NCBI RefSeq assembly: GCF_041276405.1
Contig: NZ_JBGGGT010000001.1
Span: 169,501-233,500, forward strand
Length of the DNA stretch: 64,000 nucleotides
From: Microvirga sp. TS319
GTDB lineage: Bacteria > Pseudomonadota > Alphaproteobacteria > Rhizobiales > Beijerinckiaceae
Direction of reading: 5' to 3'
Shown here: positions 1 to 64,000 of the stretch, one piece after another
How positions within the stretch are numbered: position 1 is the stretch's first letter
Layout: the number at the start of each line of letters is the position of its first letter
Program-made: the position numbers and the translations under genes
The notes under the pieces: generated by a model
Database searches by the model: none
What the model saw: only the letters and a program-made list of their open reading frames with translations
What the model was told of the DNA's origin: nothing

Positions 1-67
1 CTATCCGACGAGCTGGACTGATCGCATGACGAGCTGATGCCAGCGGCCGATCCTGGAGGAGGAGTGT

Positions 68-1858
68 ATGCCGGTTTACAAGGCCCCTGTCGAAGACGTC
101 ATGTTTCTCTTGAACGACGTTTTCCAGCTCGAGCGTCACAACAATCTGCCGGGCTTTGCGGATGCCACGCCGGATGTGGTGGAGGCGATCCTCTCCGAGG
201 GAGCCAGACTCTGCGAGGAGGTGTTCGCTCCCCTGAACCGCACGGGGGATCTGGAGGGCTGCACCCGCAATCCGGACGGTTCCGTGACGACGCCGAAAGG
301 CTTCAGAGAGGCCTATGAGGCCTACGCGGCCGGCGGTTGGATGGGCCTGTCGATGCCGGAGGAATACGGCGGCCAGGGACTGCCCTCGACGCTGAACACC
401 GTCATGCAGGAATTCGTCTCCTCCGCGAACCTGTCCCTCGGCATGTATCCGGGACTGACCCAGGGTGCCATCGCGGCCCTTCTGGTTCATGGGACCGAGC
501 AGCAGAAGAAGACCTATCTGCCGAAGATGGTCGAGGGCGCCTGGACCGGCACCATGAACCTGACCGAGCCCCATTGCGGCACGGATCTGGGCCTGCTCAA
601 GACCAAGGCGGTCCCGAACGGCGACGGTTCCTATGCGATCTCGGGCACCAAGATCTTCATCTCGGCCGGTGAGCACGACATGGCTGAGAACATCGTGCAT
701 TTGGTGCTGGCCCGGATCGAGGGCGCGCCAGCGGGGACCAAGGGCATCTCGCTTTTCGTGGTGCCCAAGTTCCTCGTCGACAAGGATGGTTCGCTGGGAT
801 CAAGGAACGGCGTGTCCTGCGGCTCGCTCGAGCACAAGATGGGCATTCACGGCAATGCCACCTGCGTCATGAACTACGACGGTGCGGTGGGCTGGCTCGT
901 GGGCCAGGAGAACCGCGGCCTCAATGCCATGTTCGTGATGATGAACGAGGCACGTCTCGCGGTCGGCGTGCAGGGGCTGTCGCAATCGGAGGCCGCTTAC
1001 CAGAATGCTGTCGCCTACGCGAAGGAGCGTCTGCAGGGCCGCTCCCTCGATGGCCCGAAGTTCCCGGACAAACCTGCCGATCCGATCATCGTGCATCCCG
1101 ATGTGCGCCGCACGCTTCTGTCCATCAAGTCCTTCAACGAGGCCGGGCGCGCGCTCCTCGTCTGGACGGCGCTGAAGAGCGACATCGCGCATCGTTCGGC
1201 CGACGAGGCCGAGCGTCAGTCGGCGGACGACCATATGGGCCTCCTGACTCCGGTGGTGAAGGGCGTGCTGACCGATCTCGGCTTCGAGAATACCGTGAAG
1301 GCGCAGCAGATGTTCGGTGGCCACGGCTATATCGAGGAATGGGGCATGTCGCAGTTCGTGCGCGATGCCCGCATCCCCATGATCTACGAGGGCGCGAACG
1401 GAATCCAGGCGATGGACCTCGTGGGCCGCAAGCTCGGGAAGGATGGCGGCCGCGCCATCATGAGCTTCTTCAACGAGGTCGGCGCGTTCTGCCAGGAGAA
1501 CAGCGACGGGAACCTGAAGGGCTTCGTCACTCCCTTGCAGCAAGGTCTCGAACACCTGCAGCAGGCCACCATGTGGTTCATGCAGAACGCCATGGCGAAG
1601 CCCGACAATGCCGGCGCCGGCGCCACCGATTACATGCATCTCTTCGGCACTGTCGCGATGGGCTATATGTGGGCCAGAATCGCGAAGGCCGCGCATGCCA
1701 AGAAAGCCCATGGAGACGGCGCGGCCGAGAGAATGGACGCGAAACTGCTGACGGGACGGTTCTTCATGGAACGCATGATGCCGGAAACCGGCCTGCGCCT
1801 GGCGCGCATCACGTCCGGTGCGGATGTCACGATGGCGATGTCGGTGGAGGCATTCTGA
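68..1858 (+). CDS. Acyl-CoA dehydrogenase (FadE-type, C-terminally extended)
   Basis: A 596-residue flavoprotein expected to catalyse the first, FAD-dependent step of beta-oxidation in the cytoplasm and pass electrons to ETF. The sequence shows the helical N-terminal domain, the flavin-loop motif TEPHCGTDLG near residue 165, and the C-terminal motif YEGANGIQ with the expected catalytic base Glu441. About 120 further residues form the extra C-terminal domain of the 580-600 aa acyl-CoA dehydrogenases. The ATG at 68 is preceded by GGAGGAGG. It is the first gene of a same-strand series with thiolase and hydratase/dehydrogenase, so a fatty-acid degradation operon is likely. Chain-length preference cannot be read from the sequence. 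Confidence 0.93.
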   Translation: MPVYKAPVEDVMFLLNDVFQLERHNNLPGFADATPDVVEAILSEGARLCEEVFAPLNRTGDLEGCTRNPDGSVTTPKGFREAYEAYAAGGWMGLSMPEEYGGQGLPSTLNTVMQEFVSSANLSLGMYPGLTQGAIAALLVHGTEQQKKTYLPKMVEGAWTGTMNLTEPHCGTDLGLLKTKAVPNGDGSYAISGTKIFISAGEHDMAENIVHLVLARIEGAPAGTKGISLFVVPKFLVDKDGSLGSRNGVSCGSLEHKMGIHGNATCVMNYDGAVGWLVGQENRGLNAMFVMMNEARLAVGVQGLSQSEAAYQNAVAYAKERLQGRSLDGPKFPDKPADPIIVHPDVRRTLLSIKSFNEAGRALLVWTALKSDIAHRSADEAERQSADDHMGLLTPVVKGVLTDLGFENTVKAQQMFGGHGYIEEWGMSQFVRDARIPMIYEGANGIQAMDLVGRKLGKDGGRAIMSFFNEVGAFCQENSDGNLKGFVTPLQQGLEHLQQATMWFMQNAMAKPDNAGAGATDYMHLFGTVAMGYMWARIAKAAHAKKAHGDGAAERMDAKLLTGRFFMERMMPETGLRLARITSGADVTMAMSVEAF

Positions 1859-1924
1859 TGGATTGGCGTCTTTCCGGCCGCAGCCAAGCGAAGGGCCGGA
1901 AACGCGAGACGAGTGAAGAGCCTA

Positions 1925-1973
1925 GAGCATCGAACGCGGGAAGTGGGAACCGGTTTCGCGTGCAAAGATGCTC
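1925..1973. repeat. Dispersed palindromic repeat, copy 1a
   Basis: A 49-bp element opening with GAGCATCG and closing with GATGCTC, with GTGGGAACCGG in the middle. An identical copy follows after 9 bp. It belongs to the family scattered through this window and lies between the acyl-CoA dehydrogenase and thiolase genes. Confidence 0.85.
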
Positions 1974-1982
1974 AAGCAAGGA

Positions 1983-2031
1983 GAGCATCGAACGCGGGAA
2001 GTGGGAACCGGTTTCGCGTGCAAAGATGCTC
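1983..2031. repeat. Dispersed palindromic repeat, copy 1b (tandem)
   Basis: Exact second copy of the 49-bp element at 1925-1973, 9 bp downstream and in the same orientation. Perfect identity suggests a recent local duplication or gene conversion. Confidence 0.85.
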
Positions 2032-2047
2032 AGGATCACAATATTAC

Positions 2048-2083
2048 AGCGTCGGACGTGAGTTCGATGTCACGTCCGACGCT
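2048..2083. repeat. Perfect hairpin beside the tandem repeat
   Basis: 14-bp perfect arms (AGCGTCGGACGTGA at 2048-2061 and its complement at 2070-2083) around an 8-nt loop. The arms resemble the GCATCGGACGTG arm seen at 26679, so this is probably the second module of the composite repeat. There is no T-tract after it, so it is not a canonical terminator. Confidence 0.7.
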
Positions 2084-2147
2084 GGAACTCTGAAAACGGT
2101 CCCGGAGCGATGCGCGTCCGGGACGATAGAGAGACCGGGAGGCTCCC

Positions 2148-3356
2148 ATGGCAGATGCATTTATCTTCGACGCAGTTCGCACGCCACGTGGGCGAGGCAA
2201 GCCCGATGGTTCGCTCCACGAGGTTCCCAGCGTCGACCTCGCCGTCACGGCGCTCGATGCGATCCGCAAGCGCAATGACCTCGACCCTAAGCTCGTGGAG
2301 GACATCGTCCTCGGCTGCGTCGATCCCGTCGGGGAGGCCGGCGGCGATATCGCACGCGCAGCGGCTTTGAAGGCGGGCTTCGGCAAGGAGGTGCCGGGCG
2401 TTCAGATCAACCGCTTTTGCGCTTCGGGACTTGATGCCGTGAATTTTGCCGCCGCGCAGGTGATGTCCGGCATGAAGGACGTCACCCTCGGCGGCGGCGT
2501 CGAATCCATGAGCCGCGTGGGCATGGGCGCATCCGGTGGCGCATGGCCGGTCGATCCGGGTATTGCGATCCCCAATTACTTCCTGCCTCAGGGCATCTCG
2601 GCGGATCTGATCGCCACCAAATACGGCTTCACCCGCGACGATGTCGATGCCTATGCGGTCGAGTCGCAGAAGCGCGCCGCGAGGGCGTGGGATGAGGGCC
2701 GCTTCGCCAGGTCCGTGGTCCCGATCAAGGACGTGAACGGCCTCACCATCCTGGCCAAGGACGAACACATGCGCCCGGGCACCGACATGCAGTCGCTGGG
2801 TCAGCTCAAGGCTGCCTTCGTGCAGATGGGCGAGATGGGCGGCTTCGACTCGGTGGCGATCGCGGCGCACCCGGACGTGGAGTTCATCGACCACGTGCAC
2901 CACGCGGGCAATTCGTCTGGCATCGTGGATGGGGCCGCCGCCGTCCTCGTCGGGTCGAAGGAGGGCGGCGCGAGGATCGGGGTCAAGCCGCGAGCCCGCA
3001 TCAAAGGGTTCGCGTCTATCGGGTCCGACCTTGCTCTCATGCTCACCGGGCCCATCGACGTGTCCGAGCTTGCGCTCAGGAAGGCGGGCATGACGAAGGA
3101 CGACATCGATCTCTTCGAGATCAACGAGGCGTTTTCGGCGGTGGTGCTGCGCTACATCCAGGCGCTCGATCTCGACCCGGCAAAGGTCAACGTGAACGGC
3201 GGCGCGATCGCCATGGGCCATCCGCTCGGGGCGACCGGCGCGATGATCCTCGGCACGGTGCTCGACGAATTGGAGCGCACCGACAAGCAGACGGCTCTGA
3301 TCACGCTGTGCGTTGCGGCCGGAATGGGCACGGCGGCGATTATCGAGCGAGTCTGA
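2148..3356 (+). CDS. fadA: Acetyl-CoA C-acyltransferase (thiolase)
   Basis: A 402-residue thiolase that cleaves 3-ketoacyl-CoA in the last step of beta-oxidation, or condenses acetyl-CoA units. The catalytic set is visible: nucleophile Cys91 in INRFCASGLD, His358 in AMGHPLGATGA and Cys388 in LCVAAGMG. The N-terminus MADAFIFDAVRTPRG is typical. The ATG follows a GGGAGG site. It lies between the acyl-CoA dehydrogenase and the multifunctional hydratase/dehydrogenase, which favours the degradative role over a biosynthetic phbA-type role. The 289-bp gap upstream carries the tandem repeat and a hairpin, so it may be transcribed partly from its own promoter. Confidence 0.93.
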   Translation: MADAFIFDAVRTPRGRGKPDGSLHEVPSVDLAVTALDAIRKRNDLDPKLVEDIVLGCVDPVGEAGGDIARAAALKAGFGKEVPGVQINRFCASGLDAVNFAAAQVMSGMKDVTLGGGVESMSRVGMGASGGAWPVDPGIAIPNYFLPQGISADLIATKYGFTRDDVDAYAVESQKRAARAWDEGRFARSVVPIKDVNGLTILAKDEHMRPGTDMQSLGQLKAAFVQMGEMGGFDSVAIAAHPDVEFIDHVHHAGNSSGIVDGAAAVLVGSKEGGARIGVKPRARIKGFASIGSDLALMLTGPIDVSELALRKAGMTKDDIDLFEINEAFSAVVLRYIQALDLDPAKVNVNGGAIAMGHPLGATGAMILGTVLDELERTDKQTALITLCVAAGMGTAAIIERV

Positions 3357-3382
3357 CGGACAGCGGAGACGGGAGAGAAACC

Positions 3383-5590
3383 ATGACGAACTTCACCAAT
3401 TTCCGCTTCGAGGTCGATGCCGACGGCATTGCGCTCGCCACCTGGGACATGACGGACCGGTCCATGAACGTCATCACCACCCAGGTGATAGACGAACTGT
3501 CCCGGATCGTCGAAACGGTCGCATCCGACGAGACCATCAAAGGGTGCGTCATCACGTCGGCGAAGGAGTCCTTCTCGGGCGGCGCAGACCTCAACAGGCT
3601 CCAAGCCTCGAACGCGGAGTATATGCGCGTCGCGAAGGAGGAAGGCGAGGAGGCCGCCAATTCCTTCCTGTTCGAGGAATCGCGCAAACTCTCGCTCCTC
3701 TATCGCCGCCTGGAGACCTGCGGCAAACCGTTCGCGGCAGCGATCCATGGCGTATGCCTCGGCGGAGCTTTCGAACTGGCGCTTGCCTGCCATTTCCGCG
3801 TTCTCTCCGATGCGGATGCGACCCGTGTCGGCCTGCCGGAGGTGAAGGTCGGCCTCTTCCCCGGGGCGGGCGGAACGCAGCGCGTTGCACGCCTGATGCA
3901 GACCGGCGATGCCCTGCAGATGCTCTTCAAGGGTGAGCAGATCCGCGCGCTGATGGCGCGCAATATGGGTCTCGTCCACGCGGTCGCCCCGCGGGACCAG
4001 ATCGTGCAGGCCGCGAAGGACTGGATCCGGAACGGCGGTTCGGCCGTGGCCCCCTGGGACCAGAAGGGCTACAAGCTTCCCTCGAACAAGGTCTATTCCG
4101 CGGCCGGCATGCAGATCTGGCCACCGGCCAATGCAATCTACCGTCGCGAGACACAGGACAATTACCCGGCCATACGGGCGATCCTGGAGGCGGTCTACCA
4201 GGGCCTTCAGCTGCCGATGGATCTGGCGCTCAGGGTCGAGTCGCGCTGGTTCGCCAAGATCCTGCGCTCGAAGGAGGCGGCGGCGATGATCCGCACGCTC
4301 TTCATCTCCATGCAAGATCTCAACAAGGGCGCGCGCCGGCCGAAGGACGTGCCCCCGTCGTCCATCAGGAAGGTCGGTGTCGTCGGCGCGGGCTTCATGG
4401 GCGCGAGCGTGGCCTACGTGACCGCAAATGCCGGTCTCGACGTCGTGCTGATCGATCGCGACGTCGAGGCTGCGGAGAAGGGCAAGGCTCATTCTCACAA
4501 GCTCATGTCCGATCAGATCATGAAGGGCCGCGCCAAGACGGCGGACCGCGATGCGCTGCTCGCGCGCATCAAGGCGACCGCGGATTACAACGATCTTTCC
4601 GAATGCGACCTCGTGATCGAGGCGGTCTTCGAGGACCCCGCCGTCAAGGCAGAGGTGATTCAGAAGGTCGAAGCCGCTATCCGTCCGGATTGCATCTTTG
4701 CCTCCAATACCTCGACCCTGCCGATCACAAGCCTCGCCAAGACCTCGAAGAACGCGGCTCAGTTCATCGGCATCCATTTCTTCTCCCCGGTCGAGAAGAT
4801 GATGCTGGTGGAGATCATCCGGGGCAAGGAGACGGACGACAAGGCGCTCGCCGCCGCGCTCGACTATGTGCGCCTGATCAGGAAGACGCCGATCGTCGTC
4901 AACGACTCTCGTGGGTTCTTCGCCAACCGTTGCGTGCTGGCCTATATCCTCGAAGGGCACCTCATGTTCATGGAGGGACTGCCCGCGTCCATGATCGAGC
5001 AGGCCGGCAAGCAGGCCGGCATGCCGGTGGGGCCGCTCTTGCTCAACGACGAGGTCGGCGTGGATCTCGGCCTCAAGATCCTGAAAGCCACGAAAGCGCA
5101 GCTTGGAGAAGCGGCGGTCATTCCACAGCAGGAGGAGTTGCTCTCCCGTCTCGTCGAGAAGGAGGGACGCCTCGGCCGTAAGAACCGGAAAGGCTTCTAC
5201 GATTACCCGGAAGCGGGCCAGAAGCGTCTCTGGCCCGGCCTCAAGGACCTGCAGTCGAAACAGGTGGAGGCCGAACTCGTCGATATGCAGGAGCTGAAGC
5301 AGCGTCTGCTGGTCACGCAGGCTCTCGAGGCCGCGCGGACCTTCGAGGAAGGCGTGATCACCGATCCGCGCGAGGCAGATGTCGGGTCCGTCCTGGGCTT
5401 CGGGTTCGCACCTTATACGGGCGGTGCCTTGTCCTATATCGACTTCATGGGCGCAAAGGCCTTTGTGGAACTGTGCAGGACACTGCAAGCGAAGCATGGC
5501 GATCGATTCGCCCCGCCGCGCGTCCTTCTCGACATGGCCGATTCCGGGGACACCTTCTACGGCAGGGCTGCGGCGAGAAAGGCGGCCTGA
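3383..5590 (+). CDS. fadJ: Enoyl-CoA hydratase / 3-hydroxyacyl-CoA dehydrogenase
   Basis: A 735-residue bifunctional enzyme for the second and third beta-oxidation steps. The N-terminal crotonase domain (about 1-190) has HGVCLGGAFEL and LPEVKVGLFPGAGGT, with Glu131 and Glu153 matching the catalytic pair. The NAD-binding Rossmann motif GAGFMG lies near residue 335, and the dehydrogenase His is in GIHFFSPVEKM near 465. Two C-terminal dehydrogenase modules follow. The start at 3383 is preceded by GGGAGAG and fits the family; an in-frame upstream extension into the thiolase gene is not needed. It begins 26 nt after fadA, so co-transcription is very likely. FadB and FadJ subtypes cannot be separated here. 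Confidence 0.93.
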   Translation: MTNFTNFRFEVDADGIALATWDMTDRSMNVITTQVIDELSRIVETVASDETIKGCVITSAKESFSGGADLNRLQASNAEYMRVAKEEGEEAANSFLFEESRKLSLLYRRLETCGKPFAAAIHGVCLGGAFELALACHFRVLSDADATRVGLPEVKVGLFPGAGGTQRVARLMQTGDALQMLFKGEQIRALMARNMGLVHAVAPRDQIVQAAKDWIRNGGSAVAPWDQKGYKLPSNKVYSAAGMQIWPPANAIYRRETQDNYPAIRAILEAVYQGLQLPMDLALRVESRWFAKILRSKEAAAMIRTLFISMQDLNKGARRPKDVPPSSIRKVGVVGAGFMGASVAYVTANAGLDVVLIDRDVEAAEKGKAHSHKLMSDQIMKGRAKTADRDALLARIKATADYNDLSECDLVIEAVFEDPAVKAEVIQKVEAAIRPDCIFASNTSTLPITSLAKTSKNAAQFIGIHFFSPVEKMMLVEIIRGKETDDKALAAALDYVRLIRKTPIVVNDSRGFFANRCVLAYILEGHLMFMEGLPASMIEQAGKQAGMPVGPLLLNDEVGVDLGLKILKATKAQLGEAAVIPQQEELLSRLVEKEGRLGRKNRKGFYDYPEAGQKRLWPGLKDLQSKQVEAELVDMQELKQRLLVTQALEAARTFEEGVITDPREADVGSVLGFGFAPYTGGALSYIDFMGAKAFVELCRTLQAKHGDRFAPPRVLLDMADSGDTFYGRAAARKAA

Positions 5591-5787
5591 GGCCATCGCT
5601 CGTCGTCATCCCGGCTTCGTGCGGGCGATGATCAGGGAGGCGCAGAACTCGTCCGATGGTGATGACAGGTTGAGATCCCAGGGTCGAGTCCGGCGCTGCC
5701 CGGACGGAAGGGAGGGGGAGGAGACAATCTTGACCCTCCCTCGGCGGCGTTCCATGACACGAGGACAGACACGACGGAGCCAGTGCC

Positions 5788-6297
5788 ATGAAGTCGCATT
5801 TTGCCATGATGGCGGCCTATAACGCGTGGTGCAATGAACGCATCTACGAGGCTGTGGCGCAATTGCCGGAAGCCGATTACCACGCGGACCGGGGCGCGTT
5901 CTTCAGGTCAGTGAGCGGTACATTGAACCATCTTCTCGCCACCGACCGTATCTGGCTCAAGCGCTTTACGGGTGAGGGCGATGCGCCGGAGCGGCTCGAT
6001 GCGGTCCTGTTCGAAAGGTTTTCCGACCTTCGGGCGGCGCGCCGTTATGAAGACAAGCGGATCATCGGCTATGTCGAGAGCCTATCGGAGGCGGAGCTCG
6101 CCGGACGGATCCGCTATCGCGGCATTACGAACCCTACCGAGACCGAGCAGCCGCTCGGTCCTGCCCTTGCGCATGTCTTCAACCATCAGACGCACCATCG
6201 GGGCCAGGTCCATTGCCTCCTGACAGGTTTCGGGATCGAGGCGCCTGTCCTCGATCTCCTCGCCTTTCAGAGGATCAGCGGATTGGGAATGGCATGA
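5788..6297 (+). CDS. DinB-family metal-dependent protein
   Basis: A 169-residue four-helix-bundle protein of the DinB/YfiT superfamily. The divalent-metal ligands are visible: His48 in TLNHLLATDR, and His133 and His137 in FNHQTHHRGQ. Members include thiol S-transferases (bacillithiol, mycothiol) and proteins of unknown substrate, so the reaction is open. The first 30 residues (AAYNAWCNERIY) are typical. Its stop overlaps the ATG of the broken thioesterase gene downstream (ATGA). Confidence 0.85.
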   Translation: MKSHFAMMAAYNAWCNERIYEAVAQLPEADYHADRGAFFRSVSGTLNHLLATDRIWLKRFTGEGDAPERLDAVLFERFSDLRAARRYEDKRIIGYVESLSEAELAGRIRYRGITNPTETEQPLGPALAHVFNHQTHHRGQVHCLLTGFGIEAPVLDLLAFQRISGLGMA

Positions 6298-6576
6298 ATC
6301 TCTGGCTGCGCCTGATTTCCCTCATCGTTGTTTCGTTCTTCAGGCCGAAAATCGATCCGTCGCGGGATGTCTCGCGTCTGAAATTCCGGGTGTGGCTGCT
6401 CGATCCTCAATGCCATCGCCTTGGTCCGCGCCGGGCTCTACGACAGGGCCCTCAAAGGCTACGTTCCCATGGCGAAGGTGCTGAACGGAGCCGGCATCGT
6501 GACGGAGCCGCCTCAGGCGGGCCCCGAGGTGAAGGCCTTCCTTCAAGCAGAAGAGACGTTGAAGAGAGCGGCGTGA
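6294..6576 (+). pseudogene. Thioesterase-family gene with internal deletion and frameshift
   Basis: The first ~34 codons (MNLWLRLISLIVVSFF then SRLKFRVW) match the start of the hotdog-fold acyl-CoA thioesterase family of about 180 residues. After FRVW the reading frame is lost. The family's C-terminal tail resumes in another frame (LNAIALVRAGLYDRALKGYV, ending in FLQAEETLKRAA). The central part containing the catalytic hotdog core is missing, roughly 250 bp. The remnant starts inside the DinB stop codon, so the two were once translationally coupled. It should not be functional. Confidence 0.75.
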
Positions 6577-6628
6577 TGGTTCAAGGTTGGTCCAGTCCCT
6601 TCAGCCTGAACTGCGAAGCGTGAGACTC

Positions 6629-7252
6629 ATGCCCCGTGTCATCGATTACTACTTCTCGCTTGTGAGCCCCTGGGCCTATATCGGCCATGTGCCCTTCATG
6701 GAAATCGTGCAGCGGCACGGGGTGGAGGTGAACTACAAGCCCGTTTTCCTGGGCCGCGTCTTTTCCGAGACAGGCGGATTGCCGCTGGGGCAGCGTCATC
6801 CGGTCCGGCAGCGCTATCGCCTCGTGGAACTGCAGCGCTGGCGCGAGAAACGCGGCCTGTCCTTCAATATCAGTCCGAAGCACTGGCCCTTCGATGTGAA
6901 CCTGGCCGACCGCTACGTGATTGCGGTCTCGACGACGGGCAAGAGCCCTGATGCGTTCCTGCGCCGCGCCTTCTCGGCGATCTGGGAAGAGGAGCGCAAC
7001 CTTGCGGATCCCCTCGTGCTCTCGGAAATCGCCGAGCAAGCGGGGCTGGATTCGTCCGCAGTGATGGATATCGCCACCGGCAGCACGACCGAGGCGATCT
7101 ATGCGCTCAATCTGGAGAACGCCGTGGCGAACGATGTCTTCGGGTCGCCGGCCTATGTCCTCGATGGCGAGGTGTTCTGGGGGCAGGACCGGCTTGAGCT
7201 GCTCGACGATGCCCTGGCCAGCGGGCGTGCGCCCTACAAGCCGACTGCCTGA
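6629..7252 (+). CDS. 2-hydroxychromene-2-carboxylate isomerase-like (DsbA/GST-kappa fold)
   Basis: About 207 residues with the thioredoxin-fold start DYYFSLVSPWAYIG. Ser13 matches the catalytic Ser of HCCA isomerase, and there is no CxxC pair, so it is not a disulfide oxidoreductase. The C-terminal FGSPAYVLDGEVFWGQDRLE is the family's signature loop. In naphthalene degraders the enzyme isomerises 2-hydroxychromene-2-carboxylate using glutathione, but no aromatic-pathway genes are nearby and the substrate is unknown. ATG 6629 was chosen because it starts the conserved fold; an in-frame start at 6587 would add 14 atypical residues. Confidence 0.83.
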   Translation: MPRVIDYYFSLVSPWAYIGHVPFMEIVQRHGVEVNYKPVFLGRVFSETGGLPLGQRHPVRQRYRLVELQRWREKRGLSFNISPKHWPFDVNLADRYVIAVSTTGKSPDAFLRRAFSAIWEEERNLADPLVLSEIAEQAGLDSSAVMDIATGSTTEAIYALNLENAVANDVFGSPAYVLDGEVFWGQDRLELLDDALASGRAPYKPTA

Positions 7253-7259
7253 GGCCGTC

Positions 7260-7961
7260 ATGCAACAGAGGACCATCGGGCTCATCGGCGGGATGAGTTG
7301 GGAAAGCTCGGCCGAGTATTACCGCATCATCAACGAGGAGGTGCACCGGCGCCTGGGGGGAGCGCATTCCGCGCGCAGTCTCATGCTGTCCGTCGATTTC
7401 GACGAGATCAAGCACCTCCAGCACGCAGGCGACTGGGACAGGCTTGCCGACGCCATGAAGGATGCGGCCCTTCGCCTGGAGCGGGGTGGCGCGGACTTCA
7501 TCGTGCTGTGCACCAACACGATGCACCGTCTCGCGGATGCGATCGCGTCGTCCGTGAGCATTCCGCTTCTGCATATCGCCGACCCGACCGCGCAGAAGAT
7601 CAGGACAGCGGGCCTTCGGCGGGTCGGTCTGCTCGGCACGGCCTTCACCATGGAGCAGGATTTCTATAAGGGCCGCCTGCAATCCCTCCACGATCTGGAT
7701 GTGATCGTGCCCGATGCCGCCGACCGCCAGGTGGTGCACGACGTGATCTACAAGGAGCTCGTGCTCGGCAGGATCGATCCTCGGTCGCGAGAAGCCTATC
7801 GTGGCATCATCGCGCGCCTGATCGAGAACGGCGCAGACGGCATCATTCTCGGCTGCACCGAGATCATGCTGCTGGTTTCTGGCGAAGACAGCGCGGTGCC
7901 GCTCTTCGATACGACGACGATCCACGCGGTCGCAGCCGTCGATCGCGCGCTCGGCGCGTGA
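7260..7961 (+). CDS. Aspartate/glutamate racemase family protein
   Basis: A 233-residue cofactor-independent racemase. The two catalytic cysteines are in place: Cys84 in VLCTNTMHR and Cys199 in LGCTEIML. The N-terminal IGLIGGMSWESSAEYYR is typical of the YgeA/aspartate-racemase branch, which can be broad-specificity. The ATG lies 8 nt after the isomerase stop, so the two genes are probably co-transcribed. It converges on the hybrid kinase with 15 nt between the stops. Confidence 0.87.
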   Translation: MQQRTIGLIGGMSWESSAEYYRIINEEVHRRLGGAHSARSLMLSVDFDEIKHLQHAGDWDRLADAMKDAALRLERGGADFIVLCTNTMHRLADAIASSVSIPLLHIADPTAQKIRTAGLRRVGLLGTAFTMEQDFYKGRLQSLHDLDVIVPDAADRQVVHDVIYKELVLGRIDPRSREAYRGIIARLIENGADGIILGCTEIMLLVSGEDSAVPLFDTTTIHAVAAVDRALGA

Positions 7962-7976
7962 TCGCTCATCGATTCC

Positions 7977-10900
7977 TTACTCCGCCGCCACGCGGGTGGC
8001 GCGCCATTGGGTGAGCAATGCGCGCAGGGCCGCGGGCTTCAGCGGCTTGTTGAGCACATGTACGTGCATGGCGGCGGCTGCGTCGCGCACGGCCGGCGTC
8101 CGGTCCGCGGTCACGAGAACGGCAGGCGTGTCGACCTGCGTCTTCCAGCGCAAAGCCTTGATGAGCTCCAAGCCGTCCGTGTCGTCGAGGTGGTAGTCTG
8201 CGATGATGACTTCGGGCAGAGCCTTGTTGCTTCGAAGGACCTTATAGGCCGTTTCGAGGTCGGATGCCGTCCACACGTCGCAGCCCCAGCCCGACAGCAG
8301 CAGCCGCATGCCTTCCAGGATGGCAGGCTCGTTATCGATCACGAGCACGTGCAGACCCGAAAGAACGGTCGCCGGAGCCTTCGGCGGTTCAGGAGCCGCG
8401 ACGGTTTCGGGAAGCGCCGCGACGATCGGAACCTCGACGCGGAACACCGATCCGCGTCCCACCTCCGATTTGAGGATGATGGGATGCTTGAGCACCCGCC
8501 CGATGCGCTCCACGATGGAAAGACCGAGCCCTAGGCCTCTCGCCGCCTTCGCTCCCTGATCGAGACGCTGAAATTCGCGGAAGACGATCCGCTGTTTCGA
8601 GGGTGGAATGCCGAGGCCCGTATCCCAGACCTCGAGAACCAGGTGGGTGCCCTGCCGCCTTGCGCCGACGAGAACGCGGCCCGTCGGCGTGTATTTGATG
8701 GCGTTGGACACGAGGTTCTGCAGCAGACGGCGCAGCAGACGCCGGTCGGAGCGGACGGTGAGCGAGGGAGCCACGAATGTGAGATTCAGGCCTTTTTCTT
8801 TCGCGATGGGATCGAACTCGCGCTGCAGCTGACGGAAAAGTTCATCCATGCGGAAGCTCGACCATTGCGGCTTCATGGCGCCTGTGTCGAGGCGGGAGAT
8901 GTCGAGGATGGCCGTGAGGATCTCCTCAACGGCGTCCAGGGATGCGTCGATGTTCTCGGCGAGGGTCGCATCGCCGGCATCGCGATCACGCTCCACGAGC
9001 GAGGTCGCGTAAAGGCGGGCCGCATTGAGCGGCTGCAGAATGTCGTGCGAGGCCGCTGCCAGGAAGCGCGTCTTGGAAATATTCGCTTCGTCGGCTTCCG
9101 CTTTCGCGCTGCGCAAGGCTTCATTGAGACGCGTCAGCTCTTCGGTACGCTCCCGCACGCGCTGTTCGAGCGTCTCGTTGGCACGGCGGCTTTCCTCCTC
9201 TGCCAGAACCGCTTCGGTGACATCCGTGTAGGTCGTGACGTGACCCCCGTCCGGCAGGAGGTTCGAGCGGATCTCGATGACCTTTCCGGAAGGGAATAGC
9301 TTGAGACGCACGGGTTCCACATCGTGCTGAAACGAGTGCAGACGCGCGGCCACCTGTTCGTCGATCTTGCCGGGCCCATAGGAACCGCGCGCGGCGTTGT
9401 AGCGGACGATGCGCTCCATGCCGATTCCGACCTGAACGAAGTTGGGCGGCATGTCGTAAAGGTCGATGAAGGCCTGGTTCCAGGCAAGCAGACGCAGATC
9501 GCGGTCGATCACCGTGATCCCCTGTCTGGCATAGTTGAGAGCATGCTGAAGAAGATCGCGGCTGTGCTGGATGGCCGCGGAGGCATCGTCGAGCAGCTTG
9601 AGAGCGGCCTCGGTCGAGACGGTGCGCCGGCGCAGAAGAAGCGACAGCGCGAGGCGCGAGGACGCCGTGCCGATCGCGGAGGCCAGCAGGTGTTCCGCGT
9701 AGCGCAGGAGATGGATATCGGCTTCCGCCCGCGGCTCGAGGGTCTGGCCCCGGCTGTGGCTGAAGCCTTCGAAGGAGCGCGTGGTGCGCTCCTCGCCGAG
9801 ATAGCGCGAGACCATTGCGCGCAGCTCGTCGACGGTCACGCTGGCGCGAAACAGACGGAAGCTCGGGGTCGCGGACGTATGCGGTTCGCCGACGAAGACG
9901 TTCGCCTGAATCTGCTCCATCGCCGTCACGGGGCGCCACAACGAGAAGCCGATGTAGCAGAGGATGTTAAGGGTCAGGCTCCAGACGACGCCATGGGTGA
10001 GCTGGGGCAGATCCACGCCGAAAAGGGCGGTCGGTTTCAGGACCTCGATGCCGAACGGCCCGGAGACCACCATGTCGGACCAGAACACGCCGTCCCAGAC
10101 GAGGCTCGGCAGGAGCAGCGTATAGAGCCACATGAGAAAGCCCACGATAAGGCCCACGCTCGCGCCGAGCGCCGTACCGCGCGACCAGATCAGGCCACCG
10201 AGAAAGGCAGGGGCCACCTGTGCGAGGGCGGCGAAGGAAAGAAGGCCAATGGCCGCGAGCGCGGCCTCGCCGGATGCGCGGTAATAGGCATAGCCCAGAA
10301 GGATCACGAGCACGATCGAGATCCGCCGTACGGCAATGACGAAGCCGCCTGGGTCGATCCCGGCGAAAGCGCGCCGCCGCAGAACGACGGGCATGACGAG
10401 ATGGTTGGAGATCATCACGGCCACGGCCACGGAATCCACGATCACCATCGCGGTCGCGGCAGAGAACCCGCCGAGAAATGTCAGAACGGCAATCGTGCCG
10501 GCCTGATCGGCGAGCGGCAGCGCCAGCACGGTCATGTCCCGGTCAATCGCGTCGGTCGGGAACATCGCGAGGCCTGCGAGCGCGATCGGAATCACGAAGA
10601 GATTGATGAGAACGAGGTAGAGCGGGAACATCCAGGCGGCCCGCTTCAGGTCCCGGATGGAATGATTCTCCACGACGGTCACATGGAACTGGCGCGGCAG
10701 CAGCAGTGCGGCGCAGCTCGAGAGAAGAATGAGAGTGACGTAGCTGCCGAAGCCCGAGGTTCTCTCCATCAGGCTGTCCGTCGTGCCGAGGGCGGTCAGG
10801 CGCTCCTTGATCCCGTCATAGCCGTCGAACATGACGAAGGTCACGTAGCTGCCGACGATCAGAAACGCGACGAGCTTCACGATGGACTCGACCGAGATCG

Positions 10901-11486
10901 CCATGATGAGGCCGTCCTGATGCTCCGTGGCGTCCGGGTGGCGCGTGCCGAAGGCGACGGCGAAACCCGCGAGCACGAGGGCAACGACGAGCGCAAGATC
11001 TCCGATGAAGGGCAGATTCGGCGGCGGCATGCCGTCGGCTTTCGTGATGAACACGTCGAGGGAGGCCGAGACCGCTTTCAACTGCAGCGCGATATAGGGG
11101 ATGGAGCCGACAAGCGCGATCAGGCTGACGATGGCGGCGACGCGTTCGCTCTTCCCATAGCGGGCCGCGACGAAGTCGGCGATGGAGGAGATATTCTGCA
11201 TCTTCGCCACCCGGATGACCCGGGCGACGAGGGCGTGCCCCACGGTAATGACAAGGATGGGGCCGATATAGATCGCCAGGAAGTCAAGCCCGGAGCGGCT
11301 GGCGAGCCCAACGGACCCGAAGAAGGTCCATGAGGTGCAGTAGACGGCAAGAGCCAGCGCAGAGATGGTGGAGCGCCATGGCCCCTGGACAAAGCGCCTG
11401 CCTCCATTGTCGCCCCAATAGGCGACGGTGAACAGAAAGCAGAGATAGACCAGTGCCGATAAGACTACCGCCCAGGTGGCGACCAT
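7977..11486 (-). CDS. Hybrid sensor histidine kinase with N-terminal Na+/solute symporter domain
   Basis: A 1169-residue inner-membrane protein. Residues ~1-500 form a multi-helix SLC5/SSS-type transporter domain (start MVATWAVVLSALVYLCFLF). A cytoplasmic linker, a PAS domain (about 650-760) and a coiled coil follow. The kinase core has the H-box ASHDILQPLNA with phospho-acceptor His814 and the N-box LVSNAIKYTPTG. A C-terminal receiver carries Asp1097 in IIADYHLDD and the conserved Lys in LNKPLKP. The order is that of the CbrA/CrbS-like SLC5-linked kinases that govern carbon and acetate use in other proteobacteria; the ligand here is unknown. No partner response regulator is adjacent. It is divergent from the DoxX gene. 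Confidence 0.92.
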   Translation of the reverse strand: MVATWAVVLSALVYLCFLFTVAYWGDNGGRRFVQGPWRSTISALALAVYCTSWTFFGSVGLASRSGLDFLAIYIGPILVITVGHALVARVIRVAKMQNISSIADFVAARYGKSERVAAIVSLIALVGSIPYIALQLKAVSASLDVFITKADGMPPPNLPFIGDLALVVALVLAGFAVAFGTRHPDATEHQDGLIMAISVESIVKLVAFLIVGSYVTFVMFDGYDGIKERLTALGTTDSLMERTSGFGSYVTLILLSSCAALLLPRQFHVTVVENHSIRDLKRAAWMFPLYLVLINLFVIPIALAGLAMFPTDAIDRDMTVLALPLADQAGTIAVLTFLGGFSAATAMVIVDSVAVAVMISNHLVMPVVLRRRAFAGIDPGGFVIAVRRISIVLVILLGYAYYRASGEAALAAIGLLSFAALAQVAPAFLGGLIWSRGTALGASVGLIVGFLMWLYTLLLPSLVWDGVFWSDMVVSGPFGIEVLKPTALFGVDLPQLTHGVVWSLTLNILCYIGFSLWRPVTAMEQIQANVFVGEPHTSATPSFRLFRASVTVDELRAMVSRYLGEERTTRSFEGFSHSRGQTLEPRAEADIHLLRYAEHLLASAIGTASSRLALSLLLRRRTVSTEAALKLLDDASAAIQHSRDLLQHALNYARQGITVIDRDLRLLAWNQAFIDLYDMPPNFVQVGIGMERIVRYNAARGSYGPGKIDEQVAARLHSFQHDVEPVRLKLFPSGKVIEIRSNLLPDGGHVTTYTDVTEAVLAEEESRRANETLEQRVRERTEELTRLNEALRSAKAEADEANISKTRFLAAASHDILQPLNAARLYATSLVERDRDAGDATLAENIDASLDAVEEILTAILDISRLDTGAMKPQWSSFRMDELFRQLQREFDPIAKEKGLNLTFVAPSLTVRSDRRLLRRLLQNLVSNAIKYTPTGRVLVGARRQGTHLVLEVWDTGLGIPPSKQRIVFREFQRLDQGAKAARGLGLGLSIVERIGRVLKHPIILKSEVGRGSVFRVEVPIVAALPETVAAPEPPKAPATVLSGLHVLVIDNEPAILEGMRLLLSGWGCDVWTASDLETAYKVLRSNKALPEVIIADYHLDDTDGLELIKALRWKTQVDTPAVLVTADRTPAVRDAAAAMHVHVLNKPLKPAALRALLTQWRATRVAAE

Positions 11487-11672
11487 ATGCTTTGAACCCC
11501 TACGAGGAAGCTGCCATCAGCTTTACCTCCGTAAAGGGCTCAGCGCCACTAGCAGGAGGATGCAGGAGGGTTTCGATTTCACTCTCATGGTGTGAATTGA
11601 TATTCCGCACGGCGTATTATCAGATTACTAGAATGAGCTCATATGAGGATTATCGCATTTCAGGAGATCCCC

Positions 11673-12107
11673 ATGATCGACGCACGTACCGCCCCCTACG
11701 CCGCGCTTATTCTGCGCGTCACCCTCGGCGCCCTGTTCTTGGCCCATGCCGGCCTCAAGATCGTCGTCTTCACACCCGCCGGAACGGCCCAATTCTTCCA
11801 AAGCCTGGGTCTGCCTGGAGGCCTCGCCTATGCGGTGATCCTGGCCGAGGTCCTCGGCGGCCTGGCCCTGATCGCCGGCTTTTACACCCGTTGGGCAGCT
11901 CTCGCCCTTATCCCGATCCTGGTGGGAGCCATCGTTACCGTCCATGGCCCGGCCGGGTTCTTCTTCTCCAATCCGAATGGCGGTTGGGAATTCCTGGCGT
12001 TCTGGATCCTGGCTCTTGTCGCACAAGCGTTGCTGGGGGAGGGCGCGTATGCCCTCAAATCCGGATCGGTACGGGCAGCTCCGGCGTTATCCACTCGTTC
12101 GGCCTGA
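11673..12107 (+). CDS. DoxX family membrane protein
   Basis: A 144-residue four-helix membrane protein of the DoxX/DoxD-like family, with ALILRVTLGALFLAHAGLK at the N-terminus and a conserved GG..F/FLAFW region near the end. Members have been linked to redox stress and thiosulfate or quinone chemistry, but their reaction is mostly undefined. ATG 11673 has CAGGAG upstream and gives the usual length; an upstream in-frame start at 11643 would add non-conserved residues. The VOC-family gene begins 12 nt downstream, so the two form a likely pair. Confidence 0.83.
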   Translation: MIDARTAPYAALILRVTLGALFLAHAGLKIVVFTPAGTAQFFQSLGLPGGLAYAVILAEVLGGLALIAGFYTRWAALALIPILVGAIVTVHGPAGFFFSNPNGGWEFLAFWILALVAQALLGEGAYALKSGSVRAAPALSTRSA

Positions 12108-12118
12108 GGCATACCGTC

Positions 12119-12646
12119 ATGATCAAACCCATGTCGAATGAGGTTGCCGGAGCTCCGGCAACCCGCCCCATTCACCCGGGCGTCCGGATCGGCCATGTCC
12201 ACCTGAAGGTGGCGGATCTCGATCGCTCTCTCGCCTTCTATTGCGGCGTGCTCGGTTTCGAACTGATGCAGCGCTACGGCACCCAGGCCGCCTTCGTTTC
12301 GGCGGGCGGCTATCACCACCATATCGGCCTGAACACCTGGGAAAGCCAGGGAGGCTCGCCGCCCCCTCCGGGCACGACCGGCCTCTATCATCTCGCGATC
12401 CTCTATCCCACGCGGGCGGCCTTGGCGGATGCTCTCTACCGTCTGGCCGAAGCGGGCATTCCCCTCCAGGGTGCAAGCGACCATGGGGTGAGCGAGGCGC
12501 TTTACCTGAGCGACCCGGATGGCAACGGCATCGAGCTCTATGTGGATCGCCCCGAGGACCAGTGGCCGCGCAATGCGGAAGGGGAGCTCCAAATGGTCAC
12601 CCACCGCCTGGACCTGCAGGATCTCCTGGCCGCCCGGGAGACTTGA
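12119..12646 (+). CDS. VOC family (glyoxalase / extradiol dioxygenase-like) protein
   Basis: About 175 residues forming a single pair of vicinal-oxygen-chelate motifs. Metal ligands are likely His26 in [18 protein letters not shown], the His in LYHLAILYP and the Glu in [10 protein letters not shown]. The sequence resembles the CatE-like catechol-2,3-dioxygenase subgroup, but most such proteins are uncharacterised. It follows DoxX by 12 nt; DoxX-VOC pairs are common. The start at 12119 is a choice between two nearby in-frame ATGs (12119 and 12131). Confidence 0.83.
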
Positions 12647-12707
12647 CGGCCCTGGCATGGCCGGACACCTTCTTACCTTGGCAGGCAAGCCAAAGGAGGG
12701 TCCGGCC

Positions 12708-13142
12708 ATGTGGAATGAATTCAAGCAATTCGCCTTGCGCGGCAATGTGGTCGACCTGGCGATCGGTATCATCATCGGTGCCGCCTTCGGCAGGATCGTC
12801 GACTCCCTCGTCGGCGACATCTTCATGCCGATCATCGGGGCCGTCACCGGCGGGCTCGATTTCTCGAACTATTTCACGCCTCTGTCCGGCAATGTTACCG
12901 CAACGGCATTGAACGAAGCCAAGAACCAGGGCGCCGTGCTCGCCTGGGGCAACTTCGTCACGGTCGCCATCAACTTCATCATCATCGCATGGATCCTGTT
13001 CCTGCTCGTCAAGGGAATGAACCGCCTGCGGCGTGCGGAGGATGCCAAGACCGGCACGGCGGACAAGCCGCCGGAGGTTCCGGCCGACGTGAAACTGCTC
13101 ACGGAAATCCGCGATTTGATGAAAACCGGCCGCTCCCTCTGA
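12708..13142 (+). CDS. mscL: Large-conductance mechanosensitive channel MscL
   Basis: A 144-residue homopentameric inner-membrane channel that opens under membrane tension and releases solutes on hypo-osmotic shock. The N-terminal amphipathic helix and TM1 ([20 protein letters not shown], then [17 protein letters not shown]) and TM2 ([20 protein letters not shown]) are clear. The C-terminal [11 protein letters not shown] helix forms the cytoplasmic bundle. The periplasmic loop has the alphaproteobacterial insert [26 protein letters not shown] precedes the ATG. Confidence 0.95.
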
Positions 13143-13259
13143 CTCATCACCGCCAGCAATGGGATTCTTCGCTTCTTGTCATGAGTGCCGATCGAGGGCT
13201 TGCCTTCCACGGGCGGTCAGGTCATCCCTGTTAAACTGTTTGGCAAGGAATGGCCCCAG

Positions 13260-14462
13260 ATGAACGCATCCGTCCCGGTTCCCTCGACCTTCAATCTACG
13301 GCCGGAGGCGCTGCAGGCTCCCACCAGCGGCATCGTGGACGTGTTTTCATACGGACGCGGGCGTCCCGGCATCATCCCGCTCTGGGTCGGCGAAGGCGAT
13401 CTTGCGACACCAGCCTTCATCTGCGATGCGGCGTCCCGTTCCCTCGGGGACGGCGAGACCTTTTATACGTATCAAAGGGGCATTCCCGAGCTGCGTGAGG
13501 CTATTGCGCATTATCATGAAAGGGTCTACCGCAAGGCCTTCGATCCAGAGCGCTTCTTCGTGACATCAGGCGGTATGCCCGCCATGCAGATTGCCTTCCG
13601 CATGGTGTGCGGTACGGGCGACGAGGTGCTGATCCCGACGCCTGCATGGCCGAATTTCGCGGGCGCCATCACGATTGCCGGCGCACGTCCTGTCCCGGTT
13701 CCCATGACGATCGACGCACAGGGTTGGCATCTCGATTTCGAGCGGCTGGAGCGGTCCGTGACGCCGCGCACCCGCGTCGTCGTCCTGAACTCCCCGTCCA
13801 ATCCGACCGGGTGGACGGCAAGCCATGACGATCTGCGCGCTGTCCTCGACATGGCGCGCCGTCACGGGTTGTGGATCGTGGCGGACGAGATCTATGGCCG
13901 CTTCATCCATGATTCTGCTCTCAGCATGGATGGGCGTGCGCCTTCCTTCCGCGACGTGATGGAGCCCGAGGATCGCATTCTTTTCGTGCAGACCTTCTCG
14001 AAGAACTGGGCGATGACCGGATGGCGCCTCGGTTGGCTCGAAGCGCCGCCCGCGCTGGGGCAGGTGATCGAGAACCTGGTCCAGTATCAGACCTCCGGCA
14101 CGCCCACGTTCATCCAGCGCGCGGGCGTTGCCGCCATCGAGCAGGGCGAGGACTTTCTGGCCGATCAGGTGGAACGAGCCCGGCAAGGTCGCGTCATTGT
14201 CAGTCGGCTCGCGGAAACAGGTCTCGTCGAGCTGCCGCCGCCCAACGGCGCGTTCTATGCCTTCCTGAAGATCAAGGGGGCGACGAATTCCAAGGACATC
14301 GCCTTCCGCCTCATCGACGAGGCGAATGTGGGTCTTGCCCCAGGAAATGCCTTCGGCGACGCGGGGGAGGGATATCTGCGCCTCTGCTATCTTCGCAAGG
14401 CCGAGGATCTCGAGGAGGCTGTCAGGCGTATCGGCGCGGCCCTGCCGAAGCTCGTTGCCTGA
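13260..14462 (+). CDS. PLP-dependent class I/II aminotransferase
   Basis: A 400-residue fold-type I aminotransferase of the aspartate-aminotransferase (AAT_I) group. Motifs seen are the PLP-Lys in QTFSKNWAMTGWRLGW (Lys248), NSPSNPTGW for the carboxylate/phosphate region, VADEIYGRF with the pyridine-N Asp, and LRLCYLRKAEDLEEA at the C-terminus. Amino-donor specificity is not readable. ATG 13260 follows AAGGAA at usual distance; an upstream in-frame start at 13185 would add unconserved residues. No clear pathway partners are adjacent. Confidence 0.88.
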   Translation: MNASVPVPSTFNLRPEALQAPTSGIVDVFSYGRGRPGIIPLWVGEGDLATPAFICDAASRSLGDGETFYTYQRGIPELREAIAHYHERVYRKAFDPERFFVTSGGMPAMQIAFRMVCGTGDEVLIPTPAWPNFAGAITIAGARPVPVPMTIDAQGWHLDFERLERSVTPRTRVVVLNSPSNPTGWTASHDDLRAVLDMARRHGLWIVADEIYGRFIHDSALSMDGRAPSFRDVMEPEDRILFVQTFSKNWAMTGWRLGWLEAPPALGQVIENLVQYQTSGTPTFIQRAGVAAIEQGEDFLADQVERARQGRVIVSRLAETGLVELPPPNGAFYAFLKIKGATNSKDIAFRLIDEANVGLAPGNAFGDAGEGYLRLCYLRKAEDLEEAVRRIGAALPKLVA

Positions 14463-14582
14463 CGGCGAGAACCCGCGGCTACCGGTTCTTGCATGCCCCG
14501 CCCGCGAATCTGGCGGTTGACCTGAGCGGCGGAGGGCTTCATTGAGCGAGCAGGCCCTTCAAGGCTTCCGCTCATTCTCGAT

Positions 14583-15620
14583 ATGCCCCTCATTCTCGCT
14601 CACATTGCTCAGATCCTGATCGCCGGGCTCGGCGGGCTTGTCTTTTATTGGATCGGCGTTCCGGCCGCATGGCTGTCCGGCGCCGCCATCGGGGCGATTT
14701 TGTGGGGCCTGACGAAGCATTCCGTGCCCATGCCGAAGGCTCTCGCCGATACGGCGATGCTGATCTCCGGGGCGGCGATGGGAGCAGCCGTGACCCCGGC
14801 CGCCATCACCGCCATGGGGCGCTATCCCGGAAGTCTCGTGCTTCTGGTCCTCGGCGTTGCGGCCATCTCGTGGATGTCCACCCTCTGGCTCACTCGCATT
14901 TCGGGCTGGCGCACGGCCGATGCGGTCCTGGCCTCCGTACCCGGAGCCCTCTCGACGGTGCTCGCCGTCGCGGCGGATCGCAAGGCGGACGTGCCCTCCG
15001 TCGCCATCGTGCAGAACCTGCGTCTCTTCGTGCTGATCGCGCTTTTGCCGAGCATCGTCGTGGTGACCGGAGGAGGGGGCAACACGAATGTGCTGATCGG
15101 CCAGGGAATGCCAATTGAAAGTCCCGGCGGCTTGGCCATCATCCTGTTCGGCGGGCTTGGCCTCGGCCTCGTCTTCAAGAAGCTGAAGGTTGCCGCGCCG
15201 ATCCTGCTGGGTTCGATGGTCGTGAGCTCCGCGAGCCACGGGACCGAACTCGTCACGGGCGTCATTCCGCCGGTGATCGCGACCTGCGGCCTCGTACTGA
15301 TCGGCCTCTTCATCGCCGAGCGTTTCCGCAACATTCAGCGCTCCATGCTGAAGCGCGCATTGGTCGCCGCCTTAGGGTCGTTTTCCGTCGGCATGGGCAT
15401 TGCGGTGGTCTTTTCGGCCCTCGCGGCTTGGGCAGCGGATGTCAGCTTCGCCAACAGCCTTGTCGCCTTCGCGCCCGGCGGCCTCGAGGCCATGACCGTG
15501 CTTGCGCTCGTGCTCGGCCTCGATCCGCTCTATGTGGGGATCCACCATCTCGTGCGGTTTCTCAGCATCGGCCTGGTTCTGCCATTCCTGGTCGGCTGGC
15601 TGCAGCGCAGAAATGCCTGA
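14583..15620 (+). CDS. AbrB family membrane protein (PF05145 type)
   Basis: A 345-residue polytopic protein with about ten hydrophobic segments arranged as two similar halves, the second including NSLVAFAPGGLEAMTVLAL. It belongs to the family annotated as AbrB or ammonia-monooxygenase-like; despite the name it has no DNA-binding domain and is more likely a transporter. The internal repeat APGALST / APGGLEAM, about 180 residues apart, is the family hallmark. It converges on the RpiR regulator gene with 12 nt between stops. Confidence 0.8.
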   Translation: MPLILAHIAQILIAGLGGLVFYWIGVPAAWLSGAAIGAILWGLTKHSVPMPKALADTAMLISGAAMGAAVTPAAITAMGRYPGSLVLLVLGVAAISWMSTLWLTRISGWRTADAVLASVPGALSTVLAVAADRKADVPSVAIVQNLRLFVLIALLPSIVVVTGGGGNTNVLIGQGMPIESPGGLAIILFGGLGLGLVFKKLKVAAPILLGSMVVSSASHGTELVTGVIPPVIATCGLVLIGLFIAERFRNIQRSMLKRALVAALGSFSVGMGIAVVFSALAAWAADVSFANSLVAFAPGGLEAMTVLALVLGLDPLYVGIHHLVRFLSIGLVLPFLVGWLQRRNA

Positions 15621-15632
15621 CGGCGAACCGGC

Positions 15633-16505
15633 TTAAGGCCTCTCGTTGCGCAGCCGCTCCACGGCTTCCATTCGCGGTTTCGCGGTCTTCCACAGGCGCT
15701 TCGTCACGGCGGCCACGAGCGCCTCGGTTATGAGCAGCAGACCCGCCGACGAGTCCCAGTTCGATGGAGCCACGATATGGGCCGGCAGCACATGGCGGGC
15801 CACGCGGGCGATCGGCGACAACCAGGGATCCGTGAGCAGGATGACGGTCGCGCCCTGCTTCGCGGCCGTTTCGCAGAGAGCGGTGACATCCTCCTGGTAG
15901 CGGCGAATGTCGAAAGCCACGATCACGTCCTTCTTGCCGATCTCGATCATCCGGTCGCGCCAGAGCGCCGGCTGACCTTCGATGAAATCCACATGGCTGC
16001 GCACGATGCGGAAGTGGCTCGCCGCGTAACGCGCCAACGCACCCGTGAAGCGACCGCCGGTGAAGTGGGTCGGGCGCCGCTCGTCGCTCAGGAGTTCCAC
16101 CACCGCGTCGAATTCGGCGGGAGCGATGCTCTCCACCGTGGACCGAAGATTGCCGATGGCGGACTCGGCGAAGGAAGCGAGTGCCGGAGCGCCCTGGGCC
16201 TTGTCCGACGGGCTGGCTTTGGCGAGCGGTGAGAGGAGTTGAGCCTCCAGTTCCTCTCGCAGGTGCTTCTGGAATTCCGGAAAGCCCCCAAAGCCGAGCC
16301 GGTTCACGAAACGCAGAACCGACGGTGCCGAAATTCCGGCCCGGCCGGCGAACTCCGCTACGGTATCCAGGCCGGCGAACGGGTAATGACTCAGCAGCGT
16401 GTGGGCCGCGCGCTTCTCGCTGGGCGTAAAGGAGTCCATTTCGAGGCGAATGCGTTCGGCAAGGCTCGGTGGATTCAGAGAAGGGACGCTGCTGTCGCTT
16501 TTCAT
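15633..16505 (-). CDS. MurR/RpiR family transcriptional regulator
   Basis: A 290-residue regulator with an N-terminal winged HTH (about 17-90; DTVAEFAGRAGISAPSVLRF is the recognition region) and a C-terminal SIS sugar-phosphate-type domain (about 125-260). It is divergent from the amidohydrolase-permease-ligase operon across a 137-bp gap, so it is the likely controller of that operon. RpiR proteins respond to metabolites such as phosphosugars; related ones in rhizobia control amine or amino-acid catabolism. The effector is unknown. Confidence 0.87.
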   Translation of the reverse strand: MKSDSSVPSLNPPSLAERIRLEMDSFTPSEKRAAHTLLSHYPFAGLDTVAEFAGRAGISAPSVLRFVNRLGFGGFPEFQKHLREELEAQLLSPLAKASPSDKAQGAPALASFAESAIGNLRSTVESIAPAEFDAVVELLSDERRPTHFTGGRFTGALARYAASHFRIVRSHVDFIEGQPALWRDRMIEIGKKDVIVAFDIRRYQEDVTALCETAAKQGATVILLTDPWLSPIARVARHVLPAHIVAPSNWDSSAGLLLITEALVAAVTKRLWKTAKPRMEAVERLRNERP

Positions 16506-16642
16506 GATGGAATGTTACGAATCCCTCCTTGACGGCCTGCCGAAGCTGTACCAAAAATTTCAGACAAGAGAAACCTGAAAGAAACGTACCAAACGTTCAA
16601 AGAGGGGTATCAGTCTGCCCTGGCAGGCTAAACGGAGGCCGC
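16506..16642. promoter_or_regulatory. Divergent regulatory region with candidate RpiR operators
   Basis: The region holds a direct repeat GTACCAAA at 16548-16555 and 16586-16593, and an inverted repeat TTTCAG (16558-16563) / CTGAAA (16575-16580). Such symmetric elements between a regulator and its divergent operon are candidate operator sites. Assignment to the RpiR protein is inference. Confidence 0.45.
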
Positions 16643-17431
16643 ATGATCCATGCGAGTCGGACAGACACCGGCAGGACGGCGGCCGCCCCGGTCGCGAAGC
16701 CGGTTGTCCTCGTGGAGAACCCCCAGGGGCGTTCGCCCATCCTGCTGATCTGCGAGCATGCGTCGAAGCACCTTCCCGAGCGCTATGGGACGCTCGGTCT
16801 GAGTGCGGACCAGCTCGAGAGCCATATCGCCTGGGATCCAGGAGCTGTCGGGGTCGCGAAGGAGCTGTCCCGGTTGCTCGATGCGCCGCTCATCCATGCG
16901 GGCGTCTCGCGCCTGGTTCTCGACCTCAATCGTGATCCTTCAGCGCCCGATTCCATCTGGACGCTCAGCGAGCGCACGACCATTCCCGGCAACCAGAACC
17001 TCGATGCTGACGAACGGGCCTACCGGGTCCGCGAGGTCTACGATGTGTTTCACGGGATGGTGAGCCGCTTCGTCGAAGCCCGCGTGTCCGCGGGACAGAT
17101 AAGCGGCATCGTCACCGTTCATTCGTTCACGCCGGTTTACCAGGGCGTGCCGCGTCCGTGGCATATCGGCCTCATCTTCAACCGCGACGAGCGCTTTGCG
17201 CGTAGCGTCGAGGCCGGATTGCACCGGGATCCGGCCCTCGTCCTGGGCATGAACGAACCCTATTCGCCGGCGGACCGGGTGTTTCACACCCTCGAGCGCC
17301 ATGCCGAGAGGCGCGGACTCGCACCGCTGATGATCGAAATCCGCAATGATCTGATCCGCACGGAAGACGGACAGGCGTCGTGGGCTCACCGTCTTGCGCC
17401 GCTCTTGAGGGAGGGGGCGCGGACGCTGTAA
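16643..17431 (+). CDS. N-formylglutamate amidohydrolase family protein
   Basis: A 262-residue member of the zinc amidohydrolase family that in histidine degradation splits N-formylglutamate to formate and glutamate (HutG type). Motifs include LLICEHASKHLPERY with the likely zinc-binding Glu-His, LVLDLNRDPSAPD, VTVHSFTP and PLMIEIRNDLI. ATG 16643 has ACGGAGG upstream; the longer in-frame start upstream overlaps the promoter. No hut genes are near. The neighbours are a permease, a glutamine-synthetase-like ligase and two dehydrogenases, so it may hydrolyse another N-acyl- or gamma-glutamyl compound here. That reassignment is inference. Confidence 0.85.
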   Translation: MIHASRTDTGRTAAAPVAKPVVLVENPQGRSPILLICEHASKHLPERYGTLGLSADQLESHIAWDPGAVGVAKELSRLLDAPLIHAGVSRLVLDLNRDPSAPDSIWTLSERTTIPGNQNLDADERAYRVREVYDVFHGMVSRFVEARVSAGQISGIVTVHSFTPVYQGVPRPWHIGLIFNRDERFARSVEAGLHRDPALVLGMNEPYSPADRVFHTLERHAERRGLAPLMIEIRNDLIRTEDGQASWAHRLAPLLREGARTL

Positions 17432-17438
17432 CGGACCG

Positions 17439-17461
17439 CCATGGCGCATGATGCGCCATGG
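17439..17461 (+). repeat. Perfect intercistronic hairpin
   Basis: Arms CCATGGCGCA (17439-17448) and TGCGCCATGG (17452-17461) around a 3-nt loop. It sits between the amidohydrolase stop and the ribosome-binding site of the permease, with no T-tract, so an mRNA-processing or stability hairpin is more likely than a terminator. Confidence 0.6.
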
Positions 17462-17495
17462 TTCGAGAGGCAGACTATTCGTGGAGGAAGAGTCT

Positions 17496-19031
17496 ATGTC
17501 AGTCGGACAGGGAAGTTCGGGGGTTCACGCCCCGCCGGTCGGAGCGCAGAGTTCCGCCGGCATCACCTATACAACCGTGGATGACAGTTACTTCGAAGCG
17601 CGGCGTCTCAAGCGTCATGCGCGCGTCTGGTCGCTCTGGGCGCTCGGCGTGGGGGCCGTGATCTCGGGCCATTACTCAGGCTGGAATCTGGGCCTCGCCA
17701 ACGGCTTCGGCTCCATGTTCTTCGCCACCATCATCATCGCCATCATGTATCTGGGCCTGACCTTCTCCATCGCGGAGATGTCGCCGGCTTTGCCGCATAC
17801 GGGCGGCGCCTATTCCTTCGCGCGCACCTCCATGGGACCATGGGCGGGCTACGTCACGGGTATCGCGGAGAACATCGAGTTCGTGCTGACGCCCGCCGTC
17901 ATCGTGTTCTTCATCAGCTCGTACCTGTCGGCGATCTTCGAGACCGCACCCGCATTCCAGCCCGTCTATTGGATCCTCTGTTATGCCCTCTTCGTCGGCC
18001 TGAACATCGTCGGCGTCGAGCTGTCCTTCAGGGTGACCGTCACCGTGACCGTCCTGGCCCTCGCCGTCCTGGCCTTCTTCTACGGATCGGTCCTGCTGTC
18101 CGGTCAAATCGACTTCTCGCGCTGGGCCCTGAATATCGGGGCCGACGGCGCCGAGCTGCCGGGCGGCGGAGGCCCGTTCCTCCCCAATGGAATCGTCGGT
18201 ATCCTGGCCTCGCTGCCGTTCGCCGTCTGGCTCTTCCTCGCCATCGAGCAGCTGCCGCTCGCAGCAGAGGAATCGCACGATCCACAGGCCGACATGCCGA
18301 AGGGTATCATCGCCGGCATCCTGACCCTCATCACCTCCGCCTTTCTCGTGCTCTTCCTGAACACGAGCATCGCGCCGGGCGCCGCGGGGCTCGGCAAGTC
18401 GGGCGAGCCGCTGCTCGAGGGGTTCCGGACCCTCTTTGGAACGGACATCGCCAAGATCCTCGCGGCCATCGCGGTGATCGGCCTCATCGCCTCGTTCCAC
18501 ACAATCATCTTCGCCTTCGGACGCCAGATCTATTCGCTGTCGCGGGCCGGGTATTTCCCGAGCTTCCTGTCGGTGACCCATGGCGAACGCAAGACGCCGC
18601 ATATCGCCCTGATCACGGGCGCGGTGACCGGCCTCCTGGTGATGCTGATCATCTGGTTCTCCCTAGGCGCCGATGCGGGCGGCGCCCTGATCGGCGGCAC
18701 GCTGCTCAACATGGCCGTGGCCGGCGCGATGCTGGCCTATTTCATGCAGGGCATGTCCTATATCGTGCTCAAGAAGAAGTTCCCGCAGCTGCACCGGCCC
18801 TATTCGAGCCCGTTCGGTCTTGCGGGCGCCGTGATCTGCATGGTCATCGCCGCCGTCACGCTCGTCTTCCAGTTCTCCGATGCGGCCTTCCGCACGGCCG
18901 TCATGGGCGTTGCGGCCTATTATGCGGTCATGATGGCCTACTTCCTGGTTCATGGACGCCACAAGCTCATCCTCTCGCCGGAGGAGGAGTTCGCCGTCTC
19001 CAGGGGCGAGACCGAATACAAGTCCTATTGA
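17496..19031 (+). CDS. Amino-acid/ethanolamine-type permease (APC superfamily)
   Basis: A 511-residue APC transporter with about twelve membrane segments. The N-terminal stretch VGAVISGHYSGWNLGLANG and the following FSIAEMSPALPHTGGAYSF match the ethanolamine permease (Eat) subfamily, which imports ethanolamine or small amines into the cytoplasm. ATG 17496 is preceded by GGAGGAAG; the longer upstream start at 17448 overlaps the hairpin. It is the transporter of the operon that follows with ligase, aldehyde and alcohol dehydrogenases. No eutBC ammonia-lyase genes are in the window. Substrate identity is by family resemblance only. Confidence 0.87.
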   Translation: MSVGQGSSGVHAPPVGAQSSAGITYTTVDDSYFEARRLKRHARVWSLWALGVGAVISGHYSGWNLGLANGFGSMFFATIIIAIMYLGLTFSIAEMSPALPHTGGAYSFARTSMGPWAGYVTGIAENIEFVLTPAVIVFFISSYLSAIFETAPAFQPVYWILCYALFVGLNIVGVELSFRVTVTVTVLALAVLAFFYGSVLLSGQIDFSRWALNIGADGAELPGGGGPFLPNGIVGILASLPFAVWLFLAIEQLPLAAEESHDPQADMPKGIIAGILTLITSAFLVLFLNTSIAPGAAGLGKSGEPLLEGFRTLFGTDIAKILAAIAVIGLIASFHTIIFAFGRQIYSLSRAGYFPSFLSVTHGERKTPHIALITGAVTGLLVMLIIWFSLGADAGGALIGGTLLNMAVAGAMLAYFMQGMSYIVLKKKFPQLHRPYSSPFGLAGAVICMVIAAVTLVFQFSDAAFRTAVMGVAAYYAVMMAYFLVHGRHKLILSPEEEFAVSRGETEYKSY

Positions 19032-19041
19032 TCGCAGTCCG

Positions 19042-19066
19042 GGAGCGCGCATGATGTGCGCTCCCT
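19042..19066 (+). repeat. Intercistronic hairpin, similar to 17439-17461
   Basis: An 11-bp stem with one G-U pair: GGGAGCGCGCA at 19042-19052 against TGTGCGCTCCC at 19056-19066, loop TGA. Both hairpins in this operon share the sequence GCATGATG at their tips. It lies between the permease and ligase genes. Confidence 0.6.
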
Positions 19067-19092
19067 CCATCCGTCTCGTTGGGGTTTCGAGC

Positions 19093-20463
19093 ATGACCGC
19101 TCCCACAATCAAGAACGCCGCCGATGCCATGGACTATGTGCGCAGCCGCGACCTGCCTTTCGTCAAGATCGGGCTGAGCGATATCGACGGTATCATGCGG
19201 GGCAAGTACATGGCCCGCGACAAGTTCGAATCCGCGCTCGAGAAAGGGTTCGGATTCTGCGACGTGGTGCTCGGCTGGGACTCCAACGACCAGCTTTACG
19301 ACAACACGACGTTGACGGGCTGGCACACGGCCTATCCGGACGCGACGGCACGGGTGCTCCCCGAGACCATGCGCCTCATCCCCTTCGAGAACGATCTTCC
19401 GTTCTTCCTGGCCGAGTTCGACGGATATGCCGAGCCCGCGTGCCCTCGGGGCGTTCTGCGGCGGGTCCTGAAGAGGGCGGAGGATATGGGCTTTTGCGTA
19501 TCCGCCGCCGCCGAATTCGAGTTCTTCCTCTTCGAGGAGACGCCCCATTCCGTGCGCGAGAAGGATTACCGCAATCTGAAGAACATCACGCCGGGCTTCT
19601 TCGGCTATTCGGTGCTGCGCTCAGGGGCGCATGCGGATTTCTATCACGAGCTCCTCGACCTTGCGAACAAGATGGATTTCGAGATCGAGGGGCTGCACAC
19701 GGAAACCGGACCGGGCGTGCTGGAGGCGGCGATCCGGGTGGACGATGCGCTACGTGCGGCCGACAAGGCGGCTCTGTTCAAGACCTATACGAAGATCCTC
19801 GCGCAGCGCCGCGGCTGGATGGCGACCTTCATGGCCAAGTGGTCCCGCGACTGGCCCGGTCAATCGGGCCATCTGCATTCATCCTTGCGCGACCTCGGTA
19901 CGGGCAAGGGGGCCTTTTACGACCCCGGCGCCAAATACGGCATGTCCGAGATCATGCGCTGGTACGTGGGCGGCCAGCAGAAGCTCATGCCCGAGATCCT
20001 CGCCATGGTGGCCTCGACGGTGAACAGCTATACCCGTCTCATCCCGGGTTTCTGGGCGCCGACGGATTCCGCCTGGGGCGTGGAGAACCGAACCACGGCG
20101 CTTCGGGTCATTCCGGGCTCCGAGAAGTCCCAGCGCGTCGAGTACCGGGTCGCCGCCGCCGACATCAACCCCTATATTGCTCTGGCGGCAGCCATCGGCT
20201 CCGGGCTCTGGGGCATCGAGAACCGCATCGAGCCCGGCGAGCCGGTCGAAGGGAACGCCTATGCGGTGGAGCACCCGAAGGAACGGGCCTTGCCGCGTTC
20301 CCTGGGCGAGGCAGCCCACAGGCTGAGGAACTCGCAGGCTGCGCGCCATCTCTTCGGCGACACCTTCGTCGACCATTATGCCGCGACGCGTGAATGGGAG
20401 GAGCGGGAGGCCCGCAAGGCCATTACGGATTGGCAGCTCGCCCGCTACTTCGAAATCATTTAA
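19093..20463 (+). CDS. Glutamine synthetase family protein (gamma-glutamyl-amine ligase type)
   Basis: A 456-residue ATP-dependent ligase of the GS fold. Metal/ATP motifs seen are AAEFEFFLFEE, TGPGVLEAAI, the SGHLHSSLRD His and the R-rich ENRTTALRVIPG region. It resembles the PuuA/GlnA4 branch, which joins glutamate to putrescine or ethanolamine, rather than housekeeping GlnA; it lacks the GlnA adenylylation-loop sequence. It lies downstream of an ethanolamine-type permease and upstream of an aldehyde and an alcohol dehydrogenase, which fits gamma-glutamylation of an imported amine. The ATG at 19093 starts the conserved region; an upstream ATG at 19051 falls in the hairpin. Confidence 0.87.
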   Translation: MTAPTIKNAADAMDYVRSRDLPFVKIGLSDIDGIMRGKYMARDKFESALEKGFGFCDVVLGWDSNDQLYDNTTLTGWHTAYPDATARVLPETMRLIPFENDLPFFLAEFDGYAEPACPRGVLRRVLKRAEDMGFCVSAAAEFEFFLFEETPHSVREKDYRNLKNITPGFFGYSVLRSGAHADFYHELLDLANKMDFEIEGLHTETGPGVLEAAIRVDDALRAADKAALFKTYTKILAQRRGWMATFMAKWSRDWPGQSGHLHSSLRDLGTGKGAFYDPGAKYGMSEIMRWYVGGQQKLMPEILAMVASTVNSYTRLIPGFWAPTDSAWGVENRTTALRVIPGSEKSQRVEYRVAAADINPYIALAAAIGSGLWGIENRIEPGEPVEGNAYAVEHPKERALPRSLGEAAHRLRNSQAARHLFGDTFVDHYAATREWEEREARKAITDWQLARYFEII

Positions 20464-20533
20464 AAGACTTTCAAGCTTCAACACGGGAGAAGGCTGTGGC
20501 CTCACCAGGCCATAGGCTTTCAATGCGAAGACC

Positions 20534-21925
20534 ATGGCTGATACCGATATCGTCTGTATTTCTCCGATCGACGGACGCGAGCTTGTCCGCCGTCCCCTCA
20601 TGTCCGATGCGGCCATCGACGAGGCGATCACGTCCGCCCGCGCGGCGCAAGCGGCGTGGCGCCACGTGCCCTTGGACGAGCGCGCGGGCAAGGTCTCGGC
20701 CTTCCTCGAAGCGCTCATCGCCATGAACCAGGAGGTCGTGCCGGAAATCGCCCAGATGATGGGCCGCCCGGTGCGCTATGGCGGCGAGTTCCGCGGTGTC
20801 GAAGAGCGTGCGCGCCATATGATCCGCATTGCGGAAAAGAGTCTCCAGCCCCTTTCCGCCGATGACGAGAAGCCGGGCTTCCGACGCATGATCAAGCGTG
20901 AGCCGGTAGGACTCGTGCTGGTCGTCGCACCATGGAATTATCCCTATCTCACCGCCATCAACACCATCGTGCCCGCGCTCATGGCCGGCAATGCGGTGTT
21001 GTTGAAGCACGCCTCGCAGACCTTGCTCGCCGGCGAGCGTTTCCAGATGGCGATGGATCGCGCGGGCATGCCGAAAGGCCTGTTCCGGAACCTGTACCTC
21101 AGCCACGATCAGACGGGCCGCATCTTGAGCAGCGGTCTCGTGGATCATTGCAACTTCACCGGCTCGGTGGCAGGCGGGCGCGCCATCGAGCGCGCGGCGG
21201 CGGGCACCTTCACGTCGCTGGGCCTCGAACTCGGCGGCAAGGACCCGGCCTATGTGCGCGAGGATGCGAATATCGACCATGCGATCGAGAACCTGGTCGA
21301 CGGCGCGTTCTTCAACTCGGGCCAGTGCTGTTGCGGTATCGAGCGCATTTATGTGCATGAGAAGCACTACGATCGTTTCGTGGAGGGCTCCATCGAGCTG
21401 GTCAACAAGTACGTGCTCGGCAACCCGCTGGAGGATGCGACGACGCTCGGCCCAATGGCGCATCGGCGGTTCGCCGATCTCGTGCGCGATCAGAATGCGC
21501 AAGCGCTGGCGAAGGGCGCGAGGGCTCATATCGATGCGAAGAACTTTCCCGCGGATACGGGCAGCACAGCCTATCTGGCGCCTCAGGTCCTCACCGATGT
21601 CGAACATTCCATGAGCGTCATGCGCGAGGAGAGCTTCGGGCCCACCGTCGGCATCATGAAGGTGAAGAGCGACGAGGAGGCGATCCGCCTCATGAATGAC
21701 TCGGCCTATGGCCTCTCGGCGGCCATCTGGACCTCCGACGTGGATGCCGCTGAGGCGATTGGCGAGAAGCTCGAAACCGGAACCGTCTTCATGAACCGTT
21801 GCGATTATCTCGATCCGGCTCTCGCCTGGACCGGCGTGAAGGATACGGGCCGCGGCGCGAGCCTGTCGCGTTTGGCCTACGAGTTCCTCACCCGTCCGAA
21901 ATCCTATCATCTCCGTCAGATCTGA
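20534..21925 (+). CDS. NAD(P)+-dependent aldehyde dehydrogenase
   Basis: A 463-residue ALDH. It has the cofactor motif VVAPWNYPYL, general base Glu232 in LELGGKDPAY, catalytic Cys266 in NSGQCCCGIER (a run of three cysteines, which is unusual) and the C-terminal EESFGPTVGIM. It oxidises an aldehyde to an acid. In this operon the substrate could be a gamma-glutamyl-aminoaldehyde or a simple aldehyde from the imported amine. It starts 70 nt after the ligase and is followed at 11 nt by the alcohol dehydrogenase. The region NYPYLTAINTIVPALMAGN is standard. Confidence 0.9.
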   Translation: MADTDIVCISPIDGRELVRRPLMSDAAIDEAITSARAAQAAWRHVPLDERAGKVSAFLEALIAMNQEVVPEIAQMMGRPVRYGGEFRGVEERARHMIRIAEKSLQPLSADDEKPGFRRMIKREPVGLVLVVAPWNYPYLTAINTIVPALMAGNAVLLKHASQTLLAGERFQMAMDRAGMPKGLFRNLYLSHDQTGRILSSGLVDHCNFTGSVAGGRAIERAAAGTFTSLGLELGGKDPAYVREDANIDHAIENLVDGAFFNSGQCCCGIERIYVHEKHYDRFVEGSIELVNKYVLGNPLEDATTLGPMAHRRFADLVRDQNAQALAKGARAHIDAKNFPADTGSTAYLAPQVLTDVEHSMSVMREESFGPTVGIMKVKSDEEAIRLMNDSAYGLSAAIWTSDVDAAEAIGEKLETGTVFMNRCDYLDPALAWTGVKDTGRGASLSRLAYEFLTRPKSYHLRQI

Positions 21926-21936
21926 TCGAAGGCACC

Positions 21937-23100
21937 ATGACCACGTCCTTGCGCTCCAACTGGAACTATCCCACCGCAATCCGCTTCGGCGCGGGCCGCA
22001 TCGCGGAACTGGCCGAAGCCTGCAAGTCCTTGGGCATGCAGGCTCCGCTCATCGTCACGGACCCGTTCCTCGCCACTCAGGCGATGACGAAGGCAGCGCT
22101 GGATCAGCTGACCGGCAACGGCCTGAAGGCCGCGATCTTTTCCGACGTCAAGCCGAACCCGGTCGAGACGAACGTCTATAGAGGTCTCGAGGCCCTGAAA
22201 GCCGGCAAGAACGACGGCGTCGTCGCCTTCGGCGGCGGCTCGGCGCTCGATGCGGGCAAGGTCATCGCCTTCATGGCGGGGCAGACCCGTCCCATGTGGG
22301 ATTTCGAGGACATCGGTGACTGGTGGACCCGGGCGGATCCTTCGGGAATCCTGCCGATCGTCGCCGTGCCGACAACGGCCGGCACGGGTTCGGAAGTGGG
22401 GCGCGCGGGCGTGATCACGCAGGAGGCCAGCCACACCAAGAAAGTGATCTTCCACCCGCTCATGATGCCGAAGATCGTCATCTGCGATCCGGAGCTGACC
22501 GTGGGCATGCCGCCGCACATCACCGCAGGCACGGGCCTCGATGCGCTCGCCCATTGCATCGAAGCCTATTGCGCGCCGGGCTATCATCCGATGGCCGACG
22601 GCATCGCGGTCGAGGGCATTCGCCTCGTGAAGGAATATCTCCCGCGCGCCTATCAGGACGGCAAGGACATCGAAGCCCGCGCGCAGATGATGTCGGCCGC
22701 CGCCATGGGGGCCACGGCATTTCAGAAGGGACTCGGCGCGATCCATGCCCTGTCGCATCCGACAGGCGCGCTCTACGATACCCATCACGGTCTGACGAAC
22801 GCGGTCTTCATGCCCTATGTGCTGGCCTATAACCGCCGGGCCATCGAAGAGAGGATCGAGCGCCTGGCCGCTTACATCGGCCTTCAGCCGTCCTTCCAGG
22901 CCTTCCTGGATTGGGTGCTGAAGCTGCGCAAGGATCTCGGAGTGCCGCACACCCTGGAGGGTTTGAAGGTCGACGGTGCCCGCTTCGAGGAAATGTCCGA
23001 GATGGCCCCCAGCGACCCTACCGCCGGCGGCAATCCCGTGCCGATCACGAAGGAGAGCGCTCGCAAGCTCTTCGAGGACGCACTTGTCGGACGGATCTGA
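21937..23100 (+). CDS. Iron-containing alcohol dehydrogenase (group III)
   Basis: A 387-residue Fe-ADH. It has the NAD-binding glycine motif FGGGSALDAGK, PTTAGTGSE, and metal ligands in GTGLDALAHCIEAY (Asp, His) and IHALSHPTGALYDTHHG (two His). It interconverts an alcohol and an aldehyde, so with the adjacent aldehyde dehydrogenase it can carry an alcohol through to an acid. In the proposed pathway it would oxidise the hydroxyl of a gamma-glutamylated amino-alcohol. The ATG lies 11 nt after the ALDH stop with GAAGG upstream, consistent with one transcript. Confidence 0.9.
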   Translation: MTTSLRSNWNYPTAIRFGAGRIAELAEACKSLGMQAPLIVTDPFLATQAMTKAALDQLTGNGLKAAIFSDVKPNPVETNVYRGLEALKAGKNDGVVAFGGGSALDAGKVIAFMAGQTRPMWDFEDIGDWWTRADPSGILPIVAVPTTAGTGSEVGRAGVITQEASHTKKVIFHPLMMPKIVICDPELTVGMPPHITAGTGLDALAHCIEAYCAPGYHPMADGIAVEGIRLVKEYLPRAYQDGKDIEARAQMMSAAAMGATAFQKGLGAIHALSHPTGALYDTHHGLTNAVFMPYVLAYNRRAIEERIERLAAYIGLQPSFQAFLDWVLKLRKDLGVPHTLEGLKVDGARFEEMSEMAPSDPTAGGNPVPITKESARKLFEDALVGRI

Positions 23101-23192
23101 TCGTCGCTCTCGATCACGGCGAAATGAGAAACGGCGCCCCGGATCTTCAGACGCGCCGATTCTCGGTTCTCCCCTGGAACTGGAGGAAGTTC

Positions 23193-23540
23193 ATGGACGA
23201 CGATTCCGGCAGCGACATCCAAGTCACGCTTGCTCGAGCAGCGGCGCATCTTTCGGCGGCGGGACCGTTCAAGACGTTCTTCGAACAGGGTGACGAGATC
23301 ACCGTCGAACTCTATGCGCCGGTCGGCACCGACAAGCAGCAGCCGCACGAGCGGGATGAGCTCTACATCATCGCGTCAGGGCACGGCACCTTCAGCCGTG
23401 GGGATGAAATCGTGACGTTCGGCCCCGGCGATCTGCTCTATGTGCCGGCTCATGTCCCGCATCGTTTCGAGACTTTTTCGGACGAGTTCAAAACCTGGGT
23501 GATCTTTTACGGTCCCAAGCGCATTCGACCCACCCCATAA
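23193..23540 (+). CDS. Cupin domain protein
   Basis: A 115-residue single-domain cupin. Motif 1 is HERDELYIIASGHGTF and motif 2 is GDLLYVPAHVPHRF, giving a plausible metal site from His, Glu and His. Small cupins may be enzymes, metabolite sensors or storage-type proteins. GGAGGAAG precedes the ATG. It is the last gene of the permease-ligase-dehydrogenase series, 92 nt after the alcohol dehydrogenase, so co-expression is possible but not certain. Confidence 0.8.
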   Translation: MDDDSGSDIQVTLARAAAHLSAAGPFKTFFEQGDEITVELYAPVGTDKQQPHERDELYIIASGHGTFSRGDEIVTFGPGDLLYVPAHVPHRFETFSDEFKTWVIFYGPKRIRPTP

Positions 23541-23610
23541 GGAAGGCACATCGTCACTCCCCGCAGCGCACCTGAGCCTTCGGCTCCCGCGAGGCCTCCC
23601 TCCTAAAGGA

Positions 23611-23690
23611 GCGCATCGTTTATGCGAAAAACCGGGTCCACTTTTTCGCACGATGCGCTAGCGCGGGCCGCCGGGTCCGCACGATGCGCT
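23611..23690. repeat. Dispersed palindromic repeat, copy 2
   Basis: GCGCATCG at 23611 and ACGATGCGC at 23650-23658 enclose AACCGGGTCCACTTTTTCGC, followed by a partial second unit ending ACGATGCGCT at 23681-23690. The element provides the stop codon and the last residues of the decayed reductase gene on the minus strand. Confidence 0.8.
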
Positions 23691-24253
23691 CGGCCGAGTG
23701 CGTAGGGCCTTCAGGCTCTCCGCCCATTTGTGCAACTCGTCGAGCATGGGTTCGACCGAGGCGACAATCTGAGCCGGTGGCGTGAAGGTCTTTTCTTCAT
23801 CCAGATACTGAGCGTAATGCTGGATGGAGATGTTTTCGGGGATCGGCATCATCCTGAGGCCGACGACGATCAGCCTGGTCATCTGGGCGGCGCGAAGGCC
23901 TCCCGATACACCCCCATAGCTCACGAATGCAGCGGGTTTGTAGTGCCACTCGCTGGAGAGATAATCCAAAGCGTTCACCAGCGCGGGCGATGGGCTATGG
24001 TTATATTCCGGCGTCACGAACGCGAAGGCGTCGGCCGCCCGCACGCAGTCACTCCAGGCTCTGGTGTGATCATGCTCCTATTTCTGAAGTTTGGGATGAT
24101 TGGGTTCATCAAGGAGCGGCAAATCGAAATCTGCAAGATCGATGAGTGAGATCTCGAATGTTCCATGCCGGATCGCCTGCTCATGAAACCACCGGGCGAC
24201 GAACACTCCGCCCCGGCCGGGTCGTGGCTGCTGATGACAATATGGAGATTCAT
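23658..24253 (-). pseudogene. Decayed NADPH-dependent FMN reductase (paralogue of the 24878-25480 gene)
   Basis: Translation on the minus strand starts MNLHIVISSH and is homologous throughout to the intact reductase 0.6 kb away. The glycine-rich flavin loop is disrupted by two frameshifts (TRPGR recovered in one frame, VARWFHEQ in another), and a TAG replaces the Tyr of the paralogue's LRNYHH. The later part (FAFVTPEYNHSPSPALVNAL onward) is intact for about 128 codons. The C-terminus has been replaced by repeat-derived residues. It should not make a functional flavodoxin-like reductase. It is divergent from its own HxlR gene. Confidence 0.78.
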
Positions 24254-24361
24254 CGATATAACATGTCTTGCGTGTGAGGGTATGAGGCGCATCGTCCGGC
24301 CTGCGGCCGCCGGTCCCTCCACCTAAAACGGCTTCGTGATACGCTGCAAGGAGGCACCATT

Positions 24362-24757
24362 TTGTTACCGGGGAACCTGCGTGTGACCAGGAGTTGCCAT
24401 ACCGTGACGGAAATCCTGGCGCGCACCGGAGACAAGTGGAGTGTCGAGGTCCTGGTCCAACTCGGGCATGGACCCAGGCGCTTCAATGAGCTGCGTCGAG
24501 ACGTCAACGGGATTTCCCAGCGTATCATGACCCTCACGCTGCGGAATCTGGAGCGGGACGGGATTGTCGCACGAACGGTTTTTCCGACCGTTCCGCCGCG
24601 TGTCGAGTATCGGCTGACGGATCTCGGACGCTCTCTGCTGAGCGCCATCGCGCCTCTCGTCGAATGGATTGTCGGAAACCGAAGCGAGATCATCTCCGCG
24701 AGACGGCGCTTCGATGGACAGGATCCTGCCCATTGTACGGGATCTTGCCGGTGTTGA
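24362..24757 (+). CDS. HxlR family transcriptional regulator (TTG start)
   Basis: A 131-residue winged-HTH repressor-type protein. It has the family signature SCHTVTEILARTGDKWSVEVL, RRFNELRRDVNGISQRIMT and the wing PTVPPRVEYRLTDLG. The start is TTG at 24362, supported by AAGGAGG about 8 nt upstream; the paralogue at 25584 has the same leader followed by ATG. HxlR proteins usually control a divergent oxidoreductase; here that partner (minus strand, ending 23658) is a pseudogene, so the regulator may be orphaned or act on the second copy. Confidence 0.85.
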   Translation: MLPGNLRVTRSCHTVTEILARTGDKWSVEVLVQLGHGPRRFNELRRDVNGISQRIMTLTLRNLERDGIVARTVFPTVPPRVEYRLTDLGRSLLSAIAPLVEWIVGNRSEIISARRRFDGQDPAHCTGSCRC

Positions 24758-24877
24758 TTCATCATAGTGCATGGCGCCCTCGACGATTCAAGGCGAGCAC
24801 GGTGTGACGCTCAATGGCGAAAAGGCGCCACTGCAGAAGCAGCGACGCCTTTACCATCGTATCTGCGGATTGCCTCT

Positions 24878-25480
24878 TTAAGCAGCCTGAGCCTTCGTCT
24901 GCAGCGAGGCCTTGTGCTGGCTGCGAACGGCCTTCAGGCTCTCGGCCCATCTGTGCAGCTCGTCCAGCATCGTGGCGGCGGAGGTCTTGTAGATGTCCGC
25001 CGGCTTCAGCTTTCCGTTGTCCAGGTTCTGGAACACCATCGGCATCGGCACGCCTTCCGGAATCGGCATCACCTTGAACGTGGTGAGGATCTGCTTCGTG
25101 ACCTGCACGGCGCGCATGCCGCCCGAAATGCCGCCATAGCTCACGAAGCCCGCGGGCGTGTAGCCCCATTCGAGTGCGAGATAGTTGAGGGCGTTCAGCA
25201 GCGAAGGGGGCGGCCCGTAATTGTATTCGGGCGTCACGAACACGAAGGCGTCGGCCGACGCCACGCTTTCGCTCCAAGCTTTGGTGTGGGCGTGGTGATA
25301 GTTCCTCAGGCGCGGGTGCTCAGGTTCGTCGAAGATGGGCAGGTTGAACTCCGCCAGATCCACTAGAACGGGGTCGAACTTGCCATGCTGGGCGGCAAAG
25401 TCGTTGAACCATTGTGCGATGCCGGGCCCGATGCGGCCAGGGCGCGTGCTGGCCACGATAGTATGAAGCTTGAGCGTCAT
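24878..25480 (-). CDS. NADPH-dependent FMN reductase family protein
   Basis: A 200-residue flavodoxin-fold oxidoreductase (FMN_red). It has the FMN-phosphate loop STRPGRIGPGIA, VFVTPEYNYGPPPSLLNALN and SYGGISGGMRAVQ, which are the flavin-binding motifs. It transfers electrons from NADPH to FMN or a quinone/azo-type substrate in the cytoplasm. It is divergent from an HxlR regulator across a 103-bp gap, a common electrophile-stress arrangement. It is the intact member of a duplicated pair. Confidence 0.87.
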   Translation of the reverse strand: MTLKLHTIVASTRPGRIGPGIAQWFNDFAAQHGKFDPVLVDLAEFNLPIFDEPEHPRLRNYHHAHTKAWSESVASADAFVFVTPEYNYGPPPSLLNALNYLALEWGYTPAGFVSYGGISGGMRAVQVTKQILTTFKVMPIPEGVPMPMVFQNLDNGKLKPADIYKTSAATMLDELHRWAESLKAVRSQHKASLQTKAQAA

Positions 25481-25583
25481 CTTGAATCCTGAATTTGCAA
25501 CAAATGGGAACGAATACTAAGTTCCCTTACGTAACCAGGGCTCATTAGGTAACTTGGCGGGCCTTATGCAAGGAGGCACTTTC
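25481..25583. promoter_or_regulatory. Divergent promoter region with TTACGTAA palindrome
   Basis: The 103-bp gap between the reductase and HxlR genes carries an 8-bp palindrome TTACGTAA at 25527-25534, flanked by AAGTT (25519-25523) and its complement AACTT (25551-25555). AAGGAGG lies just before the HxlR ATG. HxlR binding at this site is inference. Confidence 0.45.
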
Positions 25584-25976
25584 ATGACACCCAGTCACAT
25601 CCATGTGCCCACCGACTGCCATACGGTGACGGAGATTCTCTCCCGCGTCGGCGACAAATGGAGCGTCCAGGTCGTGGTGCAGCTCGGTGGCGGCTCTAAG
25701 AGATTCAACGAGTTACGCCGCGTCGTCGGAGGAATCTCGCAGCGGATGCTGACCCTGACCCTGCGCGGATTGGAGCGTGACGGGCTCGTGACGCGCACGG
25801 TCTACCCCACGATCCCGCCGCGGGTAGAGTACCGTCTGACAGAGCTGGGTTGCAGCCTGCTCAAGACTGTGAAGGCCCTCGGCTCATGGGCGATCGAGAA
25901 CCGGCAGCAGATCCTGCAGGCGCGTCGACGCTTCGACGAGGCCGCAGGTACTGTCGCGCGATCGGACGCAGCCTGA
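25584..25976 (+). CDS. HxlR family transcriptional regulator
   Basis: A 130-residue single-domain winged-HTH protein, very similar to the product of 24362-24757. It has DCHTVTEILSRVGDKWSVQVV, KRFNELRRVVGGISQRML and TIPPRVEYRLTELG. The ATG follows GCAAGGAGG. It probably regulates the divergent flavin reductase in response to an oxidant or electrophile, as HypR/QorR-type relatives do. It has a Cys near the N-terminus (Cys14 region) conserved with its paralogue, a possible redox sensor. Confidence 0.87.
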   Translation: MTPSHIHVPTDCHTVTEILSRVGDKWSVQVVVQLGGGSKRFNELRRVVGGISQRMLTLTLRGLERDGLVTRTVYPTIPPRVEYRLTELGCSLLKTVKALGSWAIENRQQILQARRRFDEAAGTVARSDAA

Positions 25977-25984
25977 CGCGTGGT

Positions 25985-26644
25985 TCAGGCGGCCGCTTTG
26001 CTGTGGAGGACATTCCACAGCGCAGAGGCGTGAAAATCTGCGATGACGACGTCCGCGCCCACGTCGCGCATGTCCTGTGCGGTCAGGCCGGTGAGCATAC
26101 CGAAGGAGAAGAGGCTTGCGGCTTTGGCGGCTTTCATGCCCGAGGGTGAATCCTCGAAGGCGATGGCCTCGTCCGCGCGCACGCCCAGGCGTTCCAGGGC
26201 CGTCAGATAGGGAAGGGGATCCGGCTTTCCACGCTCCACCTGGTCGATCGTGACCTGGACGGGAAAACGCTTGGTGATTCCAAGGACGTCCAGCATGTGC
26301 TCCGCATTGAGGTGGGGGGCATTGGTGACGAGCGCAGTCCCGATCCCGCGCTCATCCGCCCAGTCGAGAAGCTCGACGAGACCGTCCAGGGGCTTCAGAT
26401 CGAGAGCCAGGCGGCGGAACGCCGCCTCCTTTTCGTCGGCGAAGGCCACATGTTCTTCGACCGAACGGTGGGGCAGGAGAGTGGCGAAGATGGACTCATT
26501 GGTGCGGCCGATGATCGTAGAGCGGTAGACATGCTCGTCGATCGTCACGCCTTCGGGGCTGAGAACCTCCGCGAATGCCCGCAGATGGACGGGGTCGCTG
26601 TGCACCAGAGTGCCATCCATGTCGAAAATCAGAGCTTTGAGCAT
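25985..26644 (-). CDS. HAD-superfamily hydrolase (beta-phosphoglucomutase/phosphatase-like)
   Basis: A 219-residue HAD hydrolase with the nucleophile motif DMDGTLVHSD (Asp8, Asp10), the motif II region ALVTNAPH, the Lys in QVERGKPDPLPYL, and the acidic motif AIAFEDSPSGMKAA. The cap is the helical C1 type, giving a phosphatase or phosphomutase of small sugar phosphates or phosphoglycolate; the substrate is not determined. It converges on the HxlR gene with 8 nt between stops. Confidence 0.86.
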   Translation of the reverse strand: MLKALIFDMDGTLVHSDPVHLRAFAEVLSPEGVTIDEHVYRSTIIGRTNESIFATLLPHRSVEEHVAFADEKEAAFRRLALDLKPLDGLVELLDWADERGIGTALVTNAPHLNAEHMLDVLGITKRFPVQVTIDQVERGKPDPLPYLTALERLGVRADEAIAFEDSPSGMKAAKAASLFSFGMLTGLTAQDMRDVGADVVIADFHASALWNVLHSKAAA

Positions 26645-26678
26645 TCGTTTATCTCGGGAAAGTCAGTGAGGCACTACG

Positions 26679-26774
26679 GCATCGGACGTGAAATCGAATC
26701 CACATCCGATGCTCTCCTTGCTTGAGCATCTTTTCACGCAAAACCGGTTCCCACCTTTGCGTTCGATGCTCTAG
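26679..26774. repeat. Dispersed palindromic repeat, copy 3 (composite)
   Basis: Module one is GCATCGGACGTG at 26679 to CACATCCGATGC ending 26712. Module two is GAGCATC at 26724 to GATGCTC ending 26772, with AAAACCGGTTCCCAC inside. It has the opposite orientation to copies 1a/1b and lies upstream of the potassium-channel gene, 5' of the HAD gene. Confidence 0.85.
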
Positions 26775-26871
26775 TAAACCGCTTCGGCCGGAATGGCACC
26801 CTGTTAGAATTGCAGGTCTGCCATATAGATAGTGTCAGGGTCCCGGTCCTGAAAGAAAGCACGTTTCTCCT

Positions 26872-27681
26872 ATGCATCACGCGCCCTCTCGGAAAGATGG
26901 CGGAAAGCCCCGCTGGAAATTGATCGAGCGGCTCAGGTTTCTCTATGAGGGCGATGCTCCGGAAGCGCACCGGTTCCGTTATGGCCTTCTGCTCTTCGAC
27001 GTCATCACGATCCTCTTCATCGTCATCACGTCCTTCCTGCCACGCTATCCCTTCGAAGAGCGGGTCGATATGGTGATCGGCTTCGGCGTTCTGGCCGATT
27101 TTCTGGCCCGGATCGTCATCAGCCGGAACCGGTGGCGCGACCTCGCCCATCCAGCCACCTTCGCCGATATCGCCGCTATCGTGTCCTTTCTCGCCCCTGT
27201 GGTCGGCGAGGGCGTCGGCTTTCTGCGCATCCTGCGCACCGTTCGGCTGCTACGGACCTATCAGCTTCTGGTGCGGCTGCGCTCCGACAGCCCCTTTTTC
27301 AGGCGCAACGAGGAGGTGATCATTGCGAGCGTCAATCTCGGCGTCTTCATCTTCATCATGACGGGGTTCGTCTACGAGACGCAGCGCTGGACCAATCACG
27401 ACATCGGCAATTACATCGATGCGCTCTACTTCACCATCGCGACGCTTACCACAACGGGTTTCGGCGACATCACGCTCACGGGCACCCTGGGGCACCTGAT
27501 CTCGGTCATCATCATGATCTGCGGCGTGACGCTGTTCCTGCGCCTCGTGCAGGTTCTCCTGCGGCCCAACAAGGTGCGTCACCCCTGTCCCGTCTGCGGG
27601 TTGCAGCGTCACGACAGGGATGCGGTGCACTGCAAGGCCTGCGGCACGGTCCTCAACATTCCGGATGAAGGCGACGTCTAG
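26872..27681 (+). CDS. Voltage-gated potassium-type ion channel with C-terminal zinc ribbon
   Basis: A 269-residue six-helix channel. S4 has regularly spaced arginines (FLRILRTVRLLRTYQLLVRL, about 122-141), a voltage-sensor pattern. The pore filter is TTTGFGD at 193-199, with GFG in place of the common GYG. After S6 there is a compact zinc ribbon with CPVC (Cys239/242) and CKAC (Cys254/257) at the very C-terminus. It should form an inner-membrane tetramer; K+ selectivity is inferred. The zinc ribbon is uncommon and may be a metal or redox gate. The stop is followed directly by a repeat. Confidence 0.87.
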   Translation: MHHAPSRKDGGKPRWKLIERLRFLYEGDAPEAHRFRYGLLLFDVITILFIVITSFLPRYPFEERVDMVIGFGVLADFLARIVISRNRWRDLAHPATFADIAAIVSFLAPVVGEGVGFLRILRTVRLLRTYQLLVRLRSDSPFFRRNEEVIIASVNLGVFIFIMTGFVYETQRWTNHDIGNYIDALYFTIATLTTTGFGDITLTGTLGHLISVIIMICGVTLFLRLVQVLLRPNKVRHPCPVCGLQRHDRDAVHCKACGTVLNIPDEGDV

Positions 27682-27817
27682 CGCATCGTGCGGACCCAGC
27701 GGGCCGCGTGAGCGAAAAGTGGACCCGGTTTTCCGCTCGCAACGATGCGCCATTGAAGGAGTGGAGCATCGGATTGGATCCCAAAAGTGGGTCCACTTCC
27801 TGCGTCCGATGCTCTAG
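27681..27817. repeat. Dispersed palindromic repeat, copy 4 (composite)
   Basis: Module A runs from GCGCATCG at 27681 (its first base is the last base of the channel stop codon) to CGATGCGC, with AAGTGGACCCGGTTTTCCGC inside. Module B runs from GAGCATCGG near 27753 to CCGATGCTCTAG at 27817. The element fills the gap between the convergent channel and ABC ATPase genes. Confidence 0.87.
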
Positions 27818-27819
27818 GA

Positions 27820-28935
27820 TCAGGCTCCGGGAATGATCGCGATGCCACGCTCCGGCGCGAAGGCGATCGCGACCGGCGTGCCGGCAGCGATGGAATCCTT
27901 GCGGCCATATTGAACGACGAACAGGGTCCCGACGGGGCTCTCCACCTCGTATTCCACCTGCGTGCCGAGATAGGATGCTTTCCTGACCGTTCCCATCGTT
28001 TTACCGCTAGCGTTCGAGCCGTCGTCGAGCGTGATCGCATCGGGGCGGATCGCGAGCTTCACAGGCCCCTGTCCCACGCCGCGACGAGGAAGCTCGAGGT
28101 TCACGCCGCCAATCCGCACATTCGCCGTCGCTCCCGATCCGTCGATGACCTCGCCGGAGACGATATTGGCATCGCCGATGAAGTCGGCGACGAACAGGTC
28201 CGCGGGTTCCTCATAGAGCTCTCGCGGTGTGCCCGTCTGAGCGATCCGGGCGTTCGACATGACGATGATGTGGTCGGAGACGGCGAGCGCCTCCTCCTGA
28301 TCGTGGGTGACATAGGCCACGGTGAGATTGAGGCTCTGCTGCAGTTCGCGGATGTCTTCGCGCACGCGGCGGCGCAGTTTGGCATCGAGATTCGACAGGG
28401 GTTCGTCGAACAGCAGCACCTGCGGCTCCAGGACGAGCGCGCGCGCAACGGCCACACGCTGCTGCTGGCCGCCGGAGAGCTCCGAGGGAGCGCGCTTTTC
28501 GAGACCCTTCAGGCCGATCAGCGCGAGTTTCTCCATGGCCATCTCGTAAGCATTCTTCTTGGAGACGCCCTGCACGGTCGGCCCATAGGCCACGTTCTCC
28601 AGAACCGACATATGCGGAAAGAGCGCATAGGACTGGAACACCATGCTCACGTCGCGATCCGCGGCGGACAGGTTCGTCACGTCGCGTCCGCCGATCAGAA
28701 TCTGGCCTTCGCTCGCCATTTCGAGACCTGCAATCATGCGCAGCGTCGTCGTTTTCCCGCAGCCGGAGGGGCCGAGCAGCGTCACGAGCTGGCCGGGCGC
28801 GATGGTGAAGGATACGTCGTCCACGGCCGTGACGGTTCCGTAGCGCTTCGTCACGTTGCGAAACTCGACCGAAGCCGCCTGTTTCTTGGATGCCGGGGAG
28901 CGGGACAGGGAGCTGATGGAGGATATCTGGTTCAT
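27820..28935 (-). CDS. ABC transporter ATP-binding protein (ferric/polyamine/phosphonate-type importer)
   Basis: A 371-residue ATPase. It has Walker A GPSGCGKTT, Q-loop VFQSYALFPHM, signature LSGGQQQRVAVARAL, Walker B LLFDEPLSNLDAKL, the H-loop His in VAYVTHDQEEA, and a C-terminal TOBE-like regulatory domain (about 280-371). It energises the neighbouring fused permease. Its ATG overlaps the permease stop (ATGA, 28932-28935), so the two are translationally coupled. The order binding protein, permease, ATPase and the subfamily resemble Fe(III) or 2-aminoethylphosphonate importers. Confidence 0.92.
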   Translation of the reverse strand: MNQISSISSLSRSPASKKQAASVEFRNVTKRYGTVTAVDDVSFTIAPGQLVTLLGPSGCGKTTTLRMIAGLEMASEGQILIGGRDVTNLSAADRDVSMVFQSYALFPHMSVLENVAYGPTVQGVSKKNAYEMAMEKLALIGLKGLEKRAPSELSGGQQQRVAVARALVLEPQVLLFDEPLSNLDAKLRRRVREDIRELQQSLNLTVAYVTHDQEEALAVSDHIIVMSNARIAQTGTPRELYEEPADLFVADFIGDANIVSGEVIDGSGATANVRIGGVNLELPRRGVGQGPVKLAIRPDAITLDDGSNASGKTMGTVRKASYLGTQVEYEVESPVGTLFVVQYGRKDSIAAGTPVAIAFAPERGIAIIPGA

Positions 28936-31121
28936 GGAATGGCTTGCGCGGCAACGGGGCTGGCTGAAGTGCTCTGCGAGCGGCGTCCGAGACGCCGTTC
29001 GCCGACGGCAAGCTGGATCGCCAGGATCGCGAGCAGCATGACGACGATGAGCACGGTGGAATAGGCGATTGCGAGGCCGAACTCGCCCGCTTCGACACGG
29101 CCGACGATGTAGGTCGTAGCCATGTTGTACTCGGCGGTCACCAGGAAGATCACGGCGCTGACCGCGGTCATCGCGCGAACGAAGGAATAGACCAGCGAGG
29201 CCACGATGGCGGGGCGGAGCAGGGGCAGCACCACACGGCGCATGGTGGTGGCCGAGCGGGCGCCGAGGGTCAAGGAGGCCTCGTCCAGGCTCTTGTCGAT
29301 CTGGCTGAGCGTCGCGATGCCGGAGCGCACGCCGACGGGCATGTTGCGGAACACGAAGCACATCACGAGCACGAATCCCGTGCCGGTGATTTCGATGGGG
29401 GGCACATTGAAGGCGAGGATGTAGGAGACGCCCACCACCGTGCCGGGGATCGCAAAGCTCAGCAGGGTGCCGAATTCGAAGGCGCGCTGGCCCGAGAAGC
29501 GCTGGCGAGTCAGCAGATACGCCGTCAGCAGGCCGATGGCCGCGGTCAGCGGCGCGGAGAGGGCCGCGACCTTGATCGTGGCAAAGAACGAATTCCAGGC
29601 CGAACCCGAGAAATAGAGGCCCCAATCGGCCCGTTCGATCCGGAAAGCCGTGAGGAAATGGTCGAGGGTCGGCGTGTAGTCTCGGCCCATGGAGCGCACG
29701 AAGGCGCCGACCAGGATGACGATGTAAACCGCAACCGTGAACAGAGCCCAAGGGATGACAGTCAAATAGGACGCAAGGGCCACCCGGCGCGGCAAAGGCA
29801 GCGGAATGCCGGCATCGCCCTTGCCGGTCACCGTGGTATAGACCTTCTTGCCGAGCCACGCATGCTGCAGCCAGAACGCGCCGAGCGTGAACGCGAGCAG
29901 AACGATCGAGAGCACGGCGGCCCGCCCCTGATCCTGTTGCGCGCCGACGACGGCGAAGAAGATCTTGGTGGAAAGCACTTCGAAATTACCGCCGAGAACG
30001 AGCGGATTGCCGAAATCGGCAAGGCTCTCCACGAATCCGAGCAGGAAGGCGTTCGCCAATCCCGGACGCATCAGCGGCAGCGTCACGGTCAGGAACGTCG
30101 TCCAGCTCTTGGCGCGAAGGGTCTGGGAGGCCTCCTCGAGCGTCGGGCTGATGCCCTGCACCACGCCGATGAGCACCAGGAAGGCGATGGGCGTGAAAGC
30201 GAGAAGTTGCGCGATGAAGACGCCTGGGAGGCCATAGATCCAGCGCGAGCGCGGGATTCCGAACCACTCCCACAGGACGGCCGAGAGGGCGCCGGAGCGT
30301 CCGAAGATCAGGATCAACGCGAGACCGATCACGAAGGGCGGCGTGATGATGGGCAGAACGCTCATTACGCGCAGGAGCTTCTTGTAGCGAAACGCCGTGC
30401 GCGTGGCGATGAGCGCGAAGGCAAGCCCGAGGGCGGTGGTGCCAACGCCGACGAGTAGACCGAGAAACAGAGTGTTCCAGGCCACGCCGCAGCGCAGATC
30501 GCTCGACAGGCAGTCGAGCCCCCAGATGGATCGGTCCATGAATTTGGTCACGAACTCGAGAGGGGCGAAGTTGCCGTTGTTGTCGGCGAACGCGCTCGCC
30601 AGAATCGTCGTCACGGGAAAGAAGACGAAAACGAGGATCAGCGCGATGACAACGCCGATGGAGGAGGTGACAAAGGCATCGCCCCGACACCATCCCCGCG
30701 CGGCTAGCCCGTGGCACAGGATGATGAGGAAGGCGACGGCGGTGAGCGTAGCGCCATAGCCCATGCCGGCTTGGCTCGGTCCCGCGCTGCCGGTGGCCGT
30801 CTTGAGGATGTCGATCGTCCAGCCGTGCAGGCCGATGGTGAAACCCTGGAGAACGATCAGCGCGAGCCCCAGCAGACCGGATGCGATCATCCAGATGCTG
30901 TTGTCGGTCCGCGCGGGGAGAGCCGCAGGCCGCAGGCTCAAGATCAGCGGTGCGAGAACAGGCAGAAGCCACCAGGCTCCCTTGAGGCCATGAACGAGCG
31001 CCGACCCGCCGATGACATAGTCGGCGATGGTCGGAGCGGCTGAGCGGTCGAAACCATACCAGGGCAGGAGGACGAAGCCGACCCAGCCCAAAATGATCCA
31101 GCCAAGGGTTGCCCGGGACAT
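28932..31121 (-). CDS. ABC transporter permease, two fused transmembrane domains
   Basis: A 729-residue inner-membrane protein containing both permease domains of the importer. Two EAA-type coupling loops are visible: EASQTLRAKSWTTFLTVTLP in the first half and EASLTLGARSATTMRRVVLP in the second. The fused form is typical of SfuB/FbpB ferric-iron and some phosphonate permeases, but at 729 aa it is longer, with about 200 additional N-terminal residues that contain several hydrophobic segments. It is transcribed after the binding-protein gene and before the ATPase. Confidence 0.9.
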   Translation of the reverse strand: MSRATLGWIILGWVGFVLLPWYGFDRSAAPTIADYVIGGSALVHGLKGAWWLLPVLAPLILSLRPAALPARTDNSIWMIASGLLGLALIVLQGFTIGLHGWTIDILKTATGSAGPSQAGMGYGATLTAVAFLIILCHGLAARGWCRGDAFVTSSIGVVIALILVFVFFPVTTILASAFADNNGNFAPLEFVTKFMDRSIWGLDCLSSDLRCGVAWNTLFLGLLVGVGTTALGLAFALIATRTAFRYKKLLRVMSVLPIITPPFVIGLALILIFGRSGALSAVLWEWFGIPRSRWIYGLPGVFIAQLLAFTPIAFLVLIGVVQGISPTLEEASQTLRAKSWTTFLTVTLPLMRPGLANAFLLGFVESLADFGNPLVLGGNFEVLSTKIFFAVVGAQQDQGRAAVLSIVLLAFTLGAFWLQHAWLGKKVYTTVTGKGDAGIPLPLPRRVALASYLTVIPWALFTVAVYIVILVGAFVRSMGRDYTPTLDHFLTAFRIERADWGLYFSGSAWNSFFATIKVAALSAPLTAAIGLLTAYLLTRQRFSGQRAFEFGTLLSFAIPGTVVGVSYILAFNVPPIEITGTGFVLVMCFVFRNMPVGVRSGIATLSQIDKSLDEASLTLGARSATTMRRVVLPLLRPAIVASLVYSFVRAMTAVSAVIFLVTAEYNMATTYIVGRVEAGEFGLAIAYSTVLIVVMLLAILAIQLAVGERRLGRRSQSTSASPVAAQAIP

Positions 31122-31183
31122 ATCAGTTCTCGCGTAACAACAAAGGCGGGCCTCTGTCGAAGCCCGACGTCAAAACCATACGG

Positions 31184-31230
31184 TCGAAAAATACGGGCCG
31201 GCGAGGAGCGCAGCGCTCTTCGCCGGCCCG
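31184..31230 (-). terminator. Rho-independent terminator between binding protein and permease
   Basis: A 17-bp stem (31194-31210 with 31214-31230, one G-U) with a 3-nt loop, followed on the minus strand by TATTTTT. It lies 10 nt after the binding-protein stop. A partial terminator here would give more binding protein than permease, as is common in ABC importers. Confidence 0.8.
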
Positions 31231-31240
31231 TGCAGGCAGC

Positions 31241-32281
31241 CTATTTGGGCAGGTTCTTGACCTCGTTGTCCCACTTGGACAGGAGGCGCTTGCGCTCTTC
31301 CGACGAGCCGTACTTCGCAAAGTCGAAATTGATGAGCTTGATATCGCTGAGCTTCGGAGCCTGGGGCGGAACCGGCGTGTTCTTGTTGGACGGTACCTGA
31401 TAGGACTTGGCTTCCGCGCCGAGCTTCTGCGCATCCGCGCTCAGGGCCCAATCATAGAATTTCTTGGCGCTGTCGAGATTCTTGGCGCCCTTCACGATCG
31501 ACATGGAGCCGATTTCGTAGCCCGTCCCCTCGCAAGGGGCGACAACCTTGACCGGTGCCTTGTCCACGATCATCGTCACGATGTCGTGCATGAAGGCGAT
31601 GCCGGCCGTCGTTTCGCCCTGGGCCATGGCCTTGGCGGGAGCCGCGCCCGACTTCGTGTACTGGTTGATGTTCTTGTGCAGGGCCTTGAGGTATTCGAAG
31701 CCCTTGTCCTCGCCCATGATCTGGATGATCGTCGCCAGCAGGGTATAGGCCGTGCCCGAGGAGTTCGGGTCGGCGACCTGAACTTCGTCCTTCAGCTCGG
31801 GCTTGAGCAGGTCGGCCCAGCATTTCAGCTCGGGCACGTTGTTGGACTTGGCGAGTTCCGTGTTGTAGCCGAAGCCGAGCGCGCCGGAATAGATGCCGAC
31901 GGTGCGGTGCTTGGACTGTTCCCACTGGCGCACCGCCCAATCCTGCAGCTCACCCATCTTCGGCGAATTGTAGTCGACCGTCAGGCCTTCCTCGGCGGCC
32001 TGCATGTGAGGGTCGCCCGTGCCGCCCCACCAGATGTCGGCCCGGGGATTGGCGGATTCCGCCTTGATCTGGGCATAGATCTCACCCGAACTCTTACGGG
32101 TCATGGAAACCTTGATGCCGGTATCGCGCTCGAATGCGTTCGTCATCGCGCGGCACCATTCCTCCTGAACGCCGCAATACATCACGAGCTCACCCTGAGC
32201 CTGCGCCGCACCGGCCGAGAAGAAGGACAGGGCGGTCATGGAGCCGGCCAGCATCGTGGCGGCCGCGAAATTCTTCATCAT
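31241..32281 (-). CDS. Periplasmic substrate-binding protein of the ABC importer
   Basis: A 346-residue exported protein. The signal peptide is MMKNFAAATMLAGSMTALSF followed by FSAGAAQA, with likely cleavage near residue 28. It then has a type II binding-protein fold (GELVMYCGVQEEWCRAM, ADIWWGGTGDPHMQAAEEG, GIYSGALGFGYNT). It is similar to the Fe(III)-binding and thiamine/phosphonate-binding cluster. The paired tyrosines of FbpA-type iron proteins are not evident, so the ligand is uncertain. GGGAGGAAACC precedes the start. Two cysteines lie close together in the mature N-terminus. Confidence 0.87.
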   Translation of the reverse strand: MMKNFAAATMLAGSMTALSFFSAGAAQAQGELVMYCGVQEEWCRAMTNAFERDTGIKVSMTRKSSGEIYAQIKAESANPRADIWWGGTGDPHMQAAEEGLTVDYNSPKMGELQDWAVRQWEQSKHRTVGIYSGALGFGYNTELAKSNNVPELKCWADLLKPELKDEVQVADPNSSGTAYTLLATIIQIMGEDKGFEYLKALHKNINQYTKSGAAPAKAMAQGETTAGIAFMHDIVTMIVDKAPVKVVAPCEGTGYEIGSMSIVKGAKNLDSAKKFYDWALSADAQKLGAEAKSYQVPSNKNTPVPPQAPKLSDIKLINFDFAKYGSSEERKRLLSKWDNEVKNLPK

Positions 32282-32407
32282 TTTGGTTTCCTCCCTTACG
32301 GTTATTGTCACGGTTTTTATTGGTCGGCTAAGCTCCCCTCAATGGCGCGTCCGGTCAAGAGCCTAGCCGCCGATGTGAAAATGAATCTTTAGAATAATGT
32401 CGTCGCG

Positions 32408-33202
32408 TCAGGGCTCCTTCGCGATGCCGGTCGCCACCATGAGGTTTTCCGCGAGTTCGGGCGTGCAGGCGAGAACGGGGTTTCCGCTGCGCAACCCATC
32501 CTTGGCCAGGAAGTTGTTGGTCCAGCCTCCCGCTTCTTCGATGATGAGGAGGCCTGCCAGAGCGTCCCACGAATTGATGTGGAGCTCGCAATAGGCGTCG
32601 ATCCTCCCGTCCGCCACATAGGCGAGACCGAGCGTGCCGGAGCCCGCCCGGCGCACATTCGCGCCGCTTGCCTTGAGTTTTGCGACCGCATCGACATAGG
32701 GCTCCGCCGGCAGGCGGGAGGACCAGCCCGCCTCCACCGTTGCCTGGCGGATGTCGGACAATCCGCTCACCTTGATCGTCTCGCCGTTGAGGATTGCGCC
32801 CCGTCCGCGCTGGGCGGTGTAGAGATCCGCATGCATGACGTCGTAGATCACGCCGATTTCGACCCGGCCGTCGCGAACGAAGGCGATCGAGATGGCGAAA
32901 TGCGGAATGCCGCGGGCAAAGTTAGCCGTTCCGTCAATGGGATCGACGACCCACACGTCGCGCTCGAACGAGCCGCCTCCCTCCTCGCCGAAGAAAGAGT
33001 CGGCGGGAAACAGCTCTCCCAGGCGGCGCCGGATCAGTTCTTCGACCTCCGCGTCGGTCGCTGTCAGAAAGTCCTGAGGGCCTTTGAAATCCGGGCGCTG
33101 AGAACGCGGGCGCTCGAGGAAGCGCTTGCGGGCCAGCACTCCCGCCTCACGCGCAATGGCGCAGGCTGCGGCAAATCTCATGTCCAGGCTGTGAGTCGTC
33201 AT
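32408..33202 (-). CDS. Inositol monophosphatase family protein
   Basis: About 264 residues with the IMPase metal motifs GEEGG, WVVDPIDGTANFARG and SWDALAGLLIIEEAGG, so a Li+-sensitive, Mg2+-dependent phosphatase fold. Candidates include inositol-1-phosphate, 3'-phosphoadenosine-5'-phosphate (CysQ-like) or histidinol phosphate. ATG 33202 (MTTHSLDMRF) is chosen; a GTG at 33229 would add nine residues. It stands alone between the ABC importer and the Nudix gene. Confidence 0.86.
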   Translation of the reverse strand: MTTHSLDMRFAAACAIAREAGVLARKRFLERPRSQRPDFKGPQDFLTATDAEVEELIRRRLGELFPADSFFGEEGGGSFERDVWVVDPIDGTANFARGIPHFAISIAFVRDGRVEIGVIYDVMHADLYTAQRGRGAILNGETIKVSGLSDIRQATVEAGWSSRLPAEPYVDAVAKLKASGANVRRAGSGTLGLAYVADGRIDAYCELHINSWDALAGLLIIEEAGGWTNNFLAKDGLRSGNPVLACTPELAENLMVATGIAKEP

Positions 33203-33395
33203 AGCGTTCAGGCGTTCCTCAGGATCCACAGGGCGGCCGGTTTGTTGTCACACGTTCATAAAGGGTCGTGAAAATACAGGAGGCAACCTGCTCCGATGAA
33301 AGGAGATGTCCCCGGGCCTGTGAAATTGATCCTTTATTAGCCGGCTCAGATCAATTACGTTACAAGCTAACCGCGCAAAATCATACTCTCGTCGA

Positions 33396-33821
33396 ATGCC
33401 CCGGACGCCACAAGCAGAACTCAGCCAAGTCGCAGCGCTTCCTTTCCGCATCAAGGATGGTCGGATCGAGGTGCTCCTCGTCACATCCCGCGAGACCAAG
33501 CGCTGGCTGATCCCGAAGGGCTGGCCGATGAAGGGCAAGAAGCCCTACAAGGCGGCTGCCCGAGAGGCGGAGGAAGAGGCCGGCGTGAAAGGCGCGATCA
33601 AGCAGGAGCCCATGGGCTCCTATGATTATTGGAAACGTCGCGCCTCCCATTTCGATCTCTGCCGCGTGAACGTGTACCCCCTCGAGGTTTCGAAACAGCT
33701 CAAATCCTGGCGCGAGAAGGGGCAGCGCGACGCGCGGTGGTTCGAGGTCGAGGAGGCGGCTCTCCAGGTCTTGGAGCCGGCGCTCGCGGACCTGATCCGC
33801 AGCCTGCCCCAGCATGTCTGA
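33396..33821 (+). CDS. Nudix hydrolase
   Basis: A 141-residue Nudix protein. The box is [23 protein letters not shown]: the REAEEEAGV part with the metal-binding Glu triplet is intact, while the usual early Glu of the GX5E element is Lys, as in several diphosphoinositol-polyphosphate-type Nudix proteins. Expected chemistry is hydrolysis of a nucleoside-diphosphate-linked compound. It is divergent from the IMPase gene. Confidence 0.85.
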
Positions 33822-33958
33822 GGCCCTCGTCTTTTGAGGTACGGCCCGGAAAATTCCGCCCGTTAGGGAACGCAACCCTTCCCAAGAAGTCTTTCCCGTA
33901 TCGACGCGGCCATGCGGCGCAGCTTGGCCGTTTGCAGGCATGCTGGAAGGAGATTTCG

Positions 33959-35131
33959 ATGAGGGCCCTCGTTTGGCACGGCACGACGGACATTCGCTGC
34001 GATTCGGTTCCTGATCCGGAAATCGAGCATCCGCGCGATGCGATCATCAAGGTGACGAGCTGTGCCATCTGCGGCTCCGATCTCCACCTCTACGACCATT
34101 TCATGCCCGGCATGAAGAACGGCGACATCATGGGCCATGAGACCATGGGCGAGGTCGTCGAAGTGGGTGCGGAAGCCAAAGGCAAACTGAAGGTCGGCGA
34201 CCGGGTCGTGATTCCCTTCACGATTATCTGTGGCCAATGCGACCAGTGCAAACGCGGCAATTTCTCGGTCTGCGAGCGAACAAACCGCAACGGCAATATC
34301 GCGGCAAAGGCTTTCGGCCATACGACCGCGGGATTGTTCGGCTATACGCATCTGACGGGCGGTTACCCGGGTGGTCAGGCAGAATATCTGCGCGTGCCGT
34401 TCGCCGACGCCACCCACATCAAGGTGCCGGATGGAATTCCCGACGAAAAGCTGCTCTTCCTGAGCGACATCTTCCCCACAGGCTGGCAGGCCGCGGTACA
34501 GTGCGACATCCAGCCGACCGATACGGTAGCGATCTGGGGGGCGGGTCCCGTCGGCCAGATGACGATCCGCAGCGCGATCCTGCTCGGCGCCAAGCAGGTG
34601 ATCGTGATTGATCGCGTTCCGGAGCGGCTCGCCATGGCGGAAGCCGGCGGCGCGGTCACCATCAATTTCGATCAGGAGAGCGTCATTGAGCGTCTGAACG
34701 AGCTCACCAACGGCAAGGGGCCGGAGAAGTGCATCGACTGCGTGGGCATGGAAGCGCATGCGGCCGGTACGGTCGACGCCATGTATGATCGCGTGAAGCA
34801 GGCGACGATGACGGAAACGGACCGTCCGCACGTGCTGCGCGAGATGGCGTATGTCTGCCGCCCTGCCGGAACGCTCTCCGTGCCCGGCGTCTACGGCGGA
34901 CTGCTCGACAAGATTCCCTTCGGCGCCATCATGAACAAGGGCCTCACGATCCGCACCGGCCAGACTCACGTGAACCGCTGGACCGGCGATCTTCTGCGGC
35001 GCATCGAGGACGGCCAGATCGACCCGTCTTTCGTGATCACGCATACGGTAGGCCTCGAAGAGGGGCCTGAGATGTACAAGATTTTCCGCGACAAGCAGGA
35101 CGGCTGCGTCAAGGTCGTTCTCAAACCTTAA
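33959..35131 (+). CDS. Zinc-dependent alcohol dehydrogenase (formaldehyde-dehydrogenase-like MDR)
   Basis: A 390-residue medium-chain dehydrogenase. The catalytic zinc site is Cys38 (CAICGSD), His60 and Glu61; the structural zinc is bound by Cys91, Cys94, Cys97 and Cys105 ([15 protein letters not shown]). The Rossmann motif is [10 protein letters not shown]. The extra loop near [17 protein letters not shown] resembles glutathione-independent formaldehyde dehydrogenases. ATG 33959 has AAGGAG upstream. It is followed by a small membrane protein gene 11 nt on; such pairs occur in rhizobia. Confidence 0.88.
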
Positions 35132-35142
35132 AGGTGAATGTT

Positions 35143-35718
35143 ATGCGCTACGAAACCGAAAGAACCCGTCGGCGCGGTCAGGCGGACACTGCGACCGATA
35201 CGCTCGCCCGGGGCCTCGGCATGTTCTCGATCGCCCTTGGCATTGCGGAGGTCGTCGCGCCGCGCGCTCTGGCCCGTGCGCTCGGCATGAAGGGGCAAGA
35301 GGGACTGATCGTCGGTTATGGGGTGCGGGAAATCGCGACGGGCGTGGGAATTCTCGCCTCGAAGGATCCGACGCCCTGGATCTGGGGTCGCGTGGCCGGT
35401 GACGGCCTCGACCTCGCGACGCTGGCAACCGCGCTCGAAGGCCCCAATCCGAACAAGGGCAATGTCGGCATCGCCATGGCGGCGGTCGCCGGCGTGACGG
35501 CGCTCGACGTCTATTGCGCACAGACCCTGAGCCGCGAGAGCCCGGATCCCCTGCCGCCGATGCAGGATTATTCGGATCGGACAGGTTATCCGCGCGGGCT
35601 CGCACAGGCTCGCGGTGCCGCGCGCGACTTCGCGGTTCCGGGTGATTTCCGCACTCCGGAAGCGTTGAGACCCTACACTCAGCCCAACTTGCCGCAGCAT
35701 CCGATGCCGTCTATGTAA
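35143..35718 (+). CDS. Hypothetical membrane protein, N-terminal DUF4267-like
   Basis: A 191-residue protein. Two or three hydrophobic segments (MFSIALGIAEVVAPRALARA, GVREIATGVGILAS, GIAMAAVAGVTALDV) are followed by a Pro-rich soluble tail. Relatives beside Zn-alcohol dehydrogenases are often labelled cyclase/dehydrase and carry an additional SRPBCC domain, which is absent here. ATG 35143 has AAAGGTG upstream; a GTG at 35134 is also possible. The function is unknown. Its close spacing to the dehydrogenase implies co-transcription. Confidence 0.7.
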   Translation: MRYETERTRRRGQADTATDTLARGLGMFSIALGIAEVVAPRALARALGMKGQEGLIVGYGVREIATGVGILASKDPTPWIWGRVAGDGLDLATLATALEGPNPNKGNVGIAMAAVAGVTALDVYCAQTLSRESPDPLPPMQDYSDRTGYPRGLAQARGAARDFAVPGDFRTPEALRPYTQPNLPQHPMPSM

Positions 35719-35726
35719 TCTCCTGC

Positions 35727-36176
35727 ATGTCCAAGCCGCAGGTTTTCACCATCGGATACGAGGGAGCGGATCTCGACCGCTTCCTCGCCAGACTGAAGGA
35801 TGCGGGCGTTGAAACGCTCGCCGACGTGCGTGCCGTTGCGCTGTCCCGGAAGCGCGGGTTCTCGAAATCCGCGCTCCGCGAGGGGCTGCTGGGGCAGGGC
35901 ATCGGGTACGAGCATTTCATCAAGCTCGGAACCCCCAAAGCGGGACGCCAAGCCGCCCGGGCCGGCGACGGCGATTTGATGCGCCGGATCTACTGCGACG
36001 AAGTCCTCTCGACGGAAGATGCCCAGAAAGCATTCCACGACCTCGAGGCCCTGGCCGCATCGGGGCCGATCTGCCTTCTCTGCTTCGAGCGCGATCCTGC
36101 CAATTGCCACCGGCGTGTCCTTGCGCAACGTCTGGCCAGCAGAGGCTTCGAGACGATCGACCTCATGGTTCCATAG
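35727..36176 (+). CDS. DUF488 family protein
   Basis: A 149-residue DUF488 protein. It shows the family pattern VFTIGYEGADLDRFL, LADVRAVALSRKRGFSK and the C-terminal CLLCFERDPANCHRRVLA. The conserved Cys/His cluster hints at a nucleic-acid or metal role, but the activity is unknown. It begins 8 nt after the previous stop, so it is likely in the same transcript. Confidence 0.82.
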   Translation: MSKPQVFTIGYEGADLDRFLARLKDAGVETLADVRAVALSRKRGFSKSALREGLLGQGIGYEHFIKLGTPKAGRQAARAGDGDLMRRIYCDEVLSTEDAQKAFHDLEALAASGPICLLCFERDPANCHRRVLAQRLASRGFETIDLMVP

Positions 36177-36304
36177 GCGATTTGACTACAACGGCCTCGG
36201 GCAGCCGGCCTTCGAAGGCTTCCTCGCACAAGAGGAGTTCCTGTGATCCGGTCAGGGCCTGATGTGGACTGGACAAGCGGGAACAGGGCTCATAAGTGAA
36301 TCTC

Positions 36305-36796
36305 ATGTTCCAAGCTCAAACTCTCCCTTCGTCCACCAGCAAGCGCGATCTTTATGCGTCGCTTGCTCAGCAGCTCGCCGCCCTGCTGGAGGGCGAGCCG
36401 GATGCCATTGCCAATGCGGCCAATATGTCCGCCCTGATCTATCAGCTTCTTCCCGATCTGAACTGGTCCGGGTTCTACTTCATGCGCGGCCCGGAGCTGG
36501 TCCTGGGCCCCTTCCAGGGCAAGGTCGCCTGCGTGCGCATCGCGGTGGGGCGCGGGGTCTGCGGGACGGCCGTGGAGCGCAGGGTTTCGCTCGTGGTGCC
36601 GGACGTCGACGCCTTCCCGGGCCATATCGCCTGTGACGGCGCATCTCGCTCCGAACTGGTTGTACCGCTCATCAAGAATGGGCAGGTGTTCGGAGTTCTC
36701 GATCTGGACAGTCCGCATCCGAACCGGTTCGATGAGGAAGACCGTGAAGGATGCGAGCGCCTCGTCCAGATCTATCTGGAGGCGTCCGATCTGTAG
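36305..36796 (+). CDS. msrC: Free methionine-(R)-sulfoxide reductase (GAF domain)
   Basis: A 163-residue single GAF-domain protein. The three catalytic cysteines of the fRMsr family are present: Cys76 (KVACVRI), Cys86 (GRGVCGTA) and Cys110 (GHIACDGASRSELVVP). The enzyme reduces free Met-R-sulfoxide in the cytoplasm using thioredoxin. ATG 36305 is used; an in-frame GTG lies 9 nt upstream. It converges on the protease gene with 30 nt between. Confidence 0.87.
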   Translation: MFQAQTLPSSTSKRDLYASLAQQLAALLEGEPDAIANAANMSALIYQLLPDLNWSGFYFMRGPELVLGPFQGKVACVRIAVGRGVCGTAVERRVSLVVPDVDAFPGHIACDGASRSELVVPLIKNGQVFGVLDLDSPHPNRFDEEDREGCERLVQIYLEASDL

Positions 36797-36826
36797 GACC
36801 GGCGCATCGGATCGGCGCCGGCGGCG

Positions 36827-38242
36827 TCAGAGGTAAAAATCGTCTTTGGAAAGCGTGGTCAGCCCGGTCACACTGACCGCAAAGTCGGCAATCTTGTCGC
36901 CATTCACATCCGCCGACAGCACGCCGCCGGCAAATTTGAGCTGCCCGGCGTGTCCGGAGAAGGCGGATTTTCCGATGAAGGTAAACGCCTGATCGCCGGT
37001 GATTTTGGTATTGGCATCGATGGCGCGCAGATCGATATGATCCTGGCCGCGCTTGAAATCGGTGATCCGGTCTCTGGACGCTGCCGGAGAATCGCTCAGG
37101 CTCAGGAAGATGAAGGCATCGGCGCCGCTGCCGCCGGTCAGAATGTCGCTTCCGCCCTGCCCGTAGAGCTTGTCGTTCCCGCTGCCTCCGGACAGGCGAT
37201 CATTCCCGTCGCGGCCAGAGAGCTGATCGTTTCCTGCGCCGCCTTGCAGCGAGTTGGCAGCGGCATTTCCCTTGATCACGTCGTTCCCCGAACCGCCCAG
37301 CGCATTCTCGATCAGGGAGCGCATATCGTTCCCGGACAAGAGCGCGTTGGCGATATTGCCGGCGGCGAGCTTCGTGCCGTTCCAGTTGAGCTTTGCAAGC
37401 TGTGCGCTCGACGTGATGGTCCATGCGCCTGGATTGAGATCGATCTTGAGTCCGGTCGTATACTGCCTGAAATCGTAGGTATCGGTCCCGCCGCCGTCCC
37501 AGACCGTCTCGAAAATCCGGTTGCCACCGGCGGTGCTTTGCAGGACGCCATTGACATAAGCGCGCCCGGCCGGAGTCCAGACATATGTCGTGTTGCCGCT
37601 GTTGGTCGCGTAGTTCGCGCCGTAGAGATATTGGATCGCCGCGATGTCATACATCATCAGCGATTGCGCATAGCCCCATGTCTCGTTCGTGTAGCCGGAC
37701 GACAGGGAGGCTCCGACATAGGAGCGATAGCTCATGACGGAGTATTCGATCGAATCCCGGCCAAGAGGCATCACAGTGCCCTCATGGGTGTGTTCCAACC
37801 CGAGGGCGTGGCCGAGCTCGTGAACGATGGTCGCGTAAGCGTAGTTTCCTTTCCGCGGGGTATCGTAGATGTGGCTCGAGCTGTTCAGCCAGACATCGCC
37901 GCCGGACTCCGCCTCCGTCGGAAAGTAGGCCCAGGCCGTGCTGGGGGCATCGGAACGCGCGAAGCGGATATCCGCGTGCTGGGAGGCCGTCTCCGACATT
38001 TCCTGAAAGGTCAGGTTGGCAACAGAGGCATAGAGCGTCAACGCGGCGCGCGCCGCCGGCTTCTGAGCACTCAGGAAGGCTCCAAAATTATCGTATAATT
38101 CGCCGTAGCCATAGGACGGCTCATAGAAGGTGGAAGAGGCTGGAAAGCTATAGGTAAAACTGTTGGTGCCCCATTTCGCTTCGCCTAGCAGAGCCCTGAT
38201 GTAGTTATTGCCGGAGCTGGTGATCGTGAGAGTAGAAGGCAT
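36827..38242 (-). CDS. Serralysin-like M10 metalloprotease with RTX repeats
   Basis: A 471-residue secreted zinc protease. The zinc site is HELGHALGLEH at 141-151 (His141, His145, His151, catalytic Glu142) and the Met-turn is SVMSYRSY. The C-terminal half has RTX nonapeptide repeats (GGAGNDQLSG, GGSGNDKLYG) that bind Ca2+. The end LSKDDFYL matches the type I secretion signal, with acidic residues followed by hydrophobics. There is no N-terminal signal peptide, which fits TolC-dependent type I export; no T1SS genes lie in the window. It is divergent from a LuxR regulator. Confidence 0.9.
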   Translation of the reverse strand: MPSTLTITSSGNNYIRALLGEAKWGTNSFTYSFPASSTFYEPSYGYGELYDNFGAFLSAQKPAARAALTLYASVANLTFQEMSETASQHADIRFARSDAPSTAWAYFPTEAESGGDVWLNSSSHIYDTPRKGNYAYATIVHELGHALGLEHTHEGTVMPLGRDSIEYSVMSYRSYVGASLSSGYTNETWGYAQSLMMYDIAAIQYLYGANYATNSGNTTYVWTPAGRAYVNGVLQSTAGGNRIFETVWDGGGTDTYDFRQYTTGLKIDLNPGAWTITSSAQLAKLNWNGTKLAAGNIANALLSGNDMRSLIENALGGSGNDVIKGNAAANSLQGGAGNDQLSGRDGNDRLSGGSGNDKLYGQGGSDILTGGSGADAFIFLSLSDSPAASRDRITDFKRGQDHIDLRAIDANTKITGDQAFTFIGKSAFSGHAGQLKFAGGVLSADVNGDKIADFAVSVTGLTTLSKDDFYL

Positions 38243-38599
38243 TGCGTCGTCGACCGGTCAAAGGAGGCCTGCTGCCGGATACGGAGCGGCCCGGAGTGAT
38301 ACGAAGTGCTCAGAAGCAGGCTTTCCGGCTGGGTGTGGCCGATCCGAGCGCAGCACCCCACCGCGGATCGGCTCGGCAGCCAAAATATCATGAAGGCACA
38401 TCGTGCCTGCCCCACGAAGCGCACCCAGGCTTACGTTCTATAATTCCCGAGCGTGAGAACTTTAGCCTAGAAAGTGGAATTTAAGAAGCGGTCTGCTTCA
38501 TGTTCGGCCCGTACCGGACACCATGTCGCAGAAATCGGCGCGGTGCCGGAAGAACCGGCTGCGAATCGTTCTAACGCCCACAGCTTGACGCAAGGATCA
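38243..38599. other. Intergenic region between protease and LuxR regulator
   Basis: 357 bp without a convincing gene. It carries the divergent promoters of the protease and the regulator. A stretch at 38392-38434 resembles 23540-23583 (both contain GAAGGCACATCGT and AGCGCACC), possibly a second weak dispersed motif. No lux-box palindrome was recognised. Confidence 0.5.
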
Positions 38600-39289
38600 A
38601 TGAATAAATTCAGTAGCGCTTACTGTAATATTGGTACATTAGACATGAAGTCCCGACAGCTTTTTCTTCATGCTGCCGAGCAATGGGTCAACCTGAAGCC
38701 GGCCTCTCATGTCGACGCATTCCCGCTCATGAAACAGCTTGAAGAGCTCTGCGACCCATCGACGAATCTCTACATCGTGGACATGCAGGGTGACGATCCT
38801 ATGAAGTATGCGCTTCACCGGATTGTGGAGAACGTCAATCTCCGGAGTTCCTCAACGTTGTTTGGCGACTATCCAGATCAAGCATACATGCGGAATGACG
38901 TTGCGCCTGCATACCAGGAATCTAAGGTATCGGGCGCGATCAGCAAAATGACCCTGACGTCCCGCATTCAGGACCAGATTGCCACTTACGATCGGGTGAT
39001 CCTCCCCGCCTTGCAGATCAACGGGGCCTCAGCGTTCGCCGTCACATTATCAAAGACCAGGATCCTGCTCCCCGTGGAGCGCAGGGTTCTCACCGGTCGC
39101 GATGAAGATGTTCTTGACCTCCTGGCACAGGGGTTCTCCTCAAAGGAGATCGCTCTCAAAACCAACGCGTCATTCCGCACCGTGGAACATCGCATTGCAT
39201 CGGTCAAAGCCAAGCTCCAGGCAAAAAACGTCACCCATGCCGTAGCGATCTGGATGTCACGGTTCCTCGGTGTCGAGGCGCGCCGCTAG
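38600..39289 (+). CDS. LuxR-type HTH transcriptional regulator
   Basis: About 229 residues from ATG 38600 (a second ATG lies at 38645, and an extended upstream frame reaches 38474). The C-terminal GerE/LuxR HTH is clear: LTGRDEDVLDLLAQGFSSKE, then NASFRTVEHRIASVKAKL. The N-terminal ~150 residues look PAS-like and lack the acyl-homoserine-lactone tryptophan/aspartate signature, so it is probably not a quorum sensor. It is divergent from the serralysin gene, a plausible target. Base composition looks lower in GC than the core genes, like the block that follows. Confidence 0.75.
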   Translation: MNKFSSAYCNIGTLDMKSRQLFLHAAEQWVNLKPASHVDAFPLMKQLEELCDPSTNLYIVDMQGDDPMKYALHRIVENVNLRSSSTLFGDYPDQAYMRNDVAPAYQESKVSGAISKMTLTSRIQDQIATYDRVILPALQINGASAFAVTLSKTRILLPVERRVLTGRDEDVLDLLAQGFSSKEIALKTNASFRTVEHRIASVKAKLQAKNVTHAVAIWMSRFLGVEARR

Positions 39290-39758
39290 AGCCACTTCCC
39301 GGCAAGGAAGATCCTGTTCACCATCAGAAATGTTGCGACCCAGAGAAGAGAGGCTCTCTCCTGCGTGTAAACAGCCCAGGGTATTTCTACCATATACGAT
39401 CCGAAGTGTGCATTGCCTAAGAAGAGGCGACCTCATGCACGATATCGTTTCTGAGGCATGGGATCCTAAACGACTGACTTGCTGAGGGGGCAGGTGCCGG
39501 ATCGCGGCGAGATTCTGGGGGTGCTAAAGATGTTTGTCCCGCTCCTCAAACCGACACAGGGTTGACCACCCTTGCGGCGGCCGTGGCCACTTCCTTGAAA
39601 AACGGGATGTGCACCGTGAATACGGGCGGAAGCCGTTAAAGCACGCTCCAGGCAGAATACCGGGCTGATCTGCAAAAGGGCCGAGTACGGTTTCCTCTCC
39701 CGCCAACGCAACAAACACGAAGCGAAGTATCAATTCAATCAGGGCTCAATCGGACATC
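39290..39758. other. Intergenic region at the border of the accessory block
   Basis: 469 bp with no supported gene. The first 60 bp after the regulator contain a weak match to the dispersed repeat ends (CTAGAGCC). A 16-codon frame at 39435 has no support. The promoter of the five-gene block probably lies in the last 100 bp. Confidence 0.5.
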
Positions 39759-40250
39759 ATGACTGACAGCAACACGACCAACGGCGCAAACGCAAGCGAT
39801 ATCCTGGATAAGTTCAAGACAGTGCCGGACGTCCGCAGCCGCGCTACCCTCGTGGTTCTCGCGGTCATTTCCATTTTCGCGCCGATTGTCTCAGCTGGTG
39901 CCTTCGGTATCAGTACTTCGTTGACGCTCGTGGATGTCTGGGGCGCGATGGCATTCCTTCTGCCGGCATGCGCGGGCTTGGTGCTGATCGCTCCGATCGT
40001 CCCTGCTCTCAGGAGCAATTGCCGCCTCATCGACCTTGTGAATGGTGGTGCCGCTGCTTTCGCAGCATTCATCATTGCCAAGAACATGCTCGAAGTTGGT
40101 GTCCAGCTCAATCGCTCCTACGGCGGCATCCGTGGCTCAGACTTCGGCTCCATGCTCCCAAGCTGGGGCATGATCTTCTTTGTGGTGTTTCTCATCATGG
40201 GCATCCGGCGCGGCCTGAAGGCACTCAAGGCGCGTCCGTCGATGGCCTAA
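39759..40250 (+). CDS. Hypothetical small membrane protein (accessory block gene 1)
   Basis: A 163-residue protein with four hydrophobic segments at about 29-48, 56-77, 94-110 and 133-150 (the last is MIFFVVFLIMGIRRG). A positively charged tail GLKALKARPSMA follows. The first ~25 residues are polar (MTDSNTTNGANASDILDKFK). No family was recognised. It opens a run of five same-strand genes of lower GC than the surroundings, all either exported or membrane-bound. It is unlike any neighbour outside this block. Confidence 0.7.
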   Translation: MTDSNTTNGANASDILDKFKTVPDVRSRATLVVLAVISIFAPIVSAGAFGISTSLTLVDVWGAMAFLLPACAGLVLIAPIVPALRSNCRLIDLVNGGAAAFAAFIIAKNMLEVGVQLNRSYGGIRGSDFGSMLPSWGMIFFVVFLIMGIRRGLKALKARPSMA

Positions 40251-40406
40251 GAGACAGAGGGGCGTTCCGTTAAGGTGGGATGCCTCTCTACCCTCGGCCA
40301 GGAGGAAATTTCGCGTCGAGAGAAATCAAAGGCTCGGGCTCTGCAAAGGCCGAGCGCAATCATCGGTCTACAACAATATTGGCAAATTGCGGGGGTAACA
40401 AACATC

Positions 40407-41213
40407 ATGCTCCGGACCATCACTGCCGTACTCATCCTGTCCACCTTAGGTGGAGCCGCACTGGCGCAAGATGCCGTCGTACCGAGCTACAGGACTGAAT
40501 CCTACAAGGTTGAGGGCCGGGCTCTCGACATCCTGGGATTCGAGCTTGGCAAGACGGCTGATGTCCTTATCGCAGAGCTCCAAAAGGAGTTCACGGGCGA
40601 CTACAACTCGGTTGAAGTCGAGAGTGCCATCCAGAGCTACTCCATCAAGGGTGTTGGCATCAGGTTGCCCGCAGCGCCCGCCGTAGCAAAAGCCTATCGG
40701 GCCAATCCCGAGACGCAGGAATTGAACCAGATTACTGTCATGTTCAGTGGTCCAGCCTCGAGCAGCACGGCTTACTATATGGTGAGGGAGGTGAACTATC
40801 GGGATCATCTCAAATCTCCAGCTGTGGATGTCGTGATCGAGCAACTGGAGGCGAAGTATGGGAAGCCGATTGAACCTGTCAGTAGCGGCTGGTCCAAAAA
40901 CAGATTTATGCGGTGGTCCTTCAAGAACCGACAGATCGTCTCGTGCAAGAACCTGTCTTGCGAGTGGAACCGCAGCATTGGCCAGCTCGGCTGGACCAAG
41001 ACTTACAAGCCGGAAACCGCGGTCGACTACGAAATTACAGCCTCGGTTGAGCCGAGTTACTCCGACGAGGCCAAGGCTTCAAAGATCGTCGTTTCAGTGA
41101 TCGACGTCCGCGCATTCGAGTCTGCATCCACAGCTGACCGCGCAGAGCTTCAGAAGCGTGCCCAGGCAGCGTACGACAAGGCGAACACCGCTGTCAGCGC
41201 ACCCAAGTTCTAA
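40407..41213 (+). CDS. Hypothetical secreted protein (accessory block gene 2)
   Basis: A 268-residue protein with signal peptide MLRTITAVLILSTLGGAALA (cleavage near residue 20). The mature part is polar, with DILGFELGKTADVLIAELQ and a single Cys pair region (IVSCKNLSCEWN). No family was recognised. ATG 40407 has GGGGG 12 nt upstream and places the signal peptide at the N-terminus; the longer frame upstream lacks support. Periplasmic location is inferred. It is the first of two exported proteins in the block. Confidence 0.72.
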   Translation: MLRTITAVLILSTLGGAALAQDAVVPSYRTESYKVEGRALDILGFELGKTADVLIAELQKEFTGDYNSVEVESAIQSYSIKGVGIRLPAAPAVAKAYRANPETQELNQITVMFSGPASSSTAYYMVREVNYRDHLKSPAVDVVIEQLEAKYGKPIEPVSSGWSKNRFMRWSFKNRQIVSCKNLSCEWNRSIGQLGWTKTYKPETAVDYEITASVEPSYSDEAKASKIVVSVIDVRAFESASTADRAELQKRAQAAYDKANTAVSAPKF

Positions 41214-41358
41214 TCCAAGTCCAGGCTGGGTGAGGCGGGGCACGGGGAGCCACCTATCCCGGCATCGTCGCGAGTAACTGAGATTGCTCATCTCGGGATC
41301 GCTACCCCTTGTTCCCCGGGTTACGCTCATTTGCAGATACGCTGTCGAGGCCAAGATC

Positions 41359-43155
41359 ATGTTCCTCATAAAACTGCTTCCAACCTGCCTCGTCGCTGCG
41401 GCTCTGGTGACCACTTCCGTCTTGGCCGACCCTCTGGAGGACTTGATGAGGGGTAACCTCATGAAGACCTACGATCTGCTGAAGCCCGGGGTGTATTCGG
41501 AGCCTCCCGTCGAGATGTGGAAGGATCTTATCGACAACGCCAATGCCGAACGCCAGAAAGCAGGGGGCGGCTCGACGGGCAACGGTCCAGTGCCGGGATA
41601 CGTGTTCAGCAAAGAGTTCAAGGAAGGCGACACGACCGTGATCGCGTCGATCTACCGGGCTTACGATTCTGCCTGCGATAACGGCCCGAATACGAGTACG
41701 AGCACACAATTCTGGGCCACCTGTCCCGCCCGGGTGAAGATCGTGGAGAGCGGCAGTACGCGCATTGTCGACGGCACGGTCTGCGTGACGACGGAAGGGG
41801 TTGGGCGGGAAGGCAAGCAGGAGTTGCAAAGAAACAACTTTGCCTTTCATATTCCCACGTTCGGTGTGTATTTCAACGTAACCGATCAGGGGAGCTTCGT
41901 TCCCGCCTGCACGAAGGAAGTCCGGTATGGGATCCCCCCAGAGCCGGAACCGAAGCTAATCGAGTTCAAGGAAATCGCACCGCCTCCGGCTGGGGCGGTC
42001 ACGGCCGTCTACTCCGACACCGAGGGAAAGAGCTGCAAACAGACGGTCAGCGCGGATGAGATGAGCGAGTGGATATGCTCCGCGCCGGGAGGTAGGGCCG
42101 TGCTGTTTGGTGACACGGGTGGCGCAATGGTGGTCCGCTTTGGCGAGACGACGAATACCACGTGGGAGCCGGAGTTCTGGCCAAGCAGAAACGGCATTGG
42201 CAAGAAGATCGAATGGCGCCTTCGCGACGGAAAACCATTTGCTTCGATCTTGAGGTTCTTCCTCGGCAATATTGATGGAAGAGATGCCGAAGTGCTGGCG
42301 GTCACGAAGGTGGACGGCAAAGACGCGTGCCACATGGCCTATGTGAACGCCCGTCTCAAGGACGCTAACAAGCAGGCGGCGGAGATCGCCGATACCAAGG
42401 CGCATGCGTTCAGGTGCGGTGTTCATGCGCCAATCAAGGTCGGCGGCGCCAAGTGGTACGGGGAGGAGTCCGTTACACTGGACGAGACGGCGGAGTACTT
42501 CGACATCACTGGCCTCCAGCCGGGTCAGGTCCTGCCCCTGCACCGTTATCCACCCCCGTCCTCTCCGAAGGTTGGCGAACTCCCGCATGATGCCAAGGGC
42601 CTCAAGAACTTCGGCTGCAACGCAGTCGACGGGAAGAAGGTCATCCCCGACGACGCGCAGCCCACCGCTGGACTTCCCCGCTTCTGCCAGGTCCGTACGC
42701 CCAAGCTGGACGGCTGGGTAGATTCCCGCTTCCTCGTGCCTGGTTCCAAGCCCCCGCCGGAGCTTTCGACCAATCTCTCGACCTATCCGGCTGATATCGT
42801 TGCGGTGATCAAGCCGAAGCTTGAGATGTGCGAGACGTTTCAGCTCGGGAATGATTTTGCGCGCAACGATATCGACCTGAACGGGGACGGCATCAAGGAT
42901 TGGATCATCGATTACGGCGGACTGCTGTGCAACGAATCCCACATCGCGTACAGCGGCAGCGCTGGCAGCCTCACGCAGATGCTGATCTCGACCGGGCCCG
43001 ACAAGTGGGTGATGAAATTCGAAGGCTATGCCCAGGCTTACAAAGTCGTGACCCGCGAGGGGAAGACCGTCATCTCCCTCGGACTCCACGGATCGGCCTG
43101 CAAGAAGGTTGGTGCGGCGGGTTGCACAAGGATGGTCGACTTCAACTCACCTTGA
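41359..43155 (+). CDS. Hypothetical secreted protein with SH3b-like domain (accessory block gene 3)
   Basis: A 598-residue exported protein, with signal peptide MFLIKLLPTCLVAAALVTTS and likely cleavage after VLA (residue 23). Around 380-459 a bacterial SH3-like segment is suggested by DITGLQPGQVLPLHRYP ... GELPHDAKGL ... RFCQVRTPKLDGWVDSRFLV, a pattern found in wall- or peptidoglycan-binding modules. Near 502-520 a calcium-loop-like DIDLNGDGIKDWIIDY occurs. It has several Cys pairs, consistent with periplasmic disulfides. The rest matches no family I know. ATG 41359 puts the signal peptide at the start. Confidence 0.75.
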   Translation: MFLIKLLPTCLVAAALVTTSVLADPLEDLMRGNLMKTYDLLKPGVYSEPPVEMWKDLIDNANAERQKAGGGSTGNGPVPGYVFSKEFKEGDTTVIASIYRAYDSACDNGPNTSTSTQFWATCPARVKIVESGSTRIVDGTVCVTTEGVGREGKQELQRNNFAFHIPTFGVYFNVTDQGSFVPACTKEVRYGIPPEPEPKLIEFKEIAPPPAGAVTAVYSDTEGKSCKQTVSADEMSEWICSAPGGRAVLFGDTGGAMVVRFGETTNTTWEPEFWPSRNGIGKKIEWRLRDGKPFASILRFFLGNIDGRDAEVLAVTKVDGKDACHMAYVNARLKDANKQAAEIADTKAHAFRCGVHAPIKVGGAKWYGEESVTLDETAEYFDITGLQPGQVLPLHRYPPPSSPKVGELPHDAKGLKNFGCNAVDGKKVIPDDAQPTAGLPRFCQVRTPKLDGWVDSRFLVPGSKPPPELSTNLSTYPADIVAVIKPKLEMCETFQLGNDFARNDIDLNGDGIKDWIIDYGGLLCNESHIAYSGSAGSLTQMLISTGPDKWVMKFEGYAQAYKVVTREGKTVISLGLHGSACKKVGAAGCTRMVDFNSP

Positions 43156-43237
43156 GGCGGTGCTCGCGTCATCGCCATCGTGCCTGGTTGCGCTGGGCCA
43201 GCTTGCTTCGACCATTGTATTGCGACGGTAACCGCCA

Positions 43238-44941
43238 ATGACTTCTCCTGCTGTCAAACTCGCCGAGTTTCCTCCTGACCTTTCCGAGGGGCCCCTGGCC
43301 CAAGAGCTCAGGGAAAAAGCTGAATTTATCGCCTTCATGGCCGATGCTGATCTTGGACCCAAACCGATCCGGTGGTTTCAAGGCGGGGAACGAACTGGAT
43401 ACTTCGAGGTCGAGAAGTCTCTGACAGTTCGCGTGGACTCCTCTGGCAGAACCCTGAAAGGATATGTCTCGTACGGCACGCTTGGCCGATCATCCTCGAC
43501 GTCCGCGGCCAGGCAGGAGGCCGAAGCCATTGCGGCAGCACTTGTCGCTTCCGACAGCATCAAGACCATCGTTCGGACCCAGCTTCTCGAAGCAGACCTG
43601 TTCAAGTCCTTGTGCGCCTCGGAGGAGGGAGAGATTGCGTTTCCGGCCGAGCGGGTCGTCTCATTCTCCCAATATAGCTGCGATCCTTGCGCCGGATCGG
43701 GCACCCTGATCTGCGGCGGCTGCAAAGGGAAGGGGAGCGTCTGGTGTTCCAGCTGCAGCGGCGGCACCATCTACTGCGGAACCTGCGCAGGATCGGGACG
43801 GTGTTTCGATGCCGGCAATCGCACCTACTACAATTGTCCGGTATGCATTGGTCGTGGCAGATTGACCTGCAATCATTGCCACGGCACGCAATGGCTTACA
43901 TGCCGCGGCTGCGGTGGCGGCGGAGAGATTCGCTGCAAGAGCTGCGGAGGCCATGGCGGCTTCACGGAGGAGTTCTCGGTCGGCGGCATCACCCGGTTTG
44001 AGACAACCTATAAATCGGTGCCGCTGGAGGATCTCCAAGGGCCCGCTTTCAAAGCCTGGGTCTCGAATGCGTTCCCAGGAGCGAGCGACGAGAGGTCGAA
44101 GGCTCTGCCGAAACCGTACTATAAATCCGATGTAAAGCGGGTCAGCGCCATATCAGGGCAGACGACATCATGCGTGGTAGATCTCCACGGCGAAGTCATG
44201 AGCGCAGTCGTCGAAGGACGGTTCGACGATTGCGAGGTGCTCGGCACCGCGTTGGTCCTAGACAAAATCAGCTTTCGGTTTGCGCCTTACCTAGACAAGA
44301 TCCTGACCGAGAAGGCCAACGAGGCACTGAGGGATGATCCGAATCTCAAGACGATCGCCGAGCGCGTCCAAAATGTCGGATTGCTCGACTTCGTACGCAA
44401 GGAGTTCGCGACCTCCAAAAAATTTGATGAAGCCCTGCTCGGCAGGGCTGTGGAGTTGGCTCACGGCGGCGTTAAAGCTGAAACGCTGAAGCCCTTTGCC
44501 ACAACCTATTCGCAGGTCAAAAAGACCTTCGCCCGCTCTCTTTGGATGAGGTCGTGGAAGACCTTCGCTCTCAGATCGATCCCGCTCGCCGCTCTCTTCA
44601 TATTCCTGAACGTTCCATATCGACTGCACAGTATATTTGACGAGGAATTCACCCTTGGTGAGACCGATGTCGCAGCGTCCATCCTGTTCGGAGTGCTTGC
44701 TGGTATCCCAACTCTTCTAGCGATGCTGTCCATTCGAAAGGGCATTATGGCGGAACTCGGCAAAAAAGCCCAGATGCCGGCCGGCTACAACAGCCTTTAC
44801 TTTATCGCCGCATGGGCGGCGATTTCGGTCGCCACGCTATTCGGATCGTTCTCGCCGATGCTTCAGGGCCCTGATCGAAGCGGCCAGTATCTGTCCAAGG
44901 CAGTCTTCTGGGCTGACGCGGCCCAAACTCCTCTCCCGTAA
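43238..44941 (+). CDS. Membrane protein with eight CxxC DnaJ-type zinc-finger motifs (accessory block gene 4)
   Basis: A 567-residue protein. Residues ~148-238 carry eight CxxC motifs, mostly CxxCxGxG-like (CDPCAGSG, CGGCKGKG, CSSCSGG, CGTCAGSG, CPVCIGRG, CNHCHG, CRGCGGGG, CKSCGGHG), twice the four of a DnaJ zinc domain, enough for up to four zinc ions. There is no J-domain HPD motif. Three hydrophobic helices lie near the C-terminus (about 443-462, 472-493 and 513-530). It is probably inner-membrane anchored with a cytoplasmic zinc module, possibly a chaperone-like or scaffold protein. It starts 83 nt after gene 3. Confidence 0.78.
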   Translation: MTSPAVKLAEFPPDLSEGPLAQELREKAEFIAFMADADLGPKPIRWFQGGERTGYFEVEKSLTVRVDSSGRTLKGYVSYGTLGRSSSTSAARQEAEAIAAALVASDSIKTIVRTQLLEADLFKSLCASEEGEIAFPAERVVSFSQYSCDPCAGSGTLICGGCKGKGSVWCSSCSGGTIYCGTCAGSGRCFDAGNRTYYNCPVCIGRGRLTCNHCHGTQWLTCRGCGGGGEIRCKSCGGHGGFTEEFSVGGITRFETTYKSVPLEDLQGPAFKAWVSNAFPGASDERSKALPKPYYKSDVKRVSAISGQTTSCVVDLHGEVMSAVVEGRFDDCEVLGTALVLDKISFRFAPYLDKILTEKANEALRDDPNLKTIAERVQNVGLLDFVRKEFATSKKFDEALLGRAVELAHGGVKAETLKPFATTYSQVKKTFARSLWMRSWKTFALRSIPLAALFIFLNVPYRLHSIFDEEFTLGETDVAASILFGVLAGIPTLLAMLSIRKGIMAELGKKAQMPAGYNSLYFIAAWAAISVATLFGSFSPMLQGPDRSGQYLSKAVFWADAAQTPLP

Positions 44942-44957
44942 ACTTCCGGCATCGGAC

Positions 44958-46655
44958 ATGTCCACTCTTGGTGATCGGCAGAAAGCTGACCCGGCCGTCC
45001 TGGAGCGGCGCTTCCCGGCATGGCCCTATTTCGTCATGCTCGTCGCCACAGGGCTTTACCTCTCGGTCGAGCTGCCCTTCGGAGCCCTGCTGATCGACGT
45101 TGTCGGGTCGGATGCGACCCAAGACCAGATCATTCGGTTGGAAACGACTGGACGGCTGATCGCAGGAACGGCCTTCGCGCTGGCTCTCATTGGACGGAAG
45201 CTGGTTACCTATATCGAAGCCAAGGTCGGTAAAGCTGCGATAATCGGCAAAATCTGCCTTGTTGCCTTGGTTGCCATCCCAGGCGCTTACTTCGTTCAGA
45301 AAGAGCTTGTCGAAGTTCTTGTCGAATATTCCAGTGCCGCAACGCGACAGGCGGCGGCGAGGGCCGTTCTGCTTCGCCGGGAGATTTTCTCAGGGGACCC
45401 TCGGATTGATGGGGTCAGCATCAGTGCCGAGGCTCTCAACGAACCGGACTGGAAGGCTTTCTCAGCCCTCGCTCCTCTGCTCGGCCTGTACTACCCTAAC
45501 GTCATATCGAAAACGGGCTCGGGCATGAGCACGCTTTTGAGAGGGGAGGTTGGTGATCAGCTTGGAGATCTGCCGACATTCAGGGCAAAAATCTTCGAGC
45601 CGGCGATGGACCAGGTCCGCGGGGCTTACGTCGAATATTTCAACGGCGCTAAGGCTTACCGCGAGGGCCTGGAGAGTTTGCCGGAACAGGCTCAGTCGAT
45701 GTGGGGAAGGTATCTCGAAACTCTCAGATCGCAAGGCTTGAGGTCGCGAAGCCAGATCTCCCGCTATGCGAGCTCCATCCGACAGAGCGTTCGGGACAGT
45801 GGCGTTCCGGTCAGCAAGAATTGGAATCCCTTGGATGAGCAAGGCTTCAGGAACGCTGCGCGTCAGAAAATCAAGAGCTCTCTTGATGCGGCCTACAAGT
45901 CGGCCGTCGAAGAGGCACTCGGTAAGGGGGCTAGCCTCCCGCATACCCTCAACTTCAAGGGCTTCCTGGAGCAATCGGCTGTCCAGGCAAAGATCAGGAG
46001 AGAGCTGTCTCTTCCTCGAAGCGGTCCTGTCATCACGGCTATCATCGAGGATCGGGACCTTGAGGAGCATGTGTACAAGCCCCTCCTGGAAAGCCGGCAC
46101 AAAAAGCTTGCGCAGGAGTATTTGCAGGATACGACTACGTTCGGCGATGGAGGATCCAATGAGGATATCGGCCGCAATGCCATGCGCGCTGTCGTCGTTC
46201 CTCCGATTGCCCTCGCATTTTCCCTGCTCGGCATGACCGTTCACATCTTCAAGTTCGCGAACTACCTGCTGCTCGCAGCTGCAGGGATCGGAGCCTTGAC
46301 GTCACCGAGGCTGGCGTTAATCGGCTCAAGGATCACCCGGTTTGTCGTGCTCGCGTTTCTGGCTGCCGGTATTGCTTGGTGGATCTACCAGCCTCAACGG
46401 GGAGTGACCGCTTCTCCCTTCTACCAGTTCGCAGAAACGGCGCTGGCTTCTGCAGTGCCCATGTTCCCGACCACCGTATTGACCCTTGTCATCGAGTCAC
46501 AGCGGAGCGTGTACGCCGTGAAGCATGGGCTCGGAGAAACGGGTGCATTCCCGATTCTTGCAAGATACGTTCAGCGGGGAGACATGCCGGTCGTTCTCCA
46601 GGCCATCCGGGATCAAATCCCTGGAATTTACCCCAGAAGGAGCAAATCGCTCTAA
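44958..46655 (+). CDS. Hypothetical large membrane protein (accessory block gene 5)
   Basis: A 565-residue protein. Three hydrophobic segments lie in the first 115 residues (PYFVMLVATGLYLSVELPF, LIAGTAFALALIG, GKICLVALVAIPGAYFV). A long, charged, helical middle (about 120-405) follows, with a C-terminal pair of hydrophobic regions (AVVVPPIALAFSLLGMTVHI and FVVLAFLAAGIAWWIYQ). No family was recognised. It starts 17 nt after the zinc-finger gene, so those two are probably co-transcribed. The helical middle could face the periplasm or cytoplasm; topology is not settled. Confidence 0.75.
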   Translation: MSTLGDRQKADPAVLERRFPAWPYFVMLVATGLYLSVELPFGALLIDVVGSDATQDQIIRLETTGRLIAGTAFALALIGRKLVTYIEAKVGKAAIIGKICLVALVAIPGAYFVQKELVEVLVEYSSAATRQAAARAVLLRREIFSGDPRIDGVSISAEALNEPDWKAFSALAPLLGLYYPNVISKTGSGMSTLLRGEVGDQLGDLPTFRAKIFEPAMDQVRGAYVEYFNGAKAYREGLESLPEQAQSMWGRYLETLRSQGLRSRSQISRYASSIRQSVRDSGVPVSKNWNPLDEQGFRNAARQKIKSSLDAAYKSAVEEALGKGASLPHTLNFKGFLEQSAVQAKIRRELSLPRSGPVITAIIEDRDLEEHVYKPLLESRHKKLAQEYLQDTTTFGDGGSNEDIGRNAMRAVVVPPIALAFSLLGMTVHIFKFANYLLLAAAGIGALTSPRLALIGSRITRFVVLAFLAAGIAWWIYQPQRGVTASPFYQFAETALASAVPMFPTTVLTLVIESQRSVYAVKHGLGETGAFPILARYVQRGDMPVVLQAIRDQIPGIYPRRSKSL

Positions 46656-47059
46656 GCCGGAAACTCCACCGCCCGCTCCAAATTTCATTTACGAGTTGCA
46701 AAGTCTTGCAAGGATTGGATCGCTCGGACCGTGCCATGCAGAGTCCGGGTGATACAACGCCGATACAACAACCCCTTTCAACGGCACTCGAATCGCTGCA
46801 TCAATCCGTCCTTGATGATCGTAGTTTGAGAAGGACCGATAGGGACTCTCGTAGCGTCCTTTTCCATAACCCCTACTGCTCGTCTTTGGCGTATATTTGG
46901 TAACCTGTGGGGGAGGGCATGCGGTCTGTTCCTGGGTTTCTGCCGTCTAGAGCATCGTGCGAAGAAGTGGGAACCGGTTCTTCGCGAAAAACGATGCTTC
47001 GCCAAAGAGAAAGAGCAAGCATTCTGATCCCGTTAGAATGCAATTTGCTCTGGGCACGC
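46656..47059. other. Intergenic region after the accessory block
   Basis: About 400 bp with no supported gene. It holds a dispersed repeat (46948-47000) directly before a methyltransferase remnant. The left half looks like ordinary low-complexity intergenic sequence; no terminator with a clear T-tract was found. Confidence 0.5.
46948..47000. repeat. Dispersed palindromic repeat, copy 5
   Basis: TAGAGCATCG at 46948 to ACGATGCTT at 46999, with AAGTGGGAACCGGTTCTTCGC inside. It lies just upstream of the truncated methyltransferase, where the missing N-terminal coding part should be. Confidence 0.82.
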
Positions 47060-47428
47060 AGCGCACCTCATGGACCGTTCGATGCGGCGACATGCCTCCT
47101 GACCTTGCATTTCGTTCCTGCCGAAGAGCGCCTGCGCACCTTGTCGGAGGTCGGCAAGCGCCTGAAGCCCGGTGCACCCTTTGGCGTTGCGCACCACAGT
47201 TCCCCTCAGGAGGAAAAAGCGCTCTGGTTGGGACGCTATGCGGCTTTTGCATCGTTCTCGGGTATTCCTGCCGAGAAGGCTGAGGCCGCGGCCGCCGAGA
47301 TCGGTCACCGGCTGCCGGTGCTCTCGCCTGACCAGGACGAGGCCTTGATGCGCGAGGCCGGCTTCTCGGATGTCAGTCTCATTTGTGCCGGGTTCACCGT
47401 CCGGGGCTGGGTCGCCTGCAGGCGGTGA
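47060..47428 (+). pseudogene. 5'-truncated SAM-dependent methyltransferase remnant
   Basis: About 122 codons match the C-terminal half of a class I methyltransferase: GPFDAATCLLTLHFVPAEER, EVGKRLKPGAPFGVAHHS and PVLSPDQDEALMREAGFSDV through FRGW-like VRGWVACRR. The SAM-binding glycine motif (motif I) and the whole N-terminal half are absent, and the upstream sequence is the repeat at 46948-47000. A start codon upstream would give only unrelated residues, so this is probably a gene fragment. Confidence 0.65.
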
Positions 47429-47605
47429 TCGCAATCCTGCCTTTCGGTGCTCCCGTTATGATCCCTCGCTTGGCGCTCATGATGCCTTGCGTGTGTTCTC
47501 CGGCACAGCCGGACGGCACATGAACGCTTATCGGTGATCATGAGCGCGAACCCGCCTCGCGCCCTCATCCGACATGGCGGAAATCCTGATAGGCGAGTGC
47601 CTACG

Positions 47606-47722
47606 ATGAGCAAGAGCACACGATCCTCTGCATCCTCCCTCAGCCTCACCCCCGCGGAGTGGGGAGCCGTTGCCATTCTCTTGACGTTCCTGGTCCTGTG
47701 GTTTGGCTCAGCCTTCGCCTGA
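47606..47722 (+). CDS. Small single-pass membrane protein (hypothetical)
   Basis: 38 residues: a polar N-terminus (MSKSTRSSASSLSLTPAEWG) followed by one hydrophobic segment, AVAILLTFLVLWFGSAFA. No strong ribosome-binding site was seen, and an in-frame start at 47534 would lengthen it with basic residues. Its size and hydrophobic helix fit a real microprotein, but there is no family evidence. Confidence 0.35.
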   Translation: MSKSTRSSASSLSLTPAEWGAVAILLTFLVLWFGSAFA

Positions 47723-47837
47723 CCCCGCATGATCGGGACGGCTCTCCTCGCAAGGGACGGGCGGCTTGCTAACCATTTCGGAAGAGGTTGAGCCGAGAAT
47801 GGCCGGAGTATCGGCTCTACGGCGAAAGGAACGCGCG

Positions 47838-48311
47838 ATGGTCAAGAACACGATCTGCCTCTGGTACGACAAGGATGCCGAGACGGCTGCCCGCTTCTAC
47901 GCAGAGACCTTTCCTGACAGTGCGGTGCATGCCGTGCACCGTGCGCCCGGTGACTACCCGTCCGGCAAGGAGGGCGACGTCTTGACCGTTGAATTCACGG
48001 TTGCAGGCGTTGCCTGTCTCGGCCTCAACGGGGGGCCCACGTTCAGGCATAGCGAGGCCTTCTCGTTCCAGATCGCCACCGACGATCAGGCCGAGACCGA
48101 CCGCTACTGGGATGCCATCGTCGGCAACGGCGGTCAGGAGAGTGCGTGCGGCTGGTGCAAGGACAAGTGGGGTGTCTCCTGGCAGATCACGCCACGCGTC
48201 CTGACTGAGGCGCTGGCGGCTGGCGGCGATGAAGCCAAACGGGCCTTCGAGGCGATGATGGACATGAGGAAGATCGACGTTGCCGCGATCGAAGCGGCGC
48301 GGCGCGGCTGA
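47838..48311 (+). CDS. PhnB-like VOC family protein
   Basis: A 157-residue protein of the PhnB / 3-demethylubiquinone-methyltransferase-like VOC group. It has the N-terminal ICLWYDKDAETAARFYAETF, the middle FSFQIATDDQAETDRYWDAI and WCKDKWGVSWQITP. The conserved WCKDKWG is typical of this group, which includes glyoxalase-like proteins of unknown substrate. GAAAGGAA precedes the ATG at 47838. Confidence 0.82.
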   Translation: MVKNTICLWYDKDAETAARFYAETFPDSAVHAVHRAPGDYPSGKEGDVLTVEFTVAGVACLGLNGGPTFRHSEAFSFQIATDDQAETDRYWDAIVGNGGQESACGWCKDKWGVSWQITPRVLTEALAAGGDEAKRAFEAMMDMRKIDVAAIEAARRG

Positions 48312-48547
48312 CGCTCCAGCCTGGGGGCGAGCCCTTCCCGCAGGTGGATTGCCGGGCGAGCGGCATTGCGCTTCCTCCCGAGGGCTCGCCGCATCCTCTA
48401 ACGGGGAGGGAATATGCCGCCCTGATCTGCGAGCCGCGCCTGTCCCGTCATCGGATCTCGATGGAGACGCCCTGGCTCATCCGCTTGCTCCTTTCCGAAC
48501 AATGCGGGTAAGTCACCTTCAGAGAGTGCTCAGGGTGGGAGAGAAGG

Positions 48548-48901
48548 GTGACGGCATATCCCCAGGCCAGGCTGCGGATTTACTTCGATGCGCAGACCAT
48601 GCTCGGCCCCGGCAAGGCCGACCTGCTCCAGGGCATCCAGGAGACCGGCTCGATCGCCGCCGCGGGCCGGCGCATGGGGATGAGCTACAAGCGGGCCTGG
48701 ACGCTGGTCGACACCCTCAACCACTATTTCCGCCAGCCGCTCGTGATCTCGGCCGCGGGAGGCAAGGCGGGCGGCGGCGCCAGCCTGACGCCGCTCGGGA
48801 TCGAGGTTCTCGCCCGCTACCGCCACATGCAGGAAGCTACCGAGCGGGCCGTGGCCGAGGATGTCGCGCGCCTGTCCGAACTGATCGCGGTCCAGGCCTG
48901 A
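48548..48901 (+). CDS. ModE-type winged-HTH regulator (DNA-binding domain only)
   Basis: A 117-residue protein with the LysR/ModE-like winged helix: GPGKADLLQGIQETGSIAAA, RRMGMSYKRAWTLVDTLN and GGKAGGGASLTPLG are hallmark positions of ModE N-terminal domains. The C-terminal molbindin (TOBE) domain that senses molybdate in E. coli ModE is absent; a separate molbindin gene at 50566 may supply it. The start is GTG at 48548. It converges on modA, which suggests control of molybdate uptake. Confidence 0.82.
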   Translation: MTAYPQARLRIYFDAQTMLGPGKADLLQGIQETGSIAAAGRRMGMSYKRAWTLVDTLNHYFRQPLVISAAGGKAGGGASLTPLGIEVLARYRHMQEATERAVAEDVARLSELIAVQA

Positions 48902-48904
48902 TGG

Positions 48905-48997
48905 CTAGAGCCGTTTCCCCTTGCGTGGAACCGGCTCCTTTCTTTGGCTCGGCCGCATTTTTGTCGGTGAACCGGATCCACTTCACCGACAATGCTC
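48905..48997. repeat. Diverged dispersed repeat, copy 6
   Basis: It begins CTAGAGCCG, has GTGGAACCGGC inside, and its second half is a perfect hairpin (10-bp arms TGTCGGTGAA at 48962 and complement ending 48991). It ends AATGCTC. It sits in the convergent gap between the ModE-like and modA genes. Confidence 0.65.
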
Positions 48998-49003
48998 AAT
49001 GGA

Positions 49004-49822
49004 TCACGAATTGGGAGCAGGCTTGTTCAGGATGGTGAAGCCCTGCTTCTCGAAGGCGGGCTTGGCTCCGGACGAGCGCAGATGGGCTACGAAGCCCGCC
49101 GCATCGGGATTGATCGAGTCCTTCGTCACGGCGATCGGGTAGATGATCGGCGGGTGGCTGTCCTCCGGGAACGTGCCCACAATGGTGACGTTGGGATCCG
49201 ACGCGGCGTCGGTCTGATACACGATACCGAGCGGCGCCTCGCCGCGGGACACGAGCAGGAGCGCGCCCCGCACGTTGTCCGCCTGGGCGACCTGGTTCTT
49301 CACGCCGTCCCACGCCCCGAGCTTCTCCAGCGCAGCCTTGCCGTATTTGCCCGCCGGCACCGCATCGATGTTGCCCATGGCGAGCTTGCCTGCTCCCAGT
49401 GCGGCCACGAGATCAAGACCCGGCTCGATCGCGATCGGCTTGGCTTCGTTCTTGGGCGCGACGAGCACGATCCTGTTGCCGAGCAGATTCACCCGGGTCT
49501 CAGGCCGGATCAGGTTTTTCTGGGCGAGATAGTCCATCCAGTCGAGATCGGCCGAGACGAAGACATCGGCGGGGGCTCCGGCCTCGATCTGCTTGGCCAG
49601 GGTGTTGCTGGCGGCGTACGAGATCTTCGGGGCGGGCCTGCCGGTCTGCGTCACGAAGCCGGCCGACGCCTCATCGAGGGCGTTCTTCAGGCTGGCGGCT
49701 GCGAAGATGACGAGTTCCTTGTCCTGCGCCTGTGCCGGACCGGCGATCGGCGCGGGGCCAAGCCCCAAGCCAAGAAGCGCCGCCCCGAAGAGCGACAATC
49801 CGAGGCGACGTGTGATCCGCAT
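49004..49822 (-). CDS. modA: Molybdate ABC transporter substrate-binding protein
   Basis: A 272-residue periplasmic protein with signal peptide (MRITRRLGLSLFGAALLGLG, cleavage after AQA near residue 32). It carries the ModA motifs ELVIFAAASLKNALDEA (oxyanion Ser), GAPADVFVSADLDWMD, LLGNRIVLVAPKNE, VPAGKYGKAALEKLG and GIVYQTDAASDPNV. It binds molybdate/tungstate for delivery to ModBC. Neither modB nor modC is in the window, so it is an orphan or depends on distant genes. A candidate Mo-box lies upstream. Confidence 0.92.
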   Translation of the reverse strand: MRITRRLGLSLFGAALLGLGLGPAPIAGPAQAQDKELVIFAAASLKNALDEASAGFVTQTGRPAPKISYAASNTLAKQIEAGAPADVFVSADLDWMDYLAQKNLIRPETRVNLLGNRIVLVAPKNEAKPIAIEPGLDLVAALGAGKLAMGNIDAVPAGKYGKAALEKLGAWDGVKNQVAQADNVRGALLLVSRGEAPLGIVYQTDAASDPNVTIVGTFPEDSHPPIIYPIAVTKDSINPDAAGFVAHLRSSGAKPAFEKQGFTILNKPAPNS

Positions 49823-49840
49823 GATACCAACCTCTCTGAG

Positions 49841-49864
49841 CGTTATGTCTCATTGGCTATAGCG
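49841..49864 (-). promoter_or_regulatory. Candidate Mo-box (ModE-like operator) upstream of modA
   Basis: Imperfect dyad CGTTATGT at 49841-49848 and CTATAGCG at 49857-49864, symmetric in the CGNTAT/ATANCG part, 19-42 nt before the modA start. It resembles the CGTTAT...ATAACG Mo-box of alphaproteobacterial ModE/MopB; assignment is inference. Confidence 0.4.
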
Positions 49865-49917
49865 CGGTTCGCCTGAACATGGCAATGTCAGGCGCTCGTC
49901 CATCCCGAGATTCGTCC

Positions 49918-50334
49918 ATGATGGCCCGTCCTGGTTCTGCTCTCGTCGTCCTTGCACTTCTGGCCAGCCCGTGGGCCAGAGCGCAGGAGCGTATCCTCAC
50001 CGACGCGGCCGGGCGGCGGGTAGAGGTTCCAGCCGAGGTCAGCCGGGTCTTCACGGCAGGGCCGCCTGCGTCGGTCGCTGTCTACATGGTCGCTCCGGAC
50101 AAGCTCGCCCGGTGGGTACGGGCTCCGTCCGTCAAGGAGAAGGCATATCTCGCCGAGCCGTATGCGTCCCTGCCGGAGACCGGCCGGCTGACGAGACGAG
50201 GCAACGCCGCCAATCTCGGGGGCCTGCTGGCCACCAAGCCGGACCTTGTGCTCGACGTCGGCACCGTGGACCCGACCTACGCTTCCCTGGCTGACCGGAC
50301 CCAAGCCCAGACGGGCATTCCTTATCTTGAGTGA
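49918..50334 (+). pseudogene. 3'-truncated metal/siderophore-type ABC binding protein
   Basis: It starts MMARPGSALVVLALLASPWA, a signal peptide, followed by the N-terminal lobe of a PF01497-type periplasmic binding protein (RILTDAAGRRVEVPAEVSRV, GLLATKPDLVLDVGT). The sequence stops at IPYLE, where the linker helix and second lobe (about 200 residues) should follow. The region after it is a dispersed repeat (50380-50535), so the 3' part was probably lost. The N-terminal fragment could still be expressed, but should not bind ligand. Confidence 0.65.
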
Positions 50335-50379
50335 CGCCCATCTGAGTGAGCTCGTGGATGACACCATCGGATCGCCCTG

Positions 50380-50535
50380 GAGCATCGGACGTGAAAAGTA
50401 GATTCCACTTCTGGAATCAATGCGGTGCTCTCTTCTTGGATGAGCGCATCGTTGCGAGCGGGCCCGAAGGGCCACGTTCGTGAAAACCGGGTCCACTTTT
50501 CGCTCCCGCGGCCCGCTGGGTCCGCACGATGCGCT
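50380..50535. repeat. Dispersed palindromic repeat, copy 7 (composite)
   Basis: Module B is GAGCATCGGACGTG at 50380 with AGATTCCACTTCTGG inside. Module A is GAGCGCATCGTTGCGAGCG, with AAAACCGGGTCCACTTTTCGC and CACGATGCGC near 50526-50535. It lies between the truncated binding-protein gene and the molbindin gene. Confidence 0.8.
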
Positions 50536-50565
50536 TGGACCGCCCAAGCCAGAGGACTTAAATCC

Positions 50566-50778
50566 ATGAAACTCAGCGCACGCAACGTCATCAGGGGCAG
50601 GGTGGTCGAGGTCACCAAGGGGCACACGACGGCCCATGTCCGCCTCGAGGTCGCTGACGGCACCATCGTGACCGCCTCGATCACCAACGAGGCGGTCGAC
50701 GAACTCGCACTTCAGGTCGGGCAGCAGGCCTACGCCGTGATCAAGGCCTCCGACGTGATGATCGCCACCGACACGTGA
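50566..50778 (+). CDS. mop: Molbindin (TOBE-domain molybdopterin/molybdate-binding protein)
   Basis: A 70-residue single Mop/TOBE domain: MKLSARNVIRGRVVEVTKGH, AHVRLEVADGTIVTASITNE, AYAVIKASDVMIATD. Such molbindins assemble into hexamers that store or buffer molybdate in the cytoplasm, or act with a ModE-like regulator. AGAGGAC precedes the ATG. With modA and the ModE-like gene it indicates a molybdate-homeostasis locus. Confidence 0.88.
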   Translation: MKLSARNVIRGRVVEVTKGHTTAHVRLEVADGTIVTASITNEAVDELALQVGQQAYAVIKASDVMIATDT

Positions 50779-50805
50779 GCGGAGCGGCCATGGTTAGGGA
50801 AAAAT

Positions 50806-51168
50806 GAGATCGGGGCATCGGAAGTCGCAGTCGAGTTGCCGACATCTGCCGATGCCGAGGTGATGTTCATCGGGCGGATCCGCACGCCATGGACCTCGCG
50901 CCTCGAATGCCCGCGTCAGGGCGGCCTCGATGGCCCGGTCTGCCGGATCGAACTCTTCGAGCCGTGAGCGGCAGGACTGTCCGGAATCGACGCGTACAAG
51001 CGTCTGGAGGTGCTTTATTGGCTGGACCGGTCGCGGTGCGACATTGTCCTTCAGAGCCCTCGCAACGACGGCACGACGCGTGGCGTGTTCTCGCTGCGAT
51101 CTCCGGTCAGGCCCAACCCGATCGGGACCTCGATCGTCGAACTAGCAAGGATCGAGGGCGCGACATTG
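50806..51168 (+). pseudogene. trmO-type tRNA methyltransferase gene with nonsense codon and lost 3' end
   Basis: The frame reads IGRIRTPWTSRLECPRQGG, a typical start of the TrmO/TsaA (YaeB) family that methylates the N6 of threonylcarbamoyladenosine-37 in tRNA. A TGA at 50965-50967 interrupts FEP[stop][12 protein letters not shown], where other members have an aromatic residue. The same frame continues with [10 protein letters not shown] and [16 protein letters not shown]. The C-terminal third is cut off by the palindrome at 51169. There is no clear start codon. It is inactive unless the TGA is read through. Confidence 0.78.
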
Positions 51169-51219
51169 CTAGAGCATCGGACCCGCAAGCGGAATCCACT
51201 TGCGGGTCCGATGCTCTAG
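51169..51219. repeat. Perfect 21-bp-arm palindrome, dispersed repeat copy 8
   Basis: Arms at 51169-51189 and 51199-51219 are exact complements, starting and ending CTAG and containing GAGCATCGG / CCGATGCTC; the loop is 9 nt. It replaces the 3' end of the trmO gene. Confidence 0.88.
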
Positions 51220-51377
51220 CCCCGAAGCAGATCGGCGACGATCAGATCGGGGCACCGTGAGACGGCAGATCCGTGGAGGCATGGTCCTGCATTGGGGCTG
51301 CCGGTTTCCGCCTTCATGATCGGGCGCTCGTCGTCCGTTCCGAAGCCAGCTGCTCCAACAGGAACGACGGCACCTTA

Positions 51378-51395
51378 ACAATAATTCATTATTGT
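51378..51395. promoter_or_regulatory. Perfect palindrome ACAATAAT-TC-ATTATTGT
   Basis: 18-bp inverted repeat with 8-bp perfect arms and a 2-nt centre in the AT-rich region upstream of the lyase remnant. A candidate regulator-binding site; the regulator is unknown. Confidence 0.5.
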
Positions 51396-51455
51396 CACGA
51401 TTTCGCCCCATTCTGTATGGAAAAGGACTTCAGCGTCTTCTTGAGTAGTGACATT

Positions 51456-51489
51456 CATTACGTAAGGTATAATTTTACATAACGTAATG
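51456..51489. promoter_or_regulatory. Inverted repeat CATTACGT...ACGTAATG spanning a TATAAT box
   Basis: 8-bp perfect arms at 51456-51463 and 51482-51489 enclose 18 bp that contain TATAAT (51468-51473). An operator placed over a -10-like hexamer suggests repression; this is inference. Confidence 0.5.
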
Positions 51490-51610
51490 GAATTTTCATT
51501 CACCATTGTATTGTTCGTACATTTTAGAGAAATTTCCCTCGATTCAATAAAATATATAGCTCAATAGAGGCTCCCGGAGTGGAGCTCAGGGAATGCGCGG
51601 GGCAATATTC

Positions 51611-52030
51611 ATGTCTTTGAAACAGGATGTCGCGTCCAGCGGCAATTTCAACCTGTCCGATTGGAAGATCACCCTACCAGTCGACTCGTCAGGAAAGACC
51701 TCCGGCGAGGCATTGGAGGTTTCCGACCTGAGCGGTTATCGATACCGCCATCGGCAAGGATGTCGACTACATCACAGACTTCAACGTGAAGGACGACTCG
51801 GTCCGCCTCGATGACGCGATCTTCAAGAAATTGACCAAAACCGGATCCTTGTCTTCTAGCGCCTTCACAATGGGCGAGAAGGCAAAGGATTCAAGCAACT
51901 ACATCGTGTATAACAACAAGACCGGCGCGCTCTATTACGACGCCGACGGCTCGGGCGAGGGGCTGCGGTCAAATTCGCCGGCATCGAAAACAAGATGGCC
52001 CTGACTGCCGCCGATTTCATCGTGATTTAG
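51611..52030 (+). pseudogene. Alginate-lyase-like RTX secreted protein with internal deletion and frameshift
   Basis: The N-terminus after MSLKQDVASS reads FNLSDWKITLPVDSSGKTSG, the signature of polysaccharide lyase family 7 (alginate lyase). It breaks after LSGY. The sequence then continues in another frame with the end of an RTX-type secreted protein: DTAIGKDVDYITDFNVKDD, SVRLDDAIFKKL, TGALYYDADGSGEG. One missing G in the GGGG run near 51960 shifts the frame again; the last part would read AAVKFAGIENKMALTAADFI. The catalytic lyase core is gone. The gene once encoded a type I-secreted lyase. Confidence 0.72.
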
Positions 52031-52042
52031 CCGATACCGATT

Positions 52043-52080
52043 GGAGGCGGCTCTCACATGAGACGAGAGCCGGCTCCTTT
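52043..52080 (+). terminator. Hairpin after the lyase remnant
   Basis: GGAGGCGGCTCTC at 52043-52055 pairs with GAGAGCCGGCTCC at 52065-52077 (one mismatch), then TTT. It lies 13 nt after the remnant's stop. Confidence 0.5.
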
Positions 52081-52201
52081 CATGGTCTTGCGTGAAATGC
52101 GTTATTCGTTGGCCGCAGGATCGAATTTTTCAATATCACCAATTCAGATTTTGTATGGATTGCGCATCGCCGCTTTATTTCAAGGCAGACATCGTAGAAC
52201 G

Positions 52202-52229
52202 GGCCCCGCCATTGCGTGGGGCCTTTTTT
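52202..52229 (+). terminator. Strong Rho-independent terminator without an adjacent gene
   Basis: GGCCCCGC...GTGGGGCC stem (52202-52223) with a short loop, then TTTTTT at 52224-52229. It faces the + strand although the nearest + gene remnant ends 170 bp upstream and already has a hairpin. It may end an unrecognised small RNA at about 52081-52229. Confidence 0.7.
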
Positions 52230-52250
52230 ATGGATGCCCTTTGGCGGCTG

Positions 52251-52661
52251 CTATTCGGCAGGAGTCATTCGCATGGTGGGTCCGGCCTCCACAACAGGAG
52301 CGGGGCGGAAAACGAAATAGGCGAATATCAACATCGCAGCCAGAATGACGAGCGATGCGAGCGCCGCGATCGGATCTGCGGCGGTGTAGCCGAGATGGAT
52401 GGCGGCGACGGCGACCGTCAGGACAACCGTGCCGATGGACCAAAGCACGACCTGGACCATCGCCATTCGGCTCGCATTCAAGGCCGGGCGGCGCTCATAA
52501 TAAATTCCGAACAAGAACAAGGACACCCAACCGAGCAGGTTCAGATGCGCGTGAGCCGGCATGATCGAGTGGTCTTGGGATGCCGCCATTCCGATGCCCA
52601 TGGCCATTCCGGCGACGACAAAAAGAACGGCAAGTCTGAAGCTGAGTGACGATGCGGTCAT
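52251..52661 (-). CDS. Small membrane protein with heme-copper-oxidase subunit I-like motif
   Basis: A 136-residue protein with four hydrophobic segments and the motif MPAHAHLNLLGWVSLFLFG, similar to the HAHL region of cbb3/NO-reductase subunit I proteins. This small group is often annotated cytochrome-c-oxidase-subunit-like; it is too short to be an oxidase. CAGGAGG precedes the ATG at 52661 (MTASSLSFRLAVLFVVAG). A heme or quinone role is possible but unproven. Confidence 0.72.
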   Translation of the reverse strand: MTASSLSFRLAVLFVVAGMAMGIGMAASQDHSIMPAHAHLNLLGWVSLFLFGIYYERRPALNASRMAMVQVVLWSIGTVVLTVAVAAIHLGYTAADPIAALASLVILAAMLIFAYFVFRPAPVVEAGPTMRMTPAE

Positions 52662-53039
52662 GATAGTCCTCCTGACAAGTTCCCTGCTGGATTGCATGTT
52701 GTTGTTGTTCTGATCACAATCCCACCAATCAGGCTGTGTGTAAAATCACATGGAAAGTTCGAGAGGTTTTATGTAACTGTATTTCATATTCTTCTCGGTG
52801 GTTTCTTCCAGGAGCAGCCTTCGTCAAAAAGAAGAAGGCAGCCTGCGGGAGAAGGCTGCCCTCGGCAAGGAATTTCACGGGCGTCAGCTACGCTGCGCGA
52901 CCCGATCGTTCTGCGACCCTGAAGGTTTTTCCTTGCGGCGCTTTTACTTTTTCCAGGACGGTCTCATGCGGGCTTTTCCTGCCATGGCATCACCTCAGGC
53001 TTCGCGTCGATTACGTTTCCCGTCATTCCGGATCATGGC
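52662..53039. other. Intergenic region between two small minus-strand genes
   Basis: 378 bp with no supported gene apart from the terminator at 52825-52860. AT content rises near 52700-52790, where the promoter of the 52251-52661 gene should lie. Confidence 0.5.
52825..52860 (-). terminator. Terminator on the minus strand
   Basis: GGCAGCCT (52837-52844) and AGGCTGCC (52853-52860) form an 8-bp perfect stem with an 8-nt loop. On the minus strand it is followed by TTCTTCTTTTTGACG. It lies about 180 nt after the stop of the 53-residue zinc-type protein gene. Confidence 0.6.
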
Positions 53040-53201
53040 TCATTCGTTGTTCTGAACGTCACGGTGCGCACCTGCGTTCCTGCCCTGCCGGCTCTGCAGA
53101 GCGCGCTCGCAACGCTCCACGTGGTTCATCGCGCGCTGCTGCATCTGTTGCGGATCGTGACAGGGATCGTCGACGTCCTGGTGGCAGAATTGACACTTCA
53201 T
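53040..53201 (-). CDS. Small Cys/His-rich protein (hypothetical)
   Basis: 53 residues: MKCQFCHQDVDDPCHDPQQM then QRAMNHVERCERALQ and a basic tail. CQFC and the later Cys/His (DPCHD, NHVERC) could hold one zinc ion, like a zinc-ribbon or HNH-type microprotein. AAGGAGG lies 6 nt before the ATG, a strong initiation site that argues for a real gene. No family was recognised. Confidence 0.65.
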   Translation of the reverse strand: MKCQFCHQDVDDPCHDPQQMQQRAMNHVERCERALQSRQGRNAGAHRDVQNNE

Positions 53202-53391
53202 GGCAGCCTCCTTGCTGATGGGGTGTGAGGCCAACGTGATGAGCCTGGCCATGTTCCGAGAGGCGGTCTCTCTTGGGCCCGCGAACGCCGATCTCAGGCG
53301 TCGAGGCCGCCCGATGGGCGAAGATCGAGATGCAGGAGCGATGCGAGCAGGGCCGTCGCGACCATAGCGGCGGGCAGAAACAATGTGCCGG

Positions 53392-54582
53392 TCAGACGTT
53401 GTCGAGGGCGTTCAGCAGATCGGCGAGCAGATCGTCGCGATGTTCCAATCCCACTGACAGCCGCACGAGGCCGTCCGAGATCCCCATCTCGGCGCGCAGT
53501 TCCGGCGCGAACCGCTGATGGGTCGTGGTGGCCGGGTGAGTGACAAGGCTTTTCGCGTCGCCGAGATTGTTCGAAATGCGGATGAGCTGCAGTCCGTTCA
53601 TGAAGCGGAAGGCGCCGTCCTTGCCGTCTTTCACGTCCAGCGCGATCATGGTCGAGGCTCCGCTCATCTGGCGGCGGATCAGCTCGGCCTGGGGATGATC
53701 GGCGCGGCCCGGATAGGTGAGGCCCTGCAGCTTGGAATGATCGTGCAAGGCGTCGGCCAGGAAGGCCGCATTGGCCGTCTGGCGCTCCACCCTTAAGGAC
53801 AACGTTTCCAGGCCCTTGAGAAGAACCCATGCATTGAACGGTGAAATCGAGGGGCCGGTCATGCGCAGAAACTGCTGGACCTTGCTCTCGATGAACGCCG
53901 TGGAGCCCAGGATGACGCCTCCCAGGCAGCGGCCCTGGCCGTCGATATGCTTGGTGGCGGAATAGACGACGCAATCCGCACCAAGCGCCAGGGGCTTCTG
54001 ATAGAGCGGCGTGGCGAAGACGTTGTCGACGGTCAGGGTCGCTCCCGCCTCATGGGCGATCCGGGCGACGGCGGCGATGTCGATGATCTGCAGGCTGGGA
54101 TTGGAGGGCGTTTCCAGGAGAAAGGCCTTCGTGTCCGGGCGGACGGCTTGGCGCCAAGCCTCGACGTCAGGACCGTCGACCAGGGTGCAGGCGACCCCGA
54201 ACCGGGGAAGGAAGTCCTCGACCACCCATCGGCACGAGCCGAAGAGGCCCCGCGCCGCCACCACATGGTCTCCGGCCTGAACCTGGCTCACCATGGCGGC
54301 CGTGACCGCCGCCATGCCGCTTGCCGTCGCGCGGGCGGTTTCCGCTCCTTCCAGAGAGGCCATGCGCTGCTCGAACATGTCGATGGTCGGATTGGAGTAG
54401 CGGCTGTAGCTGTAGCCCGGCTCCTCGTTCAGGAAACGACGCTCGGCGCTCTCGGCGGTTTCATAAATGAAACCCTGCGTGATGAAGAGAGCCTCGGATG
54501 TCTCGCCGAAGGGGGTCCGCTCCTGGCCTTCGTGAACGAGGCGGGTCTCAAGCCGATAATCGCGGTCACGACGTGTGTTCAT
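53392..54582 (-). CDS. metZ: O-succinylhomoserine sulfhydrylase
   Basis: A 396-residue Cys/Met-metabolism PLP enzyme that makes homocysteine from O-succinylhomoserine and sulfide. Motifs seen are EGQERTPFGETSEALFITQG, EEPGYSYSRYSNPT, the PLP Lys211 in VVYSATKHIDGQGR, and the substrate region APELRAEMGISDGLVRLSVG. The N-terminus resembles the alphaproteobacterial MetZ rather than MetB. A 16-bp palindrome lies upstream of the start codon (54600-54615). It stands alone, divergent from nothing obvious. Confidence 0.9.
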   Translation of the reverse strand: MNTRRDRDYRLETRLVHEGQERTPFGETSEALFITQGFIYETAESAERRFLNEEPGYSYSRYSNPTIDMFEQRMASLEGAETARATASGMAAVTAAMVSQVQAGDHVVAARGLFGSCRWVVEDFLPRFGVACTLVDGPDVEAWRQAVRPDTKAFLLETPSNPSLQIIDIAAVARIAHEAGATLTVDNVFATPLYQKPLALGADCVVYSATKHIDGQGRCLGGVILGSTAFIESKVQQFLRMTGPSISPFNAWVLLKGLETLSLRVERQTANAAFLADALHDHSKLQGLTYPGRADHPQAELIRRQMSGASTMIALDVKDGKDGAFRFMNGLQLIRISNNLGDAKSLVTHPATTTHQRFAPELRAEMGISDGLVRLSVGLEHRDDLLADLLNALDNV

Positions 54583-54599
54583 GAGCCGATGCTATGTTC

Positions 54600-54615
54600 G
54601 TTCTTTTAAAAGAAC
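54600..54615. promoter_or_regulatory. Perfect palindrome upstream of metZ
   Basis: GTTCTTTTAAAAGAAC, a 16-bp perfect palindrome ending 17 nt before the metZ start codon on the minus strand. The position over the 5' leader suits an operator of a methionine-pathway repressor such as SahR or MetR type, but which one is unknown. It does not resemble a MetJ box. Confidence 0.5.
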
Positions 54616-54660
54616 AAATGTTTTTTAAGAGGAATGAACCCGCCCTTCGTCTAACGGGGA

Positions 54661-55563
54661 TTATCGACCGGAGACCTCGCCGATCAGCCGTAGGAGACAG
54701 GGCTCCAGGGAGGCGCGCCAGACCGGAAGGCGAATACCATGAATCGCTTCGAGCTTCGCGCAGTCCAAACGGGAGTTGCCGGGCCGCTTCGCCGGCGTGG
54801 GGTAGTCCGCCGTCGACAGAGGGCGGATCCTGGCGAACGGACCACCCAGGCGAGCCGACACGGCAAAGATCTCGGAGGCGAATTCGGCCCAGCTCGCAAA
54901 GCCGTTCCCGGCCATGTTGAAGATGCCGCGGAGCCTGCCCTCCTGAGGGTTCTCGAGAAGATTCCTGGCCACTCCATAGATGCCGTCGGCGAGATCGAGG
55001 GCGCTTGTCGGAGAGCCGATCTGGTCGGCGACGATGCCGATCTCGTCCCGATCCGCCGCCAGTCGAAGCATGGTCTTGACGAAATTCCTGCCGAACGGGC
55101 TGTAGATCCAGGCCGTCCGCAGGATCACGTGATCGTCGGTCGCGGCGGCGACAGCCTGCTCTCCGAGGAGTTTGGAACGGCCATAGGCCCCCAAAGGATG
55201 GACGGCATCGTCCTCCCTGTAAGGGCGAGGAAGGGTGCCGTCGAAGACATAATCCGTCGAAAGCTGGATGAAAGGTACGCCCATCGCCCGGGCGGCGCCG
55301 GCGAGGGTGCCGGCGCCGCTTGCGTTGACCGCCTCTGCCGCTCCCGGCTCCGCTTCAGCCTGATCGACAGCCGTGTAGGCCGCCGCATTCACGATCAGAT
55401 CGCCGCCTGTCCGCCGCAGGATATCCTCGATTGCCGATGGTTCGCCGAGGTCCAGCTCGGGCCGTCCGAGCAGAAGGGTCTCGGCCCGATGCGTGGAGGC
55501 GCGCTCCGCCATGGCACGGGCGACTTGCCCTTCCTTGCCGATCACGATGATATGCATGGGCAT
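54661..55563 (-). CDS. rfbD: dTDP-4-dehydrorhamnose reductase
   Basis: A 300-residue extended SDR enzyme that makes dTDP-L-rhamnose for surface polysaccharide. It has the Gly-rich IVIGKEGQVARAM, NAAAYTAVDQAE, QLSTDYVFDGTLPRPYREDD with the catalytic Ser/Tyr context and YGRSKLLGE (YxxxK). IFNMAGNGFASWAEFA is typical. The other dTDP-rhamnose genes (rfbABC) are not in the window. ATG 55563 with GGGAG upstream is used. Confidence 0.9.
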   Translation of the reverse strand: MPMHIIVIGKEGQVARAMAERASTHRAETLLLGRPELDLGEPSAIEDILRRTGGDLIVNAAAYTAVDQAEAEPGAAEAVNASGAGTLAGAARAMGVPFIQLSTDYVFDGTLPRPYREDDAVHPLGAYGRSKLLGEQAVAAATDDHVILRTAWIYSPFGRNFVKTMLRLAADRDEIGIVADQIGSPTSALDLADGIYGVARNLLENPQEGRLRGIFNMAGNGFASWAEFASEIFAVSARLGGPFARIRPLSTADYPTPAKRPGNSRLDCAKLEAIHGIRLPVWRASLEPCLLRLIGEVSGR

Positions 55564-55732
55564 TCAATGCTCCCTGCCAGGGACGGGGACCTGGATTCTT
55601 GAAGGCGTTGCCCGGTTCCGCTTAAGGATCCGGCGCCTTCCATTGTTGCTGCGCCGCAATATCACACTCCCGTCACGGTTTGTCTCCATAGTGCGATTCG
55701 TGATGGCAACGAGGATGACCATGGAGGAGGGC

Positions 55733-55963
55733 ATGTACGCTTACAACCTGTTCCGCAGCACGCAGCAGGACGGCCTTGTCTGTGCGGTTCCGGAAGAGCG
55801 TTCGGTTCCTGCCTTCGTCACCGGGCCTCAATGGCAGTTCGGTGGGCGCCTCGACATGGGCGAGCTTCCGCTTGGCTTCGACAGGCAGGCCGCCATGACC
55901 GGGGTCCGGTTCAACGGGTACTATCTGTTCGCGAGCTTTCCCAAAAACGCGATGCACCTGTAA
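55733..55963 (+). CDS. Hypothetical small protein
   Basis: 76 residues starting MYAYNLFRSTQQDGLVCAVP; the middle contains GPQWQFGGRLDMGELPLGFD. GGAGGAGGG stands 6 nt before the ATG, a strong initiation site. It has no membrane segment and no recognised family. The tail FNGYYLFASFPKNAMHL is hydrophobic and basic. Function unknown. Confidence 0.6.
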   Translation: MYAYNLFRSTQQDGLVCAVPEERSVPAFVTGPQWQFGGRLDMGELPLGFDRQAAMTGVRFNGYYLFASFPKNAMHL

Positions 55964-56074
55964 GCCCATGGCATCGTTTGCGGCGATGTAGACAGAAGTT
56001 TGAGTCATCGGTGCGGATCGGGGCTTGATCTTGCAGGGTGTCTGCTCTCTCTTTGTTGACGCGGTGTTGGCGCG

Positions 56075-57406
56075 GTGCCCGCCGCTGCCTTTCCCTGCGT
56101 GATCGTGAATTCTTCCCTCGCTCTGATCTGGACCATTACGGTCGCCACCACGTTGCTGCAGGCCGGTAATGGCCTGCTCCAGGCTGTCATGCCGTTGCGC
56201 ATGCAGGCCGAAGGCCTTTCGGTCTCCGCGATCGGCATCGTGGCGGCGGGGTACGGCCTCGGCTTCTCGACCGGGTGCCTCCTGGCTCCGGCCTTCATCC
56301 GCCATGTCGGCTACATCCGCGCTTTCGCGAGCCTCGCCGCCATGGTCGCTGTGCTCGTACTGGTGATGACGCAGGCCCATTCCACACTGGCCTGGGTGAT
56401 TCTGCGCGGGCTGACGGGCGTGACGCTGGCCTGCATCTTCACGGTGACGGACGGTTGGATCAGCGCGCGTGCTTCATCAAGCCATCGCGGACGAATTCTC
56501 TCGTTTTATATGATCGCCACCAAGATCGCCCTGATGCTGTCGCCGCTCGGCATCAGCTTCGGGGATATCGGGACCGACGGATTGTTCATGGCCGTAAGTG
56601 CCGTGATATCGCTGTCCCTGCTTCCGATCGCCGCCACGAGCACGAAGGAGCCGCCGGCGCCGGTCGGCGTGAAGGTCGACGTCCGGTATCTTTTCGCCCT
56701 CGCGCCCTCGGCCGTCGTCGGCTCCTTCGTGGTGGGCCTCGTCAACGGGCCGGTGATCGCCATCACGCCGGTTTTCGGGGTGAGCATCGGAATGAGCCAG
56801 GAGCGGGCTGCGGCGCTTCTGTTCGCACTCCAGGCCGGAAGTCTCGTGCTGCAATGGCCGCTCGGCTGGCTCTCCGACCGGGCGGATAGACGTTACATCA
56901 TCGCCGGGCTGGCGGCGGGCACGAGCTTGGTCTCGATGCTCATTCTCTTCGCGAGCGCACATGGGGCCCAGGACATGATCCTGTGGAGCTTCGCCGCCTG
57001 GGGCGGCCTGGCGCTCTGTATCTATTCCGTGTGCGTGGCCCATGCCTGCGACATCGTCGAGCCCGGCCGCATCGTCTCGACGGTCGGCACGCTTCTCTTC
57101 TCGTGGGCGGCGGGCGTTACGGTCGGTCCCCTGTTCGGTGCCGCCGCCATGGAGCTGCTGGGACCTGACGGCCTTTTCATTTATTCGGCAGTCGCCTCCC
57201 TGGGACTCGTCGCCTTCATCATCCTGCGCATCGTCCGGGTTCAGCGTGCGCCGGTGATGGGCGGCTTCGTGGTCGCTTCCACCAACTCCGCTGCCCCCAC
57301 GGTGGTGGCCCGGACGGAGGTTGCCGCGAGCGATCAGGCGGAGGACGGCGCAGGGCCGGATCAGAACTCGGCTTCTGCGGTGACGCGGGACGAAACGTCC
57401 TCATAG
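56075..57406 (+). CDS. MFS transporter
   Basis: A 443-residue major-facilitator protein with twelve hydrophobic segments. The loop after TM2 (GYGLGFSTGCLLAPAFIRHV) and the mid-protein loop GWLSDRADRRYI resemble the signatures of the sugar/drug-efflux branch (YcaD-like). The start GTG at 56075 is weakly supported; another GTG follows at 56105. The C-terminal ~45 residues are Ala/Glu/Asp-rich and lie outside the membrane. Its last 46 nt overlap the converging lytic transglycosylase gene. Confidence 0.85.
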   Translation: MPAAAFPCVIVNSSLALIWTITVATTLLQAGNGLLQAVMPLRMQAEGLSVSAIGIVAAGYGLGFSTGCLLAPAFIRHVGYIRAFASLAAMVAVLVLVMTQAHSTLAWVILRGLTGVTLACIFTVTDGWISARASSSHRGRILSFYMIATKIALMLSPLGISFGDIGTDGLFMAVSAVISLSLLPIAATSTKEPPAPVGVKVDVRYLFALAPSAVVGSFVVGLVNGPVIAITPVFGVSIGMSQERAAALLFALQAGSLVLQWPLGWLSDRADRRYIIAGLAAGTSLVSMLILFASAHGAQDMILWSFAAWGGLALCIYSVCVAHACDIVEPGRIVSTVGTLLFSWAAGVTVGPLFGAAAMELLGPDGLFIYSAVASLGLVAFIILRIVRVQRAPVMGGFVVASTNSAAPTVVARTEVAASDQAEDGAGPDQNSASAVTRDETSS

Positions 57407-58467
57407 CGGTTCAGGCGCTTGTCGATCATCGTATCGATCTTGCCGTAGACCTCGGACACGCTGAGCTGCCGGGTCTTCTTGCCGTCCTTGGCATAAAAGA
57501 GCGACTTGTTGGACTCGGCCGCTTTGGGGAACGCGCTCTTTGCGCTCTTCTTCGGCGTGTCGTCCACGAGGGCGATGAACTTGCTCGCGCTGTCCACCCC
57601 GAAGAAGTGCGAGAGATAGAATTCCGAGCGGCTGAGCTTTCGACCGAGTTTCGCCTCGATCTTCGTCTTGTCGCGCTTCATCATCTCCGCTGCCATGAGG
57701 GCAGAGATGTAAGGATTTCGGCGCAGGCCAAGAATGTATTCGCGCTTGGCTTCGTCAGGGATCGTGAGCTTCCCATCCTGCCTCTCGATCGACGAGGCTT
57801 CCATGATCAGTCCGTATTTTGCGCCGAACGACTGCACGGCTTCGAGCCACGTGCTCGTGATGAACTGGAAAAGGCCGACAGCGGACGAGGTGGAGGCTTT
57901 ATTGCCGGGAAGAAAGCTCGATTCCTTATCGGCGAGCGCCATCATGTAGACGGGATCGGCGCCGGTGATCTCCGACGCGCGGAGGATGGTGTCGACGATC
58001 CAGCGCGGGACGCGCATCTCCTCGAAATCCACGTACTCGACAGGAGTCGGGTCAACGTCATTCCCCACATCGCCTTCCGCGGCAGGCGGATTGGTGAGTG
58101 GCATCGAGGTGATGAAAAGCTCCTGCAACCGGGCATAGGTGAGCGTCCCTGCAGGGTCGACCGGAGTGATGGTTTCGAGAGGGTCGGCCGTGCCGATCTG
58201 CGCGGTCGGCCAAGGCGCCATGTCGAAGGGGCGCGCAGCCTGGTCCTGCGAAGGTGCTGCGAGAGCAGCCGGTGAGGCTCCCGCCCCTGCGGCCGCGCAG
58301 GTACCCAGGGCCACACTCGCGACGACGGTGAGCAGAGCATGGCGGGTACAAAAGGTAGAAAGGCTCTGGAGCGCATCGCGCGCCTGCAGCCCGATAAAAG
58401 CACTGTCTTTGTGACGAAACACCGATGACTGGCATGCGCGGTGAAGCGCTGTCAGAGCAACCTGCAT
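57361..58467 (-). CDS. Lytic transglycosylase (SLT domain) protein
   Basis: A 368-residue exported muramidase-type enzyme. After an N-terminal hydrophobic stretch (LTVVASVALGTCAAAGAGAS, at about 46-65) comes a Pro-rich segment, then the SLT catalytic region VYMMALADKESSFLPGNKAS with the acid Glu and SAVGLFQFITSTWLEAVQSF. The C-terminal 100 residues are Lys-rich, possibly peptidoglycan-associating. The converging MFS gene overlaps its 3' end by 46 nt. Which start is used is not certain, as the N-terminus is long before the hydrophobic region. Confidence 0.85.
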   Translation of the reverse strand: MQVALTALHRACQSSVFRHKDSAFIGLQARDALQSLSTFCTRHALLTVVASVALGTCAAAGAGASPAALAAPSQDQAARPFDMAPWPTAQIGTADPLETITPVDPAGTLTYARLQELFITSMPLTNPPAAEGDVGNDVDPTPVEYVDFEEMRVPRWIVDTILRASEITGADPVYMMALADKESSFLPGNKASTSSAVGLFQFITSTWLEAVQSFGAKYGLIMEASSIERQDGKLTIPDEAKREYILGLRRNPYISALMAAEMMKRDKTKIEAKLGRKLSRSEFYLSHFFGVDSASKFIALVDDTPKKSAKSAFPKAAESNKSLFYAKDGKKTRQLSVSEVYGKIDTMIDKRLNRYEDVSSRVTAEAEF

Positions 58468-58952
58468 TCGGAATAGCCCCCACAGGATTGACTGCTTCTC
58501 CGCAAAACGGGTGCGCAGCCCTTCTTCATTGACGAGGGCGAGTATGTGATAGGGGGATATGTCCAGAATAGGTCAGCTTGACCTTTCGCTAGGCAAATGT
58601 TCCGTATCGCGACAAACCGTCACCTCTCGTTTCAGGGAGTAAGCTCTCTGAACAAAGGGGTTTTCAGGCTCTGCCGTCCGGTTCCAAACAAATTTCGGGA
58701 CAGGTTGTCGCAAGGTCAGTCGTAGGAGCCCTGACGCTCAAAATGCGTCGTGATCCTAGCGCAGGGGCTGCACAAGTGCACGCAATTGCCACAATTCCGG
58801 CAGCGCTAGCGCATCGGACGAAAAAGTGGGCCTGGCTTTTCGCTCAAACGATGCGCTCCACCAGGAGGGAGCATCGGAAGGAAACCCGTCCGAAGCTCTA
58901 AGGCTCGGCGCTTCAGGAGCGCCGATCCTTTATCGTCCGCCATCCGTGGCTC
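58468..58952. other. Intergenic region between lytic transglycosylase and btuB
   Basis: 485 bp with no gene. It contains dispersed repeat copy 9 (58807-58901). A GC hairpin near 58907-58930 (CGGCGCT/AGCGCCG) sits after the btuB stop on the minus strand but has no T-tract. Confidence 0.5.
58807..58901. repeat. Dispersed palindromic repeat, copy 9 (composite)
   Basis: TAGCGCATCGGACG at 58807 to ACGATGCGC (module A, AAAAAGTGGGCCTGGCTTTT inside), then GGAGGGAGCATCGG to CGAAGCTCTA (module B, degraded). Confidence 0.8.
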
Positions 58953-60926
58953 TTACCACGTTGCGCGCAAGCCGGCGTAGAAGGAGCGACCGGCCGTGCC
59001 GTAATCGTAGACCTCCTGATAGCGCGCATCGGTGAGATTTTCTGCGCGGGCATAGGCGCTGAAGGTGTCGCTGATCCTGTAATCGGCATAGACATCGATG
59101 CGCCCATAAGGCGCGAGTTCGTACCCCTCTCCGGGAGACGAGAAGCGGCTTCCCACAAGCACGACGGAGGGTTCGATCGAGAGCCCGGGCATGGGCGTGA
59201 TGATCAGGCCGAGACGGCCCTGGTGCTGCGGACGGCGCGCAAGGCGCAGGTCCGTGTCCTCATCGAAAGCTTCGAGAAAGGTATAGTTCGCCTTCATGCG
59301 AAGCCAGGCGGGAACGACGTCCACATCGGCCGAGAGTTCCACGCCGCTGGTGCGGGCCCGGTTCACATTGATGAAGCAGCCATAGATCTGCTCCGGGCGG
59401 CAGCTTTCCGCCATCTCGTAGGCGATGAGGTTTCGGAAGCGGTTGGCGAAGAATGTTGCCGAAATCAGCACACGGTCGTCCGCAAGGCGTTGATCGAGGC
59501 CTATATCGAAGCCGATGGAGCGCTCCGATTCCAGATCGGCCGTGCCGGAGAACGGATCGAACTGCTGATACAGGGTCGGCGCCTTCGCGCCTGTGCCGAT
59601 GCTGGCCCGCAGCTTGGTGCCGGAGTCCGGAATGTCGTATGCCGCCGTTGCGCGCCACGTTCCGAAAGTGTCGCCTCCCTCGACATCGTCGATGCGACCA
59701 CCCAGCGAGAGATGGAGATTCTCGATGAGGCTGAACTGGTGGAGCGCATAGAGCGAGCGCGTCGTCTGTGATGCATCGACATTGTCGTAGGTCGGTGTCT
59801 CGAACGGGAGAACATTGCGCGTCGTGGAAACCAACGTCTCTTCCTCGACCTTGGCGCCCAGCGTCAGCAGACCAAGCGCTCCGAGCTTCAGATCGCCCTG
59901 GTATTCCGCCGACAGGCGGTCGCCTTGATATCCGTATTCATCCCAATAGAGGCTCGGCAAGGCATATGAGCCGATCAGACGGTAATCGCGATCCATACGG
60001 CTGCCGGAAACGAGAAAGCTGCTCTTGAGAATGCCGTCGAACGCTTTCTGCGTCAGGCGCGCATGGCCTTCGTAGAGACGCTGCCGCGTCGAGGAGGGGC
60101 CATCGGGCAGCGCATCGAAGCCGGCATCGTTGTCGAGATCAGCCTTGTTGTGGCTCGTATAGCCTCCGATCTCGAATTCGGTGTTCGGCGAAAGTGCGAC
60201 CGCGACACGTCCCGCCGCGCCCAGGCGCTGTGCGCCGTCGGCTTCGAGAGGGGAGGTAAGCGCGTGTTCGATACGGCCGATCCGGTAGCCGTAACGCGAG
60301 AAGCCCGTCATGTCGAAGCCTGTCGTCGAGAACGCGTAGGAGACGGGGCCTTCGCTGCCTGAAACCGCGGCCCGCCCGGCCTTGGTGCCATAGTTGCCGC
60401 CCTCCACGCCGACGCTGAAACGCGGCGCGCCCTTGCCCTTGCGGGTTATGATGTTGATCACGCCGCCCATCGCATCGGAGCCGTAGATGGCGGATTGCGG
60501 GCCGCGCAGGACTTCGATCCGCTCGATATCGACGGCGGACAGATTGGAGAAGTCGAACTCGCCGGCATCGGAGGAGGGGTCGTTCGCGCGGATCCCGTCG
60601 ATCAGTACGAGGGTCTGCCCGGCATCGGCGCCGCGAATGCGCACCGTCGTCGTCCCTCCGGGACCGCCGGTCTCGACGACGGTGACGCCCGGCACACGGC
60701 GCAGGACATCGGCGGGACTCTTCGGGGATTCTTTTTCGATCTCCTCGCCGGGAATCACCGAAATCGCGCTGCCGGCCTGCGAGATGGCGAGGGGCGAGCG
60801 CGTGGCCGTGACCACGAAGTCGGGCTCAGGGATGGAATCGGCGAACGCCTGGGCCAGGGCGGCGTCCAGCGAAATGACACATAAAGATACGGATGCCGCG
60901 AAGATGCGGCGCAAAGGCACGACCAT
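58953..60926 (-). CDS. btuB: TonB-dependent vitamin B12 outer-membrane receptor
   Basis: A 657-residue TonB-dependent receptor. It has a signal peptide (MVVPLRRIFAASVSLCVISL then DAALAQA) and plug domain features (PEPDFVVTATRSPLAIS, VRIRGADAGQTLVLIDGIRA, VDIERIEVLRGPQSAIYGSD), followed by a beta-barrel ending in RSFYAGLRATW with the C-terminal aromatic. ATG 60926 has AGGAGG just upstream. It imports cobalamin; the cobalamin riboswitch on its leader supports that ligand. The BtuF-like and CobU genes are adjacent. An upstream in-frame ORF into the riboswitch is not coding. Confidence 0.93.
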   Translation of the reverse strand: MVVPLRRIFAASVSLCVISLDAALAQAFADSIPEPDFVVTATRSPLAISQAGSAISVIPGEEIEKESPKSPADVLRRVPGVTVVETGGPGGTTTVRIRGADAGQTLVLIDGIRANDPSSDAGEFDFSNLSAVDIERIEVLRGPQSAIYGSDAMGGVINIITRKGKGAPRFSVGVEGGNYGTKAGRAAVSGSEGPVSYAFSTTGFDMTGFSRYGYRIGRIEHALTSPLEADGAQRLGAAGRVAVALSPNTEFEIGGYTSHNKADLDNDAGFDALPDGPSSTRQRLYEGHARLTQKAFDGILKSSFLVSGSRMDRDYRLIGSYALPSLYWDEYGYQGDRLSAEYQGDLKLGALGLLTLGAKVEEETLVSTTRNVLPFETPTYDNVDASQTTRSLYALHQFSLIENLHLSLGGRIDDVEGGDTFGTWRATAAYDIPDSGTKLRASIGTGAKAPTLYQQFDPFSGTADLESERSIGFDIGLDQRLADDRVLISATFFANRFRNLIAYEMAESCRPEQIYGCFINVNRARTSGVELSADVDVVPAWLRMKANYTFLEAFDEDTDLRLARRPQHQGRLGLIITPMPGLSIEPSVVLVGSRFSSPGEGYELAPYGRIDVYADYRISDTFSAYARAENLTDARYQEVYDYGTAGRSFYAGLRATW

Positions 60927-60977
60927 GGAGACCTCCTGCTCGCCCCGCCGGCAAGCAATACGGGTTGCGTTCTCGAC

Positions 60978-61164
60978 GCCGGCCGGTCTCCTGGCTTGCG
61001 GGTCATCGCGAGCAATCCGCCTTCCCAAATCCTCTTGCGCTTGTCGCGCCCGAGGGTTCGGTGGCATGAAGGATTGCCGCTTACCGCTCACAGTTGCGGG
61101 GGCAGCCACGGATTAGGACCAGGTCCGCACCGTGTTCCCGTTTCACCTCACGATGTGAGGCACC
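60978..61164 (-). promoter_or_regulatory. Cobalamin riboswitch
   Basis: On the minus strand the leader of btuB starts GGTGCC, then GGGAACACGGTGCGGAC, AATCCGTGGCTGCCCCCGCA, ACTGTGAGCGG, and later AGCCAGGAGACCGGCC. These are the conserved B12-box elements of the AdoCbl riboswitch class. It ends 52 nt before the btuB start and would lower btuB expression when cobalamin is present. The 5' end lies only 34 bp from the divergent btuF start. Confidence 0.93.
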
Positions 61165-61197
61165 AACGTCGGATCCTCTCTTACGAGCTTGCCCGTT

Positions 61198-62052
61198 ATG
61201 CCGCAACTGCGCCTCGATCGGTTTTCCGGATGGATGTGGCCCATCTGCATCGCCTTTGCTTTGGGGGGCGTGGCAGAGGCGCAGCAGCGACCCCGGCATG
61301 TGGTCTCTCTCAATCTCTGCACGGACGAGATGCTGCTGGCCTTCGCGGATCGGGGGCAGATCGCTTCTCTGAGCCATCTCGTCATGGATCCGTCGGTCTC
61401 GGTCATGGTCGAACAGGCCAGGGGCATCTCCCTCAACGACGGACGGGCGGAGACGATCCTGTTCAGCCGTCCGGATCTCGTGCTGTCAGGGACCTATGGC
61501 CAACACAACCAGGCCGCGCTCCTCAAGGCCCAGGGGCTGAAGGTCCTGCCTCTCGGGCCGTGGGCGAGCCTGACGGAGGGGCAGGAGCAGATCCGAGCGA
61601 TGGCGCGCGCATTGGGACATCCCGAGCGCGGCGAGGACCTGATCACCAGAATCGAAGCCGCGCTTCTCCGGACGAAGGACATCGTCAAGGGCAGGCCCAG
61701 CATTCTTGTCTATGACCGGGGCGGGTGGGTTTCTCCGGCGGATTCGCCCATGAACGAGCTCTTGCTGCACATGGGTTTCCGGCTTCATCAGGAGGTCTTG
61801 GGAGCGCCCTATGGCGGTGTGGCCCGTCTCGAATCCATCGTCACGTCTCCACCCGATTATCTCGTCGTCGACGAGGAGGCCGGGAGCGCGGTGGACAATG
61901 GAACGGCGATCTTCTCTCACCCGGCCCTCATGCATGCCGTGCCGCTCAAGCGCCGCCTCGTGGTTCCGGGCAAGCTCGCGCTCTGTGGCGGACCTTCGAC
62001 GCCCGCGCTCATCGACGCACTGGCGGCGCAAATCCAGGCGAAGGTGCGCTGA
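61198..62052 (+). CDS. Cobalamin-type ABC binding protein (BtuF-like)
   Basis: About 284 residues. The N-terminus (FSGWMWPICIAFALGGVAEA) is a signal peptide or anchor, followed by the PF01497 fold: RPRHVVSLNLCTDEMLLAFA, RPDLVLSGTYGQHNQAAL, QIRAMARALGHPERGEDL. It is likely to deliver cobalamin (or a corrinoid) from BtuB to an inner-membrane importer. ATG 61198 is used; a TTG lies 9 nt upstream. No BtuCD genes are next to it. It is divergent from the riboswitch-btuB unit and converges on cobU with 10 nt between. Confidence 0.87.
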   Translation: MPQLRLDRFSGWMWPICIAFALGGVAEAQQRPRHVVSLNLCTDEMLLAFADRGQIASLSHLVMDPSVSVMVEQARGISLNDGRAETILFSRPDLVLSGTYGQHNQAALLKAQGLKVLPLGPWASLTEGQEQIRAMARALGHPERGEDLITRIEAALLRTKDIVKGRPSILVYDRGGWVSPADSPMNELLLHMGFRLHQEVLGAPYGGVARLESIVTSPPDYLVVDEEAGSAVDNGTAIFSHPALMHAVPLKRRLVVPGKLALCGGPSTPALIDALAAQIQAKVR

Positions 62053-62062
62053 AAGGGCCGAC

Positions 62063-62608
62063 TCAGCCGAGGCGCAGGTTCAGGGGAGGGGCCGGCTTGA
62101 GCAGGACCGGGCACCCGGCGGCGACGAGGGCGACGGCATCGCATGCCGCTGCGATCCGCTGATTGAGCCGGCCCTGCTCGTCGCGAAATGCGCGGCCGAG
62201 AGCGGTCGCGGGGACAATCCCCTGGCCGACCTCGTTCGAGACGAGGAGAAGGGGACCTTTCAGCGCCTTCAGCTCATCGAGCAGTGCGTCGATCTCATGC
62301 TCGGTATTGCGTCCGTCCAGCATGATGTTGGAGAGCCATAGGGTCAGGCAGTCGACGAGCACGACACGATCGGGTGCGGCAGTCGCGCGAATGGCCGAAA
62401 CGAGGTCGAGCGGTGCCTCCTCCACCTGCCAGGACGCATCGCGCTCGGATTGATGATGCGCGATGCGCTCCCGCATTTCGTCGTCGAAGGCTTGCGCCGT
62501 CGCGACGAGAACGCGGGCGGTCGATGCCGCCTCGGCCCATTGCTGGGCGAGCCGGCTCTTGCCTGAGCGTGCGCCGCCCAGGACGAGGACACGGCGGTGA
62601 AAGGTCAT
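62063..62608 (-). CDS. cobU: Adenosylcobinamide kinase / adenosylcobinamide-phosphate guanylyltransferase
   Basis: A 181-residue bifunctional enzyme of late cobalamin assembly and cobinamide salvage. It has Walker A GGARSGKSRL at 11-20, VLVDCLTLWLSNIML, and the family motif LLVSNEVGQGIVPATALGRA with FRDEQGRLNQRIAAAC. It phosphorylates adenosylcobinamide and attaches GMP. ATG 62608 starts the conserved N-terminus. It is adjacent to the B12 uptake genes, giving a corrinoid salvage cluster. A dispersed repeat lies upstream of it. Confidence 0.92.
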   Translation of the reverse strand: MTFHRRVLVLGGARSGKSRLAQQWAEAASTARVLVATAQAFDDEMRERIAHHQSERDASWQVEEAPLDLVSAIRATAAPDRVVLVDCLTLWLSNIMLDGRNTEHEIDALLDELKALKGPLLLVSNEVGQGIVPATALGRAFRDEQGRLNQRIAAACDAVALVAAGCPVLLKPAPPLNLRLG

Positions 62609-62644
62609 GTGCGTTTCCGGAGGGTGCAGGTCGTGAGGGTCGTC

Positions 62645-62761
62645 AGCGCATCGTGCCAAAAAGTGGACCCGGTTTTTCGCAAGAACGATGCGCTCTTCGA
62701 GGAGAGAGCATCGGATTCAATCCCAAAAGTGCAAATCCACTTCCCGCGTCCGATGCTCTAG
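62645..62761. repeat. Dispersed palindromic repeat, copy 10 (composite)
   Basis: Module A begins GCGCATCG near 62646, has AAGTGGACCCGGTTTTTCGC, and closes AACGATGCGC at 62692. Module B runs GAGCATCGG at 62706 to CCGATGCTCTAG at 62761, with TCCACTTCCCGCG. The terminal CTA gives the stop codon of the converging-strand kinase gene. Confidence 0.87.
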
Positions 62762-64000
62762 CCCGTCAGGCGATTGAGAGGAAGGGTCATGTGGACGCGC
62801 AGGCCTTCGCGCAGCCATTCCTGCTCCAGCGTGCCGCCGAGCTGCCCCGCGATGCTTCTCTGAGAGAGCTGCGTGCCGAAACCTTCGAAATCCGGTTTGC
62901 TCTCGACCGTGGGGCCCCCGCCCTCGGTCCAGTGGAGATCGACCGTCTCGTTGTGAACGGTCCATCGGATCGCTAAACGGCCTTCCGGGTTCGAAAGGCA
63001 GCCGTATTTGGCGGCATTCGTGGCCAGTTCATGCAGCACCAGCGCAAGACTCGTCGTGGTGTTGGAGCCCACACGAACGCTCGGTCCTTGAATGTCGACC
63101 CGGTCAGAGCTGGATTGACGATAAGGCTCGAGCACGGCTTCGCACAGTCGGGCGAGATCGACATCCGTCCCCGATCCTTGTGCGATGGCGGAGGCGGGCT
63201 GTACAAGCTCGTGAGCCCGCGAGAGCGCGCTCAGGCGGCCGCGGAGCGCGGTCGCCATCTCCTTCGGATCTTTGGCCGTGCGCGCGGTCATCGAGACCAT
63301 GCCGTTGGCGATGGCGAACAGGTTCTTGACGCGATGGTTCAACTCACGCGTGAGGAGCTGCTGGGCCTCCTCGAAAGCGTGCCGCTCGGTGATGTCGCTG
63401 ACCACGCCGGAGAGAATCACGGCATGGGGCTTGTCCCCGTCGACCGCGAAGAAGGCCTGCCCGACCGAGCGGAACCAGCGGAGTTTCCCGTCGGGCAGGA
63501 TCGCCCGGTACTCGCTCTCGTAATGGCCGTCCCATTGCGGGTCGCAGGCTTTCGCGATGCGGGCCTGCACCTCATCCCGGTCATCGGGGTGAATCATGTC
63601 GATGACCTGGCTCAAGGGAAGGTTGAGTGATCCGTCATGCAGGATCCGATAGAGAGCGCAGGTGCCCTCGTCCCAGAGAACCTGCTTCTTCTCCAGATCG
63701 ATCTGCCATGTGCCGAGATCGGCCGCCTCGAGGGCCAGGCGATAGCGTGTTTCCAGCCTACGGACGGCTTCCTCCGCCCTCTTCTGGGCATCGATATTGG
63801 TGCTGGTGCCGAACCAGCGCATCGTGTCGCCGGAAAGGGCCTGGATCGGAACGGCGCGGCTGAGGACCCATTCGTAACGGCCCCCGGCGTTTCGGATCCG
63901 GTATTCCCATTCATAGGGTGCCCCGGTCTCGATCGATCGCAGCCATTGCACCCGAACCTCGGGCATGTCCTTGGGATGCACCGCATTGAGCCAGCCGTCT
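62758..64000 (-). CDS. PAS-domain HWE-family sensor histidine kinase (partial at window end)
   Basis: At least 414 residues, with the N-terminus beyond the window. Two PAS domains are visible: one ending in MRWFGTSTNIDAQKRAEEAV, and a second at TRYRLALEAADLGTWQIDLE ... HPDDRDEVQARI ... GVVSDITERHA. They are followed by the HWE kinase core LTRELNHRVKNLFAIANGMV (phospho-acceptor His), LVLHELATNAAKYGCLSNPE and WTEGGGPTV. HWE kinases act in light, general-stress or other signalling. It appears cytoplasmic in the visible part. The stop codon lies in the repeat element. Confidence 0.9.
   Translation of the reverse strand, partial: DGWLNAVHPKDMPEVRVQWLRSIETGAPYEWEYRIRNAGGRYEWVLSRAVPIQALSGDTMRWFGTSTNIDAQKRAEEAVRRLETRYRLALEAADLGTWQIDLEKKQVLWDEGTCALYRILHDGSLNLPLSQVIDMIHPDDRDEVQARIAKACDPQWDGHYESEYRAILPDGKLRWFRSVGQAFFAVDGDKPHAVILSGVVSDITERHAFEEAQQLLTRELNHRVKNLFAIANGMVSMTARTAKDPKEMATALRGRLSALSRAHELVQPASAIAQGSGTDVDLARLCEAVLEPYRQSSSDRVDIQGPSVRVGSNTTTSLALVLHELATNAAKYGCLSNPEGRLAIRWTVHNETVDLHWTEGGGPTVESKPDFEGFGTQLSQRSIAGQLGGTLEQEWLREGLRVHMTLPLNRLTG

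Follow-up and report, generated by a model that had tools for sequence, protein, structure and literature searches.

A five-gene block of no known family, preceded by a LuxR-type regulator gene, in Microvirga sp. TS319: probably an unexplained envelope module

The five genes g1 to g5 of Microvirga sp. TS319, together with the regulator gene that precedes them, probably form a genuine envelope module that still lacks an explanation. We analysed them within a window of 64 kb (the whole stretch of DNA, 64,000 nucleotides), where the listing of open reading frames (ORFs) placed five real ORFs on one strand, the forward one, at the positions claimed in the original prediction. The regulator, g1, g2, g3 and g4 are linked more than once in the genus. 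The last gene, g5, is by sequence comparison a member of a wide but sparse, undescribed membrane-protein family. We assign the block to no known kind, which is not a claim of a proven new mechanism, and we infer its function from the evidence below.

With the starts chosen, the gaps between successive genes are about 156, 145, 82 and 16 bp, so that the last ones (g3-g4 and g4-g5) are short as had been predicted. None of the five proteins has a significant family in Pfam, NCBIfam, PADLOC or PHROGs (the g2 and g3 queries started one codon before the ATG). These profile searches bear out the earlier view that they belong to no recognised family. Flavi_NS4A, ACP_syn_III, Inh, TelA, MerC and other weak matches were rejected as chance (E > 0.001, those from Pfam under the cut-off). 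The GC content of g1-g5, predicted to be lower than that of flanking genes, is 56.0-59.6%, and the six flanking genes measured range from 59.3% (serralysin) to 69.8%. The composition of the block also supports the proposed mix of secreted, membrane and zinc-module proteins. The gene-poor strip said to border it is not one: it contains the regulator gene, which is part of the block. Promoter and terminator scans gave signals not above those of shuffled sequences, and a literature search (titles; subscription journals mostly out of reach) found no paper title on its proteins.

The regulator (38645-39289, GC 55.3%; its ORF can also be listed from an upstream GTG at 38474) matches the GerE helix-turn-helix profile PF00196 with E 8.2e-11 and 41.8 bits, above the curated cut-off of 23.5. 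It resembles LuxR/GerE regulators in this respect and differs from them in that Pfam reported no autoinducer-binding domain in its N-terminal part. Its amino acid identity is 82% (176/214) to the homologue in the congener G199 and 55% (115/210) to that in the congener G229, and in both genomes it adjoins relatives of g1 and g3. Judged by its dN/dS of 0.11, it is under purifying selection. The block is probably controlled by this LuxR-type regulator of its own. The adjacent g1 (39759-40250) encodes a small protein of 163 aa, described earlier as having four transmembrane (TM) segments. The membrane protein stands, with 3-4 predicted segments: the hydropathy scan gives three in g1 itself and four only in the G199 homologue. 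Homologues lie beside the regulator in G199 (36%) and G229 (33%), and one in G212 (44%) has no other block genes nearby.

Both g2 (about 40407-41213) and g3 (about 41359-43155) start with signal-peptide-like segments, as foreseen for two of the proteins. The exported protein g2 (268 aa) is of no known family, and members of its own family were found at four loci (L031, L032, L030 and L026). At L026, from a distant alphaproteobacterium, the g2-family gene lies directly upstream of a g5 homologue. This match reached a profile E of 2e-5 among 735 proteins and 19.8 bits, against at most 4.2 bits in the 499 of 1000 shuffles reported. The single-sequence model of g2 was useless (pLDDT 33), and g2, g3 and g5 had no significant match among solved structures. 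The large multi-module g3 comprises an N-terminal domain, a middle domain (residues about 207-355) and an SH3b-like segment with a C-terminal domain (about 377-597). A full-length homologue in G199 is 80% identical in amino acids with a dN/dS of 0.16, a value by which g3 is under purifying selection. Upstream of g3 the DNA gives only a poor alignment with G199, and separate g3 pieces are present in other congeners. As for the claimed SH3b-like segment, Pfam gives no SH3 match in g3 itself, but a 40% identical relative of the 377-597 region in Microvirga sp. VF16 (L033) matches SH3_3 (E 1.5e-7). This is a likeness to bacterial SH3 domain proteins (PF08239), from which the whole of g3 differs in being multi-module, exported and without a significant Pfam match. 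A VirB cluster was seen near a relative of one g3 domain (L037).

The expected membrane protein with eight CxxC motifs was recovered in g4 (43238-44941). All eight were counted in its N-terminal part, six of them being CxxCxGxG by eye, and TM segments follow in the C-terminal part (two by hydropathy, three in both homologues scanned). Full-length relatives occur at L083 (G224, 28%) and on a Rhizobium plasmid (L034, 22%), and broken remnants adjoin the block relatives in G199 and G229. Among the 15 plasmid records matching g4, L034 alone covers most of it and the others mainly the cysteine-rich part. The protein database returned only g4 itself among the best 8000 candidates scored. The best solved structures for the g4 family profile, both marginal, were the DnaJ cysteine-rich domain (1exk, E 0.022) and BSD2 (E 0.028). 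The CxxCxGxG repeats and these scores give g4 a tentative likeness to BSD2 and to the DnaJ/Hsp40 cysteine-rich domain, which we take to be PF00684. Unlike DnaJ/Hsp40, g4 has C-terminal TM segments and no Pfam match, neither a DnaJ family nor a J domain being reported at E up to 1. Its dN/dS of 0.63 was taken against distant relatives only and says little.

Within the genus, G199 carries the regulator, g1 and g3 within 6 kb, with a broken g4 start after g3, and G229 carries the regulator, g1, g2, a g3 domain and a g4 remnant within about 6 kb. From these two arrangements, regulator-g1-(g2)-g3-g4 appears to have been one unit in an ancestor and to be in decay. Across the 48 genus genomes searched, with the own one counted, g5 occurs in one, g1 in four, g2 in four, g4 in six (three with the cysteine-rich segment only) and g3 or pieces of it in 17. 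All five genes are found together in no genome of the 48 except the own one (G000). We therefore rejected one fixed five-gene system on these counts, since the other 47 genomes lack the full set. What does stay together is the regulator, g1, g3 and g4 remnants in G199 and G229, with g2 in G229. The idea of a single system including g5 is favoured by the g2-g5 pair of L026, but g5 is in no congener, and because of this its tie to g1-g4 consists of adjacency and that pair only. Among the matches listed, no clean empty site was found in congeners. Three of them keep the left flank in broadly collinear order (G229 only to about 36.8 kb), right-flank genes are on other contigs, and in G199 and G229 the block relatives and the left flank are on separate contigs.

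The inner-membrane protein g5 (44958-46655) was predicted to be a large membrane protein with a long helical middle, and this is what we found: six hydropathy segments, laid out as about three TM segments, a long helical middle and two to three TM segments, and a helical structure model with a mean pLDDT of 79. Its topology is drawn from hydropathy, model helices and fusions only. It matches the 17-member g5 profile over its full length (E 5.2e-188), a profile in which g5 itself is included. Independently of the profile, six relatives in the protein database match at E <= 1.9e-40 (best 8000 candidates scored), none with a functional name, and the closest relative noted (61% identity) is on an 8-kb metagenome contig (8070 bp). 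The family is present in 8 of 398 Pseudomonadota genomes (own included), in 12 of 72,556 plasmid records and, in a further count, in 11 of 197 genomes (own or seed genomes included). The 17-row alignment retrieved no further relatives from the best 8000 database candidates scored, and the 17 members have no significant Pfam, NCBIfam or PADLOC match. The fold search gave no clear fold, a result that is no evidence of a new one. Genome-contig scans with g5 and with A1 confirmed no relative, probably a limit of exact-pattern seeding because the other genome search found relatives. The Salmonella pair had no match in E. coli genomes. The dN/dS of g5 (0.53) was taken against distant relatives only and says little.

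We tallied partner genes at 33 g5 loci: the window, 10 of the 12 plasmid records (H5 and H9 left out), 3 of 5 other genomes from one search (G764 and G685 left out, the latter, locus L029, having no g5 by profile), all 8 loci outside G000 from the 398-genome search and 11 further loci from a later search. L056 is cut off inside g5 where its contig stops. Where ORFs overlap, the ORF picker retains the longer one, and genes can be lost; at L026 and L028 g5 itself was lost, and these two loci were counted from separate readings. A secreted partner adjoins g5 in 25 of the 33 loci. A GDPD phosphodiesterase is adjacent to or fused with the g5-family gene in 14, a small lipoprotein or secreted gene lies directly upstream in 11, and a g2-family partner occurs in one; one locus has both GDPD and small lipoprotein. 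Eight loci, the Microvirga window included, have no direct secreted partner of those kinds. Four GDPD calls were made by Pfam, two by annotation and the remainder with a profile made from five of the proteins themselves. This profile had no match in the 13 control loci that lack g5 (224 kb, mostly other lineages), nor any away from g5 within g5 loci. The 14 GDPD loci are not independent: eight come from one family (L050, L051, L114-L119) and two from one genus (L023, L036). In Azospirillum (L024) the GDPD is fused behind g5. A lipobox pattern was seen at 9 of the 14 loci (those of L022, L024, L027, L028 and L052 were judged by eye). The HRG...E.D...HD motif, catalytic in GDPDs, is kept in 12 (11 by pattern, L056 by eye) and lost in L118 and L119. 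GDPDs also occur in the cytoplasm. Other features at these loci include annotated PEGA in the g5-family members of L021 and L023, Lipase_3 in a gene 64 bp downstream at L052 and a nucleotide pyrophosphatase-family gene second downstream at L023. In the Microvirga block the direct neighbour of g5 is g4, the exported g2 and g3 lying beyond. Members of the GDPD family (glycerophosphodiester phosphodiesterase, PF03009) accompany g5-family genes as direct neighbours or fusions, whereas the Microvirga block has none (no Pfam match in g1-g5, and no profile match among ORFs picked at 30000-58000) and g5 itself has no GDPD match.

We tentatively read the block, at somewhat below an even chance, as an accessory envelope module in which g5 would keep secreted partners in place at the inner membrane, with phosphodiester or lipid turnover as a possible purpose. 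g5 would cross the inner membrane several times, with its long helical domain and C-terminus predicted to be exposed to the periplasm, where it may dock or position an exported partner. In relatives this partner would be the small lipoprotein or the GDPD-family phosphodiesterase, mostly with a lipobox; in Microvirga it would be g2 and g3. The zinc ribbons of g4 would lie on the cytoplasmic side, with the protein anchored by its C-terminal segments, and g1 would serve as a small subunit in the membrane. The putative task is local envelope maintenance. Our best single guess is turnover of glycerophosphodiesters or lipids, since the enzymes encoded next to g5 relatives are phosphodiesterases and, in one case, a lipase. 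The lipid link comes from distant relatives (18-35% identity), because the Microvirga block has no GDPD or other enzyme. It is also possible, with more doubt, that g5 represents a new class of inner-membrane organiser holding a secreted partner at the periplasmic face. The Microvirga block would then be a variant under regulation, the place of the enzyme being taken by multi-module exported proteins and a zinc-ribbon membrane protein. So read, the class would be spread thinly over Pseudomonadota chromosomes and plasmids, with a partner that is often a GDPD lipoprotein.

The region may instead be a decaying accessory one, in which the regulator and g1-g4 are a dying module and g5 an unrelated newcomer beside g4, with no joint function. 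We take this as a serious possibility, if clearly short of an even chance. It is consistent with the presence of g5 in one of 48 genus genomes, the broken g4 of G199 and G229, a g1 in G212 that has no block partners, the g3 pieces that many congeners have in other places and, among the matches listed, block relatives and left flank on separate contigs in G199 and G229. In addition, g4 has no relative in the protein database (best 8000 candidates), yet g5 has one at 61%. However, all six frames are open in the Microvirga window, g4 and g5 are separated by 16 bp, GC is similarly low, g2 and g5 pair in L026, and g3 and the regulator are under purifying selection.

A signal-transduction or stress-sensing complex, in which g5 with g2/g3 would sense the state of the envelope and pass it via g4 to the LuxR regulator, seems unlikely to us: among the Pfam results for g1-g5 there is no kinase, phosphatase or cyclase domain. 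It would nevertheless fit a regulator within the block in three genomes, the g4 zinc ribbons and TM segments (which may suit a redox or metal sensor), two g5 relatives (L120, L122) adjoining genes that resemble metal efflux by eye, and a LuxR-type gene, by eye, 3.5 kb from the g5 relative at L018. A conflict or anti-phage role, with g5 and a secreted or lipidated partner acting against invaders or rivals, would explain the plasmid spread (12 records) and the patchy presence of the family, found at accessory frequency (8/398 and 11/197, own or seed genomes included). One Acetobacter g5 relative has CRISPR I-F and methyltransferase genes nearby, one from Aeromonas a DndB-annotated gene and L054 a NERD protein, all of which point the same way. 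Yet neighbours vary between plasmids, among those seen, and the Azospirillum member matches none of 50,697 phage records. PADLOC gave nothing significant for g1-g5 or 17 g5-family members (best E 0.031, for one member), which led us to reject a defence module, suggested earlier as one option; we hold the role to be very improbable. Phage origin was likewise rejected, given the phage-record result, PHROGs and a viral-contig scan with A1 in which none was confirmed.

The gene g5 is the marker of a membrane-protein family named by none of the libraries used, although partners of the same kinds accompany it from Alphaproteobacteria through to plasmids of Salmonella and Aeromonas. Should g5 position exported proteins, phosphodiesterases or others, a layer of envelope maintenance that has gone unrecognised would come to light. 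Operons for testing its role exist in easily grown bacteria. Conjugation genes were also observed near two plasmid-borne g5 relatives (L017, L021).

The block at 39759–46655 is filled by five genes on one strand: g1 (163 aa) with hydrophobic segments, g2 (268 aa) and g3 (about 598 aa) with signal-like N-termini, g4 (567 aa) with hydrophobic segments and eight CxxC motifs, and g5 (565 aa), again with hydrophobic segments. The gaps are 82 bp between g3 and g4 and 16 bp between g4 and g5. No gene showed a significant match in Pfam, NCBIfam, PADLOC or PHROGs, which bears out the original prediction of five genes without recognised families; the CxxC motifs and the signal-like starts also agree with that prediction. 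The lower GC content also predicted is seen (56.0–59.6% versus 59.3–69.8% in six flanking genes), except that the ranges touch at 59.3–59.6%. The upstream strip, earlier termed gene-poor, in fact holds a LuxR/GerE regulator gene (38645–39289). The source genome comprises two contigs totalling 6.26 Mb. Among the matches listed, the left flank (34.0–38.2 kb) is broadly collinear in the congeners G199, G219 and G224; in G229 collinearity reaches only to about 36.8 kb. Among the same matches, the block relatives of G199 and G229 are on contigs that do not carry the left flank, and the right-flank genes are on yet further contigs.

We searched 48 genomes of the genus, source genome included, and matched g1 in four, g2 in four, g3 or pieces of it in 17, g4 in six (three via the cysteine-rich segment only) and g5 in one. 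Two congeners hold several parts of the block together. In G199 (locus L082), less than 6 kb holds the regulator (82% amino acid identity), a small gene with weak similarity to DUF4870, g1 (36%) and the whole of g3 (80%), and g2 was not found by the search of the genus genomes; the DNA match extends beyond g3, across the intergenic gap and about 150 bp into g4, which is then broken off. In G229 (locus L031), about 6 kb contain the regulator (55%), a relative of the small gene, g1, g2, the middle domain of g3 and a C-terminal remnant of g4 (102 residues, 57%). In both genomes g4 is decaying. The co-occurrence makes it most likely that the regulator, g1, g2, g3 and g4 have a common past, either inherited by descent or transferred jointly. 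With a dN/dS of 0.16 for g3 and 0.11 for the regulator, both show purifying selection. The linkage in G224 is weaker, with a full-length g4 (28%) and g3 pieces 13–18 kb off on the same contig; in G212, g1 and one g3 piece are on separate contigs. A g3 match with the same start coordinate is shared by G225 and the Microvirga sp. VF16 plasmid pMVF16-3. The small membrane gene adjoins g1 in both congeners (L082 11798–12202 and L031 7041–7436, both minus strand); the two are 51% identical, one matches DUF4870 below cut-off and the other not at all, and no counterpart was found in the window.

The most interesting part of the block is g5, which belongs to an undescribed membrane protein family of its own. 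Six relatives in the protein database, at 61% and about 30% identity, carry no functional name. A tblastn search found the family in 12 of 72,556 plasmid records (hosts: Methylorubrum, Salmonella, Azospirillum, Acetobacter, Rhizobium, Neptuniibacter, Aeromonas and Pseudoalteromonas), with conjugation genes nearby on the Salmonella and Neptuniibacter plasmids. With g5 or the first alignment as query, the source genome alone matched among 199 genomes of the family and 297 of the order. A single member of the g5 family matched 6/385 genomes of the class, counting the source genome and two weak matches, and a 17-member profile matched 8/398 Pseudomonadota genomes (own included) and 11/197 from another family, including two that were known before. 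These 17 members had no significant Pfam, NCBIfam or PADLOC assignment. Identity of g5 to the other alignment rows is low (18–35%), save for its closest relative, from a metagenome contig (59%). The structure model is almost wholly helical (mean pLDDT 79), with no clear relative among solved structures.

Partners recur around g5 relatives. Of the 33 g5 loci read, the window among them, 14 have a glycerophosphodiester phosphodiesterase (GDPD) gene next to the g5 relative or fused with it (L023, L036, L024, where it is fused, L050, L051, L053, L055, L056 and L114–L119). The assignment rests on a Pfam match to PF03009 for L024, L050, L053 and L055, on annotation for L023 and L036, and for the remainder on a profile built from the L023, L024, L050, L053 and L055 proteins. 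Since L050, L051 and L114–L119 come from one family and L023 and L036 from one genus, these amount to about six independent occurrences. Thirteen control loci lacking g5, which cover 224 kb and come mostly from other lineages, contained no GDPD, and among the ORFs picked in the g5 loci none lay away from g5. In 11/33 loci (L017, L019, L020, L021, L022, L024, L027, L028, L052, L120 and L121), the gene directly upstream of the g5 relative encodes a small lipoprotein or a secreted protein, several of these proteins being related to one another. In L026, a g2-family gene overlaps the start of the g5 homologue; its profile match has E 2e-5 in a set of 735 proteins and scores 19.8 bits, versus at most 4.2 in the 499 of 1000 shuffles reported. 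In eight of the 33 loci no such partner was found (window, L018, L025, L054, L057, L122, L123 and L124). Other neighbours include a lipase-like domain in the next gene (L052) and, as the second gene downstream, a member of the nucleotide pyrophosphatase family (L023). Upstream of GDPD and g5, L050 (5763–7513) and L114–L119 encode three consecutive proteins of mostly helical appearance (about 90–127, 340 and 148 aa), two of which also occur in L051; those tested had no significant Pfam match. Across the five loci aligned, the smallest of the three conserves W..L...Y.G.GA, a pattern that by eye recalls WXG-type proteins. Also by eye, genes resembling metal-efflux components lie beside g5 relatives (L120 9849–13009; L122 10303–16515), and a LuxR-type gene followed by an apparent autoinducer synthase (L018 15010–16558) lies about 3.5 kb from another, on the Methylorubrum extorquens AM1 megaplasmid.

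The original prediction of a single five-gene system holds in part: the regulator and g1 to g4 are linked in congeners, parts of the block remaining together in G199 and G229, but among the 48 genomes of the genus g5 matched in the source genome alone. Because g4 and g5 occur together in no other genome examined, the tie of g5 to the rest could be recent. The observation itself stands, with a regulator added, and its interpretation is supported in part: the envelope block is real and accessory, and some of it is shared with relatives. Gene order and linkage, the signal-like segments and the recurrence of partners were observed; beyond these, we propose that g5 would be an inner-membrane protein whose large helical periplasmic domain holds an exported partner. 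Its C-terminus may be periplasmic, as suggested by the C-terminal GDPD fusion and PEGA-annotated members. In this block, the role of exported partner would fall to g2 and g3, while g4 would be a zinc protein anchored in the membrane and g1 a small subunit, with the LuxR protein as putative regulator. A role in phosphodiester or lipid turnover would be a guess, derived from the relatives alone.

Several features surround the block. A serralysin-like RTX metallopeptidase gene (PF08548; 36827–38242, minus strand) lies in the left flank, and among the matches listed there is related DNA by this flank in congeners; by eye, an M10-like gene is also near the g5 relative of L026. A probable pseudogene at 47059–47428 (plus strand) looks, by eye, like a C-terminal fragment of a SAM-dependent methyltransferase. 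Two short sequences are apparently dispersed repeats of the genus, matching, among the matches listed, at least dozens of places in congeners at 71–94% identity (50373–50540) and at least 14 places (48904–48998). Further along, a cobalamin riboswitch is found at 60964–61182 (minus strand, 123.8 bits).
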